DNA of 64,000 nt, taken from the NCBI RefSeq assembly GCF_003597395.2, contig NC_133771.1, positions 124,047,783 to 124,111,782 on the forward strand. The letters are read 5' to 3'. A program made the position numbers and the translations under genes. Source of the DNA: Chelonoidis abingdonii (taxonomy: Eukaryota; Chordata; Testudines; Testudinidae). This document shows, in pieces, positions 1 to 64,000 of this stretch (positions are counted from its first letter, which is position 1; each line of letters starts with the position of its first letter). The notes under the pieces were generated by a model, which saw nothing but the letters and a program-made list of their open reading frames with translations, had not been told where the DNA came from and did no database searches.

Positions 1-3000
1 TGCTATGCCACCTGGGGGGGTCCTCCCATGGCTGGCTAAATTGGTTTGGGGGCCACTTACCACTGGCAATATGTTGCAAAGTAGCCCAAAGATAGAAGAA
101 ACCGGGCCAATTCATTCATCAATAGGAAGTATCCACACTTAATACAGAGCATTATGTACTTAAATAGCAAAGTATCAAAATAATTGGCATAATGTGAAAG
201 GGACCATCTCCTAAATGGCTTCAGTGAACATTTTATCCAAAGGATCTTCATGTGGTCATTCTTGCAGCTTAATTACTGTGGTTTAATATTGCAGTTAAAA
301 AAGGCCTGGAAGAAGTAGTTGATTCTCAGGCTCATACTGAAAGATAATTATCACTGTAGGTACATAGAGGAAAAGCACCTCTAATTAAATGATTCATGTA
401 ACATAAATTAATACTATGATTTGAATAAAGTGCTTCTGATTTTCTATTATACTATTTCCTATTTATACTGTTTATAAGAGCAGCAAGTTGCATATTGAAA
501 TATCAATTTACATGTTAAATAATCTTTAAAAAATACAGACTTTCATTGTGTTAACAACTCAATAATTTCTGCAGGGTGGAAGTACTGCAGTATTGGATTG
601 GCTCAAGCCCACCAGCAATAGCGCCCCCCCGCACTCCCACCCCTCTCCAAAAGAAAAAGCAATGAGTATAACCTTGAACCTCATCATCATGAAAAGGGTG
701 TTCTGGCAGGAATTCATATAGAATACTCACATTTTATTCCCGTTTTAATCTCATCTCAGTCTCTGTGAGGGTTTTTGACAAGACATTAGCCATTATGCCA
801 ATACCTTGGAAAACAAGAATGCTAATTAGCAGCTTGAGACATCCAGGGAAAGGGGGTAAAGTAGGCAATTAATATCCAACTGCGTGAGGTTGGCAGTGTC
901 CTTTGAGCAAGAGAAGAAAGTGTGAAAGTTACTGTAGTGAATTACTGTCTATGAATTGTCTGGACTCTTTAGAAAATGCAATTATTTTCTGTGCATTGGA
1001 TTTGCTTTAAAGAATCCCATTAATGAGACAATACAGTGAATCAAGTAAACAAGAAAATCAGAACATCAGAACTGAAAACATCAAGAAATGATCATGTTAT
1101 GTTTTTCAAGAAACACACGGAAGATAGTCAGTCCACCATTCCCAAGAGCAGGGGAGAGCTCCACAGCCAGATATATGCAGGCTGGATGTATTTGGTGTTG
1201 CTTTCAGGCCTCCCCAAAAGACCAAATTATTTATTCATTTAGCATGTATACTCAACTCAGAGAGGGATATTTCAAAGGCATAAGTGGGAGATAGCTAACA
1301 AACTCCCATTGACAGAATATAGGAGTTGGTTGCCTAAGCATTCCTTGTGCCTTTGAAAATCTCCCCCTGCAATATCTTGGTCCTCTGAAAAATTTGGCTC
1401 TCCTGTAAATACCAAAACATTCCATCTAATCTATCTATGCACTTCTAATCTTCCTGTCACCATAGTAACTAGGCTCCCTATCAATGGGCTAAATAGTAGC
1501 TAACAGTACTGTACTGTACAATATGGTAGCTAATAGTATATGGTTAAAAAATAAATGTGTAAACTGATACACTCTGAGGAGACTACCATGGAGTAATGAC
1601 AGAATACCCTCATGGACTAACATCAGTTTTCTGTGGATCAGTTTCATTCATCATCACAGAACTGAGCTGAAGCTAAATATTCAGTTAACCTCAGACTTAG
1701 GGTTTCTTTGGTTTGCTCACATCTGACAGTTGGTATTCTATACAGCTGAAAATTCAAAACATGTATAATTTCGCATCAAGTTTACATGAAGCCTAATTGT
1801 TACATGCTCCATGGTACCTTTTTTTGGCAGGGAAGGGGGTTTGTTCCAGAGAGGAGGCAAAGGGGAGAAGAAAATAATAACATTAAGATCCCAAGTATGA
1901 AGCAGATTGGAATTGTTGATTAATATTTAATCTCCTCTAATCTTTTCCTGACTCTTGAAACATTGCTAAAATAAAATCAGTAAAGGTAAAGTGCACTAGT
2001 ACATTAAAGGATCAATGACTAACTGAACACTATTAGTTAGCTTGATCAGATATTTTTAGAGCACTATCATGTTTGAAAATTCACAGAGACATGAAGTACT
2101 TGTACTTTGTAAATCATACTTAGAAAATTAATTTCCATTTTTCATTACAGTGGTGCCACTCATGCTGTCATCATTAAAGTAAGTCTGTAATTCCATTATG
2201 CTGTAAATGGGGCTTCATTTTTAGAGCAGAAATAAAGTTTAAAACTAACCATTGGCATCCTAATCACTTCTGTACTTAGTGGTCCATATTTATTCTCTAG
2301 AAAAGTGCTGTCAATTATCTTGACCTTCTGTAGCTTTTATTTTAAACCTTTTTGCACTGGATCTTGGGTTGCATTAATTGATATATGATGGATAAAATGA
2401 AGCAAATAGACAAAAGAGCATGAACCCTTTGTTTTAGAATGCTTTGATATACTCACAGAACTAAAATATGCTTAATTTTTCATCAGTTTACAGTTCCTTG
2501 ATACTTGGAACAAACATGTCCCTGGTCCTGTAATGAGCTCTGTGTAAGCACAGAGGTATGGCTATGCAGTGCTCGTTGCAAGGTTGAGGCCTGTGGTAGG
2601 TGTTGGCTACACTATGTTGCTGGTGGTCTTTTCATTCTTAGCTGTATACTGCCTCATCGTTTTAGATTAGCCACGCCTTCCCAGACACTCAGAAATTGTA
2701 GACACAAACTCAAGTTTCCCAACCTTCCTATGGTTAGGTAAGACTGCTTTGAGACCTTAAGAGAAAGTTGTTACATAGTACAATTCATTCTGCTGTCCCT
2801 AGTATTAATAGATTATATTTACAGTGTTCTGTGCTCCTATGACAAAATGAATTTCATTCTTAATCAATCTATTGAATGCAGCATCTGATAGTATTTTTGT
2901 CTATTTAAAGGAATAGTGCTATCAAACAAAGTTATGCTGTTTATTGCTTATTGTAAATATAAAAAGGATTTACACAATATATTTTTAAATATTACATCTC

Positions 3001-3845
3001 TACCTTAAATCTTAAAAGAAAATGGTTACAAAAATAAAGATAAGGAAGAAATCACAAAATCTCTTCTTGTGACAAAACATCTCTGAATTTATCTTTGCAA
3101 GAACAGGATAAATTCCTTCCGTCACTTCTTCCTTTTCCTGAAAACTCAATATTTTAAAGAATATTCTTTTTACTTAAGAAATATGTGTTTTAACAAAGGC
3201 TGGATTCAAATTCAGAGCTGGTGCAAGAGGTACATCAGGTCTGAATTTGATCCAGTATGTTTTCCCCAATTTAATTTTCTTCTAAGTTTAAGAGAACTTT
3301 TTTTTCCAGTTGTGCTCCTTCTATTCCACTCTCCTATTCCTAAATTTATTTTGATAAATTGTATGAACTGCAGAATACACACTGTCATTTAAACTAAGTT
3401 TCTAGCCCTATTGGTTTCAGAAATAAACTTTAAAAAATGTTACAATAGTGCAGTCGTCGCAGTGTTTTCTTGAGTCTTCAGACAGCCTGGAAAATAGCTC
3501 TGAGAGGCGTGACTGGATCCACTCTTCATTAATCCAACTGTCAGCATTAATGCTCATTGCTGATAATTTTAACAGATACAGGAGGGAAAAGATTGGGAGT
3601 GAAACCCACAAGGGAGACATCGGAGATGGCTGAAGGGAAGAAGATGCAGAAGGGAAAAAAGGAGAGACACAAAGACAATGGAATGATAGAAAAAGGAGGC
3701 TGAGGAGGAAAAGGAAAAAAATGACAGAAATAATAATGGTCCTAAAGATGAAATTATTTTCCCAGTGAATGGTGCTGAATGTGACAATAAGACACTAAGG
3801 ACAACATTTTCAAAGGCAGCTAAGTCCTATTTTCCAGAAGTCATG

Positions 3846-3955
3846 TAGATATTTAAGGCCAAATTTTTAAAGGTATGTAGGTGCCTAAAGATGCAGATAG
3901 GTGCCTAGATATATTTGAAACCTCCATTAGACACCTAAGACCCATCAGAATAGTT
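3846..3955. repeat. Degraded palindromic MITE (GCCTAA family)
   Basis: Repeated AGGTGCCTA words on one side and ACACCTAAG on the other form an imperfect inverted repeat. It resembles a small palindromic DNA-transposon family common in turtles and other sauropsids. The ends are eroded and no target duplication was defined. Confidence 0.45.
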
Positions 3956-4248
3956 TGAAAATTTTACTCTTTAAATTTTTACCCTAAACAAATAATAGCT
4001 AAAAGTCATCATCTACCTTGATTTTTATGGATATGCTCTATTGACAGAAGTGGGAGTTCTGCTGTCCCTAGGTGGTAATATGTAGTCCTAAATATAAGCC
4101 ACAGCCCACCTGTGAAGGGGCACACCCTTACTCTAGAAGAGAGGAAACAAGCCAGCTCTTCTGGTCTTGTTCAACATTAACCAGGCACACCTGTAAGGCT
4201 TGTGCTGCCTGGTGGGGGTGGTGAGCTTAAAAAGGAATATCCACTCTT

Positions 4249-4668
4249 CCCCCCCCCCCATCCCCAAAGGAAGTGGTGAATAGGAAAAAGGCTGCTGTAT
4301 GTTAGAGATGGACTAGTCAAGAGGGAAACAGTCACAGGCCTCACTATTCCTGATACTGGATGGACCAGCCTTGAAGCAGGGTGCCCCAAGAAGGCAGCTG
4401 ATGGTAGACCCTAGTTAGAGATACTATACCAGCTGATAAGTTAAGCTCCAAGGGGGTGACCCCAAAAGACCACCTAAGATACACACTTCTCTTGCCTTTC
4501 TTTTCCTCTGATTTCCCCCCCCCCCCCTTTCAAGGGAAAAGGAGAAAAAGACCTTTTTGTTTGTTTGTTTGTAGAACCCCTTGTGTGCTGCAAACAGAGG
4601 AAGGATGTTACAAACAACTTGAATTGGGGTCTGGTGGGGACTGAACCTTATCTCTCCCCCCCCCCCCC
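4249..4668. repeat. Three C homopolymer tracts
   Basis: C runs at 4249-4259 (11), 4515-4527 (13) and 4656-4668 (13) lie in a moderately GC-rich stretch. These are slippage-prone and may be length errors in the assembly. A comparable 16-C run is at 29421-29436. Confidence 0.8.
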
Positions 4669-7506
4669 AATTAAAAATAGGAATTTCCATTAAATGAGCT
4701 TGACTCTCATTTACTATCATGAGGTCATCGCTCTCATGCACCCCTCTCAGGAGCTTGTGTTCACAGTTCCCCAGGCACTGCAAGAGATTGTTTACCAGTA
4801 ATACAGATACAAGTGAAGAAGTGGTGCTAGGGGATATATATATACAGAAAGAGAAAGAGGTTGTAGGAGACATGGGCCTGAATGTGTTCAGTGGTGTTCT
4901 TGGTTCCTCCCAAAAGAACCTTTGAAACGTTAGCAGGAAAACTAAAAAAACCTGTATAAGAGTATTTTATTTTAAATATGGACATACTATTTAAAGAATG
5001 CTCTATCAAAACACTAAATTGACTAATTAAAAACACCATTGATAGTGTTCTTTTAATATAATTTACTGTAGGTGTGTATTATTTATATTTTAGTACTGGT
5101 CATGTCCTTGGCACTATACTGCATACAGAAATAAAGCCAGTCTTGGTACCAAAGAGTTCATAATCTAAAAGACAAACACTTAACACTGCAGGATGTAGTT
5201 GGAAAACTAAACTGGAATGACCTAATGCTTGCTTTTTTTTCCTCTAAAGTGATAAACACACTTCTTGTGGGCATTATGGAAAAACTGGTTTAAGAGGGAC
5301 TTCAGTTCACCAGGCTGTCACTCTTTCCTCACTGGAGTCAGGATGGAGTAGTATAAGTCCATTATAATCTACAAATCAATAAAATGGATAGCTGATCTTT
5401 GTCAAATATTTAGGACTTTCTCTGGGGGACAGATCAAACAAGCATCTAGAATGATGTTCTGCTTCTAGCAATACCCCACATTAGACTGTTCATAGGAAGA
5501 TGAAAATAAAATATAATTCATGTGACTATTTGAGTGGTACTATACTAATATATTATAAAGGATTGGGGAGAATTCTTTCCTAACTCTGGATAGTTATGCC
5601 ACCCAAGAATGAGGACTGATAGCCTTTGTAATTTTCGTTTCTTCTAGTATGGAACTACCTTTTTGGCTCCTCCCAATGCTTAGCTGGAATTCTATATGGG
5701 CCTGTTTTACTGGGAGTTTGTGTTTTCCTTCCTTGAAGTTGGGACAAGAAATGGGGTTAAAACATCACATCAGCAGAATGGTTATGTGTGTTTCTTCAAC
5801 TGATATTGTAATAATTGTTCTAGTTCTGTGTCTCCTCAGTTTTAGAATAATCTTTGGGTGGGAGAACATGGTTGTTTCAGAAGACTTTCAGTTGAGGGTT
5901 GTTGTTGGTCATCGTCTCCTTTTCTTCTTGCTGTCAAAGTGGAATTCTGCTTTCATTCTGCTGGACTAGATGGACTTATTCATGGGTTCTGACTTCTCTT
6001 CACAGTAGTGGATCCATAATATGAGAAGCCAAAATTATAGCTTTAAACACTGTAGTTATTTTGCCTTAAATTTCTGCTAGTTCTAAATCAAGCCATTTTA
6101 GACCTTTAAAATTTAAGTCCAATCTGTTTCTGATGATTCAAAACTGAAAGAACAACCATGTGATATGATTATAACAAGTAATAAATAAAACTTGGTGTTA
6201 GCCACCAGAGATTGCTGAATAAAAGTTTTCCCACTTTCTTAATGAGTCTGCCAGAGAGACAGGAGAATGGTGTAGTATTGTGGTGGAACTGTGATGTAGA
6301 AAAAATTACTAGAGAACTTGCTTTTGCTAAAATGTAGTGATTGGGAAACACTCAAAAGCTTTCTTCAACTAGTTAAATGTATTGTATTGTACTTATGACC
6401 ACCTTCTTATTGGTTTTGGGGCTCCTTGCAGATTGTTTCTCAGTGTGCATTTTAATACTTATTGACTGTTCTCCACATTATTATCCAGTCTGTGAGAGAT
6501 ATTGCATTGGCAATGGAAAATGCAATTGTTTAAAATCTGACAGAAAAATCTTCTCTTGAAGAGGTGGCTACCCAAATGAACAACAAAACTGCCAGTAAAA
6601 AAAGGGGGAGTGGTGGTGGTGCTGCTACTGCTACCAATAAGATATTGAAAAGAGTCAGAACAGTGGAGGTTCAACAGCAGAACTGTCAGTGCTAGAGGAA
6701 GAGGTGTTTACTTTTAAACATCAGACCAAAAAAAAAAAGTAAAAACAAATGGTAAGGAAAAACACGAATTGCAGAGAACAGTTCACATCATATGCACTGT
6801 TAACATATAAACTGGCATACTTGTGTATATGTGATGTTCAGTCATGCTTCATAATCAACTTCTGAAGATGTTATTTCAAAGTCCATGATGAAGGAGATGG
6901 TTTCAGTCATATGGGTTTTTCAATATTCAGTTAAAAAAATTTGGACAATGTGCCTGAGTAATGTGAGAATATAGACAATGGTCCTAGCCCCTCTTCCTCC
7001 TCTCTTCCAGTGTCAATACGTCTTTAAATTCAGTGCTTAACCCATAACTTCTGGTGTGTTGATTGGAATGAAAAAATAGTTTTCCTGCAACACACTGTGT
7101 GAGGTATACAAGTAACACCTTGGGTCCATGGGGCACAATTTGTCAGCTAGTGTTTACCCACCTAAATAGTCTGGTTGGTATATATGAAACATATACTCAG
7201 ATAATTTGAAAGTGTTGAGCTGTGATAATAGATAAATATTTATAGGTGAGGAGACTTGTCACCTAGGGAAATTAGTTTCCCCTTTGTTTCACCTGCCTTT
7301 GTGACACCACGACACCTGTACGCTCGAGACAGGGTAATATATAGTCATCTCTAGTGACATCACTATTTTTCCAATAGTGCAATTTTTATATACTAAATAA
7401 TGTGTTTCTGCTACCGACTTACCGGTCACATGGCATCAACCTGCGTGAAAAGTGAGAGAGAAATTTAAAAAAAGTATTGTAGTACATGAACATGCAATGT
7501 TCTATT

Positions 7507-7529
7507 AAAAAAAAAAAAAAAAAAAAAAA
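7507..7529. repeat. A homopolymer, 23 bp
   Basis: An uninterrupted run of 23 A. It could be the tail of an unrecognised retroposed copy, but no parent sequence was identified upstream. Confidence 0.8.
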
Positions 7530-9034
7530 GGTCCTTCCTAGCTCCTCTGGTTAATTTCATTATTAATATTTCTGGTTTAATCTATACAATGCTTTGCACC
7601 AATTTTAATTAACAGTGTCAAAGAAAAAAGACAAATGCTTCAAAAAATGTTAAGATATGTGGAATGTGAACTGTACAAATCACTTTTTGAGGAGAATTCT
7701 CAAATTCTTGATTGAAGGTAAACTTTTTTAGGAGAATTTAGACATGTCCTACAGTGGTTGCAAAAGGATATTACAGTCAGTGTGAAGAATAGATTAGACT
7801 GGAAAAATAAAGTTGGTAGCGTTCTTTCAAGCTCCACCCACAAAATAGGGTCCATCAACTGAAATTATCAAAATGAGACATTGCACACAGTGTATTTTGC
7901 TGTTGTTTAAATATGATTGTATATATTCTCTAACTCTACTGAGTGTATGTTCTCTGAGCTCTTGAACTTGGCTCCTCAGTGGGGCTTGAATAGGCCCATA
8001 GGCTCTGCAAGGCAAATTGGGATTGGCTCCTTTCCAACTGAGTTAAAAACCTACGTAGTAGTATCTTCAAATACCACACACCTGTGAATCCAGAATGATA
8101 CATCACTCATAGTAGATTATGTTATTCCTCACATAAGAAAGGAGAGGGATGATCACAGATCTTCACAATGTTGACATCTTAAATGATCATAGCTGCCATT
8201 AGCTGGGCATCTGAGTTAACACCTCACTGAGATGAATGGAACTATTGTTACAGACTCTCTGCAGACTTGGGTGGCTCTTAGGTAGTTACACTTTTATGTG
8301 TTTCAGTTTTCTTCTCAACCATAACAGTTTAAGAGATCATTTAAGAAAAAAAAATAAAAGCTGAGATTCTGTAGAACAAGACAGCAGCTTGCAATAGGCA
8401 CCAGTATGGTGGAAATAGCTTGTACATGCCCATACAAGACCTGCATGCAGAGATATAGCTAACAATTAAATCTGTAGATACATTAGCTTTTCTTTCCACT
8501 GTGCCTGTGATATTATGCAACTTTCCCAAGAGATAACATGCAATTACACACAATATGATCATTAACGTTATCAAAGCAGTCAAGACAACTCTCCAGCAGT
8601 GCGCTAATAAAGGCCTGATGAAGACTAAAAATGCCTGTCAGTACAACATAAGAAATGTTGCCTCCATGTATGTGCTTGCATATGCTTGTGCTGAGATCAG
8701 GGAGAAAGTAAGAGAAGTACTAGCAGTTCATGATGGAGGTTTAGAACAATAATAATGCAGCTACGTCCAGAGTTGCAAAGTAGCATGCAGAGTATTGACA
8801 ACTGAGGAAGATGTGGGGGATGATGTTACTGCTGTGTCTATTATGTGCTGATGAGGGATGTCATCAAGTTTGCAAAAGAAATGTCTTGTACACCACAGTC
8901 ATGCTGGTTAATGCATGAAGATCATGAGATGCAGGATCTTTTTTTTTTTGGAAGCCCTATTAATTTAGGGTCCAACTTGCTTTTGGGAAGCAAGCAGTTT
9001 CAGTGCCTCATTGGTCCTTTATAATGGTCAAACT

Positions 9035-9195
9035 CAGGGGCGGCTCCAGGCCCCAGCATGCTAAGCACGTGCTTGGGGTGGCATGCCGCAGGGGGCACTC
9101 TGCCGGTCACCGGGAGGGTGGCAGGCGGCTCCAGTGGACCTCCCCTGCTGCATGCTGCCCTGCTTGGGGCGTCGAAATGTCTAGAGCCGCCCCTG
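9035..9195. mobile_element. Non-autonomous hAT element (161 bp)
   Basis: The terminal inverted repeats are CAGGGGCGGCTCCA at the left and TAGAGCCGCCCCTG at the right. The flanking 8-mers GTCAAACT and AGTAAACT agree at five positions, consistent with an old 8-bp hAT target duplication. No coding capacity. It lies about 0.5 kb upstream of the CpG island, so it may sit in the proximal promoter region. Confidence 0.75.
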
Positions 9196-9427
9196 AGTAA
9201 ACTCTTACTGCCAGCAAGTCACAGTGCTTAGTGACACGTGGGAAACAATATTTGTGGAGAGAAAGCACATAAGGAACAGGGAACAGCATCTTCTGGTTCC
9301 TTCTTTAGCCATGGCTTGAAAGCGTTGGGGACTGGTCAGTGTTTCTTCCAAGGATAGGGAGTAACTAATGCCTGTGGTGGGAAAGTGCAAGGAAAGAGGA
9401 CAGAGTCATTAGCTGTTTTTACATGCG

Positions 9428-9510
9428 TGTATAGTGCCTAGCAGATTGGGCCTTCAACTGTATTTGGGTCCTCTGTGCGTTATCCTAATACAAAGATTAA
9501 ATAACAATAG
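9428..9510 (+). repeat. 3' tail of a CR1/L3-type or MIR-type retroposon
   Basis: The stretch with AGTGCCTAGCA, then a 'CCTAATACAAAGATTAAATAA' type ending, resembles the 3' tail of L3-related elements. A similar ending occurs at 31310-31335 in this window. Only the tail is recognisable. Confidence 0.4.
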
Positions 9511-9763
9511 CAACAGGCCAAGTAAATGGGGGGTGGAACCAGAAAGATGGTACAGAGTTCAGTTGGGAAACAGAATGTGATTGGTGATAAGAGGGGGGAC
9601 AGGAGGCATGTCTGCGTGGGAAGATGCCATCAAGGCTCAGGAAGATTGGTAACTTGTATAATAATAAAAGTCTTCTATCAGGAGACGTAACTGTATTCTC
9701 CCCCCAGCACCCACCTCAGCACACACGGCGGCTCATGTCCACACGCCACAGCAGAGCAGCACG

Positions 9764-9782
9764 GCATGCTGGGAGTTGTAGT
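9764..9782 (-). promoter_or_regulatory. ZNF143/THAP11-type motif
   Basis: GCATGCTGGGAGTTGTAGT is, on the minus strand, ACTACAACTCCCAGCATGC. It is an essentially full match to the long ACTACAnnTCCCAGnATGC promoter element bound by ZNF143 (Staf). Its position at the edge of a CpG island is typical. Confidence 0.8.
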
Positions 9783-9846
9783 CCTTCTGCCTGCCCCGCC
9801 CCCGCGTCCCTCCCCGTGTCGGGCGGCGCGGAGGGGAGGGGGCGGG

Positions 9847-9859
9847 ACTACAGCTCCCG
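9847..9859 (+). promoter_or_regulatory. Second ZNF143-type motif, opposite orientation
   Basis: ACTACAGCTCCCG matches the ACTACAnnTCCC core on the plus strand, but lacks the CAGCATGC half. It lies 65 bp from the first motif and points the other way. Confidence 0.6.
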
Positions 9860-10720
9860 TCGGAACGGGGCCCTTCCCTTCAGCGCAGGCTGGGCATTGG
9901 CGGCGGGCTCCTTCCTCTCTCGGGTTTCCGTGGCTGATTGGGCGGTTGCTGCCTGGGGCTGGCTGGAGACGCTGCCGGGCGTCGGTGTTACGAAGCGCGC
10001 TGGGGGCAGCAGACGGAGCCGGCGGGACCTGCTGGACTAAGGCGGGGAGCGCAGGGCCCCATCCCGGGGGTGCAGCCGGTGCCTGGCGAGGAGCGAGCAG
10101 CTGGGCGAACCCTGCCCCGGCTCGAGGGCAGCAGCAGGGGCCGGGCTCCCTCCCTTCGCCACAGGGGGCGTGAGCGGCTGGGGAGGGGTTTGGTGCCCCC
10201 TGGGCACCGGCAGCCGTCGTGACCCCGCGCCGAAGATGAAGAGGTGGCTGTTGCCGCTGCTGGGTCTGGCTGCCGGGGCCAAGCCTGGCTAAGGGCAGAG
10301 CCGGGGGAAAGGGAGCGGAGCGGTCCCCGCGCTGCGCCGTGCGCAGGGCTCCTCTCACCTGGGCTTGGCAACGAGCCGCGGCAGCTGCGAGGCCGTGTGA
10401 GCCCAAGCCCGTCCCTGTGCGCGTAGGTGTCAGGATGCGGGGTGGGACCCGACAGCCCCTCTGCCCCGCTGCGGGAAGCAGCCAGTGTCCCCACAGCGTC
10501 TGACTGAGCCGTTTCTGAGTCAGAGGCGGTGGGAGACGGTGTCGGGGAAGGGAGACTCTGTATGGAGAAGACGATGGGGCGGAAGAGTCCTGGGCGGAGA
10601 GACACATGCTATACGCAGTGAGTCCTCTTTTGGGGGGTGGCAGAAAACCGGCTGCCACGCGAGATCGAGCCCGAGGAACGGCATGAGGAAACGGTACGTA
10701 CCTGTTGTCTAGAAGGACTT

Positions 10721-11636
10721 GGGTTTGAAAACCGCCACCCACACACCTCCGGACGCTGACACCGCCCACTGTCCAAAACCAGGGGTGAGGAAGAGGAGAA
10801 GAAATTTCTCTTTTTATGCGTGTATGAAAAGGATGTGGACGGGCTCCAACGGTGTCCATTTCTGCCAAGGACAGGCACTGATTCTGCTTCCTCTCTGCTC
10901 GAACATTTTTTAGTTTTATGGAGGGGGGAGAATAGAAAATAATAAACAGTCACTTCCTCAGATCAACTATAAAAATTCACCTCCCCAGACGAACAAGAAG
11001 AAACAACAGCAAAGCACCCACTTTGCATTGAATCAGGCAGAAGAAATTCCTCTACAGTGTGTTTCTCCAAAGCTGGAGTTGCAGCTGGGGGTGTGTGTGC
11101 TTGCCTTGTGTGCTGTCTCTTTGAGGAGGTGGGGAGGATTTTCTCTTACGAATATACATTTTTCTTTTTGTGGTAAAACCTGCTGCCTGAAGGAATATTA
11201 TAACACATCTCTCTGAATGGGAGAGACTCAACTGGTGAACCTGTTTTTACCCAAAATGTTGATTCCCGGAGAAATCTGAGGGTGTGCTCTTTTGAGGAAA
11301 GAACAACCACTCCATTAAAGATGAACACTTTTTAAGTTTTGTGGACAACCAGTCTATTTTGTAATTTTTTTCTGGTTCCTGTTTTGTGATAAATTGCTCT
11401 TATAACCATAAAAGACTATTTTAAATCAGTTTGTACTTTTGGTGGGGAAGAAGGAATACCTCCCAAGCATTTCTAGTATGACAGCTTTGGTTTCTCAAGA
11501 GTTAATCAGGGCTTGTGTGATACGTTTACTACCATTCTGGTAACAAACTTGCCTTTAAAAAAAAAATTGGGGCTAGTGGGGAGGATTATCTTGTCAGAAG
11601 AATATCTTTGTTTTGGGGGTGTTTCCCTCATTACAG
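10721..11636 (+). other. Probable 5' UTR or first intron of ZDHHC14
   Basis: Sequence between the CpG island and the coding exon. It ends with an acceptor-like site, so at least part is probably a short 5' UTR intron. Several stop codons occur in the reading frame of the downstream exon, so coding does not extend far into it. No other gene or repeat was recognised here. Confidence 0.5.
11621..11636 (+). other. Candidate splice acceptor before the ZDHHC14 start
   Basis: GTTTCCCTCATTACAG has a pyrimidine-rich run and a final CAG eight bases upstream of the start codon. If used, the coding exon begins at 11637 and only seven untranslated bases precede the ATG in that exon. The alternative is an unspliced 5' UTR running from the CpG island. 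Confidence 0.5.
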
Positions 11637-11643
11637 TCCCTTG

Positions 11644-11894
11644 ATGACTCCTGGAGGTGGTAGTGGGCCCATGAAAGACTGTGAATACAGTCAGATCAGC
11701 ACACACAGCTCCTCATCTCCCATGGAGTCTCCCCATAAGAAAAAGAAAGCAGCTCCCAAGAGAAAATGGGAGGTTTTCCCTGGAAGAAACAAATTCTTTT
11801 GCAACGGAAGGATCATGATGGCCCGGCAGACTGGAGTCTTCTACCTGACTCTGGTTCTCATCTTGGTCACCAGTGGACTCTTCTTTGCATTTGA
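11644..11894 (+). CDS. ZDHHC14: ZDHHC14 first coding exon (palmitoyltransferase N-terminus)
   Basis: Encodes 83 complete codons plus two bases of the next. The peptide contains [11 protein letters not shown], then a serine-rich stretch and [10 protein letters not shown], then [20 protein letters not shown], and a hydrophobic helix at about residues 64-83. This is the N-terminus of ZDHHC14; ZDHHC18 and ZDHHC9 share only the WEVFPGRN part. ZDHHC14 is a multi-pass membrane enzyme that transfers palmitate to protein cysteines. The catalytic DHHC cysteine-rich domain is encoded by later exons not in this window. The exon ends at TTTGA followed by a perfect GTAAGT donor (11895-11900), in the phase expected if the next exon completes an Asp or Glu codon before CPYLA. 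The start was chosen to give [11 protein letters not shown], close to the human N-terminus as remembered. Its context is weak (T at -3, A at +4), and Met10 is an in-frame alternative. Confidence 0.93.
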
Positions 11895-12690
11895 GTAAGT
11901 GATGTTAAAGCCTTTGTTCCCTCCTACCCTCTTACTGCATGTATTAAATGAAAACTAGATACAGTACAGTTGAATTCATCCAGGTGTCATTGAGGATATT
12001 TGAATGAATTAAGATGATATAGTTTTTATAACTGATAAAAAATTCAATGTGATAGACATCAACGACACAACCTTGTTTTTGTTAAAGAATGTTCTGGGTA
12101 ACTGGCATTAGATAATCAATGTTGTACTGTAGTTGCTTTCATAATGGAATTATGCATTCTTATTACCATATACAGAAACATCAGAATAATAGCAGGAGTT
12201 AGGAAGTGGAGGAGCTGATGTAGGTGCTTGTCTATCTGTTAATTTCTCAAGAATCAGAATTGACATGCAAAAATGCCATCCACATTCTCAGAGTTGAGCA
12301 CAGAAAGATAACCTTCCTTTCACTAGACTATTTAGGATTACTTTTTTTTTTTTTAACTCTTATGAAGTTAGCTGTAATTGTTAGACTATCTGTCCTCTGT
12401 GTTTAAAAGGTCCAAATGATGTTTGTACATGTAGAGCCACCTATGTTTCAGTGATAATTTCAAATCTTCAGCATTCTATCAACATCTAGCTGGGTACAGT
12501 TTCTTCTGCTGTGTCAGTGTAAACTGTCTTCACATCAGTTTTTAGAGCCTAATTCTCCATTGCAATGATGTAAGGTGTATGCTGTATGCAGGGCAATGTG
12601 CAAAATATCAAATTGGAAGGTACTAAATTTTCCACTGTTTGCAGTGGTGAAATTGACTGCAAGATGCAGGACAGTGGAGAATTGCACACT

Positions 12691-12905
12691 TGGGCCTGGT
12701 CTACACACAGTTTTTATGCTAATTTTACTATTTCAGTTAGGGATGTGATTCTTTTTTTACTGGAATAATTAAATCAGTATAGCCCCCTTAAAGTGAACAG
12801 TTATAGCAGTATAACTTATTTTTCTACATTTCTAGGAATAAGCTACATCCATTATAAGTTATACTGATTTAATTACACACCTGGGGGTTGTGCTTCTTAG
12901 TTGTA
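12691..12905. repeat. MITE with GGCCTGGTCTACAC end
   Basis: The left end matches the GGCCTGGTCTACAC terminus shared by several turtle DNA-transposon families. Inside, AGTATAACTT words and TATAAGTTATACTG form an imperfect inverted repeat. The right end has decayed. Confidence 0.5.
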
Positions 12906-13496
12906 CTAGTTTCAAACCAATATTGGTGCAAAAACTGTATGTAGATGAATTTTTAGTCTGTGGTAACATATCTCTTCCAGAAATGGGCACAGGCTTCTGG
13001 CCTTCTAACTCCATAAGAACCATTTCCTTCTATGTAAACTTAGCTGTTATTTCTAAAAATCATAGTCTAAAGCTTGTAAAGTGGTCCAGTCACACGGTGC
13101 ATATTGATGCTTACCATCTTCAGGAAGCTAAGTGGTGGCATTAATAGTCTCTGAATTGGACCAGCTAAATGCAGAAATCCTTCTTTATTGGTAGCAGTTA
13201 GGAAGATAGGTTCAGCAGGTAATCAGAACTCTGAAAGTTTTTATTTATTTTTAAATATGTCACCTGGAATACATTGAAGATACTGCTTTCCAGAGGGAAC
13301 TGCTTACTGTAAATCTTATTGTAGACTCTGTGACACTTGTTGAACTTCTGTGACTAGTTGAGCTAACATGGACAATGATGGTAATCTGTCCACCAGTGAT
13401 AGTTATTACATATGTTTCCTCTTCCAATTTTAAGCAGATATTATGAATGTCTCCTTTCAGTACATTTGATTAGTAACTGACTTCGTTGAAGATGTC

Positions 13497-13795
13497 AGTG
13501 GATATATCTGGACTGCCAGGGAAAAAAGCCTTGGCGGTGAGTCCTGGAGCCTAGGTCAGCTGAGGCGGGCTCACAGGGCTTGCACCACAGAGCTAAGAAC
13601 AGACATTCCCAGTTGGGCTGGAGCCCAGGCTTTGCTATCTGGTGAGGGTGGAGAGATCCAGAGCCCGAGCTCCAGCTTGAGTGAGAATGTCTGTGCTGAT
13701 GTTTTTAGCCCTCTAATGTGAGTGTGGTAGTTGACCCGAGCTCTGAGGCTTGCTGTTGTGTGTTGTCTTTTTTGGCAGTCTAGATGTCCCTAATT
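13497..13795. repeat. Palindromic MITE (about 300 bp)
   Basis: The two halves are reverse complements with divergence: the left half starts GATATATCTGGACTGCC and the right half ends GGCAGTCTAGATGTCCC. Internal blocks of GAGCCCGAGCTCC type and 'gctaaaaa' match on the opposite strand. The same family recurs at 25985-26245 and 63856-64000. Confidence 0.65.
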
Positions 13796-13838
13796 AGACT
13801 CACATGGGCAGATTCTTGAGTCTTGGTGGTGCCTCACT

Positions 13839-14182
13839 GAGTATGTCTATACTGCATTGTGAACCTGGGTCAGTGGGACTCGGCTTGTGGACTCCTTTTT
13901 TCTAAGCCCGTGCTTGGGTATCCACACTGTATTGTAAACCTGGGCTCGCTGTTGCCGGTCCTGGGTCTCACAGCCATGCTGATATGTCCATACTCAGACC
14001 TTTTAGACTCAGGTCCATGGCTTGAGCTGGATTTACCCATTCTCCTACCAGAGTCCTAGGACTGGGTCCTGAGTACTTGATGACCTGAGTCAGGCTGATT
14101 TATGTGTGGATGGAAGGGAGCACATGGGCTCAAACCTGAGTCAGAGCCCGGAACTTAGTGTGAAGTGTAGACATACTCACTG
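13839..14182. repeat. Palindromic MITE with GAGTATGTCTA ends
   Basis: Ends GAGTATGTCTATACTGCA and TGAAGTGTAGACATACTC are inverted repeats. The interior is rich in degenerate CCTGGGTC and GACTCAGG blocks, giving a long imperfect palindrome without coding capacity. Confidence 0.65.
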
Positions 14183-16169
14183 ACTTCAGTAGGACTTCCA
14201 AGCTGCTTTTTGTGGGACTAGTATGCACATGCAAGTTCAGGGTCCAAGTTGTTAGATTTTAAATTGAAATACTTTAAAGTAAATTATAGATGAAGGCTTG
14301 ACAGGGGAAGTTGTAACTTTCACTTAAAACAATTTGACCCTCCAAGGAAATATTTTGAGTTGAGATATTCTGCTTGATTGCACAATTGAAAACCATTAAA
14401 GTAGGACTAGCTGATAGCTTTTCATCACGATCTTGAATTGATATTAGAGATCCAGTAAAGTTATTTAAATTGTACCTCTGAGCCCAGGTGTGATGTGAGT
14501 GTTACTGCATGTAAGCTGCACTGAAGATTAAATTTAAAATGATCTGAACTTCATCTAGTTATTTAAGTGCTAATGCTACTGGAAATGTTGAAACTAGAAA
14601 ATAACTTCATGACTTTTGTGGCTGCATAATATATCTGTGTGCACATACTGTTTCTGAGTAATTCTTGCACTCTTTTCCCCTTGAAATTGAATGCTTAAGA
14701 AATTGTGAACAAAATGTAGTTAAATGAATTTAAGAAACTACTTGTTTCAAGAGGAGAGATCCAAAAATGTTCTCCCTAATAGATGTTACTATTGTGTGGT
14801 GGATTTTGTTCTTATGCAGAAAAATGCATGCAGTGGAATTGTCAGTCGCCATCTGAAGTGTCATTTAATATCAGCTTGTGTAGCTAGTTGCATGGTATAT
14901 TTGTGGGATATTTGGGCTATACAAGGAAGAGGATATTTTAGAAAGTGATTCCCTATTGAAAAGTGTTGTTTTGGAATAGTTTCTAAATTGAGCGTCATTT
15001 TTTCTCGCTTGGACTTGCTGCAAGTGATTATCCTTTCCTTTTAAGAAATATATGTTGCTTATATGTTACTTGAGAAAAGCATTAATTGTTAAGAGCACAA
15101 ACTAGAAATAACTTTAGACAAATCAGTTTGTCAAAGACACTAATAATTTTAATGTGTATACACAAACAGGTTATGCCGATGGAAATATAGCAGTTTAGGA
15201 ACAGGAATTGTGTTATCTCTTCTGTGTGCATGAATCCTATTAGTGTTAATAGGAATTGTATACAGAGTTGGGTACATGCATCTGAACAAAGTTTAGGAAG
15301 GGAACTATTACTTGCCAGTCTTAAAATTGCTTTTCTTTTTGCTACAGGAAGAAGGAAGATAACTTTGCTCTAAAACTGAGAGATTGGGGCTAATTGTTTA
15401 AATTGGTCAACTGCTATACCCAGTTGAAGGGAAATGGGGAGGGGGGCAGAGGTTGTTTTTTGTAGTTTTGATAGCTTATTTCTGGGAACTTATATCACTT
15501 TAACGAGGATATTTGGTCCTCATCCCCTTGACTTCATACATTCCTTTTCCTCCTCATTTTGTACATACTACCCCATTATCTGGAACAGGCTTTCTTTCCA
15601 TTGATTCTCTTTTGCTCCCTTTCCAAAAGAGCAATATATTTTCTGACGTTCTCTAAAACATTCTTTTCATCTTGACTGTTATAGTTTGCTTTCATTGCTG
15701 TCCAACTGTCTTTCTGACCTGCTTCCCTGTCATGCTTTTCCCTCTCTCATTTGCCCTTGCATCCTGTTTTCATCTCTTATTTGCCTCCATCTCTGTTTTG
15801 CTCCAGTGACGTCTCTTCTTTTCCTCATTTCACTTTCTTCTCTTCAATAGGCCCAAATGTGCGCACACAAAAATTGTAAACAGATTTAGTTTTTAAGCAA
15901 CTAAAATACTTACAGAAAACCACAAACTAAAAACCTCAAGGAACACACATAACAAACTGAAGTAGACATGTGGTGGTCTTCTTGTAAGCTGCCTTTTCCT
16001 GCCCTTCTGTTTGGATAGAACATGATACTGTGTGCAACCTTGGGTCCCAATCCTGGAAGTGGTTTTATGCAGATAGATCTTTGTGTCCATGCAAATTCTT
16101 ATTGTTTTCAGGAGATTCATGCAGGTTGAAGGATTTGAGGCTCCTAAATTACTTTTGAAAGTGAGACTT
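14183..16169. other. Intronic sequence, nothing recognised
   Basis: AT-rich intronic DNA with short chance open frames only. No repeat family or exon was recognised. Confidence 0.5.
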
Positions 16170-16246
16170 AGGAGCTTAATGACAGGTTTCAGAGTAGCAG
16201 CTGTGTTAGTCTGTATCCGCAAAAAGAACAAGAGTAAGGAGCTTAA
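16170..16246 (+). mobile_element. 5' fragment of a turtle SINE-like repeat with target duplication
   Basis: The core 16180-16236 carries GTTTCAGAGTAGCAG, TGTTAGTCTG and TATCCGCAAAAAGAACAAGA, which match the 5' part of an abundant turtle repeat. It is flanked by a perfect direct repeat AGGAGCTTAA (16170-16179 and 16237-16246). Only the first 57 bp of the repeat are present; the 3' part is missing. Confidence 0.75.
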
Positions 16247-16541
16247 GTCATGTAGGCCTTGCATCACTGAGAAAAGCAATGCCTAACTACTTTTACAGAT
16301 CTGTACCTTTGTCTTTTTATTGGTGTTTTAGCACACTTCTAGTGTTGATTTAAAAAAATCTGGAATTTATATCAGAGAGGTGCGCTGAAAAATTCATAAA
16401 AATTAAAGTTTAATTGATCTAGATAGCAATAATGTTAGCTTCAAATCACAAATTGACTATAAAACTACCTCTATTATACATACGTTTACTTAATTGAAGA
16501 TGGAAAACACATCAAGGGTTAGAATAACCATAAATGATTAC

Positions 16542-17019
16542 TTTATTGGAAGGTATCAGAGGGATAGCTGTGTTAGTCTGGATCTGTAAAAGCAGCAAAG
16601 AGTTCTGTGGCACCTTATAGACCAATGGTCCCCAACCTTTTTTGTCTGGCAGGTGCCAGACGAAGGACCGTGGCGGTGGTCGAGCATCCACCAAAATGCT
16701 GCTGAAATTCGGCGGCATTTCGGCGGTGACGCCTCTGGATGATGCTGCTTGTCGGCGGCAAGCGGCGTCATCCAGAGGCGTCGCTGCTGAATTTCAGCAG
16801 ATGCTCGGCCAATGGCCAGGATGCAGGTGCATTTAGAAGCACCGCGTTGGGGGACCCTTGTTATAGACTAACAAATGTATTGGGTATGAGCTCATAAACT
16901 AACAAACGTATTGGAGCATGACCTTTTGTGGGTGAGTGTTCACCCACGAAAGCTCATGCTCCAATACGTTTGTTAGTCTATAAGGTGCCACAGAACTCTT
17001 TGCTGCTTTTATTGGAAGG
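16542..17019. mobile_element. Fold-back SINE-like repeat with flanking direct repeats
   Basis: A forward copy starts near 16553 (GTATCAGAGGGATAGCTG) and runs, through a hAT insertion, to GTGGGTGAGTG near 16937. It is followed immediately by its reverse complement, from CACCCACGAAAGCTCATG to CTTTGCTGCTTTTA near 17010. The whole is bounded by TTTATTGGAAGG at 16542-16553 and 17008-17019, which looks like a target-site duplication. The same SINE family occurs at 56416-56850 and 63519-63607. Confidence 0.75.
16623..16860. mobile_element. Non-autonomous hAT element in the SINE (238 bp)
   Basis: Ends CAATGGTCCCCAAC and GTTGGGGGACCCTTG are inverted repeats. A perfect 8-bp target duplication TTATAGAC flanks it (16615-16622 and 16861-16868). 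The duplicated bases belong to the host SINE, where CACCTTATAGACTAAC is the uninterrupted sequence. The interior holds a second inverted repeat around GACGCCTCTGGATGA. No coding capacity. Confidence 0.9.
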
Positions 17020-20000
17020 GTATCATAGTGTACAGGCTGCTTTGACTGACCTATTGCGGCAGCAATGTGCATTCTCCCCTTTTCTGGAATTTAAATAACT
17101 GCTTCTTGTGTTCTCCTAATACATGATCTAAAGATATTAGTGACAGTATGGTCAAAAATCAAGTGTTAGGAAAAAGATGTCAAATATTTGTAGGAGCAGT
17201 CAAATAAGTGTTTAAAACATATTTTTATCCCTCTATGGAATACACCAACAACCTGATGTGGCTAATATAATATTACAATATGATTCTTTCAGTGATACAT
17301 TTCGTAGTTCTGAACTGTAAACTGGAACTCCCACTGACGGAAATACGAAAAATTATTTTTAAATAACATGACAAAATCAGATGTCCCTTCCCCCATCCCA
17401 CAGGAGTAATGGTACAGCAGTAATATTATCAATTACATCAATCTTAGTATTAATGACTGTGTGGAAATCACTAAATCACATCTTATTCAGCAGAGATGTT
17501 ACCTGTGCTGAGTTTAACTGTTAAGACTGGTAATAACATACTGCACATAGCACTTCTCATCCTAAAAGTACCAACAGGTATTTTAGAGTAAGCATTAGGA
17601 TACACAAATTGAAGAAGTTATTTCACTGACCCATGTGAAATGTAATAGCTGCTTGTAGGGGTAATTATGAATGTAAAAGAATTAGCTTAGGATAACATTA
17701 TATTTGTTTTATAGCTTATAGCTAGTAAGGAAAAGGCCCCAATCAGCAAATAAAATAAAGTAGTGAGAATAATAATTAGTATTACTTATTATTTGTAGTG
17801 TGGGGAAGGATGGTTCAAAAAGTAACTAATAAAATGAAGTGCTGTAATAAAAAGACAAAGAAACTGGCTTAAAAGGAACAAGCACAATCCTTCCCACTGT
17901 TGTGCTGGTAAGCAAGGCGGGGTGAGGAGACAGGGAGGAAAGGCCTTGGGAAGGAAGGAGATTGTAAATCTTATCTGAATTAGGACTGGAAATAAGGGTG
18001 AATTTTCTCCAAATCGGTTTTTAGCTAAAGTCAGTAATTGGTAGTGACATCACTTGTTTGTTAAAGGATATAAAAAAGTAAACTCTTCAAACATTCATTG
18101 CTAATACCTGCCTGACCACCTTGGAGCCAACCAATATGGTTCTAAGCACCCCTGGATTTAGCCTGTTCCTAAGTATCTTGATCATATGCTTATAAATGTT
18201 TTGTTACTGTTGGATGTAGTAAATTGCTAAATATTTAGGCATTTTTAGAGCAAGTGTGTGAATTCCAAAGGCCAAATGGTTTTAATAAAGGAATTAATAG
18301 TTAAATTAATGTCATGGAAATACCCTGTGTAAATAATAATTCCAGCACTGCATTAATAATGCATAGCAACATAATCAAATGCTGTGATGGTACTGGAGGG
18401 GCGCTCAGAACTCCTTGTTAAAATTCTTCCATCAGATTGAAGGTAGAGTAAAAGTAATATCCCTGCTTGTGATGGAATTCACTTCTCTACATTCTGCTTA
18501 AAGCATCCATGTTGGAGAGAACTTATCCCTGGGATTTATTTAAAAAACAAACCTTTCTGAACTACACTTTCTGTACTTAGACTATGCCAGATTGCAACAC
18601 ATATTAGATATTTTCCTTGTGGATGATACTCATCTACTGACATACACAACGTCTTCATCTTCTTTACCATCCCCACTTCAAATTATCCAAGTTGAAAAAT
18701 AGTAACTATCAATGAGTTCTGTATATTTTTGAGGCAGTAAGTGTACTTAATGTAAGTTTTCTTTTTGGGGGACTTTCCTCTTTCCTTGATTATGAGAGAG
18801 TGGGTAAATGAATACATTTCTTCCCTTCATTGCTGGAAGCATGCATCCTAGAGATTATCATGGGCTAAATGGAATTTTTTTTTGTTCTAGCCCCTTCTTT
18901 AAAATCTAGACAGCAAAGTGCTGTCTATATGTACGCTCATAAGCTTTTGGATCATTCCTTGGGTGCATTATAAGATATAAGGCCAAATATCTTAATTTAC
19001 CCTAAAATTTCACATGTAGCCTTCTCATGCACTCTGGCATGGAATTTGTGACTTGAACATTGACAAAGTAATTGTTCATGTCACTTTTAAGAAACAAGGT
19101 AAATGTTGGTGATTATTCAGTACATACATGGGAAATATTTCCTAATAGAAAGATAAGAGAAAAAAAAGATTGGCTGGACTTCTGGGTCTCCTCTTCCTCC
19201 TGTTTTCCCCAGAACCATGTTTGCTTTTAACTCCATTTCTATAAAATTGGGAATATTGAACAGTTCTCATTGTAATGTTTGTTAAAATGGGCTACATTTA
19301 TATGGTAGTCCCCAAATTAGTGTAAAAGTGTAAATAGGTTATTAGTTGGAGGGGTGCAAATTTAAATCATCCTCCTAGCTTTAGCCTCTGTTCCTGTTTT
19401 CCATCCTATAGCTGCATTTGTGTTTTTCAGCCTCCTCCTCTCCCCAACTTTAATATAATGGTTATAAGGCTGCTTTTTTTTTTTTTTTTTTTTTTTTTTC
19501 TTTAGGGGGAAAAATCCTAGCTCTGTGTTGCTGGGAGTTGATGCATGGGTGTGACGACATCAGATACTATGGTGATGGGCACCTATTTAAGAACCTTGAG
19601 AGCGAAATCAATGTGACCTTGAGCAACTTGTGTACAAAAATCTTCGGAGTAAAATGTGAAAATGTACTTGGCAGTCTCTTTTGTTTAGAGCCATCTCTCT
19701 CTTTTTCAGGTCTTTGTTCTCTGTCTGTCCATTTTAATGGGAATCTAGATGGCTTCTGTCATGAAAAATGTCTCCTTTCTGGTGAAGAGACTGAATTATT
19801 CTGACCAAATGTTTGTCTGAAATAGCTAACTGGAGACCCCAGATCTGAGTTTTCTCTGCTGCATCAGTAACCACTGGCACTTCCACATGGATGCTAGAGA
19901 GAGAAATATACAACTGCAGGTTTTTGGATCACTCTTCTGGTTTCAGGGAATAAATGAAACTTCTTATTGCTGAAATACATACACACAGACTTGGTAATTT

Positions 20001-20275
20001 GTGTGGTGATGTGTTTTGTGCATAATATGAACAAAATTAAAATTAAGTCCCAGACAATAAAATCTCAGTGTGGAACCATTGGTTCTCCAAAACTATATGC
20101 AGCATTCAAAATGTCTACTATAGTCTAGTAACTCACTTTTGTAATAAAAATTCTAAAAGTTATGGGTCTCTGAGTCTATGTACAAACATTAACTACCTCA
20201 GCTGCTCACAATTGTAAGCTTTATTCCCAATACTAAATTTGAAGGAATGGATACTCAGTAAGGTATCAGCATTAC
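17020..20275. other. Intronic sequence, no gene recognised
   Basis: AT-rich sequence. The only notable item is a T homopolymer of 26 at 19474-19499. The 88-codon open frame starting at 19538 has no recognisable domain and I do not consider it a gene. Confidence 0.5.
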
Positions 20276-20545
20276 TGGAAAACATGGGAATTGCTATACT
20301 GCGTCAGACCTGAGTCCATCTAATCCAGTATCCCAGTGCTGACCACTGTCAGAAACAGATGCTTCAGAGGAAAGAGTAAGAAACCTGCAGTAGGCAGATG
20401 AGAGAGAATCTGTCTCCCGCATCAGGTCCTATCCTGATCTCTGGTAATTTAGAGATTGTCTTGACCCCTGAAGCACGAGATTTAATATCCCTTGCAAAAT
20501 TTTATGACTATAACTCTGGATAGTCTTTATTGGTAATGGTTTTGT
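20276..20545 (+). repeat. CR1/L3-type LINE 3' region
   Basis: The words GAATTGCTATACTGCGTCAG, GTCCATCTAATCCAGTATCC, CAGATGCTTCAGAGGAAAG and CTGAAGCACGAG occur in the order seen in the 3' end of L3/CR1-related elements of amniotes. It is degraded and has no coding part. Confidence 0.65.
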
Positions 20546-21692
20546 GCACCTTCAAAGAAATACAGAGACGATAATCGTAAAGTTTTGGATTTGAAGTGTC
20601 TGCCTGGTGAAATGGTGTTCTTAATTCACCAGTCAAAGATTTGAGGTTTTCATTTTTCATATAAATTGTTTCTTTATTATTAAGCATGCTTGGGATTTTT
20701 TCTGCTTCAAATAACTCCTCTATATTTGTTTTAAATCTCCTTCACTATGAAAGGAGAAGGAAATTAGTTTACATAGGACCTAGACAAAAACGATGCTTTG
20801 TACTCTCTAACAACCTTATTCCTGAGTTGTGTTAATGTAGTTTTAAAAACGTGAATTTCTAGCTCTACGGAAACAGAGGAAAGAAGTTGAGCTTTTAGTT
20901 GGGCACTTCAGACAAGTAGTCTGCCCTAAAAAAATAAATAAATAAAATGAAAGTTCTCTAGTAGTTTAGGCCTTGGGTCATGTATTTATAAAACAAAATA
21001 AAAACATGCAAAACATAATACTAATGTTTGGAAACTTCCCATGAAAAGTTATTGTTTAGATTTGAATACTTACAATCCAAACATTGAAACTTGAACTATT
21101 GTATGAGCAACAAAAAATTAAACTGAAAATCTATTGCATTTGTCCAAGCTGCATGACATGCAGAGCAGTGATAGAAAAATGCATTAGATTATTTTTAAAG
21201 GGTAATAACCTAAGGTCATTTTAGTGTAACACATTTTTTTTAATCTGATAACTCTTACTTTAAAGAGACACTATTAATTGGCAGCTATAGAAATACTTAT
21301 AATCTTTCTGAGTTGCAGCCAGACAATAAAAACACGCTTCTGCACGCATATAGTGCACAGTGTTCTGTCACTGAAGTTGGGGCAAAAGTCCTATTAACAC
21401 TCATGGGAGCAGGATGAGACTCATAATTAACCATAACAAAAGTTTCGGCACACTGTTTTTTTCATTTTGCGTCAACGCTGTTTGCCTTCGAAGTAAATGC
21501 GCAGCTTTTTAGACCAAACTCTTTTTCAAGGCAAAGTTGTGGGAGGAAGCTAAAATCTGACTTTGTAACTTAAGCTGGTTGCATTTTTTTTAACTTGTGT
21601 ATAGGTTACTTCCTCTCTAATTTAGCCTTTGACCTGATTCTGAAAAGTTTCGAACCACCTGAAACTCCCAGTGGTGGTGTGTCGGTACTAGG
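20546..21692. other. Intronic sequence, nothing recognised
   Basis: AT-rich intron sequence without recognisable repeat or exon. Confidence 0.5.
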
Positions 21693-21816
21693 TAGGGTGA
21701 CCAGATGTCCTGATTTTATGGGGACAGGCCTGATATTCAGGGCGTTGTCTTGTATAGGCACCTATTACTCTGCAGCCCCTGTCCTGATTTTTCACAATTG
21801 CTGTCTGGTTACCCTA
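21693..21816. mobile_element. Short non-autonomous hAT-type element (124 bp)
   Basis: Ends TAGGGTGACCAGATGTCC and GTCTGGTTACCCTA are inverted repeats. The flanking 8-mers GTACTAGG (21685-21692) and GTACCAGG (21817-21824) agree at seven of eight positions, as expected for a hAT target duplication. No coding capacity. Confidence 0.8.
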
Positions 21817-21824
21817 GTACCAGG

Positions 21825-23816
21825 CATTTCTCAAAATCAGCCCCATAGCTTTGGGAAACTATGGAATTACAGTACTTACTGAGTTATTTTCTGACATTTT
21901 AATTATGAGATTGGTTTGCTGTAATATAACAGTGATTTAGCTTCCATGTCCCTGCTCCTTTTCTTTGTGATTAGTGACTGTAATGTTGATGCACGTTATT
22001 GTCACAGTAGCTAATGAGATCTTGCATAATGAGCTTAAACTAATGAGATCACAGCTGCTTTTTTGTTTTACTTTCCCCCCCAATTTAAATCTCACAGTTG
22101 TACTAAGTGCTGTTAGTATATTTACTGTGTGCAGTCATTCTTTTTTCTTAATTTTAAAAAAGAAGTTTGATGCAAAGTACAACTCTAATGCAACACTGAG
22201 AATTTAAACTCAGAAAAGTTTAGCTGTAGAAAAGTTGATTTTTCACAACAGCTGCAACTTGTGAATTGTGTGGTTTAAATTCTTAAGCAAAATATTGCGT
22301 TAGTGTATTTTTTGTAATGAATTTAAAACATGGTAGATGAGCTAATTCTTTTAACCATTCAAGAGTGGGGAACACATCTACTTGGAGCTACACTACCATT
22401 TTATCAAGTTAGTCAGTTGAAAAATTGTTTACTGCTGTTTAGGAGTTTTGAATACACATTAAACATCATGGTCCTCTTGATCAATAGTCCAGTCTTTTTT
22501 CAAGCAAACAAAATGATTCCATTGTTTACATTTTATTTAAGCAACGAATGCAGTTCAGGTAGATGTTTTTTAAAAAATGAAGAAAGATAGGTACAAAAGG
22601 CACAGATAACTTATGAAGTGTGAATTGCTAAGAAGGATTGCTAAATCCTTAAATATGTGGGTTGGTGATTGATTTGTTTTCTAACATTCATGTGCTGACA
22701 TGGCAGTATATTCAGGGAAGAAAAGATTATCGAAGGCAGGTCTCCATTTAAGAATTGTTACTGGCATAGCCATGTTGATTAAGTGTCGTGAATTTTTTTT
22801 TTTAATGGCATAGCTGTGCCTGCACAAGCCCTACAGTAGATGGAGCTAAACTAGTAAAGAAGTGTTCTAATATGGAATTAGAAATTAAAATAAAAATTTC
22901 CTAATGTGAAATTATTTCATAGATTTAAAAGCACTTGAAGAAAAGAGGGAATGAGAATGACAGTGACTTCTCCATATGTTTTAGCATCGCTACTACAGCT
23001 CTGTAATAAACCAGAGGTAGGGTATTTGCTTTGTGTTGGTTTCTGAAGACAGCAGAAGGATTGTGAATTTGCACTGCAGTGATGGAGAATAACTTACGGC
23101 TGTGTTTACTATTGGTTTGAACTTTCCTCAAGGCTAAGCAAACTTTGGGTGTGGAACCAGTGAAAGTAAACTTTTTGTTATTACTTGTCAAGACCAGTAC
23201 ATAAAATATCTATTGTATGAAAGCATACAATGTAAAATGTTGGAATAGACTGTGTGAAGTGTATATCCATTCCCAGTTGGCCGCAGTGAATTTTAACATT
23301 TCCCTGCCCCCTCTGAAGTCAATGAAAGCTATTGCCTACACTCGACTGACATTTCTTTAAAAATGTATTCCATTTCTAGTGTCACGCTAGTTACACGTAA
23401 TGACAGGAGAGTGTTTATTTGGCCACTTTCAGCTGAAGAATGAACTCTGTAGTGCTGCATCTTACCTGACTGGAAGTGATTATTCTAGAATGAAGTCTTT
23501 ATTGTAGGATAGTTTCCACATGCCGAGTTATTCTGCTACAGCTATGTGGGTCAATTTCCCCTGCACCCAGCCCTTTTTAAATAAAATAATTTTTTTTAGC
23601 CTCTCCTTCCCCCTCATTCTTTCTTGCTGCCTTTCCTCATGCTCTTTCCTTCTTATAGGTCAGCAGGGCTGTGGTCTCTAGAATATTTTGAAAATGTTTT
23701 AATTTTTTTTAAAGCCTTTTACTAGCAGTCTTGTAACCCATATACTTTTGGTGTTTTTCTACTGCTATCATGTACATTTTTTTACTTCAGCTAAAATCAG
23801 GTGGGGGGGAATGTAG
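21825..23816. other. Intronic sequence, nothing recognised
   Basis: AT-rich intron DNA. Open frames at 21974-22207 and 22330-22590 show no domain and biased low-complexity composition. Confidence 0.5.
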
Positions 23817-25894
23817 GGCCTGGTCTACACTACGCATTTAAACCGAATTTAGCAGCGTTAAACCAAATTAACCCTGCACCCATCCACACAACGAAGCCCT
23901 TTATATCGATATAAAGGGCTCTTAAAACCGATTTCTGTACTCCTCCCCGGTGAGGGGAATAGCGCTGAAATTGGTATTGCCATGTCAGATTAGGGTTAGT
24001 GTGGCCGCAATTTGACGGTATTGGCCTCCGAGCGGTATCCCACAGTGCACCATTGTGACCGCTCTGGAAAGCAATCTGAACTTGGATGCAGTGGCAAGTG
24101 ACAGGAAAAGCCTGTGACTTATTTGAAATTTCATTTCCTGTTTTGCAGCGTGGCAAGTCTAGGTCAGACGGGGGGGTTGCATCGCCCAACAACAAAGAGA
24201 CTCCAGCATAGGACCGTAGAATACTGGAGGATCTGATCGCTGTCTGGGGAGACAAATCTGTTTATCAAGAAGCTCCTTACAGAACGAAAGGCCAAGGCAA
24301 TTTTGAAAAAATTCCAGACTATGATACAGAGTTCCACAGCAAGGACTCAGCCAGTGCTGGCGTGGCACAGCATAACGGAAGCCAAAGAATCAAATTGGAT
24401 GCTCACGGAGGGAGGGGCGGTACCTGAGACTCCAGCCATCCCAGTGGCCGCAGTCCTTCCGAAAATCATTTTGCATTTGGCTGAGCTCCCAATGACTTAG
24501 GGTCAAACACATATCGGTATGGTTCAGGTCTGTCCGCATTATTACCACCCTCCCTCCATGATAGAAAGGGGAAAAATTCGGTCTTCGACTTTTGGTCACC
24601 CTAGTTTATACTGCATCTGCGCGGTAAGACACGGTGCTTGCAGCAGTAAACAGTACATCCTCTCTCTCCCTCCCGAGGTAGAATCAGTACATCAGTAGGG
24701 CACTGATAGCCGTCACTGGTCATAAGAGCCCCGTGATGGTGGCTCGGCCTGGACCTCAGGGGCCGGCCAGGGGCGCCTGGGGAAAAATGAGGATGATTTC
24801 CCGGTTCATTCGTAGTGGTATAAAGAAACGGTGAAACCGTCCCTCATCATAGCACTGGGGGACTGAGCTCCATCAGCCCTTCCCTTCCGAAATGAAAAGA
24901 CGATTACTGCCATGAATTATAAGATAGCAGTGAGGCTGAAAAGCTCTCCTCTCCCTCATTTATCTCGGTAACAAGTGCCGGTTGTTTTCTTTCCTGCTTC
25001 TTATTATTCATGAACAATGGTGGGGACCGCCACGGAGCTTCGTAGGAAGGTCGGGGAGGAGGGAAGCGATGGTGGGGTGATGGCAGGGCACCCCCTAGAA
25101 TGGATAGCAGCTCTTACATTTCTTGCTAGAAATTGACATGGGCAGCTGTGCTACTCTCGATTACAAACTGTGTTCTTCTATTGCATTCCCCCCAATATGC
25201 TAGGCAGGATTGACTGCCTCTATTTAGATACCACATAAAGAGGGAATTGACTCCCCGGTTATTTCCTATTTGTTTTGCTTCCTGGGCCGCCAGACCTCAG
25301 CCAGGGGCCCATGACAGCAGCAGGGACATGTACAAGACGACAGATAAACCGTCATCTTCATTGCCAATTTACAATGGCGCAGCGAACGGTACACGAAGCC
25401 TGATAACTGTCTCGCTGTCATGAAAAGATATAAATGAATTGCGCTGTGTTAGCAACTTGCAACTCGTCTGTACGGCATCCGTACACTACGTTGGACAGTT
25501 TAAAAAAAAAGGGAAAGGTAAACGGGGTTGTTTGGTTGCCTGCTATGGCGGTCCTGCAGGGTAATCCAGTGAAAAAGGACGCAAAATATGTCTGCCGTTG
25601 CTTCACGGAGGAAGAGGATGAGGCGAGATATTACCAAAGCATCACCCACGGGACAAGATTGGCCCCCATCAGCACTGGGATCTCAAGCCCAGATTCCATG
25701 GGGAGGGAGACTGCAAGGACAACTATGGAGAACAACGGGATAGCTACCCAAGGCAACGCCGGCAAATTGATACTAGCCCGGTACGACCACACTTGCCAAT
25801 TATGTGCTAGTGTGGCTCGTCACTCGACCTATTAACATCTGGTTACAAAATCTGGGTTTATGTGAAATTGGAAATTCCGTAGTTCGAACATATC
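23817..25894 (+). mobile_element. Harbinger-like element A, Myb gene remnant only (2.1 kb)
   Basis: The left end GGCCTGGTCTACACTACG and the right end CCGTAGTTCGAACATATC are inverted termini. Subterminally there is a 26-bp perfect palindrome (23895-23920) centred on ATCGAT. Around 24200-24370 a frame-broken stretch resembles the Myb/SANT-like gene of turtle Harbinger elements (words such as GATCTGATCGCTGTCTGGGGA). No DDE transposase region was seen, so it would depend on a partner. Many frameshifts show that it is old. The 396-bp element at 26762-27157 is a deletion derivative of the same family. Confidence 0.75.
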
Positions 25895-25984
25895 TCCGTA
25901 AGTAGTCATTGTGGCCAAGAAAACTGAATTTTGGTGCAGGAACCAGTACCATTATGTGAGCAAAAAAACCACCTAAAACCATGG

Positions 25985-26245
25985 TAAGCGGGTCTCAGAG
26001 CCCAGGTCAGCCTTGGGGTGTGGGCTATTGGGCTAAAAATAGAAGTGTAGGTGTTTCTGTGTGGACTGAGCCCTTTGAAATCGCCCCCACCCTTTCAACG
26101 GGCTCCCAGAGGCCGGGCTTCCAGCCTCCGAGCAGGAATGTTGTGGCTTGATTTTCGCCCCCATCAGTGCAAGCCTGGAATCCATAGAACCTGGGCTCTG
26201 AGATCTCACTCCCATCGAGTGTCTTTTTGCATGTAATGTATCCTA
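25985..26245. repeat. Palindromic MITE, 'gctaaaaatag' family
   Basis: The left half has GGGTCTCAGAGCCCAGGTCAG and the right half AACCTGGGCTCTGAGATC, reverse complements of each other. GGGCTAAAAATAGAAGTGTA marks the family seen also at 13497-13795 and at the window end. Confidence 0.6.
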
Positions 26246-26761
26246 GGACTAAAGATTCCATATAATTGCAGTCAACGCTAGGAATAACCTTAAAATTTTG
26301 TAAATTGGAACACTTACAACTAATTGGAGCATAAGGAATTGCCCCCTGCTCACAGCAAGGAAAAGGAAGAAGGAGTTTTGAATTAGGATGCCCACAGTCC
26401 TACTCCGGCTAAGACAATGCTCTTCAGTAATTAAATGAGTCGACCCCTTTTAAGAGGCAATCAAAGGCTGCTCTGTGGCTTCAGCAGAAGTTTCTGTGTA
26501 CTTATAGTGGTGCACTCATCTTCAACAAAAGCAAAGAAATGTTGTTGGTCTTAAACACAAAGACTCCTTGTCCTCTTGAGGTCAAGTGCTTTTTTTTTCC
26601 AAACATCATACCCTATTTAAGTATTCGGAATTCTGAGTCTTCCTCCTTAATCCCTTACAATATAAATGTTGGTGGGTAGGACGGAGTGGTAGTGCATTGG
26701 GGAGAGAGATGAATGAACTTGAGTTTGGATGAGGCATAGATTGTCATTTTCCCTGAACTCT

Positions 26762-27157
26762 GGCTGGTCTCCATTGCATTTCAACCGTTAGCAACGTTAA
26801 ACCGATTTAACGCTGTACCCGTCCACACAACAAGGCCCTTTATATCGATATAAAGGGCTCTTTAAATCGGTTTCTGTACTCCTCTCCAATGAGAGGAGTA
26901 GCGCTAAAATCGGTATTACCATATTGGATTAGGGTTAGTGTGGCCGCAAAATGACGGTATTGGCCTCCGGGCGGTATCCCACAGTGCTCCACTGTGACCG
27001 CTCTGGACAGCAATCTGAACTTGGATGCAGTGGCCAGGTAAACAGGAAAAGCCCTAATTAATGTTCTTAGTGTGGCTGCGTGCACTCGACTTTATACAAT
27101 CTATTTTACAAAACCGGTTTTTGTAAAATTGGAATAATCCCGTAGTGTAGACATACC
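26762..27157. mobile_element. MITE derived from Harbinger-like element A (396 bp)
   Basis: The first 290 bp follow element A (23817 onward) and the last 100 bp follow its right end, with the whole Myb-gene interior missing. Ends are GGCTGGTCTCCATTGC and CCCGTAGTGTAGACATACC. The subterminal palindrome is kept as 24 perfect bp (26835-26858). A clear parent-to-MITE deletion relationship within one window. Confidence 0.8.
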
Positions 27158-27894
27158 CTCTGACTCCTGGTTGAGTTTTCAGGGTCAGGCATTTGCCTGT
27201 GAATGGGAAAACCAGAAAATAAAGTCTGACCTTAAAATAGCAACTGACGCACTTTGATCCCTGAATGTATAACTATTATGGGCTAGCTTCAAGCTTTATT
27301 GAAAAGTAAACACACCCTTCCCAACACATGCACTTTTCTATTCAAACATGACAGAAAAGTTTTAACCAATAGTTAAAGTTGCTAAGAAGTAGCCCAAAGA
27401 TGTATTTACACATCATGTGTAAATAACCTTATTTTTACCATGAACAGACTTAAAGCATATTTTCTAGAGACTTTTCTTTAACAATTGTTGTAATCCCTAA
27501 TTTTTCTTGATTGTTAGTGTCATGAGGAAATAATACTCTAGTTGTTTTTGAGAAGGGAACATGAGTTTACTACTTTCTAAGTCTTATGCATAGTAGATTA
27601 ATTCAAGCAACATCTGCTGATCAGGTATTTGACAGTTGAAATAGTCCTAGGCTTCTAAAAAGAGCTTTAACACAAATATTTAATTAATTCTAATGTGGCA
27701 CAAAAGTCACATTTAATGGGCATAGAAATTTGTTACTGGAGTTGATCCTTTCAGATTAGTGTTGAGGCATGTTAGTTGGACAGTGTGGGCAAGCTTGCAG
27801 TGAGGCTGCCTGTATGGTTAATAATCTTTTTCATCCCACAGAATATTTCAGTTTTGTGTTCAGAAGCTGTCAGTCTCTCACCTTCTTACAGGTA

Positions 27895-27946
27895 TTAGAT
27901 ACCGTTTTAAAGAGACCTTAATTGGTCTCTTTAAAACAGTATCTAA
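27895..27946. repeat. Near-perfect hairpin, 23-bp stem and 6-nt loop
   Basis: Arms 27895-27917 and 27924-27946 pair with one C/A mismatch; the loop is TTAATT. The stem core is TTTAAAGAGACC. The nature is unknown: it could be a tiny MITE remnant, a template-switch product or a structured RNA. Confidence 0.85.
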
Positions 27947-30743
27947 ATTAAAAAATTATTAAAGGAGCACTTTATTGTAGCCATTGAAAAAATTGTCTCA
28001 GTTAAATAAAGGGGAGCGATGAATGTAGCAGGCAAGACTTCCCTCTCACAGGTCTTTAAATAATGAAAGAGGTTGAAGTACTGTGGAAGATAATCCATAG
28101 TTTTTTTTCCCTTTTTGTACTATTTAAACAGACACTACCAGGTTAAATTTAATCCCAAATTTAGGTTGTTTAAATACCAAGCTTTTACAAAGTTAAGATC
28201 AATAGAATGTGTCTGCTACCCAGACCTTGTAGCACTGTCTTAGAGCATGAGAATTTTGAAAGCGAATTTGACATCTGTTTTCATTGTCCAAGCTATGTGG
28301 TCAGATTATTAAAACTGACATAACTTTAAAAAGTAATGCAGTGTTTGTAACCCAGTGAACAGGCTGCTATTGTTTGACCTTTTCTACTTTTGAATGCTTC
28401 ACTTTGCAACCTTCATGTTCTTTTAGTACGGATTTTTGTAAATAGTTATCTAGACTGGTTCTAATTCATCCCCCCCTCCACATGTATTCCGACTCTACCG
28501 AACAGGAGACGATATGGATTGCTGGAAGAGATGGGGGAGCTTGAGGTAACTAGTGGTAGGAGACACAGTAGTCTTCAAGTGCTTGCTCATGGGAGTCATG
28601 TTTGCCATGGTAGATATGTGCACACCCTGTACACAGTTGCTGGAGACTTTTCCCTCAGTGGTATTCATAGGATTGGCTGTACTGTCCTTTGGAGCCACGT
28701 GCATATGCTCCAGTATAAGGGGCGCTGCCGGCCCGGCATCCTCTCAGTTCCTTCTTACCACCTATGACGGTTGCTGGAATGATCCTTCCTGCTGTGGCAA
28801 GGTTTCTTTCCCAGTGGCTGGACTTTCTCTGTTACTGCATGCTCGGAAGAGGTTCGACTTTCTCTGTTGATATTCTGTATCGTTATTATAGTAGTGTTTA
28901 ATAGTTGTCCCTGTTGAAGGACTATGCACTGGTCCCCAGCTTCAAGCCATGTGCCTGTTGCAGCAAGTTAGTGACCCGCACACTGGTTGTCTATAATATC
29001 TGTGAAAATACTCATTGATGGCTATCATCTGATTGGCATGTGATAAATTTGTCATCTCCCTATCTGGAGTAAACGGACTGCAGTTTCTGAATTCTACTCA
29101 TGCTTTCGAAAAGTGGTGTTACAGCACAATCCATGGTGTAAATTAAGGACCAAAACTGAAAACTTCTTCCCTTCACCAGAAATCTTTTTGAAGTGTAGTA
29201 TATTTAAGTAAACGGTTATGAGAAATACAGATGTACACTTCATTTTTATGAAGATTGATTATAAAGGTTATGTTTGATTGCCATTTATTACTCCAGCCAC
29301 TGCCAAGACTTTTCAGTGTGTTAAGAAGACAATAGGGCAGTAAGGGGTCTTTTTTGATGAATACTGTAATCACTTCCATTCAGTGTGTGTGTGAATAATT
29401 CAACAAGCTTAGGTACATTTCCCCCCCCCCCCCCCCTGTAGAACGCAAAAGGTGGCACAGCCCAGTTTTGGTGTTCTGACTATCCTTGTTAAAAGTTCAG
29501 TAGCATTGCATATCTGTACTTTGGTGAAACTGGTTGTAAGAAGCAGCTAGATGTATTTGTGGTTTGCCTTCCTTAAGTATTGCTTTTTGTAACTTTCTTT
29601 AGTATGCTGTATTGTGGATGTCTGCTAATTTCTTGTGATTTAGTGGGAGATGTTTTTTTAATGACAAAGATCAGAATTTGTCTGGTAGCACCTTTTTAAG
29701 TTACTGATCAAAATAATTCATTTAAATGAATGTTTGTGCCAGTTTTTATCATTTCATGAAATTAACAGACTTTAACATTTTAAGCATGTGCTCTATGAAC
29801 TTTAATAAAGATGTTAGAATCCAGATGGTCTACCCAAAAGGGATTCAGTCCCACCTGATCATATAGAGAGGCAAAATAAAAGATTTCATTCTGTAAAAAA
29901 TCATCTCAATCACAGCTGAAATTAAAACTGCAGTAATTTGCAAGAGTGACCAAGTGAGTTCTTGTAGCTCGGAGAAGCCATGACTACATGGAGAGATTAA
30001 CTGGAATAGCTCCCCAGGTGAACACCATATTTTGGAATAAAATTCACTTTTATTTATGTAATATCTAATTACTCTGCTTTGTGAGGGTGTTTTTTGTTTT
30101 TTTTTTTTCCCCCCCCTCCTTCTGTGGAAGTTCTCCTTAGGAGCTTTTGACCAGTCATGAATCCAAGGAATTGTTTGATCTTAACAGTAAGATTAAAGCT
30201 TTACATAAGAAAAGGATTTTTAAAACAATAAAATGTCTACATGTCTCTCTTAGGTGGTAGTCCTGTCTGTCTCCAGACACCCCCGTCTTTGGAATCTGGG
30301 TTCATCTTAGTTCTCTTTCTTTCTCCAGACTTTACTTTGCCATCTGAGTTTACTGGGCTCCTACTATAAATTCTTCAAACATCTACTTTCAATTTACATT
30401 CTTCTCATGGAACAAAGGCTAATCTAGAATCAGCAACATTAAATTGTCATTACCTGTACACATGGTGTATTTCTAAGGATATTACTGCTTTGCCAGACTC
30501 AGAATGGCAGTTCGGAAAAAATACCCATGCTCCACTTTGAGCGTGAGTAATTGCTTTAAAGAGAAACTTGTTGGAGACGTGGACTTCTCTTCAATTGGCT
30601 TAATCTTTTCAGACTTAAATATTTTGTTAAAATTTCCCTTTGAAAGCCTCCAGAGCTCTGGGCAGTGCTTACTTGCATTTATTTGGAATAACCATACTGT
30701 TATGCATAATAATGTTGAGATTGCAAAGTCAACACGAAGAAGT
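27947..30743. other. Intronic sequence, mostly unrecognised
   Basis: Mostly AT-rich. A GC-richer patch at about 28470-28800 looks like a decayed retroelement piece, but I cannot name it. A C homopolymer of 16 lies at 29421-29436. No gene recognised. Confidence 0.4.
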
Positions 30744-31085
30744 TAGGACATGCTAGAATTAAGGTTGTCTGTGTAATTTTGATTTGGCCTCCTTGTGCAA
30801 GTATATTGTGATGCGGAGTATTCTGTCTTTTCCCATAGGACCTCAGCCTCCATTCCGTGCACAGGACTGACTGCTCTGGGAAGGAATCAAGGCTGTGTAG
30901 TGAAGGGACTGTTCTCTGTAGGATACCTGCCTCACTTACAATATCTACTGCGCAGTTCTACAAATTGAATGCGGTGAGGGAATTTCAAGCTTCTAATGCT
31001 GTCCCCTCCTGCTTTCAATGTTGAGAACTGCTGGTCTGGTCTGCAAAGAACTGTGAGTAAACTCTGCAACTAAAGAGAAGAAACC
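30744..31085 (+). repeat. Unnamed dispersed repeat, copy 1
   Basis: GCTAGAATTAAGGTTGTCTG near 30752 recurs as GCCAGAATTAAGGTTGCCCTG near 51695, and on the opposite strand as CAGGCAACCTTAATTCTTGC near 52571. The recurrence on both strands marks a dispersed family. Its full limits are unknown. Confidence 0.5.
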
Positions 31086-31124
31086 AAAAAAGATGGTTAA
31101 GGACGGGGATGACCAGCAGTATTA

Positions 31125-31335
31125 TCTAAGGGATAGAGTGCTAGCCTTGGACTCAGGAAATCCGGTTTCCGTTCCAAGCCTTGTGACTTCCACAAGTTAC
31201 TTCACCTCTGTGTCCATTTCCTCTCCCACTTTGTTTTGTCTGTTTAGACTGTAAACTTTTTGAGGGCAGGACAACTCTCTTGGTACTGTTTTTATAGCCC
31301 TGATCTCATCTGGGGCCTATAGGGGCTACCATAAT
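31125..31335 (+). repeat. MIR/L3-like SINE
   Basis: The start GATAGAGTGCTAGCCTTGGA, 'CAAGTTACTTCACCTCTGTG' and the 3' stretch TTTAGACTGTAAACTTTTTG with a CTAATAC-type tail match the layout of a tRNA-derived head joined to an L3-type tail. It is an old degraded copy. Confidence 0.65.
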
Positions 31336-33054
31336 ACAAATAATGAGGAAAAACCCTATTGCCACACTTGCTTTAAAGCTATCCTAAAAATTACCAAACC
31401 GATTTCCATTCTGTCTAACCTGAATTCTCCTGGCACCACTTCAATTGTAAAATGTTAAAACCATTTCTGGAGAATGGCAGGAGCGGGAGAGTAGACTGAG
31501 AGCTACAGAAGATGGGGAGACTATGTGAAGAATGACAATTGAAGATTGGAGTTTTTTGTTTTTGTTTTTCAGTTCTTTAAAAACAGTCAACAGTTTAACA
31601 TATTTTAAACTGATTTGCAGGTGCTTAGTAATGCCATTAAAAAGTATTTGGGTGTTCATCCCTAATCTAATATATTTAGCACTAAAAATCAGATGTATGC
31701 TATACTACCATTTACAGGTTTTTACCATATTTAAACAACTATTACCAGTTTAATGCTATGCTCCTTAGAGTGAGAGTGACTGATGGAAAACCTCAAATTA
31801 AGACTGATTTTTTTTTTTTGAATGAGTTAGAAATATGCTTCTTAAATGCAGGTGAATGAAAGCATATCTAACAGATTGACAGTATAGTGTGGAATTAATT
31901 TTAAAGAGTAGACTGTATTGGGGTGGAGATATCAAGGCAGAAAATAGGAGTTGGCACATCTTTTCAATTTCAGGAGTATTTTGGAGATAAATACTGCAGG
32001 TTTGGAGAATAATTTTAAGTTCTAGTTGGAGCAACTTGATGACAAATGTAGTAAAAATTTTAGGCTCTTGTAAGAGAACTCTAATTGCCATATAGTTTTA
32101 ATGTACTACTGAGTTTTGTATTCGGCATACAGCCAGAGCTTGATTTATTTCTTTTTTCTTCAGGGATTATACTTGATGTTTTGCTTGAATTTTAATATTC
32201 TGCAAGGAGATAGTTCATTCAATGCTTTGAGCATCCTTGACAAACTTTTTAAAATTCACTAATAAGCAGACCTGTCAGGTACCCCAAAATCATATGGCTT
32301 AACAACTTTAGTTTATTATATTTACTGCCCAACACAATCTCTTTGGGAATCCCACACCACCACTACTCCTCATTCTCTAAAAAACCATCCCCCAAGAGTA
32401 AGGGAGAAAGGTGTACATTGCCGTTCATTGATGCAGTTTAATGATAGAGAAATACATTCCATACTCAAATATTAGGGTACAACTATTCTTGCCAGTCTGC
32501 CACACTGATAGTTTTACAAAAAAAGAAGGCAAATGTAAAACTCAGGGTACTTTATAAAAGGATTTCTCATTCAGGTTGCTTGAATCAAAGATAGCTAATA
32601 AAGTCATGATTACATTTAGTTTGTTTACCTTATGCCTATTCCCAGAGCATTATATTGACCTTTTCCCTCCCTGGAAGCTAGAATATCTGATGTTCACTTC
32701 CATCTGTAATGCCATGACTCTTGCCACATAAGGAGCTATGTAATACCTTAATCTTCTGTGAGGTCAGGAGAAGTTGTTCATAGACTTTAATAAATAGCAA
32801 AAGGAAAAATACTTTGCAAATATTAAAGGCATTTTGAACAGGAGATGTTCTCTTCAGTAAATTATATATAACTATTATTCCAAATTTCAAAAAGTGAAAT
32901 CATGCATACACTTAGCTTTTCTAATGAAGTTTGAAGTGCCCCTGTCAATACACTTTATACAGTCTCCTTCCTAAAGAGATAAATTTCTCTTAATACTTTC
33001 AAACCAGAGCAGACAAAAATCAACAAGCTATTCATAGATTTAAAAAGTCTGTCT

Positions 33055-33175
33055 GTCTGGCATGCATGTGTGTATATATGTGTGTGTATATGTATTTATA
33101 TATATGTGTATATGTGCGTGCGTTACAAAAACCCGTGTGTGTGTGTGTATGTACGTATGTATATGTATTACAAAA
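33055..33175. repeat. Interrupted (TG)n/(TA)n microsatellite
   Basis: Alternating TGTG, TATA and TGTA blocks over about 120 bp with a short interruption near 33123-33133. Pure alternating purine-pyrimidine DNA, likely length-variable. Confidence 0.85.
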
Positions 33176-34149
33176 TGCTGATACATATATACACAAGATT
33201 TAAATAGGATCAAGACTAATGCGCTGAATCACATGTCGTCATGTTAAGACCCATACACATTCAGATTTTATTCAAAGTAAAAAAATGCACAAGACCAATG
33301 CTACTTGATTTATCCTGGCTAACTCAGTTGTTTCAACTCTGATCTGTGGCTTAAATTTATCTTAGTATCATGAGGCAAACAGTATCACTATACAAATTGT
33401 GGTTCAGTAGGAAAACCTGCATGTCACTTAATATTGACAGAATTATGTTTTTGGTTACTTTGGATTGAAAATACAGTCATCAGTATTTATTTGTTTTACT
33501 TCCTTGCTTTGGAAACCTTTGAAGTACTTGGTTTTAGAGTATGAAAACCAGCAACATAGCATAATTTGACTCTACACAGTAGGGCTAGATCACTCTTAAA
33601 AGTAACGTGCGGTGGTTTACTTTTTCCTTATTCTGTATTTAAGCAACAACAAAAGTGGTTGGTGAGTGTTTTTGAAGCTTTGTAATTTTGGGGGTGGGGT
33701 GCGGGGTTGTCTTCTATAATTGCAGTTCCTATTCTTTGTAAAAAGATGCTATACAACCACTGCCACATTATTTACTCAAGACATCAAGTGAGTGCTAACA
33801 AGTCAATTTCAGTTCCATCAGAAACTGTCTTAATAGATTCATAAGGTATTTTCCATGAACAAATATTTGACAATGAGCTCTTCAACCTAGAAGAGAGAGG
33901 TGTAACACAATCCAATGCCTGGAAGTTGAAGCTGGACAAAATCAGACTTGGAAGTAAAGGTGTAAATTTTTAACAGTGAGGGAAATTATTTATGTTCCAT
34001 GTTAACCTTTTTCAAAAATAAAGGGCAGCTGTAGGAAAGGTTTTGACTAATTACTTTAGGACAACTTACCGATCAAAAGATTTACTGTACTCAAAGAAAA
34101 ATGCACACAAATTGTTGCAATGTTGCTGAATATTTAAACTCTGACTTGT

Positions 34150-34290
34150 GCGGATGCTTTCTGGGTTACGCAAATCCGATTTACGGAAATCTGCACTTTT
34201 TCCGTAAACTTTTTTTTGCTTAATTGTAGGAGATATGTTCCCGATTTACACAAAATTTGACTTATGCAAGGCATTCTGGAACGAGGAGCA
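34150..34290. repeat. MITE fragment (TTACGCAA family)
   Basis: GGGTTACGCAAATCCGATTT and GACTTATGCAAGGCATTCTG resemble the two sides of a turtle repeat with TTACGCAA-type words. The ends are not defined. Confidence 0.35.
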
Positions 34291-36139
34291 TCTGTACTTG
34301 CTGTACTATTGGTTGTTACTATTTTGAGATTTCAAAAAAACAAATCCTAGAAAAAAACTTATTTTTATCTAGTTCTTTGTTTACTGTGAAACTAATGAAA
34401 ACTTGTTTTCATTTATTTGTAAATGGCATTTCTAACTTTCAGCATTGGTAGAGAATAATTTTGATAATCCCAGCCTCGGGCCATGGAATGGGGTGGTTCT
34501 GGTTTGCCAATGGTTTGCAACTTATACTTTTAGGATGACACTATCACTATCACCATGGATAAGTCTGCCATGTGGTGTCACTTTTTTCCCCTTCTTCCTA
34601 TGAAAATGTTTGTTTAGACAATGAGTTTTTTCGTCTTAAGGAAGCAGAAGAGGAGAAAACATGATTGAGGCAGCAAAAATAATGAAGACTTAAGATTCTT
34701 TTAATTTGTAAATTTGTATCTCTCCTCCCCCACTTGCTTCTATAAAATAATTTAATGTGGCATTGAAGTAAAATAAGTGTTAGTTTTTATCAATCTTAAA
34801 TGTAACTTGAGAAACATGTTTGCACTTCTGATCTTTTGAGTTCTTTTAATTTATCCTTAATTTCAGTGGGACTTTTTATTAGATTTTGGCTGTGAACTTT
34901 TAGGTTTGTTAAATGACTAGAAATTATAGATTAGAAATCTTTCTAAACGCAGATTTCCATTGGCTAAGAAATTGGGTGGTCATCCATAATTAATTTTGCT
35001 ATCTAGAGATTGTAAATATTGTAGCTCATCATACCACCATAGATATAACTTAGGATTTGTATTATTTACTACGTCCCTTTCTTGTAGGGGCGTAAGATAA
35101 CTAGAAACAGTATACTATCTGCCTTGTAGGATTTCTTGTTTTGACTTTGAGGTAATGTGCATGTGATTGAGGGACTCCACTTCCTGACTACCACATTGTT
35201 AACAGGAAACCAAATATGGGCTGGCTAAACTTGCAAATATAATGGAAATCTGATTTCATTGACAGTTAAGCAACATTGTGCACAATGTTACTTATTGTAT
35301 TAAAATTACACTAAAAAATTAGTGACTGACTAACTGGAGAATTCATTTTCAGCAAAAATACTTATGATCCATCTGGCGAAGTTTGGATCCTCCTAACTGT
35401 TTTCATCATAAATGCTAGTGTGTTATCCTGTATGTGTGCGTATACGGGAACACTGAAACTCATGGTTCTGAGGTATTAATGAGTATGATTTGAGAGAAAT
35501 ATATTTTTAAAGCATAACTTTCTGGGAGTATTTGTAATTGCATGGGCAAGTTGATAGAAAGGTAAGGGAGGTGTCATTTGATTTGTAAAAAAATCTATAG
35601 AATCATCATTTCAATGGTGTCCCCCTCTGTGACATGTCCGGGGGGGACTCACTCTCCACCCCTTCCATTCTCGCCTGATCCCAGCTCCAAGTCCTCTGAT
35701 AGGTGGAAATTTTGATAATTTAGTGTCATCGGAAATGGGCTGAGATGGGCATCATTAAGAAGCCCTTTCTTCTGCAAATACAATGATTACAAATATGACA
35801 AACCTAGAATAATTATGTAGAGATAAATTTGAGGAGAAGTTTTTAAAATAGTTTAATTAACAACACAGGCACATCAAATATGCAGCCCTTAGAGTTAAAC
35901 TGTGGTTCTCAGTTGATATTAACGTTATCAATTAGTTCTCAAAACATGATGCCAGATTGATTTTTCTAATGTTAGATTTATGTAAAAAGAAGTAGTGCAT
36001 CAGCAAATAAGTGACTCAGTGGTATTGATTGCCAGCTTTATTGTGCTAAAAGAGTTGTAATGAGCCAGAGATTAATGGAATCCATCTGCAAATGGTATGT
36101 ACCTAGTTATGTAACATATATTGCAGCAGAGGTTAGGGG

Positions 36140-36245
36140 TCTGTTTCAGGAATGGGTGAGGTTCTGTGGCCTGCAGCGTGCAGGAGGTCAGACTAGATGA
36201 TCCCAGTGGTATCCTCTGACTTTAAAGTCTGAGATTGTATTACAA
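36140..36245 (+). repeat. CR1-type LINE 3' end
   Basis: GCAGGAGGTCAGACTAGATG followed by TCTGACTTTAAAGTCTGAGA is the characteristic 3' end of reptile CR1 elements. Only about 100 bp remain, as usual for 5'-truncated copies. Confidence 0.75.
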
Positions 36246-36424
36246 AATCTTTGTTTTTACGTAGATCTTGAGCATTTTTACAGATCAATGTTAGGATTAA
36301 GAGTGCTAGTTAGTAGCTGAAACTTTGGAGAATATCACTGGGAGGACCTGCTTAAACGATGATTACGTGCTATGAGAAGAGCACCAATAAACTGAATTTG
36401 GCAAGGTTGGTTGTGGAGTGTATC

Positions 36425-36852
36425 CAGGGCTGTCCTAGAAATTGTGGTGCCCTCTGAAGCCTCCCTGGAGTGGACTGACCCCAGGCCTCTGTGGGGGGCA
36501 GGAGCAGGCTCGAGGGTAGGTGGGAAATTGCTCCCCAGCACAAGCCGGCAGAGCAGGCTGGGGACGGGTCACTCGATTTCCTGCCCCCCAGTGAGTGCAG
36601 GGTATGCCCGACCCCTGCTGCAGTCCCCAGGGATGTAGCTCAGGTGAAGGGATGGAGAGGCGGCGGGGCTGGGGCAGAGCAGGGATGGGAAGAGGTGGGG
36701 TGGAGCAGGAGCGAAGTCAGCTTTCCTGACTGGTTTAGCTTGCCAGGGGATCAGGCTGGAGCAGCACACAGCTGTGTAGGGCATCGGGGAAATTTGGTGC
36801 CCCAAATTTCCTGGTGTCCTGCGTAGTTTGCATATGGGTAAGGACGGCCCTG
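36425..36852. mobile_element. Non-autonomous hAT element (428 bp)
   Basis: Ends CAGGGCTGTCCTAGAAATT and GTAAGGACGGCCCTG are inverted repeats. Flanking 8-mers AGTGTATC (36417-36424) and ATTGCATC (36853-36860) agree at six positions. The GC-rich interior resembles the repeat at 54890-55200. Long open frames inside come from GC content and show no domain. Confidence 0.75.
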
Positions 36853-36879
36853 ATTGCATCAAACATCAGGAAAAAATTG

Positions 36880-38040
36880 AAGATGCTGGGACAAATGCCT
36901 GCTATGGGCAGGACTCACTTGATACTTGGTCCTGTAATATCTGTTGAGAAGAATACTGACTTCTTCTTCACTAAGCTAGAAGCCCAAAGGCATCCATTAA
37001 GCATAATTTCAACACGTAAGACAAGTGAGAAGTTGTATGAAGCAGTCACTTTTAGTAAGAATGTTGATGGAAAGTAAAGTTAAGATGGGTGCATTTAACC
37101 CCAAAGACACCCATGCATACGACTTTGTTTATTGCACCAAGTGCTACACCAAGAATGAGTATCTGTTGTGTCAAAAGGTAAAAACCACGGACGCACTGAT
37201 TTTGCTACTGCAAACTGCTACTCAAATGGAGTTGATAAATTGCCTTGCAGAGACTCTAATGGATGGGAATGTGGTGGCAATGGTCACCGCAGAGACAAGT
37301 ACAGAGAAATATGTGCTCTGAATGGGATCGAAGACAAACAAATGCTTTTAAGAGCCTTTTTGGTAAGCACTTATTGAAGATGAACTGTTAAACATGGGTG
37401 TAATTTTTAGCAATCGTATCTGCAGAAAGATATAAAAGACATAGCGCTATCAAAAGTGGAGGAAAGTGCTGATGTCAACAGTATTATGAGGACCTTGCTA
37501 CATTTTTTTCAGAGGAGCATTTTGTCCTGCAGTATGTGGGAGTTTCAGGGAATCCAGAGCTGATGCCAAACCTGAAATAATAATAGCATGTGACCTGTAG
37601 CAATCATAGATAATATGGCTGAGGTGCAAGCTGTCAACAAAACTGTGAACATGCTGAGATTTGGCTGAACGCTTCATTATGAGGCTACAGAGAAAACTGA
37701 ATCTGTGATGAAATCTATTTTGTGTTTTGACACACATGCAGAGGAATCAAAAATATTACCAAAAAGAAGAGACTCCATGTATTGCACCTGTCCAATACAA
37801 AAATTACTGACTCCAGGTACATCTCCAGTGTTATAGTGCAGATGGTACTATCTCATTTTTGCTCAAAAGATGAGTTAACTGCCTACTTTGCAGGAAAAAA
37901 CACACCAGAATTTTGTAGTTCCATGGCATAATGAAGCTGCCACTTTGCACTGTTCAGTGGAATTTCTTTGTAGTTCCTATGAGGAGGATGACACTACTTT
38001 CATTGCTGTCAGTGCCACAGAGAAATGTGCGTGCAGCTGG
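36880..38040 (+). pseudogene. Decayed coding-like stretch, unrecognised
   Basis: Three short plus-strand open frames succeed each other in different frames (about 36886-37077, 37080-37185, 37168-37377), suggesting a former coding sequence broken by frameshifts. One piece reads DFVYCTKCYTKNEYLL, a cysteine-containing segment of a kind seen in some transposon proteins; I cannot assign a family. Beyond 37380 similar broken coding-like sequence continues toward the CR1 fragment. It may be the interior of an old transposon. No intact start or stop pairing is seen and no function is claimed. Confidence 0.3.
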
Positions 38041-38084
38041 GGGACATAATTGCTGTATAATGCTCAATCTCTATGGATAGAAAC

Positions 38085-38590
38085 TCCATGCTTGAATGAG
38101 TATAGCAATAAGAATGTGCTACTGACCACCTGACCAGGATGACGTCAGTGATTGTGAAATGATGAGAGAGGCTACAAAAACTTAAAACCCTGTACTAATG
38201 GGGGATTTCAGCTATCCCCATATTGACTGGGTACATGTCACCTCAGGACAGGATGCAGAGATACAATTTCTAGATATTATTTGACTGCTTCTTGAAGCAA
38301 CTAGTAGTGAAACTCACAAGGTGAGAGGCAAATCTTGATTTAGTCCTAAGTGGAGCACAGGATCTGGTCCAAGCGGTGAATATAGCTGAACCTCTCAGCA
38401 ATAGCAACCATAATGTAATTAAATGTAACATCTAGGGGGGGGGGGGAGAGGGGGCGGAGGGAAGATAAATACCAAAGAAACCTTTCTGAAGTTAAAGCGG
38501 TAACCTTTAACTTCAGAAAGAGGAACGACATACAAATGAGTAACAGTCACAAAAGTGAACGTAGAGATACGATTTGTCACATGAATGTAC
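38085..38590 (+). pseudogene. CR1-type LINE endonuclease fragment
   Basis: The degraded plus-strand translation contains MGDFSYPHIDWVHVTSGQDA, followed in another frame by sequence equivalent to the 'ILDLVLSGAQDLV' part of CR1 endonuclease domains. Stops and frameshifts break it. The endonuclease motif GDFN is changed to GDFS here. A 16-bp perfect hairpin at 38482-38520 and a G run near 38434 interrupt the homology. CR1 is the dominant reptile LINE, and this is an internal piece with neither end. Confidence 0.7.
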
Positions 38591-39344
38591 TGTACTCAGG
38601 AAGGAGGGGAAATGGGGATGTCTTGCTGTTTGCCCTGCAGTGATGCCAGGAGGTGGAGGGGTGGGGGGGGAGAAAAGAAAAAGTAAGGTATTAAATAAAC
38701 TGTATAACTTAATGTGGGCCATGAAACTAAACTACTGTGGCTACATAATCCTGTGGCTGCTACATGATGTCACTGAAGTGCCTGCCCTAACTGCATTTCC
38801 ATTCCTTAACAATGCTTTTAAGTTTAATGTTAATTATAAATTTTTCTGGACTTAACATTTGGTGTTCATATTGGAACATCTCCATAACGTATGCTGCCCT
38901 AAACTACTGATGTTTGCACTATTGTAATTCCATCTTAATTTGGTTTTTGTCTGGAAATTCTTTTAGATATCTGGCATTTACATATAAAACTTAAACAGAG
39001 GGGGAACCCCTCCCTCACAGAGTTGGTTTGAAATGCACAGAAAACATTTTTAGTGAGCAGAAGCCATTTAAAAAAATCTTGCAATGAAAAACTATAATAA
39101 TAAACAAGGGATAATATTTAGTGTGTTAAAATTAACTGTCCTTAAAGCCATTTAATGCACAGAACTATTTCTTATGTCCCAAAATACAGCAATGTGAGCT
39201 GTCCTTTGATCTTTTCTAACTGACAAATGTAGTGCAAATAATAGTCATGAGACTCTAGTTCACCTCAACATTTTGATTGATATTTCCCTTTTTAATGTAT
39301 ACTTTCCTCGGACAGTACGTCTCAAATGCTGCTGGAGTTAGATG

Positions 39345-39575
39345 TACATGCACTAGCTCTGTCCAGGTTAGTGCTCTAAAAATAGCAGTGGGGCTATGGT
39401 GGAGGCTTGGTCTAGCAGCCAGAGTACAACCCTATTTGAGATCCTAGGTACACACTAGGGTGACTATCCTGAGGTGGTGCTGTGGCCACACTGCAATTTT
39501 TAGCATTCTAGTTTGAGCAGAGTTAATGTGTGTGTCTGCCTCTGCTGGAATTTATACATCTCAGCTGCTGTGTAC
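39345..39575. repeat. MITE remnant beside Harbinger B
   Basis: GCTCTAAAAATAGCAGTGGGG and its opposite-strand counterpart near 39500 resemble another palindromic MITE family. The ends are unclear and it abuts the next MITE. Confidence 0.4.
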
Positions 39576-39989
39576 ACATAACTTGTCTACATGAACACTT
39601 AAGCCTTGGCTACACTGGAGAGTTGCAATGCTGGTAGTGGCTTTACAGCGCTGCAACTCACTTACCATCCACACTTGCAAGGCACATACAGCGCTGTATC
39701 TCCCTGGCTACAGCGCTGGCTGTACTCCACCTTGACCTGGGGAATAATGACTATAGCGCTGGTGATGCAGGGCTGCTCCGCTAGTGTGGCCACCAAAAGC
39801 ACTGTTATTGGCTCCAGAGGTATTCCGAGGTATCCCAGAATGCCTGTTCAGCCACTCTACTCATCAGTTCGAACTCTACTGCCCTGACCTTAGGTGACCC
39901 GCCCTTCAAATGCCCCGGGAATTTTAAAAATCCCCTTCCTGTTTGCTCAGCCAGTGTGGAGTGCAATCAGTGAATCTTTCCAGGTGACC

Positions 39990-41547
39990 ATGCCTCCACA
40001 CGCCAAACGAGCCACAGCATGGAGCAATGGCGAGTTGCTGGACCTCATCAGTGTTTGGGGGGAGGAAGCTGTGCAGTCCCAGCTGCGCTCCAGCTCTAGG
40101 AATTATGATACCTATGGGCAGAGATCAAGGACCATACTGGAAAGGGGCCATGACCGGGATGCCCTGCAGTGCAGGGTTAAAGTGAAGGAGCTCCGGAGTG
40201 CCTATTGCAAAGCCCACGAGGGAAACCGCCGCTTCGGTGCTGCCCCCACGACCTGCCATTTTTACAAAGAGCTGGACGCGATACTTGGGGGTGACCTCAC
40301 CACCAATCCGGCCTGCCACGATGGACACTTCAGAGCGGGGGGGGGAGGAGGAAGGGCAGAAGGAAACTGAGAGTGAGGGTACTGGGGTCCCTGGAGGCAT
40401 GCAGCCAGGAGCTCTTCTCAAGCCAGGGGGAAGGTAGCCAGTCGCAGCAGCCGTACTTGGTGGAGGACAAACAGAGGAGCGGGTTCCCGGTAAGCGGCCT
40501 TTATTTTCAGGGTGGAAATTTTTCGGGAGAAGAGGGAGGGTTAGGGCTGCATGCATGCGTGCCTAGATATTGAATAGCGCATTGAGGTGGTCTATCACGT
40601 CACGGTAATTGGCCTCGGTAATCTCTTCAAAAGTTTCAGCCAGAGCGTGGGCAGTGCGCTTGTGCAAGTTTATAGGGAGAGCCACTGTAGTCCTTATCCC
40701 AGTCAGGCTAACATGTCTGCGCCACTGTGCTGTGAGGGGTGGGGGGACCATTGCAAGACACAGGCAAGTTGCATAGGGGCCAGGGCGGAATTCGCATTGC
40801 TGCAGAAGACCCTGCTGCGCTTCCCAGGTGACCCGCAGCAGTGAGAGATCTTCCAGGATCAACTCCTGTGGAAAATGTTGGGATAGTGTTCAGCTTTGGT
40901 GCCCCCTGCAGCTGTTTGCTTTCCCCAACGCACAGAAACCCCGAGGACAGTAGAGCCCTGAAGCAATCAGTCCCCCTTACTCACCATTTCGGTGCTCCCG
41001 TGGGTTATGTGCGCTCTTTTTGGGATGGGAAAATTATGCTGTTGTGAAGAATGTTACTCCTTAACTGTGTGGGAATAACTGTCTGGTATAAACAATGCTG
41101 CTTCTATTAAGTGTTGCATTTTTTGCCTTTTCAGAAGCAACCTTGAGATCTCGGCTGCCCGTGTTATCAACAGCTCGAAGACTACAAAGCCTCCAGAAGA
41201 AGCCACAAAAAAGCAAAGGAGACATGCTGCAAGCAGTTATGGAGCACTCTATCACAGAGAATCAGAAAGTGCAGGACTGGAGGGAAAGGGAAAGCAGGAT
41301 CCACCAGAAAAACGCAGCGGACAGGACAAAAAGCACAAAGAAGCTGATAAGCATCCTGGTGCGCCAAGCGGACTCTATCCAGGCGCTTGTAGCCATGCAG
41401 GCAGAGCACTACCGCCCCTGCCCCCCCCCCGTCCCAAAGCTCTTACCCTTGTGCCCCAATATCAGCTCAAAACCCCCTTCCCCAGCATCCAGGTTCTTAC
41501 CACCACCAGCTGCCTCCAACACCTGTACGTTCACCAACCAGCCCTGA
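39990..41547 (+). pseudogene. Harbinger B Myb/SANT-like DNA-binding gene, frameshifted
   Basis: Probable two-exon gene. Exon 1 starts MPPHAKRATAWSNGELLDLI, with the conserved W of a Myb/SANT-like trihelix, then WGEEAVQSQLRSS, then CRVKVKELRSAY, and runs to a GTAAGC donor at 40490. Exon 2 follows a TTTTGCCTTTTCAG acceptor at 41135 and encodes a basic, helical segment (SILVRQADSIQALVAMQAEH) and a proline-rich C-terminus ending at 41547. The frame is lost near 40337-40346, in a run of about ten G, and downstream homology continues in the next frame. In turtles such proteins are often annotated as zinc finger and SCAN domain-like. The 4-member gene pair faces the transposase. Confidence 0.85.
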
Positions 41548-41722
41548 GAACTACGACCCTTACCCTCTGCACTCAACTGCCATCACCATGCAATACAGGC
41601 ATCCTGAAGCGCAGCAGTCATTGCACAGCACTCCAGACAAGAGATATTCAAACCTATGATTGTAAAGTTCCCCACCCCCACCCCCCTGTCCTTTTAGGTT
41701 CCCAAAATGTTGTATGTCTGTC

Positions 41723-41779
41723 AATAAAGTTATTTTCTTTCCAATAAATGAATTCTTGGCTTTGAAAACAGTCTTTATT
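41723..41779. terminator. Back-to-back polyadenylation signals of the two Harbinger B genes
   Basis: AATAAA at 41723-41728 and 41743-41748 on the plus strand serve the Myb-like gene; TTTATT at 41774-41779 is AATAAA on the minus strand for the transposase gene. Only about 25-50 bp separate opposing signals, so the two transcripts end almost face to face. Confidence 0.75.
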
Positions 41780-41903
41780 ACTGCAGAAAGTCAAAGATAC
41801 CTTAGCCCAGGAAAGAAACAGGCACTGCAAATCAGCTTAGGAAACACAGATTCCTACTAACATTGTAACCAGAGTACCTCACTCCTATGCAAGGTGCCAA
41901 ACC

Positions 41904-43134
41904 TTACTGTTGGTTTTCAGCCTCAAATTCCTCCCTCAAGGCATCCCTAATCCTTGCAATCCTGTGCTGGGCCTCTCTAGTAGTCTTGCTCTGTGGCTGT
42001 GCAAATTCAGCCTCCAGGCGTTGAACCTCAGAGGTCCATGCCTGACTGAATCTTCCACCCTTCCCTTCACAAATATTATGGAGGGTACAGCACGCGGATA
42101 TAACCGCAGGGATGCTGCTTTCCCCCAAGTCTAGCTTCCCATAACAGAATTGCCAGTGCCCCTTTAAATGACCAAAAGCACACTCCACAGTCATTCGGCA
42201 CCGGCTTAGCCTGTAGTTGAACCGGTCCTTGCTCCTGTCAAGGTTTCCTGTGTACGGTTTCATAAGCCATGCCATTAACGGGTAAGCGGGGTCTCCAAGG
42301 ATCACAATGGGCATTTCGATGTCCCCTACTGTGATCTTCCGGTCTGGGTAAAAAGTCCCGGCCTGCAGCTTCCTGAACAGGCCACTGTTCCGAAAGATGC
42401 GTGCGTCATGCACCTTTCCGGGCCAGCCTGGTTAATGTCAGTGAAATGCCCACGGTGATCCGCAAGCGCCTGGAGAACCATGGAGAAATACTCCTTCTGA
42501 TTAACATACTTGGATGCTGGGTGAGGTGGTGCCAGAATAGGAATATGCATCCCATCTATCTCCCCGCCACAGTTAGGGAAAGCCATTTGTGCAAAGCCAT
42601 CCAGAATGTCCTGCATGTTCCCCAGAGTCACGGTTCTTCTTAGCAGGATGTGATTAATGGCCCTGCAAACTTGCATCAACACAATTCCAACAGTCGATTT
42701 TCCCACTCCAAACTGGTTCCCAACCGATCGGTAGCTGTCTGGCATTGACAGCTTCCAGATTGCAACAGCCACCCGCTTCTCCATCGGCAGGGCAGCTCTC
42801 AATCTCATGTCCTTGCGCCGCAGGGTGGGGGCGAGTTCAGCACACAGTCCCATGAAAGTGGCTTTTCTCTTCCGAAAGTTCTGCAGCCACTGTTCGTCAT
42901 CCCAGACTTCTATGTCGATATGATCCCACCACTCAGTGCTTGTTTCCCAAGCCCAAAAGCGGCATTCCACAGTGCTGAGCATTTCCGTGAATGCCACAAG
43001 CAAGTTCGTGTCATACGCAACTTGCTATCATCGTCAGACTCCTCATCACTTTGGCTCCTAAGGAATAGCTCAACTGCCAAACGTGATGTGCTGGCAAGAC
43101 TCGTCAGCATATTCCTCAGCAGTTCAGGCTCCAT
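41904..43134 (-). pseudogene. Harbinger B DDE transposase, two frameshifts
   Basis: HARBI1-type transposase read from about 43134 (MEPELLRNMLTSL) to a stop at 41904. In order: an acidic N-terminus (SDEESDDDSK), the WWDHID and FRKRKATF region, a helix-turn-helix like stretch (SYRSVGNQFGVGKSTVG), first catalytic D in GGEIDGMHIPI, second D in ILGDPAYPL, third residue E in MTVECAFGHLKG. All three DDE residues survive. The frame changes near 43020 and again near 42415, so the product would be cut off before the second D. About 400 codons in total, close to the usual family length. Its closeness to intact form suggests a fairly young insertion. Confidence 0.88.
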
Positions 43135-43735
43135 TTCTCACAGAAATCGTGCTGCACAGAAACTGTTGAGAGAGTCAAGATGGTGCCAAACGTGTACGGA
43201 AATACAGGGATTGGTGGGATGTGAAGCAATGCATCACGGGATGATGGGACAAGCAGCAGAATGACCTGCACCCTCCGCCCACTTCCCACAATCCACCGCG
43301 CCAGAATGGGAAGAGGTGCTCTGTGGGATAGCTGCCCATAATGCACCACTCCCAATAGCGCTGCAAATGTGGCCCCACTGCAGCGCTGGTAGCTGTCTGT
43401 GTGGCCACACTGCAGCGCTTTCCCTACACAGCTGTACAAAGACAGCTTTAACTCCCAGTGCTGCATACCTGCAAGTGTAGCCAAACTCTGTTTGCGGTGA
43501 GCTGTGATGTAAATCTACTCTGTAGAAGCCTACCACATATGAAGTATCTGTGTGGATCCTGCTGCTGTGCCCTGAAAGTTCCCTGTTGAGCTTTAATATA
43601 CTCAGAAAAACTATGGAGCTGCTAATGGATGGCAGCAGGGTCCACACAGATACTTAATGCATGACAGACAAGAGCGTGGTAAATTTATACTCCAGCGTGC
43701 TGCAAGCTAAGTGTTCATGTAGACAAGTCCATAGC

Positions 43736-43859
43736 CAGAGTTAAATCTATGAGTATATTTCAGGTACCTTTCAGCCCAAACTTTTGCAATCTACTACAAG
43801 ACTCATATTGTCATTCCCTTAGTTAACTGGGTGCATACGAGCAATACACTACATCCATA

Positions 43860-43893
<34 letters not shown>

Positions 43894-46130
43894 GCTATAG
43901 GAATGTGTCCACATAGCTATTCTCAAAGGATAAAAGCACAGTATTCCTCTTCCACTGCACTTTGTTTTTTGGTGAATTGTTGAATTGAGCAGCTAACCTA
44001 CATTCATGGAATACATTTTTGATGAATACATTATATTTTTTTTTGTTTTGTTTTCCCTTGGAGGCAAAATTTCAGCCCTTGAAGTAGATTTTCATCAAGG
44101 GGAGGAAGAAAATTAGTGACTTACATTTTTTGTCTTAGTATCTTTTTGACTAGCTGAGGACTACCAGTAATATTTTGGGTTTTTTCATGTAATGAGAATG
44201 TGAAATGAATGAATATGAATGTCTTTGATTAGAAGGATTCTGTCTTTAATCTCTCTTCTCCAGTTGGAGAGGATTATTTATTAAGATTACTTTAACAAAA
44301 TACAGTTTCTCTGAAATTTACTAGCAAAGAGTTTGCTGGTATGTACTGTTAAATGCCCTATCTTGGACTGCAGATTTATTTTTCTTGACTCCAAGGAATC
44401 ATTTAGAGAGAACAGGCTAATTTTCAGGATTATTACTCTTTAATACTTAAAGCTAAAGATTCCAAATCCCATTGATTACTGTTTTTAGGTGTTCCATTTA
44501 CAGTTTAAGTATGTCAGAAGATTTTCTTAAACAAAAATGAGGAAATTCTTTACTGACTTTCATAGCATATGATAAATTTCAAGTTTAAGAAAAGTTCAGG
44601 TGACTGGATGAGTTCAAACTGAGAATTGAATTTAGAGCTCTTTACACTGTTGTTCTGGTTAAAACAGCTTAGTACAAAAATCATCTTACCCTTTTGGGCT
44701 TTCAGTTGGTGGTCTCAATTTAGTTGCTCATTGGCAAAAGCTCATGTCACAAAAAACACTGTTGCAACTGGCATCTTCATTGCTCAGACTGCCCAAAGAG
44801 GGCATGGGTTGAATGGGGATGGAGAGGAAAATATTGTTTCAACCTTTTAGGTTGTCCCTTCAATTTAAGGTTATTACTCTTAATGCAGATATTTCATAGT
44901 TTGATTCAAGTTTCTAACAAAGCTATTGTTTAAATCCTCAATAATAGCTCTTTGTGTTTTTATGGAAGCTGTGCGTGTGGTTCCATAGTTAAGGCTGAAT
45001 TCTTTTGCACTTGAAAGCAGGGATAGTCACTCTGCTTAGATATGAACAACACTTGTCCTCCGCAAAATTACAGCACTTGTTCTTTGAACATCAAATGAAT
45101 TTTCTGAGAATTTACAAGTAAATCCATCAATTAGTTTGAATTAAAATAACAATTGATCTTTTAAGAAATTTAACACTCAAAACACTTTTTTTGTCCTATA
45201 TGATCTTATAAGTACAGACTCTTCAAATTTATTATACAATTAAAATTCATTTGTTTCGTGCACTAACCACATTTGAATAATTTTTTGGTATTAAGTAATT
45301 TTTTTTGCCATTTTTCTTCAGCCCCTGCTGAAGAAAAAACTTTCAGTTATGAAGAAGAATGTTCTACTGCAGAGAATCCCATGAAGAATTACCTTCATCC
45401 AAAAGCATATGCTATACTCAATAGGAGTGAGGCGAAGAGTGCCTTTAGCAAGAATGTCCTCTTTCTAAATAGCTGTCACTAGGCTGTCAGTAGCCATCAT
45501 CTTCCCTATCTACCGCTTGTTTTCACACCCAACAGGAACTTGGAGAGGTGGTGGCTAAGGTGCATTCTGCCAAAGGACTCTTCTACTGCACTGCCATTAA
45601 GAACTATAGAAAATGGGCATGTAACATGTTTGAATTCTGTTTGGTTAATCAGATACCTGTAATGTTTTTACTTTAAGTAAAAAATATCTACTTGTGAAAC
45701 TACTGTATGGGGCAAATGCTCTAAATGACCAGTTTTAAAAGTGCTGTATGCTCTTTAAGTTACAGCTGTTTAATTGCCTTTTGCAAGTTTTTTTTAATTG
45801 ACATATCTCTTAACCTGATTATTTAGAATACTGTCTGTAGTTCTTTAACTTTTCACTCCCTCCTTAGAAATTTCTATCACGTTTTTAATTTTATTTCCCT
45901 TTCTGGATTTGAAACTTGCTCCATACTCGAACTCTCAATACATTGTAGAAAAGAAGTGGAGATGAATCCTTTACTGTCCTTTTTCATGTAATGTGTTTAT
46001 TTTCCAAAAAGTAGTCAGGAAAGTGAAGAAATTAAATGTCAACAAAGAGTACAGATAATCTAAAATTGTAGCGATATTTCTACATAATGTAAAGCTTGTA
46101 AGATGGATTGGTAGCATCTCCTGTTATCCC
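43736..46130. other. Intronic sequence, nothing recognised
   Basis: AT-rich. A T homopolymer of 28 lies at 43863-43890. A 170-bp stretch at 45321-45480 has an acceptor-like TTTTTCTTCAG before an open frame, but no domain and no donor-supported exon. Confidence 0.5.
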
Positions 46131-46134
46131 AATA

Positions 46135-47700
46135 TAAGAGTCCTCATTTGCTGATAACTTTGCACTGAAATTTCCCATGTTACATGTCTGCCTCAGGCTG
46201 AATATTTCTGAAAATTTTTGGCCAAAAAGATTTGGCCATTTCCAAGAACAAGGTTAGAGGAAAGGTGCATTTTGCCCATGTTAAATTCTTGAGACATTTT
46301 GCTTTGGAATGCTCTAGAGTCCTTTGCTTTGGTACAGGGGCCTGCAGTTTGGTAGGAGCATGGCCTTCGTGTCAGAATCTGCCTTTTGCCATCTGAAAGT
46401 CCTCCCAAATTTGACCAAGTTAGGAGCTTTTGAAAAGATCTGTTTAGCCTATGCTCAGTAGAAATTTACTAAAGCTCGGTAGCATTCTCCAGCAGCTCAC
46501 AGAGCTGGCCAGACTGCCCATGTGCCATTCTCCACGCAGCGATTGAGCATGGCCTAGCCCAGGGCTACATGGACTCCAAAGGATTGTGGTGGTTATTCCT
46601 AGCTGGAGAGGGTCAGGGTGTGGCTGGGCACCAGAACTGAGAGCAAGGAGCCTGTCTGTCTTCCATGCTCTCAGTGACCCCCTATTTTCAGTTGTACAGC
46701 ATAGCGGAGAAATCATCTGATTTGAATGTAGAGAGAACAAAAGCTGGATTGGGGCGGGGGGATGGAAAGGAGTAGATTGGGTCAAGGACTATTCCGAACT
46801 CCTGGGAAGTGTGAAGCCTTGACAGTTAATGAACTACCTCTACAGTGTAATGGACATATACAATCATTTGAAAAATAACTGATAACATTAGTCATTGTCA
46901 TCCTCTACATAGACCAACAGCGAAGATTGGATGAGATAGGACTTTGCTAGAGGGTTTCACAGATATTTGCTGACAGCAGAGGAATGGTGAGACCCTGGAA
47001 TCCTGGCTCCATTCCAGACTCCAGAGGGGAGTGTTCTCTAGTCGACAGATCTTCTGTCAATTTTCCCCCAAGCTTGACTTCTTCCCCATATCCTCCAACC
47101 TGTTTCTGTCCCAGTCCTGTCTCTTCCTCATCCGTTTTCTTCCTAGTAACATTCTCTTTGCCTACCCAGTCCTAGTCTCCCACTCTTGGCATGTTGTCCA
47201 AGTTCAAATCTCCCAATTAACTCATCCCCATACTTAATCCCAATCTCCTTGCCCATCCAGTCCCAGTCCCAGTCCCCCATCCTCATCTCTTTCTTTGATC
47301 TATTCTTCCCCTCACCACTCCACTTGCTCCAAGTCTTCCTTCCCTCGGGTACTCATCCAATCACAGTCCCTCCTGACTTTCCTTCCTTGGCTTCTTGTCA
47401 AGCCAGCCTCTCTCCCCACATCCCAGTTTTTCAAGGGTCTTTCCTCCCCGCATCCTTGTTTTCTCCCATCATTGGGTCCTAGTGTCAGGCTCCCTGCCCA
47501 GCCAGCCCCAGTCTCCAGCTCCTCCTACCAGCTCCTTGTCCAATCTAAGTGTGTGTTCTTCCCAGCCACCAGGCTTCCAGCTACACTCTCTTCCACACCC
47601 CCCACCCCAAGTTCCCTCATGACTTCCAGTGCCAGCCTTCTTCCCCTGCCATATGACCAGATTCCTTCACAATTTGCCAGAGCATAAAATGTCCCCAGTT
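46135..47700. repeat. Mosaic of unnamed repeats with a long C/T-rich block
   Basis: 46135-46440 resembles a dispersed turtle repeat. 47000-47680 is a C/T-rich block with repeated TCCCAGTC and CTCCTTG words, like a degenerate minisatellite, which gives long open frames in several phases by composition alone. No gene is supported. Confidence 0.4.
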
Positions 47701-47879
47701 CTGTTCAAGAGTGGGTTGCAGTCCTGGGTCTATCTCAAATTCTCTCCTGTTCCCTTGGGATAAGGACCCACTGTATGTGTACCCATCGGTGCTGCTTGTT
47801 CCCAAGGTGGTCATCAAGCTAGGGCTAAAATGAGGCAGGATGAGCTTTGTTGCTCCAGCCGTGGCCAAGGCAGCCATGG

Positions 47880-48200
47880 TACATGGGTTTGTGTGAGTTG
47901 TCTACCTGGTGTGTTTGAAAACAATTCCTCTTGTCACTAGTCAAAGATTTGATCTCCCAGAATCACAGGTGGGTGTTGTACCCAAATCTTCAGGTGCTGC
48001 ATCTTACAGCATGGTTCCTCGGTGGTTAAATCCAGAGAAGATGTGCTGTTCAGAGCCAGTCTAGAATATCCTGCCTAATAGTGAGAAATTATCCACAAGA
48101 GCTGCTTGCCTTACTAAATGGAAGCATTTTTCCATCTTGCAGGTTAGCCATAGTGCACCTACTATGCAATCTAGAATTCAAAAGATTTCAGACTGTCATT
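47880..48200 (+). repeat. Decayed retroelement, left part (interrupted by the LINE)
   Basis: Plus-strand sequence up to the LINE insertion joins, once the LINE and one duplication are removed, to 50975-51100. The joined region looks like the C-terminal part of a tyrosine-recombinase (DIRS-like) gene. This left part alone is too broken to be diagnostic. Confidence 0.3.
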
Positions 48201-48214
48201 TACACCTCAGTCAC
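48201..48214 (+). repeat. Target-site duplication, left copy
   Basis: TACACCTCAGTCAC, identical to 50961-50974. Its final TCAC blends into the TCAC-type repeat tail of the LINE. Confidence 0.92.
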
Positions 48215-50960
48215 TCACTCTCACTCACTCATGCCCGTCACCCCAATCGGGGTATGGGCCACCAACCACAGATCTCCAGAGTCCTCTATCCTGGGCCATT
48301 CGCTCTAGCTGGTTCCAGGTATAGCCCATTTTTTTGCTATCAGCCTGAAGGTCGCGTCGCCAGGTGTTTCTTGGACGGCCTCTTTTCCGCTTGCCTTGGG
48401 GGTTCCACCGCAGTGCCTGTCTGGTGATGTTAGTTGGCTGCTTGCGTAGTGTATGTCCTATCCAACCCCACCTTCTCCTTCTGATTTCTTCCTCTGCTGG
48501 GAGTTGACGGGTCCTCTCCAAGAGGTGGATGTTACTGATGGTGTCTGGCCAGCGGATCTGGAGAATCCTTCTGAGGCAGCTATTAATGAAGGTCTGGATC
48601 TTCCTGGTGGTTGTTTTGGTTGTCCTCCAGGTTTCAGCTCCATACAGTAGGACTGATTTCACATTGGAGTTGAACAGTCGAATTTTTATTGCCAAAGACA
48701 GCTCTCTGGAGCTCCAGATGTTCTTGAGCTGTAAGAAGGCTGCTCTTGCCTTACCAATCCTTACTTTGATGTCTGCGTCTGTGCCACCCTGCTGGTCGAT
48801 GATGCTACCTAGGTAGGTGAAGGACTGCACTTCTTCCAAGGGGCTTCCATTCAGTGTGACTGGGTCGTTGCTGATGGAATTAATCCTAAGGATCTTGGTC
48901 TTGTCCTTGTGAATGTTGAGGCCAACCTGTGATGACGTGGCTGCCACAGTGTTGGTCTTCTCTTGCATCTGCTCTTTACTGTGCGAAAGGAGTGCAAGAT
49001 CGTCAGCAAAGTCCAGGTCATCAAGCTGGGTCCACAACGTCCACTGGATTCCATTCCTACGCTCGTAAGTGGATGTCTTCATAATCCAATCGATGACGAG
49101 GAGAAAGAGAAGTGGTGACAACAAGCATCCTTGTCTGACTCCAGTTCGCACCTGGAAGCTGTTAGTGAGCTGCCCTCCATGGATCACTCTACAGTGTATA
49201 CCATCATATGAGTTCTTGATCAGGTTGACCACCTTTGCTGGAATGCCGTAGTGCCGAAGGAGCTTCCAGAGGGTCTCTCGATCCACGCTATCGAACGCTT
49301 TCTCATAGTCAACAAAGTTGATGTACAACGAGGAGTTCCACTCCACAGACTGCTCGACTATGATGCGAAGCGTTGCTATCTGGTCCGTGCATGATCTGTT
49401 CAGCCGGAAACCTGCCTGTTCATCTCGTAGCTGTGGATCGACGGCATCCTTCATTCTCTCTAAGAGAACTCGGTTGAAGACCTTCCCTGGCACCGACAGG
49501 AGTGTGATTCCTCTATAATTGGCACAGTTGCTAAGGTCTCCTTTCTTGGGGATTTTGATGAGATATCCCTCTTTCCAGTCTGCCGGAATCACTTCTTCTT
49601 CCCATATCTTCTCAAAGAGGGGGTACAGCATTTCCACTGAAGCATCCAGGTCTGCTTTCAGGCCCTCTGCTGGGATGTCATCAGGTCCAGCCGCCTTCCT
49701 GTTCTTCATCATGGTGATGGCTTTTCTGATCTCATCTCTGGTTGGTTTATCGCAATTAATTGGGAGGTCTTCGTTGGCTGGGTTAATGTCTGGTGGATTT
49801 GGTGGTGCTGGTCTGTTCAGGAGTTCCTCAAAGTGCTCCGCCCATCTGTTCATCTGTTGTTCTATTCCTGTTATAGACTTTCCCTGCTTGTCTTTAACGG
49901 GACGTTCTGGCTTGCTGAACTTTCCAGACAGTCGCTTGGTAGTATCATACAGTTGTTTCATGTTACCGCTGTATGCTGCCTGCTCCGCTTCTGCTGCCAG
50001 TTCATCCACATACTCTCTCTTGTCCTTCCTAATATTCCTCTTCACTGCTCTGTGGGCTTCAGCATACTCTTTTTGAGCTTTGGCCTTTGCAGCTCTAGTC
50101 CTGCTGTTGTTGACTGCTGCCTTCTTCTTCTTTCTGTCTTCTATCTTGGTCAAGGTCTCTGCTGTGATCCACTCTTTCTGCTGGTGTTTCTTAATTCCAA
50201 GCACTTCCTGGCATACTAACCTAAGTGTCTCTCTCACTTTCTGCCATCTGTTTAGTACACTGTCTTCCTCTTCCTCAGACCGATCCTGTAATACTGAAAA
50301 CTTATTCTTCAGCATCAGTCCAAAATCTTCCTTGGTCTTACGGTCCTTCAGAAGGCTGACGTTGTACTTCACTCTTCTGTCTGATGTATCTATCCAGCTC
50401 TGCTTCAGCTTCAGCTTCAATCTAGCCACCACTAAGTGATGGTCGGACGCCGCGTCTGCTCCTCTTCTAACTCTAACGTCCTGCAAGGATCTTCTGAACT
50501 TCTTGCTAATGCAGACATGGTCGATCTGATTTTCTGTCGTGCCTGCTGGTGATACCCAGGTACTCTTGTGGATCCGCTTGTGAGGAAAGATGCTACCTCC
50601 TATGACCAGGTTGTTAAGTGCACACAGATCCACAAATCTCTCTCCATTCTCACTCATCTCTCCCAGAGCGTGGGTCCCCATGACTTGTTCGTATCCTGTG
50701 TTGTCAGGTCCAATTTTGGCATTAAAGTCTCCCATAAGGATGATGATGTCTTTATCTGGGAGAATCTCTAATATTTTCTGGAGTCTGTTGTAAAAATAAT
50801 CTTTGTCCTCCTCTTCGCTGTCATTAGTTGGAGCGTAGCACTGAACAACATTCATCTTAATCCTCTTCATTTTAGTTCTGAAGGATGCTGTGATGATCCT
50901 GGGACCATGTGCCTCCCAACCAATCAGTGTTATCTGTGCCTGCTTGGACAACATGAAGCC
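48215..50960 (-). mobile_element. 5'-truncated LINE with intact 909-codon frame and 14-bp TSD
   Basis: The element lies on the minus strand between perfect direct repeats TACACCTCAGTCAC at 48201-48214 and 50961-50974. Its 3' end is a short GAGT/GTGA repeat tail (48215-48232) with no poly(A). The 5' end starts inside the endonuclease domain, so the copy is 5'-truncated, as usual for target-primed reverse transcription. The protein is unlike CR1 and L2, the common turtle LINEs, and resembles RTE-like elements widespread in cnidarians, molluscs and fish. The perfect duplication and unbroken frame argue for a recent insertion. Confidence 0.92.
48225..50954 (-). CDS. LINE endonuclease-reverse transcriptase (N-terminally truncated)
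   Basis: 909 codons without a stop. The remaining apurinic-type endonuclease has YAPTND (about 40-45), MGDFNAKIG (74-82), NQIDH (142-146) and the catalytic SDHH (170-173). A basic linker follows (about 250-330). The reverse transcriptase holds [11 protein letters not shown] (about 421), the first catalytic Asp in [12 protein letters not shown] (547-558), [13 protein letters not shown] (605-617) and the FADD box (649-652). A C-terminal part has [14 protein letters not shown] and a basic [15 protein letters not shown] block. All catalytic residues expected in this portion are present. The ATG at 50954 is an internal methionine exposed by truncation, not the native start; the first part of the endonuclease is absent. 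The UGA stop lies in the 3' repeat tail. Family placement (RTE-like) is from memory and uncertain. Confidence 0.9.
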
Positions 50961-51500
50961 TACACCTCAGTCACGGCTAGCATTGATCTCCATCAAGGTG
51001 TACCTAGACATCTGCAGAGCAGCAATGTGATTCTTTGTTCACACATTTGCTAGACTCTCTGCAATTACTTACGCATTAAGGGAAGACCCAAGTGTAAGGA
51101 AAGTGGTCTTACAGACCACCTTCTCATGAGTCCTAGCCCCAGCTCTGTCAAAAACACCTTCAGTGTAATGGATATATGCAATTGCTTGAAGAAAAAATGG
51201 TTAATCACCTTGTAACTGGATGTTGCCTACATCTATTACACATCCCATCCTTCTCCAATGCATCAGTCTGACATCTAGATTCTGGTATGAAGGAATTGAA
51301 GGATGGGCAAGGCAGCTCCACTCCTTATACCTTTGGCTCAGAGCATGAGGGAAGCCAATGCATGTATGTGGCCACCCCTACAAGTATTGCTAGGGAAAAC
51401 TCACTCTGGTACAACTACACAAGATGTGCACACACCTACAATATAATGGACATATGCAACCCATCTTACAAGAGTTTCAAGAAGGCAAGTAACAGTTTTT
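50961..51500 (+). repeat. Decayed DIRS-like retroelement, right part
   Basis: Includes the right copy of the duplication (50961-50974). In one frame it reads LALISIKVYLDICRAAM, then FFVHTFARLS and THALREDPSV-like sequence after stops. The ICRAA..HTF pattern resembles the C-terminal region of tyrosine recombinases of DIRS-type retroelements. Repeated GTAATGGATATATGC and TAATGGACATATGC words near 51165 and 51440, and near 46845, belong to the same old material. The call is tentative. Confidence 0.4.
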
Positions 51501-51509
51501 TCTATAAGA

Positions 51510-52640
51510 TCATGTGGGAGAGGCCTGTGAAGTGGATTTAAAGGTTCCAGCCCTGGTGATGAACTGTGTGGATGTCAATATTATGCCACACAATGGAATT
51601 TGTTTCTTTAGTTTGGCTTTGTTACCGCAGTGTAACACTTTTTGTGTTATTTGCTAGATTTTTTTTTAAAAGCAATTATTCAGAAGTTAGAAAATGCCAG
51701 AATTAAGGTTGCCCTGTGTAACCTTTATGATCTTTATTTATTTGATCACATTTATTTTTTGTTGTCATGCGATGCCCGAATGGATGGTACTCAGCAGCTA
51801 GTCAATATTTTGTTTTCTCCTCATTGTCAGTGTGTGTCCCTAGACCTTCTTTACTACACACTGTTCAGTAAGAAAAGAGTAATTCTGCTGTGAAGATAAA
51901 ATTTCCTTGAGTTTTTCTATGGCATTCGTTGCTGTAGTATGTGTGTCACAAACATTAATGATCTTCACAAACCCTTGTGAGGTGAGAGACTGGGCCCTTA
52001 GGCAGACAGGTGAAAAGTATCTACTAATTTTGAGCCCCCAATTTAAGAGATCTGACTTTTCTTCCTCCTTCAGCGTATGTAGCATTATATAGCACTTCAT
52101 ATACTCAAACCCAGCTCCCATTGGCTTCAGTTCCAGCTGTGATGGCTCAACTCTTCTGTAAAGTAGTCCTTCCGCCCCCGACCCCACCCCCCAGATCTCA
52201 AGTTGGGCACCCAGGAAATGAGGAAAGTTCGGTTTAAGTGACTTGCCTAGCAGCCCATAGGAGGAGCTCTGTAGGAGAGGCAGGGATAGAATCCGGTTGT
52301 CAAGGAACGCATTCAGCGTCTTTAACCATGAGATCATCCTTTTTCTTTTTTGCAGCCCACTGCCTCATTCACTACTCACCTAGCTTCTGCAGCAAATGAA
52401 TAGAGGTCATACAGGCAGCAACCTTCTTTACTACACCACTTGATTCATCCCCAGAGCAGGTCCCTCATGTGCAATGATATGGAGGTTCTTTGGGGAAAAA
52501 CAGTATGTGATTAAAGACTGTCTCATAATGTTTTTGCACAAGGGAGCTGGAGGAGAGAATAAAAGTTGCACAGGCAACCTTAATTCTTGCATTTCCTAAT
52601 TTTTAAATACTTCACTTTGTAAGGTTTATAATGTTTTTTT
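51510..52640. repeat. Mosaic of dispersed repeats
   Basis: 51685-51721 and 52569-52599 are inverted copies of the AATTAAGGTTGCC repeat also found at 30752. 51970-52345 resembles an old MIR/CR1-like retroposon on the minus strand (GTGACTTGCCTAGCAGCCCA, then a GGAGGAGCTCTGTAGGAGAG stretch). No gene is supported. Confidence 0.45.
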
Positions 52641-54426
52641 AAATGTTTTTGAGTGTGTAACTGTTTAGATCCAGGAACCAAAGGCTAAATCTTCATATTT
52701 GTCTTTCAGAATCTATTTCCCACAAACTGACTAAAGCTCCTGCCTTTGAACACATCAGTGACTTTATAACTTTTTGCAGACTTTCTTTATAAGTTTCTAT
52801 AAAATGTTACTTTTGGGGCATTATTTCAATCTTATTTTTATTATATACATGGATAAAGATGGCAAGCTAAATTTAATAAGGGTTTATGAAAAAAATGATT
52901 AAGAACAAATTATTATTATGCCGAAGTGTTTATCCTTGATGGGTTAATTTAACTTATTTGCAATCTCTATAATTTATCTGCTGTTAAGGGAAAGGGACAT
53001 GAAATTTCCTTCCTGAATTAGCAATCCATTGTGAGAGCAATTCATTACAGTTTGAATGTCAAAAAAGGGTCATGGGAAAAGATTTGTGAAATTTTCATAA
53101 TTCCAGAAATAACGACCGTACTTCCCTCTCCAGCAGAAAGCATGAAAGTTTAGAAAGGAACCCCTACTTGTGTCTTGCAACCCTTGGCAGAAGTGTGGGT
53201 CAGCTTTATGCACATGAGCTAATAAGCTTTCTGTTCTGTCACCATGAAAGGAGAGAGAGAGAAAAGTACTAAAAACCCATTTCCTGTGTTGTGGTTGGGG
53301 ATGGTGGGTTGGGGAACATGATATACATAAAAACTTCTCCCTGCTGCTCTTGATCCTTTCCTTATCATGATCCTATTTTTCTTAACCTAAGTGAAGTGAC
53401 AATGTACTTAGAAATCTTATACTACTGTAGCTGAATTTGCTGTTAATAATTCTCCCTTTTTTTGAGCAAATACTAGTGGAATGGAATTCTGTTAGGGCCT
53501 TGTTCCACAGTACTGTATATTTTGCAAGGCTATACACCTGGAATATTCAAATTAGCAAAGATGGTTTTCAGCAGCTTTTTTTGCATCTTGTGTCTTATCT
53601 CCAGTAGCAGAGCTCTTCTCCTTAGTCGCTTTCAGTGTCTTCTGCTTTTCCTGATAAAAATATATATGGTTCAGTTCTGTAGTTCATATATTACTTGACT
53701 ACTCTTCAGAAATCATCACTCGCTTTCCCTAAACTAATTATATTTTTAGTATCCTCCAAGTTTCTAGCCTTGTGCATTGCCCCATGAATATATATTCTGT
53801 TGCTAATCAAGAAACAGAAAGCAAATTTTAGGGACATTCTGGGCACAAATAATTCATAGGGTACAAAAAATCCAGTTTTGTATTACTTCTTGATGTTTAT
53901 AGTCGGGAAGAATTCAAGACTAAATGGAAGCTGTCTTTTGAAAAATCTTTGTGCTTTCAAAGAGAGCAAATAGTATGAAGAATGAGAAACACCCCATGAG
54001 TTTACATAGTCTTTTTCACGACTGAGCTTCCTGGTCACTTTTGATGAAGAAAGTAACAGAAAAAATCACTTTTTCTAAAAAAATTAATAACTTGATATTC
54101 TCTAAGTTGAAGGGATGGCTCTTTTTAAGAAGTAAAAATATATAGAATTCCAAAACAGGGGGAAAGTGATTTCAAGTAGAGCTGACCAGAGAATAATTCC
54201 GTTTCATGACACAATAAATTTCTAAAGCTTTAAAATTAATTTCACATTGGAATAAAAATGTTTTCAAATGATTTTGCAAAACTGGAATTGTCAGGAGACA
54301 GGTGTGTGTCATACTACAACCTCAGAGTGAAGTTCTGCTGTTCCTGCTTCAGAGTGGAATTTTTCATACCTGATTACTCTTGTCTTTGCCTGCTTTGGAC
54401 TTGAACCTGGGTCCTAGTACCTTTAC
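52641..54426. other. Intronic sequence, only an inverted-repeat arm recognised
   Basis: AT-rich and free of recognised repeats, apart from the source arm of the 41-bp inverted repeat at 53371-53411. Confidence 0.5.
53371..53411 (+). repeat. 41-bp inverted repeat, arm 1
   Basis: Perfect reverse complement of 54472-54512, 1.06 kb away. It contains TTTTTCTTAACCTAAGTGAA. Matching stops abruptly at both ends. Confidence 0.9.
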
Positions 54427-54512
54427 CACTGCTGCTGTTCCCTGTGGTACCCCTTTGCCTGCATCCTTAACCTAAGTACATTGTCACTTCACTTAGGTTA
54501 AGAAAAATAGGA
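54427..54512 (+). other. Chimeric patch of two 41-bp copies
   Basis: 54427-54467 (starting CACTGCTGCTGTTCCCTGTG) is identical, same strand, to 58549-58589 inside Harbinger remnant C. Four bases (TAAC) later, 54472-54512 is the perfect reverse complement of 53371-53411. Both copied blocks are exactly 41 bp and have sharp edges. No other similarity to the source sites extends beyond them. Confidence 0.85.
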
Positions 54513-54889
54513 GGGTGTTTGATCATACCAAGATGAAAATGTTCTAATCAGCTCTAATTTAAAGTTGAAGTTTTCCTATTGAAGAAATAGTGGTGTGCAG
54601 TGGACTTTTTTCAGGTAACTTTTCTGTCATCTGTACAAGTTAGTGGAGTAATGAATATACAGTGGTTGTTAAGGCTTAGTGCCTACATAATGATTACACT
54701 GACATGTAGCCCCTAGAGCTGATATAGACTTCACAACAGAATACTCTGAAATAGCAAACCTTCCAGCCAATTACTGATCAACTTTGAGTAAGTCTAAAAT
54801 CAGTCTTGTCCAGCCTTTGGAGGATCATGTGGGTATCATATGGTATCCTATGGGGATGGTGGAATAAGGAACCACTAGGAGCAGTATCG

Positions 54890-56160
54890 GGTTTACCATG
54901 GTGTAAGTGGTGTCATGGCAACGGGACCAGAATCAGAAGAGGATAGGGGAAGCTGGGGCAGGGGTGGAGCAGAGGCAGCTTTCCTGGCCATCTCAGCTGG
55001 CTGGGAGATCGGGTTGGCCGGGGCCCCTTCTGCAGGTGAGTGCAGGGGGATGGTTTCCCCCTTGCTCCCCAAGTCTAACAGCCAGGGGAGCAGAGCGGGC
55101 TGGGTCTGGATCACACCACTTCCCACCGCCCAGTGAGTGTGGGGTTGGGCCCGCCCTACAATCACTGAGTGGCAGGGAGTGGAGCAACGCAGTGCCAACC
55201 TGCTCCCCTGGCTTGTGCTGGGGGGTGGTTCCCTCCTTCCCCCCAAGTTTGGGGAGGAGATGGAGCTGGGGCCTAGCATGCGGATCCCCTTGGCAGCAGT
55301 GGGGGCTCCCTTGTTATGCAGACCCATCAAACCCTCACCCTTACAAGCCCCACCTCTCCTTCATCTGTACCACCCCAATGAACCCCCTCCAGATACCCTC
55401 CCCACTGAGCCCCAACTACCTACACCTTGACCCCCACCCAAATGAACCCCACCTCCCCTGCACCCAGACCCTCCTGCTGAGCTTCAACCACTTCTACTTG
55501 GTCCCCCCTGCAGACTCCCATTGCCTCTGCCCCTGGAACCTCCCTGTGCATCTAGATCCCCCACTGAGCTGCCTGCACCCAGACTGGATCCCCCCAAACT
55601 AAGTCCCTCTGCACTTGGATCCTGCTGCCAGGCTGAGCCTCCCTGCCCACATCTGGTGTACCTGGCACAAAAAGGGGCAGGGGCCCAGAGTGTTTCTGTG
55701 GCAGGCATAGCCCTTGTGCTGTGTCAGGGTCAGGTTCAGCCTCACTGCCAAGTCACTGTCCCAGGGGGGCGGGGGAGGCTGCAGGGTATTCTCCCACCTC
55801 CATGCAGCCAGTGGCTTATGTTCCCCATTGAGATGGTGGGGGTGCCATTGTTAAAAAAAATGCAGAATTTTAAAATATTCACAGAATTTGATGCAGAATT
55901 CCTTCAGGAATATGGGGCGCTGTACAGCTGTGGTGGTGGGACTGTGAAGGGGGTGCTGGACAGTAGGGGATCTGTAGGTGGGGGGCAAGGGGTTATGGTG
56001 TGCAAGGTGCTGTGCAATTCTGGTGGGAGGTCAGCAGGAGGGGTGTCTGGATAGGGGGTGCTGGGCATAGTGGGTCCAGGGGCTTTGGGATCTATGGGGG
56101 AGGTCTCTGAGTGAGGGAGCACTGGGCAAGGGGGCAGTGTGGAAGGAGCATACTAACAGC
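54890..56160. repeat. GC-rich repeat block with a degenerate minisatellite
   Basis: 54900-55300 resembles the interior of the hAT element at 36425-36852. 55322-55640 is a C-rich degenerate tandem array of units of roughly 30-40 bp, recurrently ending in TGCACC or CTGGA words next to CCCCACTGAGC. 55855-56160 contains GCAGAATTTTAAAATATTCA and GATGCAGAATTCCTTCAGGA, then G-rich short repeats, as in a turtle DNA-transposon family. The 231- and 177-codon open frames here are compositional. Confidence 0.5.
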
Positions 56161-56415
56161 ACAGGGCTGGGCGAGCCGGTGTGCATCTAGCAGTTGTGGG
56201 TTTGTAAGCAGTGCCCTTGTGCTGGGCTGGATGGGGCCACTCCCACTGCACCTTATTGCCCCCAACCGGCCCCTTGCTCTGCGGACCACTCTTCCATCAC
56301 ATGCCCTATTTTCCCCAATGGGGGCCCACAAAAAGTTAATCTGGCCCTGACTCGGAGGGTTGTCCTTTCCACTCCTCAGTTGTGGGAAGGACCCACAGTG
56401 TTTCCAATGCAACAC

Positions 56416-56850
56416 TTATCAGAAGGGTAGCCATGTTAGTCTGGATCTGTAAAAAGCAACAGAGAGTCTGGTGGCACCTTATAGACTAGGGGTCAGCAAC
56501 CTTTCAGAAGTGGTGTGCCGAGTCTTCATTTATTCACTCTGATTTAAGGTTTTGTGTGCCAGTCATACATTTTAAAGTTTTTAGAAGGTCTCTTTCTATA
56601 AGTCTATAGTATCTAACTAAACTATTGTTGTATGTAAAGTAAATAAGGTTTTTAAAATGTTTAAGAAGCTTCATTTAAAATTAAATTAAAATGCAGAGAC
56701 CCCCCGGACTGGTGGCCAGGACCTGGGCAGTGTGAGTGCCACTGAAAATCAACTTGCATGCTGCAGGTTGTTTACCCCTGTTTAAAGACTAACGAATGTA
56801 TTGGAACATAAGCTTTTGTGGGTGAATACCCACTTCATCAGATGCATGTA
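56416..56850 (+). mobile_element. Turtle SINE-like repeat, interrupted copy
   Basis: Left part 56416-56486 (TATCAGAAGGGTAGCCATG to CACCTTATAGAC) and right part 56790-56850 (TAACGAATGTATTGGAACAT to CAGATGCATG) together form one near full-length copy of the family seen at 16542 and 63519. A hAT element separates the halves. Confidence 0.85.
56487..56781. mobile_element. Non-autonomous hAT element in the second SINE (295 bp)
   Basis: Starts TAGGGGTCAGCAACCTTTC and ends GGTTGTTTACCCCTGT; the ends are inverted repeats of the CAGGGGTCAGCAACC type. Flanked by TTATAGAC (56479-56486) and TTAAAGAC (56782-56789), seven of eight bases the same. The family is different from the hAT at 16623, but the target within the SINE is the same. 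The AT-rich interior with GCCACTGAAAATCA near the right end is typical of this family in turtles. Confidence 0.85.
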
Positions 56851-57689
56851 CACTGGTATCTTAAAAAGAAGAATTACTTCCAGCACATGATCAGAAGTTT
56901 TTCTTACAATAATATATTATGTGCATATAATAATAGATCTTTCAGAAAAAGTAACTATTTTAACAATTTGATGAAAAGACATAACTGAAGGAAAAAACCT
57001 TTTTCCCCAAAAACTCTTGAACCCATTTTACTCGGAACAGCAATTTGAAAATAAACACAGAGTAAAGAACACTTCAAACCATGTGGAAAAACAAAGTGAT
57101 TTTTTGTTTGTTTGTTTGAAGGTTAAAGGTTTTCTTAAGCTTGTCTGTTCTTGGTATCGGTGCGCATGTCCACATCCTGTGTCATTTGCTATATGAAATT
57201 AATGGCCTTTCAGACATAGGATATCCTGGGCATGAGAGACTTTGCAAAAGATACATCATAATGATATATTATGCAATATACATAAAGGAAATAGCTGAAG
57301 TTGACCCTACTTATGGAGACAGTTTTCTTTCTACACAGCGTGATCCTTTGGAAGCCCAGTATAAAAGCGTATGGGCCAATTTCTGTCCTGCTTTAAAACT
57401 AGAATTAAGGCTAATTTAATAACTTTTACACAATTATCCTTTAAAAAGTTAAATCAGTATTGAAACTGAGACCCTTATGTTGGCCGCCTATGCTTGGGGG
57501 TGGGAGGAAGTCTGCCACCAATGACATTCTTAAATGCTGACTTGGATTTTTAAATGTGTGGCTATAATAAAATTTTAGTTGTTTCCAGGCTCTTAGATGG
57601 TCAGAAGTGTGTTGTTATGATATTTCTGTCTAAGGTAGTTACATGGCCCTCATAACTGGGGATAGCCAGAAACTCTCAATCTTTATTGT
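56851..57689. other. Intronic sequence, nothing recognised
   Basis: AT-rich. A 92-codon open frame at 57141-57419 shows no recognisable domain. Confidence 0.5.
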
Positions 57690-57835
57690 ATTTTTCCTCA
57701 GAACACTTGTGAGGTAGGGAACTATTATCCCTATTTTACAGATGAACTGAGGCACAGAAAGGCTAGATGACTTGCCCCAGGTCACACATGAAGATTTTGG
57801 TGAAGTCCTAGGTTAGCTCTCTACCCACAGGATTA
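57690..57835 (-). repeat. MIR SINE, minus strand
   Basis: The reverse complement of the MIR core is clear: ATTATCCCTATTTTACAGAT, GAACTGAGGCACAGAAAGGC and GACTTGCCCCAGGTCACACA in order. MIR is an ancient amniote SINE. Confidence 0.85.
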
Positions 57836-58259
57836 TCTTTCCTCTTTTGTTTTGAGCACAGTGGGTGCAACTAAATGCTATTTGTTCCTGCTTTTGTTGT
57901 GCAGTATTTCAGTTTCTAATATAATATATTACAAGGTGCTTATCATTGCATTTTGGATTATTAGGAGAGCTGCTTATAGAGAAGTTTCATCGAGATCCCT
58001 CAGGAGGTTATAAAGGATGTCCCTACATACATGAACAAAGTGCTCTGCATGTCCCTGACATCCCCTGCCCACCTTCATTACCCAACAGGGGAATGAAAAG
58101 CACATGCAAACTCTGCCTCTGTTTGTTTGTTAAATGATTGCCTCTCCTCATATGAGTAAAACAATGGAAAGTTGATACCCATGTTTTGTTAACTTGGGGA
58201 AGGGCTGGATGTCATCTTTAAATTTAAGCATGTGTATCTGAGGTACCTTCCCCTTCAGT

Positions 58260-59130
58260 GAGCTCATCTGTCATCGTCTGGTGGGATTGGCTAGACTGTG
58301 GCTGAGTCTTGAACGGGTCCTGGCTCGTGGCATGGCTGGAGCACCCTGGCATCTCTTTCCCTCTCCTAACCCCAAATCACACCAGGGTGTGTGTCTCGTT
58401 TCCTCAGAGTTATCCATGGTTGTCTGTGGGGTCTCCGCTAAGTATGGCATGTGCCTTGTAAAAGCAGCACATCTGTGGTTTAGTACCAGATTGATTTATG
58501 TCCCTGGCCTAGCGGTATGCCTGAGGCAATTCCTTGTCTTCCACGTGGCACTGCTGCTGTTCCCTGTGGTACCCCTTTGCCTGCATCCTCCATGCAATCT
58601 TTGCAGTTTCTACAACAGATCTGTAGCTGTGCCTGCACAGCCTCTTCTCATAGGTCCAGGGGATCCAATATTTCCTGTCTACTCCAAGCAGGAGCACATC
58701 TGGTGTTTGGAGCTGGTATGGTTGGTTTGTTAGTTTGCATGCAACAAGGGAGCACTGTGTTCTTGCCATACTGGGAAATCAGGAAAAGACATTTCAAAAA
58801 TACACAAGAGGTTTTTAAGGCAAATGTGTGGCTTGGGGGCTCCATGACCCCTGGGCAATGGAGTTCACAGTTGTGACCAGAATAGTCATTGTCACAGGAA
58901 ATGTGGTATTGTGGGACATCTGTTGGAGAACCGCTAGGGTCAACACAGATCATTCTCACTTGATCAACCTCGGTAAGTTGACCACGGCTCTGCACTGTTT
59001 GGGGAGGTGGTTTTACTGCATCCCTGAAACAGAGCACTTAGTTGGAGACAAGTTTGAGTGTAGACAAGTACACAAATAGCTCCATACATCAACCTAACTT
59101 TGTGGTATAGACCGGGCTGTAGAATGTGGG
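58260..59130 (-). mobile_element. Harbinger remnant C with decayed Myb/SANT-like gene
   Basis: On the minus strand, 58509-58769 translates to a degraded Myb/SANT-like domain (AKGYHREQQQCHVEDKELPQ, the counterpart of the RD.LQCRVKVKELR block in Harbinger B). The end near 59127 (AACTTTGTGGTATAGACCGGG) is a GGTCTACACC-type terminus on the opposite strand. The left limit is uncertain. No transposase was seen. It contains the 41-bp source block 58549-58589 of the chimeric patch at 54427. Confidence 0.6.
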
Positions 59131-59291
59131 GTAAAAAAATTCAAAAGGATAGAACTGGAATATAGATTCTAGACCAGCTAGTTCTTATAAAAAAAATTAT
59201 TGGCCTTTGGTTTGAGAGAGTGGCTTCTGAAGCAGATATATCTGTCACTTCAGAGTTGGATAGCTGGAGAGTGGTGGCTTCTGGCCAGGTG

Positions 59292-59777
59292 CCCAGCTCT
59301 GAAGGCATCACCACTGCCAGCGGCAGTGCAGAAGTAAGTGGCATAGTATGAGAGGGTCATTGCTTTTGGGGGATGGGGCTGGCTTTATGGGTGGGCGACC
59401 ACTCAGGACACTGTGGTATTGCCCCCCTTCCACACAGCCAGGCTAAGGCCTCTTTAGCCCACGAGCACTGGACCCAAAGCTGGGAGGGACAGGGCTGGGG
59501 TGCCACGGCCAAAGGCTCCTACCATGCACCAGACTCCCAGCCAGGCTGGGCAGGGATGGGACTTCTTTCCCTGCATAGGAACTCCTGGGGCCGAGTCAGA
59601 CCCACTTCCAGGAAGCTCTGCAGCTGCTGGATGGGAGCCCAGCTTTGAAGGCAGCGCCACCGCCAGCAACAGCACAGGTGATGTGGTATGGTATTGTCAC
59701 CCTTATATTTGCACCACAATAGCATATGATGCCACCCTCACTTCTGTGCTGCTGCTGGCGCTGTCTTCAGAGCTGGG
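59292..59777. repeat. Three copies of a 45-bp GC-rich word, two direct and one inverted
   Basis: 59292-59339 and 59638-59685 read CCCAGCTYTGAAGGCA then GCCAGC..CAGYRCA on the plus strand; 59735-59777 is the reverse complement type. The last two flank about 50 bp and form a MITE-like inverted pair. Open frames here are compositional. Confidence 0.6.
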
Positions 59778-59819
59778 TGACCGGAGAGTGGCAGCTTACA
59801 TTTCAACTGCTCTGTAGTT

Positions 59820-62324
59820 CAGTGATTGAAAATGCTGCTTCGCATCGAAGCTGCGTTTCTCAAGTTCCTTGTTTTGCATAAAACCTGTCAGTGTGCCTAT
59901 TGTAATTTCTAAATCCTCCGTATGAATTCTTAACAAGCTGTGGAAATCCTGACTAGTAAGCTTTCAGTTAATGCATTAACATCATTTTCCACCTGAGTTG
60001 CAGATTAATACGGAGATGACACAATCACATTCTGTTTGGCAATTTGCTAAAGTAATCTTCTCTTATCCATATCTGTTGATCTATGCTTGGCATTGGTTTC
60101 CTATAAATTAAATGATTTAGTTAGGAATAGTTCCCTTTTTTGCTAAGGTATGTGTGTATATATTTGAAATTTTAAAATATAAGACAAACTAAGTTTTGCC
60201 TCTAACTACCATGCCATTATTAATGTGTTTTTTATTTCACTTAAATATCTTTCCTGCTTTCCAGGAGTGTAGTTCAGTCTTATTGGATAACTGTTTGTAT
60301 ATCTGTGAATAACAGTAAGCTCCTCTTCCTCCCCCATCTTCCAGTTGTAACAGCGTATAAGAGAATATTGGCTTTTATATTTGTTCGTTGTAGGCAAAGT
60401 TATAAGATCCAACATTTATATAGTATACATACCATGAATTAGTCTTTTTAAAAAGGGATATATTATCTTAAAGTAGGATTGGTCTAGGTATCTTTCTGTT
60501 TATAGTGATGTGATTGCATGTATCTGTTAAAATAACTATTTCAAATTAGTGATGCTAGATAATTGGGACTATTTAATGTCACATCAAGGATTAGTCACCT
60601 ACTCCAGGAAAGTGTACTAATCTGGATTAAATCATCGGAGCATGCTGTAAAATAGGTTGGCAGTAATTTGCATTCGCTTTTTAGGGACTTTTAAGAAAGT
60701 ACAACAAATTAAAATTCTAAAAGCAACCATGGTTAAATCCTGGTCCTGTAGGCAAGGATAATATAAAAGGACTTTGTGGGTAACCCTGTGCAGCTGGAGG
60801 GATTTCATCTCCAAAAAACTTCAAGTAGGGTCGAGAGCCACCTTGTTACAAGTTTAATAACTCACTGAACCGGATCAGCATTATCCTACTGAGCTGGGGG
60901 GACCACGAATCATACAAAAAGAACTGCCAAGCAGCCACGTGGACCTCTACATATTTTCCTCAGGCTACTATAAAAATTAATATATAGTGATCAACTACTA
61001 CAGCATTCAGTAGAAGGGGTGTTGCTGTCTCTACTGTTTTTTTAGTAATATTTAATCCAGGGTCTTTAACCTTCATGGATTAATGGCTTGAATCTAACTG
61101 TTCCCACATCCTGGAATTTAACTGTAATTAATACATCCAGCCAGCCTGGTAGACATGTAAAAATAGGAGAGGAGGGCAATAGATTTGACTTACCTGTTTT
61201 TAGTGTTACCTCATTGTTCCACCTTTATTTTGGTGCATTATATATGCATACTATTAAGTTATCATTCTGCGTCCATCAGAACACCTACATATTTTTAAGG
61301 ACAGTTAATGGGAATAGAACTTAAAGCTACTTGTCTCTCAACCTTGTGCTTAGCTCACTAGTCTACAAGGCCTTTGTCCTTGCATGCTCTCTCTAAATAT
61401 AAAAACCAAACAAATCTGTTTTTAATGGTTTTGCTAGTTGTCATTTATCAATGTCATGATTGTTTATGAAATTCTAACTCTAGTCTTTATTACTGTTGAA
61501 GTTTTTAGAGTGCTTCACTTCTTTAGGAAGTAGGGTGTTAACTGTTGACTGACGGGACTGGGCTGTCTCCCACCAACAAAGCAAGGGTAATACACTCAGT
61601 AATATGGGGGATATTTGAAACAGGAGGGGGAAAAGAACACTGAGAGGTTCATTTCTCTATATCCATAGTCACATCTCTTGAATACAGAGCGGCTGTTCAA
61701 ATGTCACTATTCTTTGAAACAGAATAGAGAAGAGACCACATCTTCCAAAGTAACACATCAGCATGATGTGATGCTTGTCCCCATGCTCTGTGAGTGCAAG
61801 GACTTGTAAACAAACTGAACCTATTTGCATATAAATAAGTACATGTAATCAAGTTGCAAATCTGATGAAATGCAAATCTATGGTAAAAAAAAAAATTAAT
61901 TTCAGCTGCTTTAGGATTATACAGCATCTCCAGCACCCTCTCTATGGGAATGGGCTGGATTTGTGACAAGCCATTCCTCCTGAACTAGCAGGAAGATTTG
62001 CTTTTTGGTTATTGCATGTTAAGTACAAAGAGTGTGCTAATATTACTTGAGTGGTTGAGCTTAATAATATTGTATCCAATATATTCTGAGGCCTTGTAAA
62101 CCTACATATGCAACAGGATGTCTAGCAGCATTTACCCGTAACACTTATAGTACGTCCTATTTTCAAAGTGTTGTACAATTTTGACTTTTCTGTCTAAACT
62201 TCAATTTACTTCTTGGTGACGGTCTTTTAGGTTTCTGTTCCTAGTGAGAAATCTTAAATAGAAAATTGTTACAGGAAATATTTAAAATTTTACCCTTCAT
62301 TTTAAAAAGTGATACAAACACTTA
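59820..62324. other. Intronic sequence, nothing recognised
   Basis: AT-rich intron DNA with chance open frames only. No repeat family or exon recognised. Confidence 0.5.
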
Positions 62325-62425
62325 GGACCCTAAGTCTCATTGAAAGTGGGAGTTAGGCTTCTAAGTGACTTGGGACTTAGTCTTCTAAATCACTTAGGTG
62401 CTTTTGAAAATATTGCCCTAAATCA
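62325..62425. repeat. Palindromic MITE (CACTTAGG family)
   Basis: CACTTAGGACCCTAAGTCTC and TTCTAAATCACTTAGGTGCT surround GAAAGTGGGAGTTAGGC. It is a short palindromic element with TTTTGAAAATATT at the right, like the start of the element at 63776. Confidence 0.6.
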
Positions 62426-62769
62426 CCAGAATCAGGTACACTTATCAAATAGGTTATTAATTCTAGTGCTAATCATATAGGATTTCTGACTGTCTCTTCA
62501 GTACTTTCTTCTTCCTAGCCTGCTGTCCACCTGCCTGACTCCAGTCTACTACTTTTGCTTCCCAAAGTAATCAGTTTCTTCCCTCAGTGGTGACATTAAA
62601 TCTTGAATCAATCCTAACCACTTGCAGGAAGATGGATAATTAAATGACACTGTATTTTTTCTTGTATGAAGAAAAATGCATTAACAATTGCAATTAAATT
62701 GGAAAAAAGAATACATGTGCAATATGAAGCCATACACATAATGCCATAACATAGCCTACATTTATTTCT

Positions 62770-62985
62770 AGAGAGGCAGTGTGGCCTTAAGATAGAGTAC
62801 TGGACTTAAGGAAACCTGGGTTCTATTCACCGCTGTGCCACTTTACTGCTGGGTGACTTTAGGAAAGTCACTTCCCTTCCTGTGTCTTGGTTTCCTCATC
62901 TGGAAAATGGGGATAATATTTGCCTCCTTTGCAAAGGACTTTGAGGTCTATAGATAAAAAACGCTGTATAAGAGCTAGTTGTAGT
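62770..62985 (+). repeat. MIR SINE
   Basis: A well-kept MIR layout: GAGGCAGTGTGGCCTTAAGA, then ACTGGACTTAAGGAAACCTG, GTGACTTTAGGAAAGTCACT, TTTCCTCATCTGGAAAATGG and GGATAATATTTGCCTCC in order, with an L2-like tail after it. Confidence 0.88.
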
Positions 62986-63518
62986 TTGTATGTTGTAAGA
63001 GCTAAGAAAGGAACCTAAGCAAAGAGGAAATAGAAACAAACTATAGGAAACGAGAGAATGATGACACAACGAACATAGCATGTCAGATAGAAGAAATACC
63101 ATGCAGAACCTGGAAACTTGTAATATAGCAAAGACATCTGTCTCTAACTCTCTCCAGCACTTTTTTACCAGATCCATCAACAGAACTCTGTATATACATC
63201 ACCATTCCATACCTACCCCTTAATCAGCTCTGAAAATAAGTACTAAATGCCACAGATGTTTTCTTCCCTTCTGTTCTATGTTGTTTTCTAGAGCTGCTGC
63301 CCTATCATTCCTCTCCAGTCCCAATTTGTCTGAATGAAACAGTGTCACCACCTTTTTATCCCCTGGTCTTCCGCAGTTGAACAAAAAATTGGACTTCACC
63401 AAGTATTGTCTCTGTTCAGCTTTCCCATCCTTTCTCTGGAATATCTTATTTCTGTGAAGCTGATAATACTTAACATTAGGGCCAGACCCTTGCCTGTAAT
63501 TTCAGAATCTTATGAATG

Positions 63519-63607
63519 AGCAGCAAAGAGTCCTGTGGCACCTGATAGACTAACAGACTTATCGGAGCATGAGCTTTCGTGCGTGAATACCCACTTTGTC
63601 GGATGCA
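63519..63607 (+). mobile_element. Turtle SINE-like repeat, 5'-truncated copy
   Basis: AGCAGCAAAGAGTCCTGTGG, then CACCTGATAGACTAACAGAC and GAGCTTTCGTGCGTGAATAC, ending GGATGCA. It is the 3' two thirds of the family at 16542 and 56416. Its target word is TGATAGAC and it carries no hAT insertion. Confidence 0.85.
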
Positions 63608-63775
63608 GCAACACAAACATTTATAGTAATGTGCAAGTGCACAGGAAGTGGAAAGTGAAATTCTGGAAATGCAGGTGTTTATATTCAAAGCCGTACCAGT
63701 TTAAAGTGCAAAGCTTGGTGTGTGCAGTCTTAAATAGATGTAAAACTGGAACTTGGTTTGTAACAATTTAGCTCT

Positions 63776-64000
63776 GGGGTAAAATTTTCAAAAGTGCGGA
63801 AGAGATTTAGAAATGTGACTCCCCTTTTTAAAAGTCACTTGGGCACTTAAGGTACATCTACAGTGCAAAAAACAAACCCTGCAGCAGGAAGTCTCAGACT
63901 GGATCAGCTGACTCAGACTTGCATTACAGGGCTTAAAATAGCAGTGCAGACATTCCTGTTGGAGCTTGGGTTCTAAACCTGGCGGGAGGCACGCGTCTCA
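63776..64000. repeat. Two adjoining MITE pieces, cut by the window end
   Basis: 63776-63850 is a TAAAATTTTCAAAAGTGC to CACTTGGGCACTTAA element. From 63853, GGTACATCTACAGTGCAAAA and GGCTTAAAATAGCAGTGCAG match the palindromic family at 13497 and 25985. Confidence 0.55.

Follow-up and report, generated by a model that had tools for sequence, protein, structure and literature searches.

A 5′-truncated LINE copy and its surroundings

The window analysed here, a stretch of 64 kb from the Pinta giant tortoise Chelonoidis abingdonii, carries on its minus strand a copy of an RTE-type LINE that has lost its 5′ part and is bounded by an exact target-site duplication (TSD). No second copy of the element was found within the 64-kb window. 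The features of the insertion are the following.

48215..50960, minus strand: 5′-truncated RTE-type LINE, 2,746 bp of about 3.2 kb, with 39 other scored genomic copies at 98.9-99.6%
50961..50974, no strand: TSD copy on the 5′ side of the element; exact repeat, whose three adjoining bases (GTA, sense) are also present in longer copies
48201..48214, no strand: TSD copy on the 3′ side of the element; exact repeat, of which GTGA (sense) also fits the tail
48225..50966, minus strand: open frame, stop to stop, with 909 codons from the first ATG, without about 91 N-terminal residues of a 1002-aa protein
50430..50852, minus strand: C-terminal portion of the endonuclease; residues 38-178 match Pfam Exo_endo_phos_2 below its cut-off, and WN and ETRW are absent
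48801..49553, minus strand: reverse transcriptase domain with FADD (Pfam RVT_1, residues 471-721)
48642..48740, minus strand: DUF6451 domain (Pfam, residues 742-774)
48215..48231, minus strand: 3′ tail, imperfect (TGAG)n in the sequence, running into the TSD and with the stop codon inside it; similar TGAG-type tails, with variants, occur in other copies

The minus-strand frame of 909 codons and the perfect 14-bp duplication on both sides, both described in the initial annotation, were found as reported. The duplication is TACACCTCAGTCAC, and the chance of an exact match of 14 bases at two preset positions is 4^-14. On the sense strand, the first four bases of the duplication (GTGA) prolong the tail repeat, and the last three bases ahead of the 5′ junction (GTA) are the same bases that longer copies have at that place, so that both fit target and element alike and both boundaries are ambiguous by 3-4 bases. 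Such shared bases are common in target-primed insertion. The reverse transcriptase with its FADD motif was likewise recovered in the window protein (RVT_1, E-value 6.1e-35), followed by DUF6451 (2.2e-16), and two endonuclease models of Pfam match below their cut-offs (6.9e-6 and 8e-4). A search of Rfam at gathering thresholds gave no match.

The setting is turtle-like, as had been proposed, the relatives listed for a neighboring Myb ORF (120 of 240) being all from turtles. The window also holds transposon remnants at 39894-40367 (plus strand), 41907-42431 (minus strand) and 42329-43024 (minus strand), comprising a Myb/SANT-like ORF and a DDE_Tnp_4 transposase in two frames, which we take to be of the PIF/Harbinger type. 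A pair of direct repeats of about 295 bp, 86% identical, lies at 23820-24112 and 26764-27053.

A search of the tortoise's own genome (assembly CheloAbing_2.0) gave 580 first-look candidates, of which the 40 best were scored, one being the window copy itself. All 39 others are 98.9-99.6% identical to the window copy over about 2.74 kb, and 35 of them have about 455 bp more at the 5′ side, which brings their ends to no more than about 35 bp from a shared 5′ start, AACTCCACCAGA. The longer copies consist of a leader of about 180 bp and then a single ORF of 1002 aa with WNVR and ETRW ahead of the reverse transcriptase; of the 35, 18 have an ORF of exactly 1002 aa, while in three it is longer and in 14 shorter. 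In 37 of the 40 copies, a script detected identical stretches of 7 bp or more at the two ends, and the 3′ ends of the scored copies have TGAG-type tails with variants.

The endonuclease of the window copy had been described as intact. The 12-residue motif on which that reading was based is present, whereas the intactness did not hold, because about 91 N-terminal residues with WN and ETRW are missing. In the two longer copies inspected, WNVR and ETRW open the 1002-aa ORF, and the window frame begins downstream of both. The WN and the E of ETRW are motifs of the endonuclease, and their loss, together with the 455 bp by which 35 of 39 copies exceed the window copy, rules out an intact enzyme. An autonomous copy would have a complete ORF including both motifs, which the 5′ truncation has removed here. 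Without the N-terminal residues and the two motifs of the endonuclease, the window copy should not move by itself and is probably non-working and not autonomous.

From the anatomy observed at the locus, we infer the steps of the insertion. A longer member of the family, located at another place in the tortoise genome, would have been transcribed, and its EN-RT protein would have nicked the target site; the RNA would then have been reverse-transcribed from the 3′ tail (target-primed reverse transcription), with a halt about 455 nt short of the 5′ end. The outcome would be the 2,746-bp truncated copy between the 14-bp duplications. These steps follow the general behavior of LINEs. A paralogous empty site was not found when the joined flanks were compared with the fetched genomic stretches, the comparison giving one match of 112 bp at 70%.

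The window copy (L001) and another copy with different flanks (L009) are truncated at the identical base of the element and have one listed variant in common. A truncated common source for the two was considered and rejected, since this sole shared listed variant occurs in 9 of the 40 copies.

Young copies, older copies and assembly errors

Recent activity of the family, also claimed in the initial annotation, is borne out by the divergence of copies within the genome, the 40 scored copies (the 39 at 98.9-99.6% and the window copy) showing a mean pairwise difference of 0.56%, with a range of 0.11-1.51%. On average, each copy has 3.4 private changes per 2,715 bp. The window copy has five in 2,715 bp, of which four are non-CpG, and with the substitution rates published for turtles (2.62-7.83e-10 per site per year, PMC12550490) these four correspond to an insertion age of 2-6 My, or 0.5-15 My with counting error, although the 40 copies are the best of 580, picked by similarity, so that the age leans young. 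Variability is several-fold higher in the 5′ leader than in the body, by whose similarity the copies had been picked. Private changes of the 40 copies comprise 60 synonymous, 107 non-synonymous and 11 stop changes, compared with about 51, 120 and 7 expected if neutral. Concerning copy number, a 33-mer of the 3′ end has 139 exact matches in the genome and a second 33-mer has 394 matches at up to three mismatches, the reversed control giving 0 in each case.

The quality of the assembly bears on these figures. Gaps in CheloAbing_2.0 were filled with PacBio reads at 0.5x and with short reads (PMC12032190); short reads may homogenise young copies, and gap filling may blur single bases. Beyond the best 40, 34 loci were examined, among them 12 fetched from the 33-mer match lists (11 of these selected for a non-standard 3′ end) and 20 that form a systematic sample of 100 listed exact 33-mer places, with already-fetched loci skipped. 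Several sampled loci are 90-95% identical by BLAST. However, in eight of the 22 re-checked loci (L044, L045, L048, L054, L060, L063, L070 and L072) we counted 7-34 single-base indels, an indication of faulty gap filling. In five of them (L045, L048, L063, L070 and L072) there are 27-34 such indels per 0.8-1.4 kb, probably from gap-filling error, and copies of this kind in CheloAbing_2.0 are a trap for repeat dating. For example, an earlier estimate gave 4.4% and 7.9% non-CpG divergence for L045 and L048, which would correspond to ages of up to 302 My, whereas pairwise alignment of the same two loci with one young copy gave 2.6% and 3.6%, with 32 and 34 single-base indels. Since these indels point to error-laden gap filling, L045 and L048 were not used for dating.

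Two other loci have no single-base indels. L046 (410 sites, 11 changes) and L064 (441 sites, 16 changes) diverge from a young copy by 2.9% and 4.0% at non-CpG positions, which at the turtle rates corresponds arithmetically to 19-76 My if both branches evolved and to 37-153 My if the old copy's branch alone did so. These clean copies suggest that the family has probably been in the lineage for tens of millions of years, a long residence that rests, in clean sequence, on these two short copies. The family would then probably be an older resident with a young burst.

This bears on the idea that the element came recently from outside. If it had entered the tortoise lineage horizontally within the last few million years, the young burst would be its entire history, and the very small divergence of the scored copies, the lack of another copy in the window and the apparent age of other copies, largely gap-filling error, would be consistent with that. 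Nevertheless, a recently arrived element would have no older copies in its host, and L046 and L064, at 2.9% and 4.0% in sequence free of single-base indels, led us to reject a recent arrival, which we regard as very improbable. The distribution of the group in turtles also argues against it. Chelonoidis, Trachemys and Cuora presumably stand for families separated by 50-70 My. This is the separation published for tortoises, Mauremys and Trachemys (PMC9553416), and Perere-3/Sr3-like elements, the group discussed below, are reported from Chelonoidis, Trachemys and Cuora alike (PMC13155389, Table 2).

Another possibility is that turtles were entered horizontally several times, the older copies being an earlier wave and the young burst a later close relative. 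The older copies differ at several sites from all 40 young ones, and frequent movement from host to host has been argued for the group (PMC13155389). Ten amino-acid sites show a residue that is absent from the young copies and common to two or all three of the older copies L044, L045 and L048. At two of these sites, five or more of the six closest outside relatives have this residue as well, at two more some of them do, and at the remaining six none does. The outside state in the older copies at two sites, and partly at two more, is what ancestors of the young copies would show, and no observation requires a second arrival. Repeated entry is thus unlikely in our judgment, albeit less so than a recent single entry, and an old resident family with a young burst is the reading that we retain.

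Short copies that join the two ends of the element

In the systematic sample of 20 loci, four (L056, L059, L066 and L068) join the exact 5′ start of the element to its 3′ end, and in a fifth (L054) the 5′ leader is joined to the 3′ end, with the leader reaching the edge of the fetched stretch. One locus (L060) has another internal deletion, and in two (L055 and L065) a stretch adjoining the 3′ part is inverted, the arrangement that twin priming would be expected to give. The remaining loci either fill the stretch (6 of 20) or are short truncations of 26-446 bp (6 of 20), one of the latter, L061, having a second 26-bp match nearby. Further joined copies, L049 and L052, were found among the 12 loci of which 11 were selected for a non-standard 3′ end.

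In these bridged copies, the start AACTCCACCAGA is followed directly by the 3′ end, with the loss of about 2.3-2.9 kb in between, and TSDs are visible in L049, L052, L056, L059, L066 and L068. Breakpoints mostly differ between copies, with a microhomology of 0-5 nt at the junctions and, in one case, a 1-nt insertion. In the rotifer element Hebe, internal deletions of 12-200 bp flanked by microhomology have been ascribed to end joining (PMC2861651). Splicing as the origin of the tortoise copies was rejected, since GT-AG borders are absent at all nine junctions examined. The junction of the 421-bp L049 form is found once more, at L053, which has a different 5′ flank, an identity of 97.4% and a 3′ flank of N.

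Tentatively, and with somewhat less than even confidence, we propose that a notable share of the short copies are bridged, the reverse transcriptase having jumped on its template towards the 5′ end of the RNA during insertion. It is possible that the 421-bp form was itself copied in trans, which could mark the onset of evolution towards a SINE-like parasite. Alternatively, bridged copies may be mis-joins of the assembly, an explanation that is live because L054 and L060 lie in indel-rich sequence.

Relatives of the element and the history of the family

LINEs of the RTE clade have a single ORF, with an endonuclease and then a reverse transcriptase and no upstream ORF1, and a very short 3′ end with a repeat tail of short units instead of poly(A). 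The longer tortoise copies present such an ORF with no ORF1 ahead of it, and the 3′ end is very short, with a TGAG-type tail that in the window contains the stop codon; the RTE label itself rests on the published naming of the schistosome relatives, the trees described below containing close relatives only. In these trees, which have no outgroup, the tortoise protein falls together with the Schistosoma proteins; it is 66-69% identical to them and shares DUF6451 with them. We infer that these Schistosoma proteins are of the Sr3/Perere-3 type, and on its protein sequence the window element is assigned to the Perere-3/Sr3-like group of RTE LINEs.

This group has been described by Brann et al. 2026 (PMC13155389), whose Table 2 has an entry for Chelonoidis abingdonii (length 3,199 bp, identity 66.2%, 78 hits above 1,000 bp). 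The turtle LINE-RTEs of that report agree with ours in species, in the presence of EN, RT and DUF6451 and in their length of about 3.2 kb, the element being thus an ordinary member of an already published case; the window copy, its truncation and age, and the older and internally joined copies are not described in the parts of the report drawn on here. Under the 80-80-80 rule, which asks for 80% DNA identity to Sr3 or Perere-3 within one family, an identity of 66.2% for C. abingdonii would make the tortoise element a separate family of the group. The authors argue for wide horizontal transfer, ask for more tests beyond schistosomes and snails, and set Perere-3/Sr3 apart from BovB and AviRTE, the RTE LINEs with documented horizontal transfer (PMC13155389).

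SR3 and Perere-3 of Schistosoma, with 3,207-3,211 bp, TSDs of 10-12 bp and a tetranucleotide tail, resemble the tortoise element in length, TSD size and kind of tail, although the repeat is (TAAG)n in Schistosoma and of the (TGAG)n type in the tortoise (PMC1291365). Another turtle RTE family, RTE-9_CPB (a Repbase name, from painted turtle), is the nearest Repbase match of the sea-snake element RTE-Snek_2 (PMC7846101). CR1 and RTE LINEs are abundant according to the painted turtle genome paper, and Suh et al. reported many RTE families in turtles and crocodiles; therefore, RTEs are not foreign to turtles.

A protein search retrieved 1,093 relatives among 7,980 scored candidates, the best 120 of which were listed. 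Among the matches listed, the nearest to the full protein of a longer copy (L002) is P0001, at 87%, and the resemblance to mollusc and fish elements noted at the outset is upheld in the search and in the trees, with 82% over 1001 aa for the snail Littorina saxatilis (P0003), 79% for Erpetoichthys (reedfish) and 74% for Protopterus (lungfish). No turtle appears among the organism names shown for the 120 listed relatives, most of which are without a name. A scan with the window protein found no relative in collections of genome contigs and viral contigs. Two proteins of the group (P0018 and P0032) are filed under bacterial metagenome bins (Cetobacterium and Kangiellaceae), probably because of animal DNA in the bins.

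The relatives were placed in two trees without an outgroup, a large one (121/122 rows) and a bootstrap tree whose 34 rows were picked after the large one had been viewed. In both, the turtle is grouped with Littorina, lungfish and other rows (97/94 in the bootstrap tree), and reedfish and Garra adjoin this group (100/100). Four changes are required for the five fish rows in either tree, and the Schistosoma rows form a clade of their own in both. When all vertebrate rows of the 34 were forced into one clade, the arrangement was rejected (AU test, p 3.9e-5), whereas a clade of turtle, reedfish, Garra and lungfish was not (p 0.115, 34 rows), so that for the turtle branch the tree alone is no proof of transfer.

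Purely vertical descent, from an ancestor that molluscs and flatworms shared with vertebrates and under strong conservation of the protein, could accommodate this last result, in which the turtle and the three fish of the immediate clade stay together. It conflicts with the rejection of a single clade of all vertebrate rows, and the patchy published distribution (PMC13155389) argues against it as well. Also, Littorina P0003 is nearer to the turtle (82%) than to the other Littorina element, P0031 (68%), although two old paralogous lineages could also account for this. We consider vertical descent the least probable of the histories weighed here. Transfer within the wider group is well supported, and the protein identities of 82% to the snail and 79% to the reedfish, with the discordance between the tree of the relatives and animal phylogeny, make horizontal transfer at some time likely. 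The horizontal origin in the original proposal is thus likely, and a recent arrival is not supported, given the older copies in the same genome and the three turtle genera.

The family would then have come into turtles horizontally, at a time that most likely lies tens of millions of years back, and would have persisted there, with a young burst in this species. We hold with considerable confidence the whole account, in which the window element is a Perere-3/Sr3-like copy truncated during target-primed reverse transcription, within a family of old horizontal entry into turtles, long persistence and a young burst.

The main value of these observations is that they confirm, in a species already on the published list, a LINE group whose occurrence is scattered over several phyla. 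They add dates for the window insertion and for the burst in a giant tortoise, they provide evidence for a family of older residence as opposed to a newcomer, and they correct the picture of the window copy, which is truncated. The bridged copies, if real, would allow direct tests of template jumping and of how non-autonomous RTE derivatives arise. Finally, 37 Galapagos tortoises have been resequenced (PMC12032190), and with these data young insertions like the window copy could act as presence/absence markers in the island radiation.
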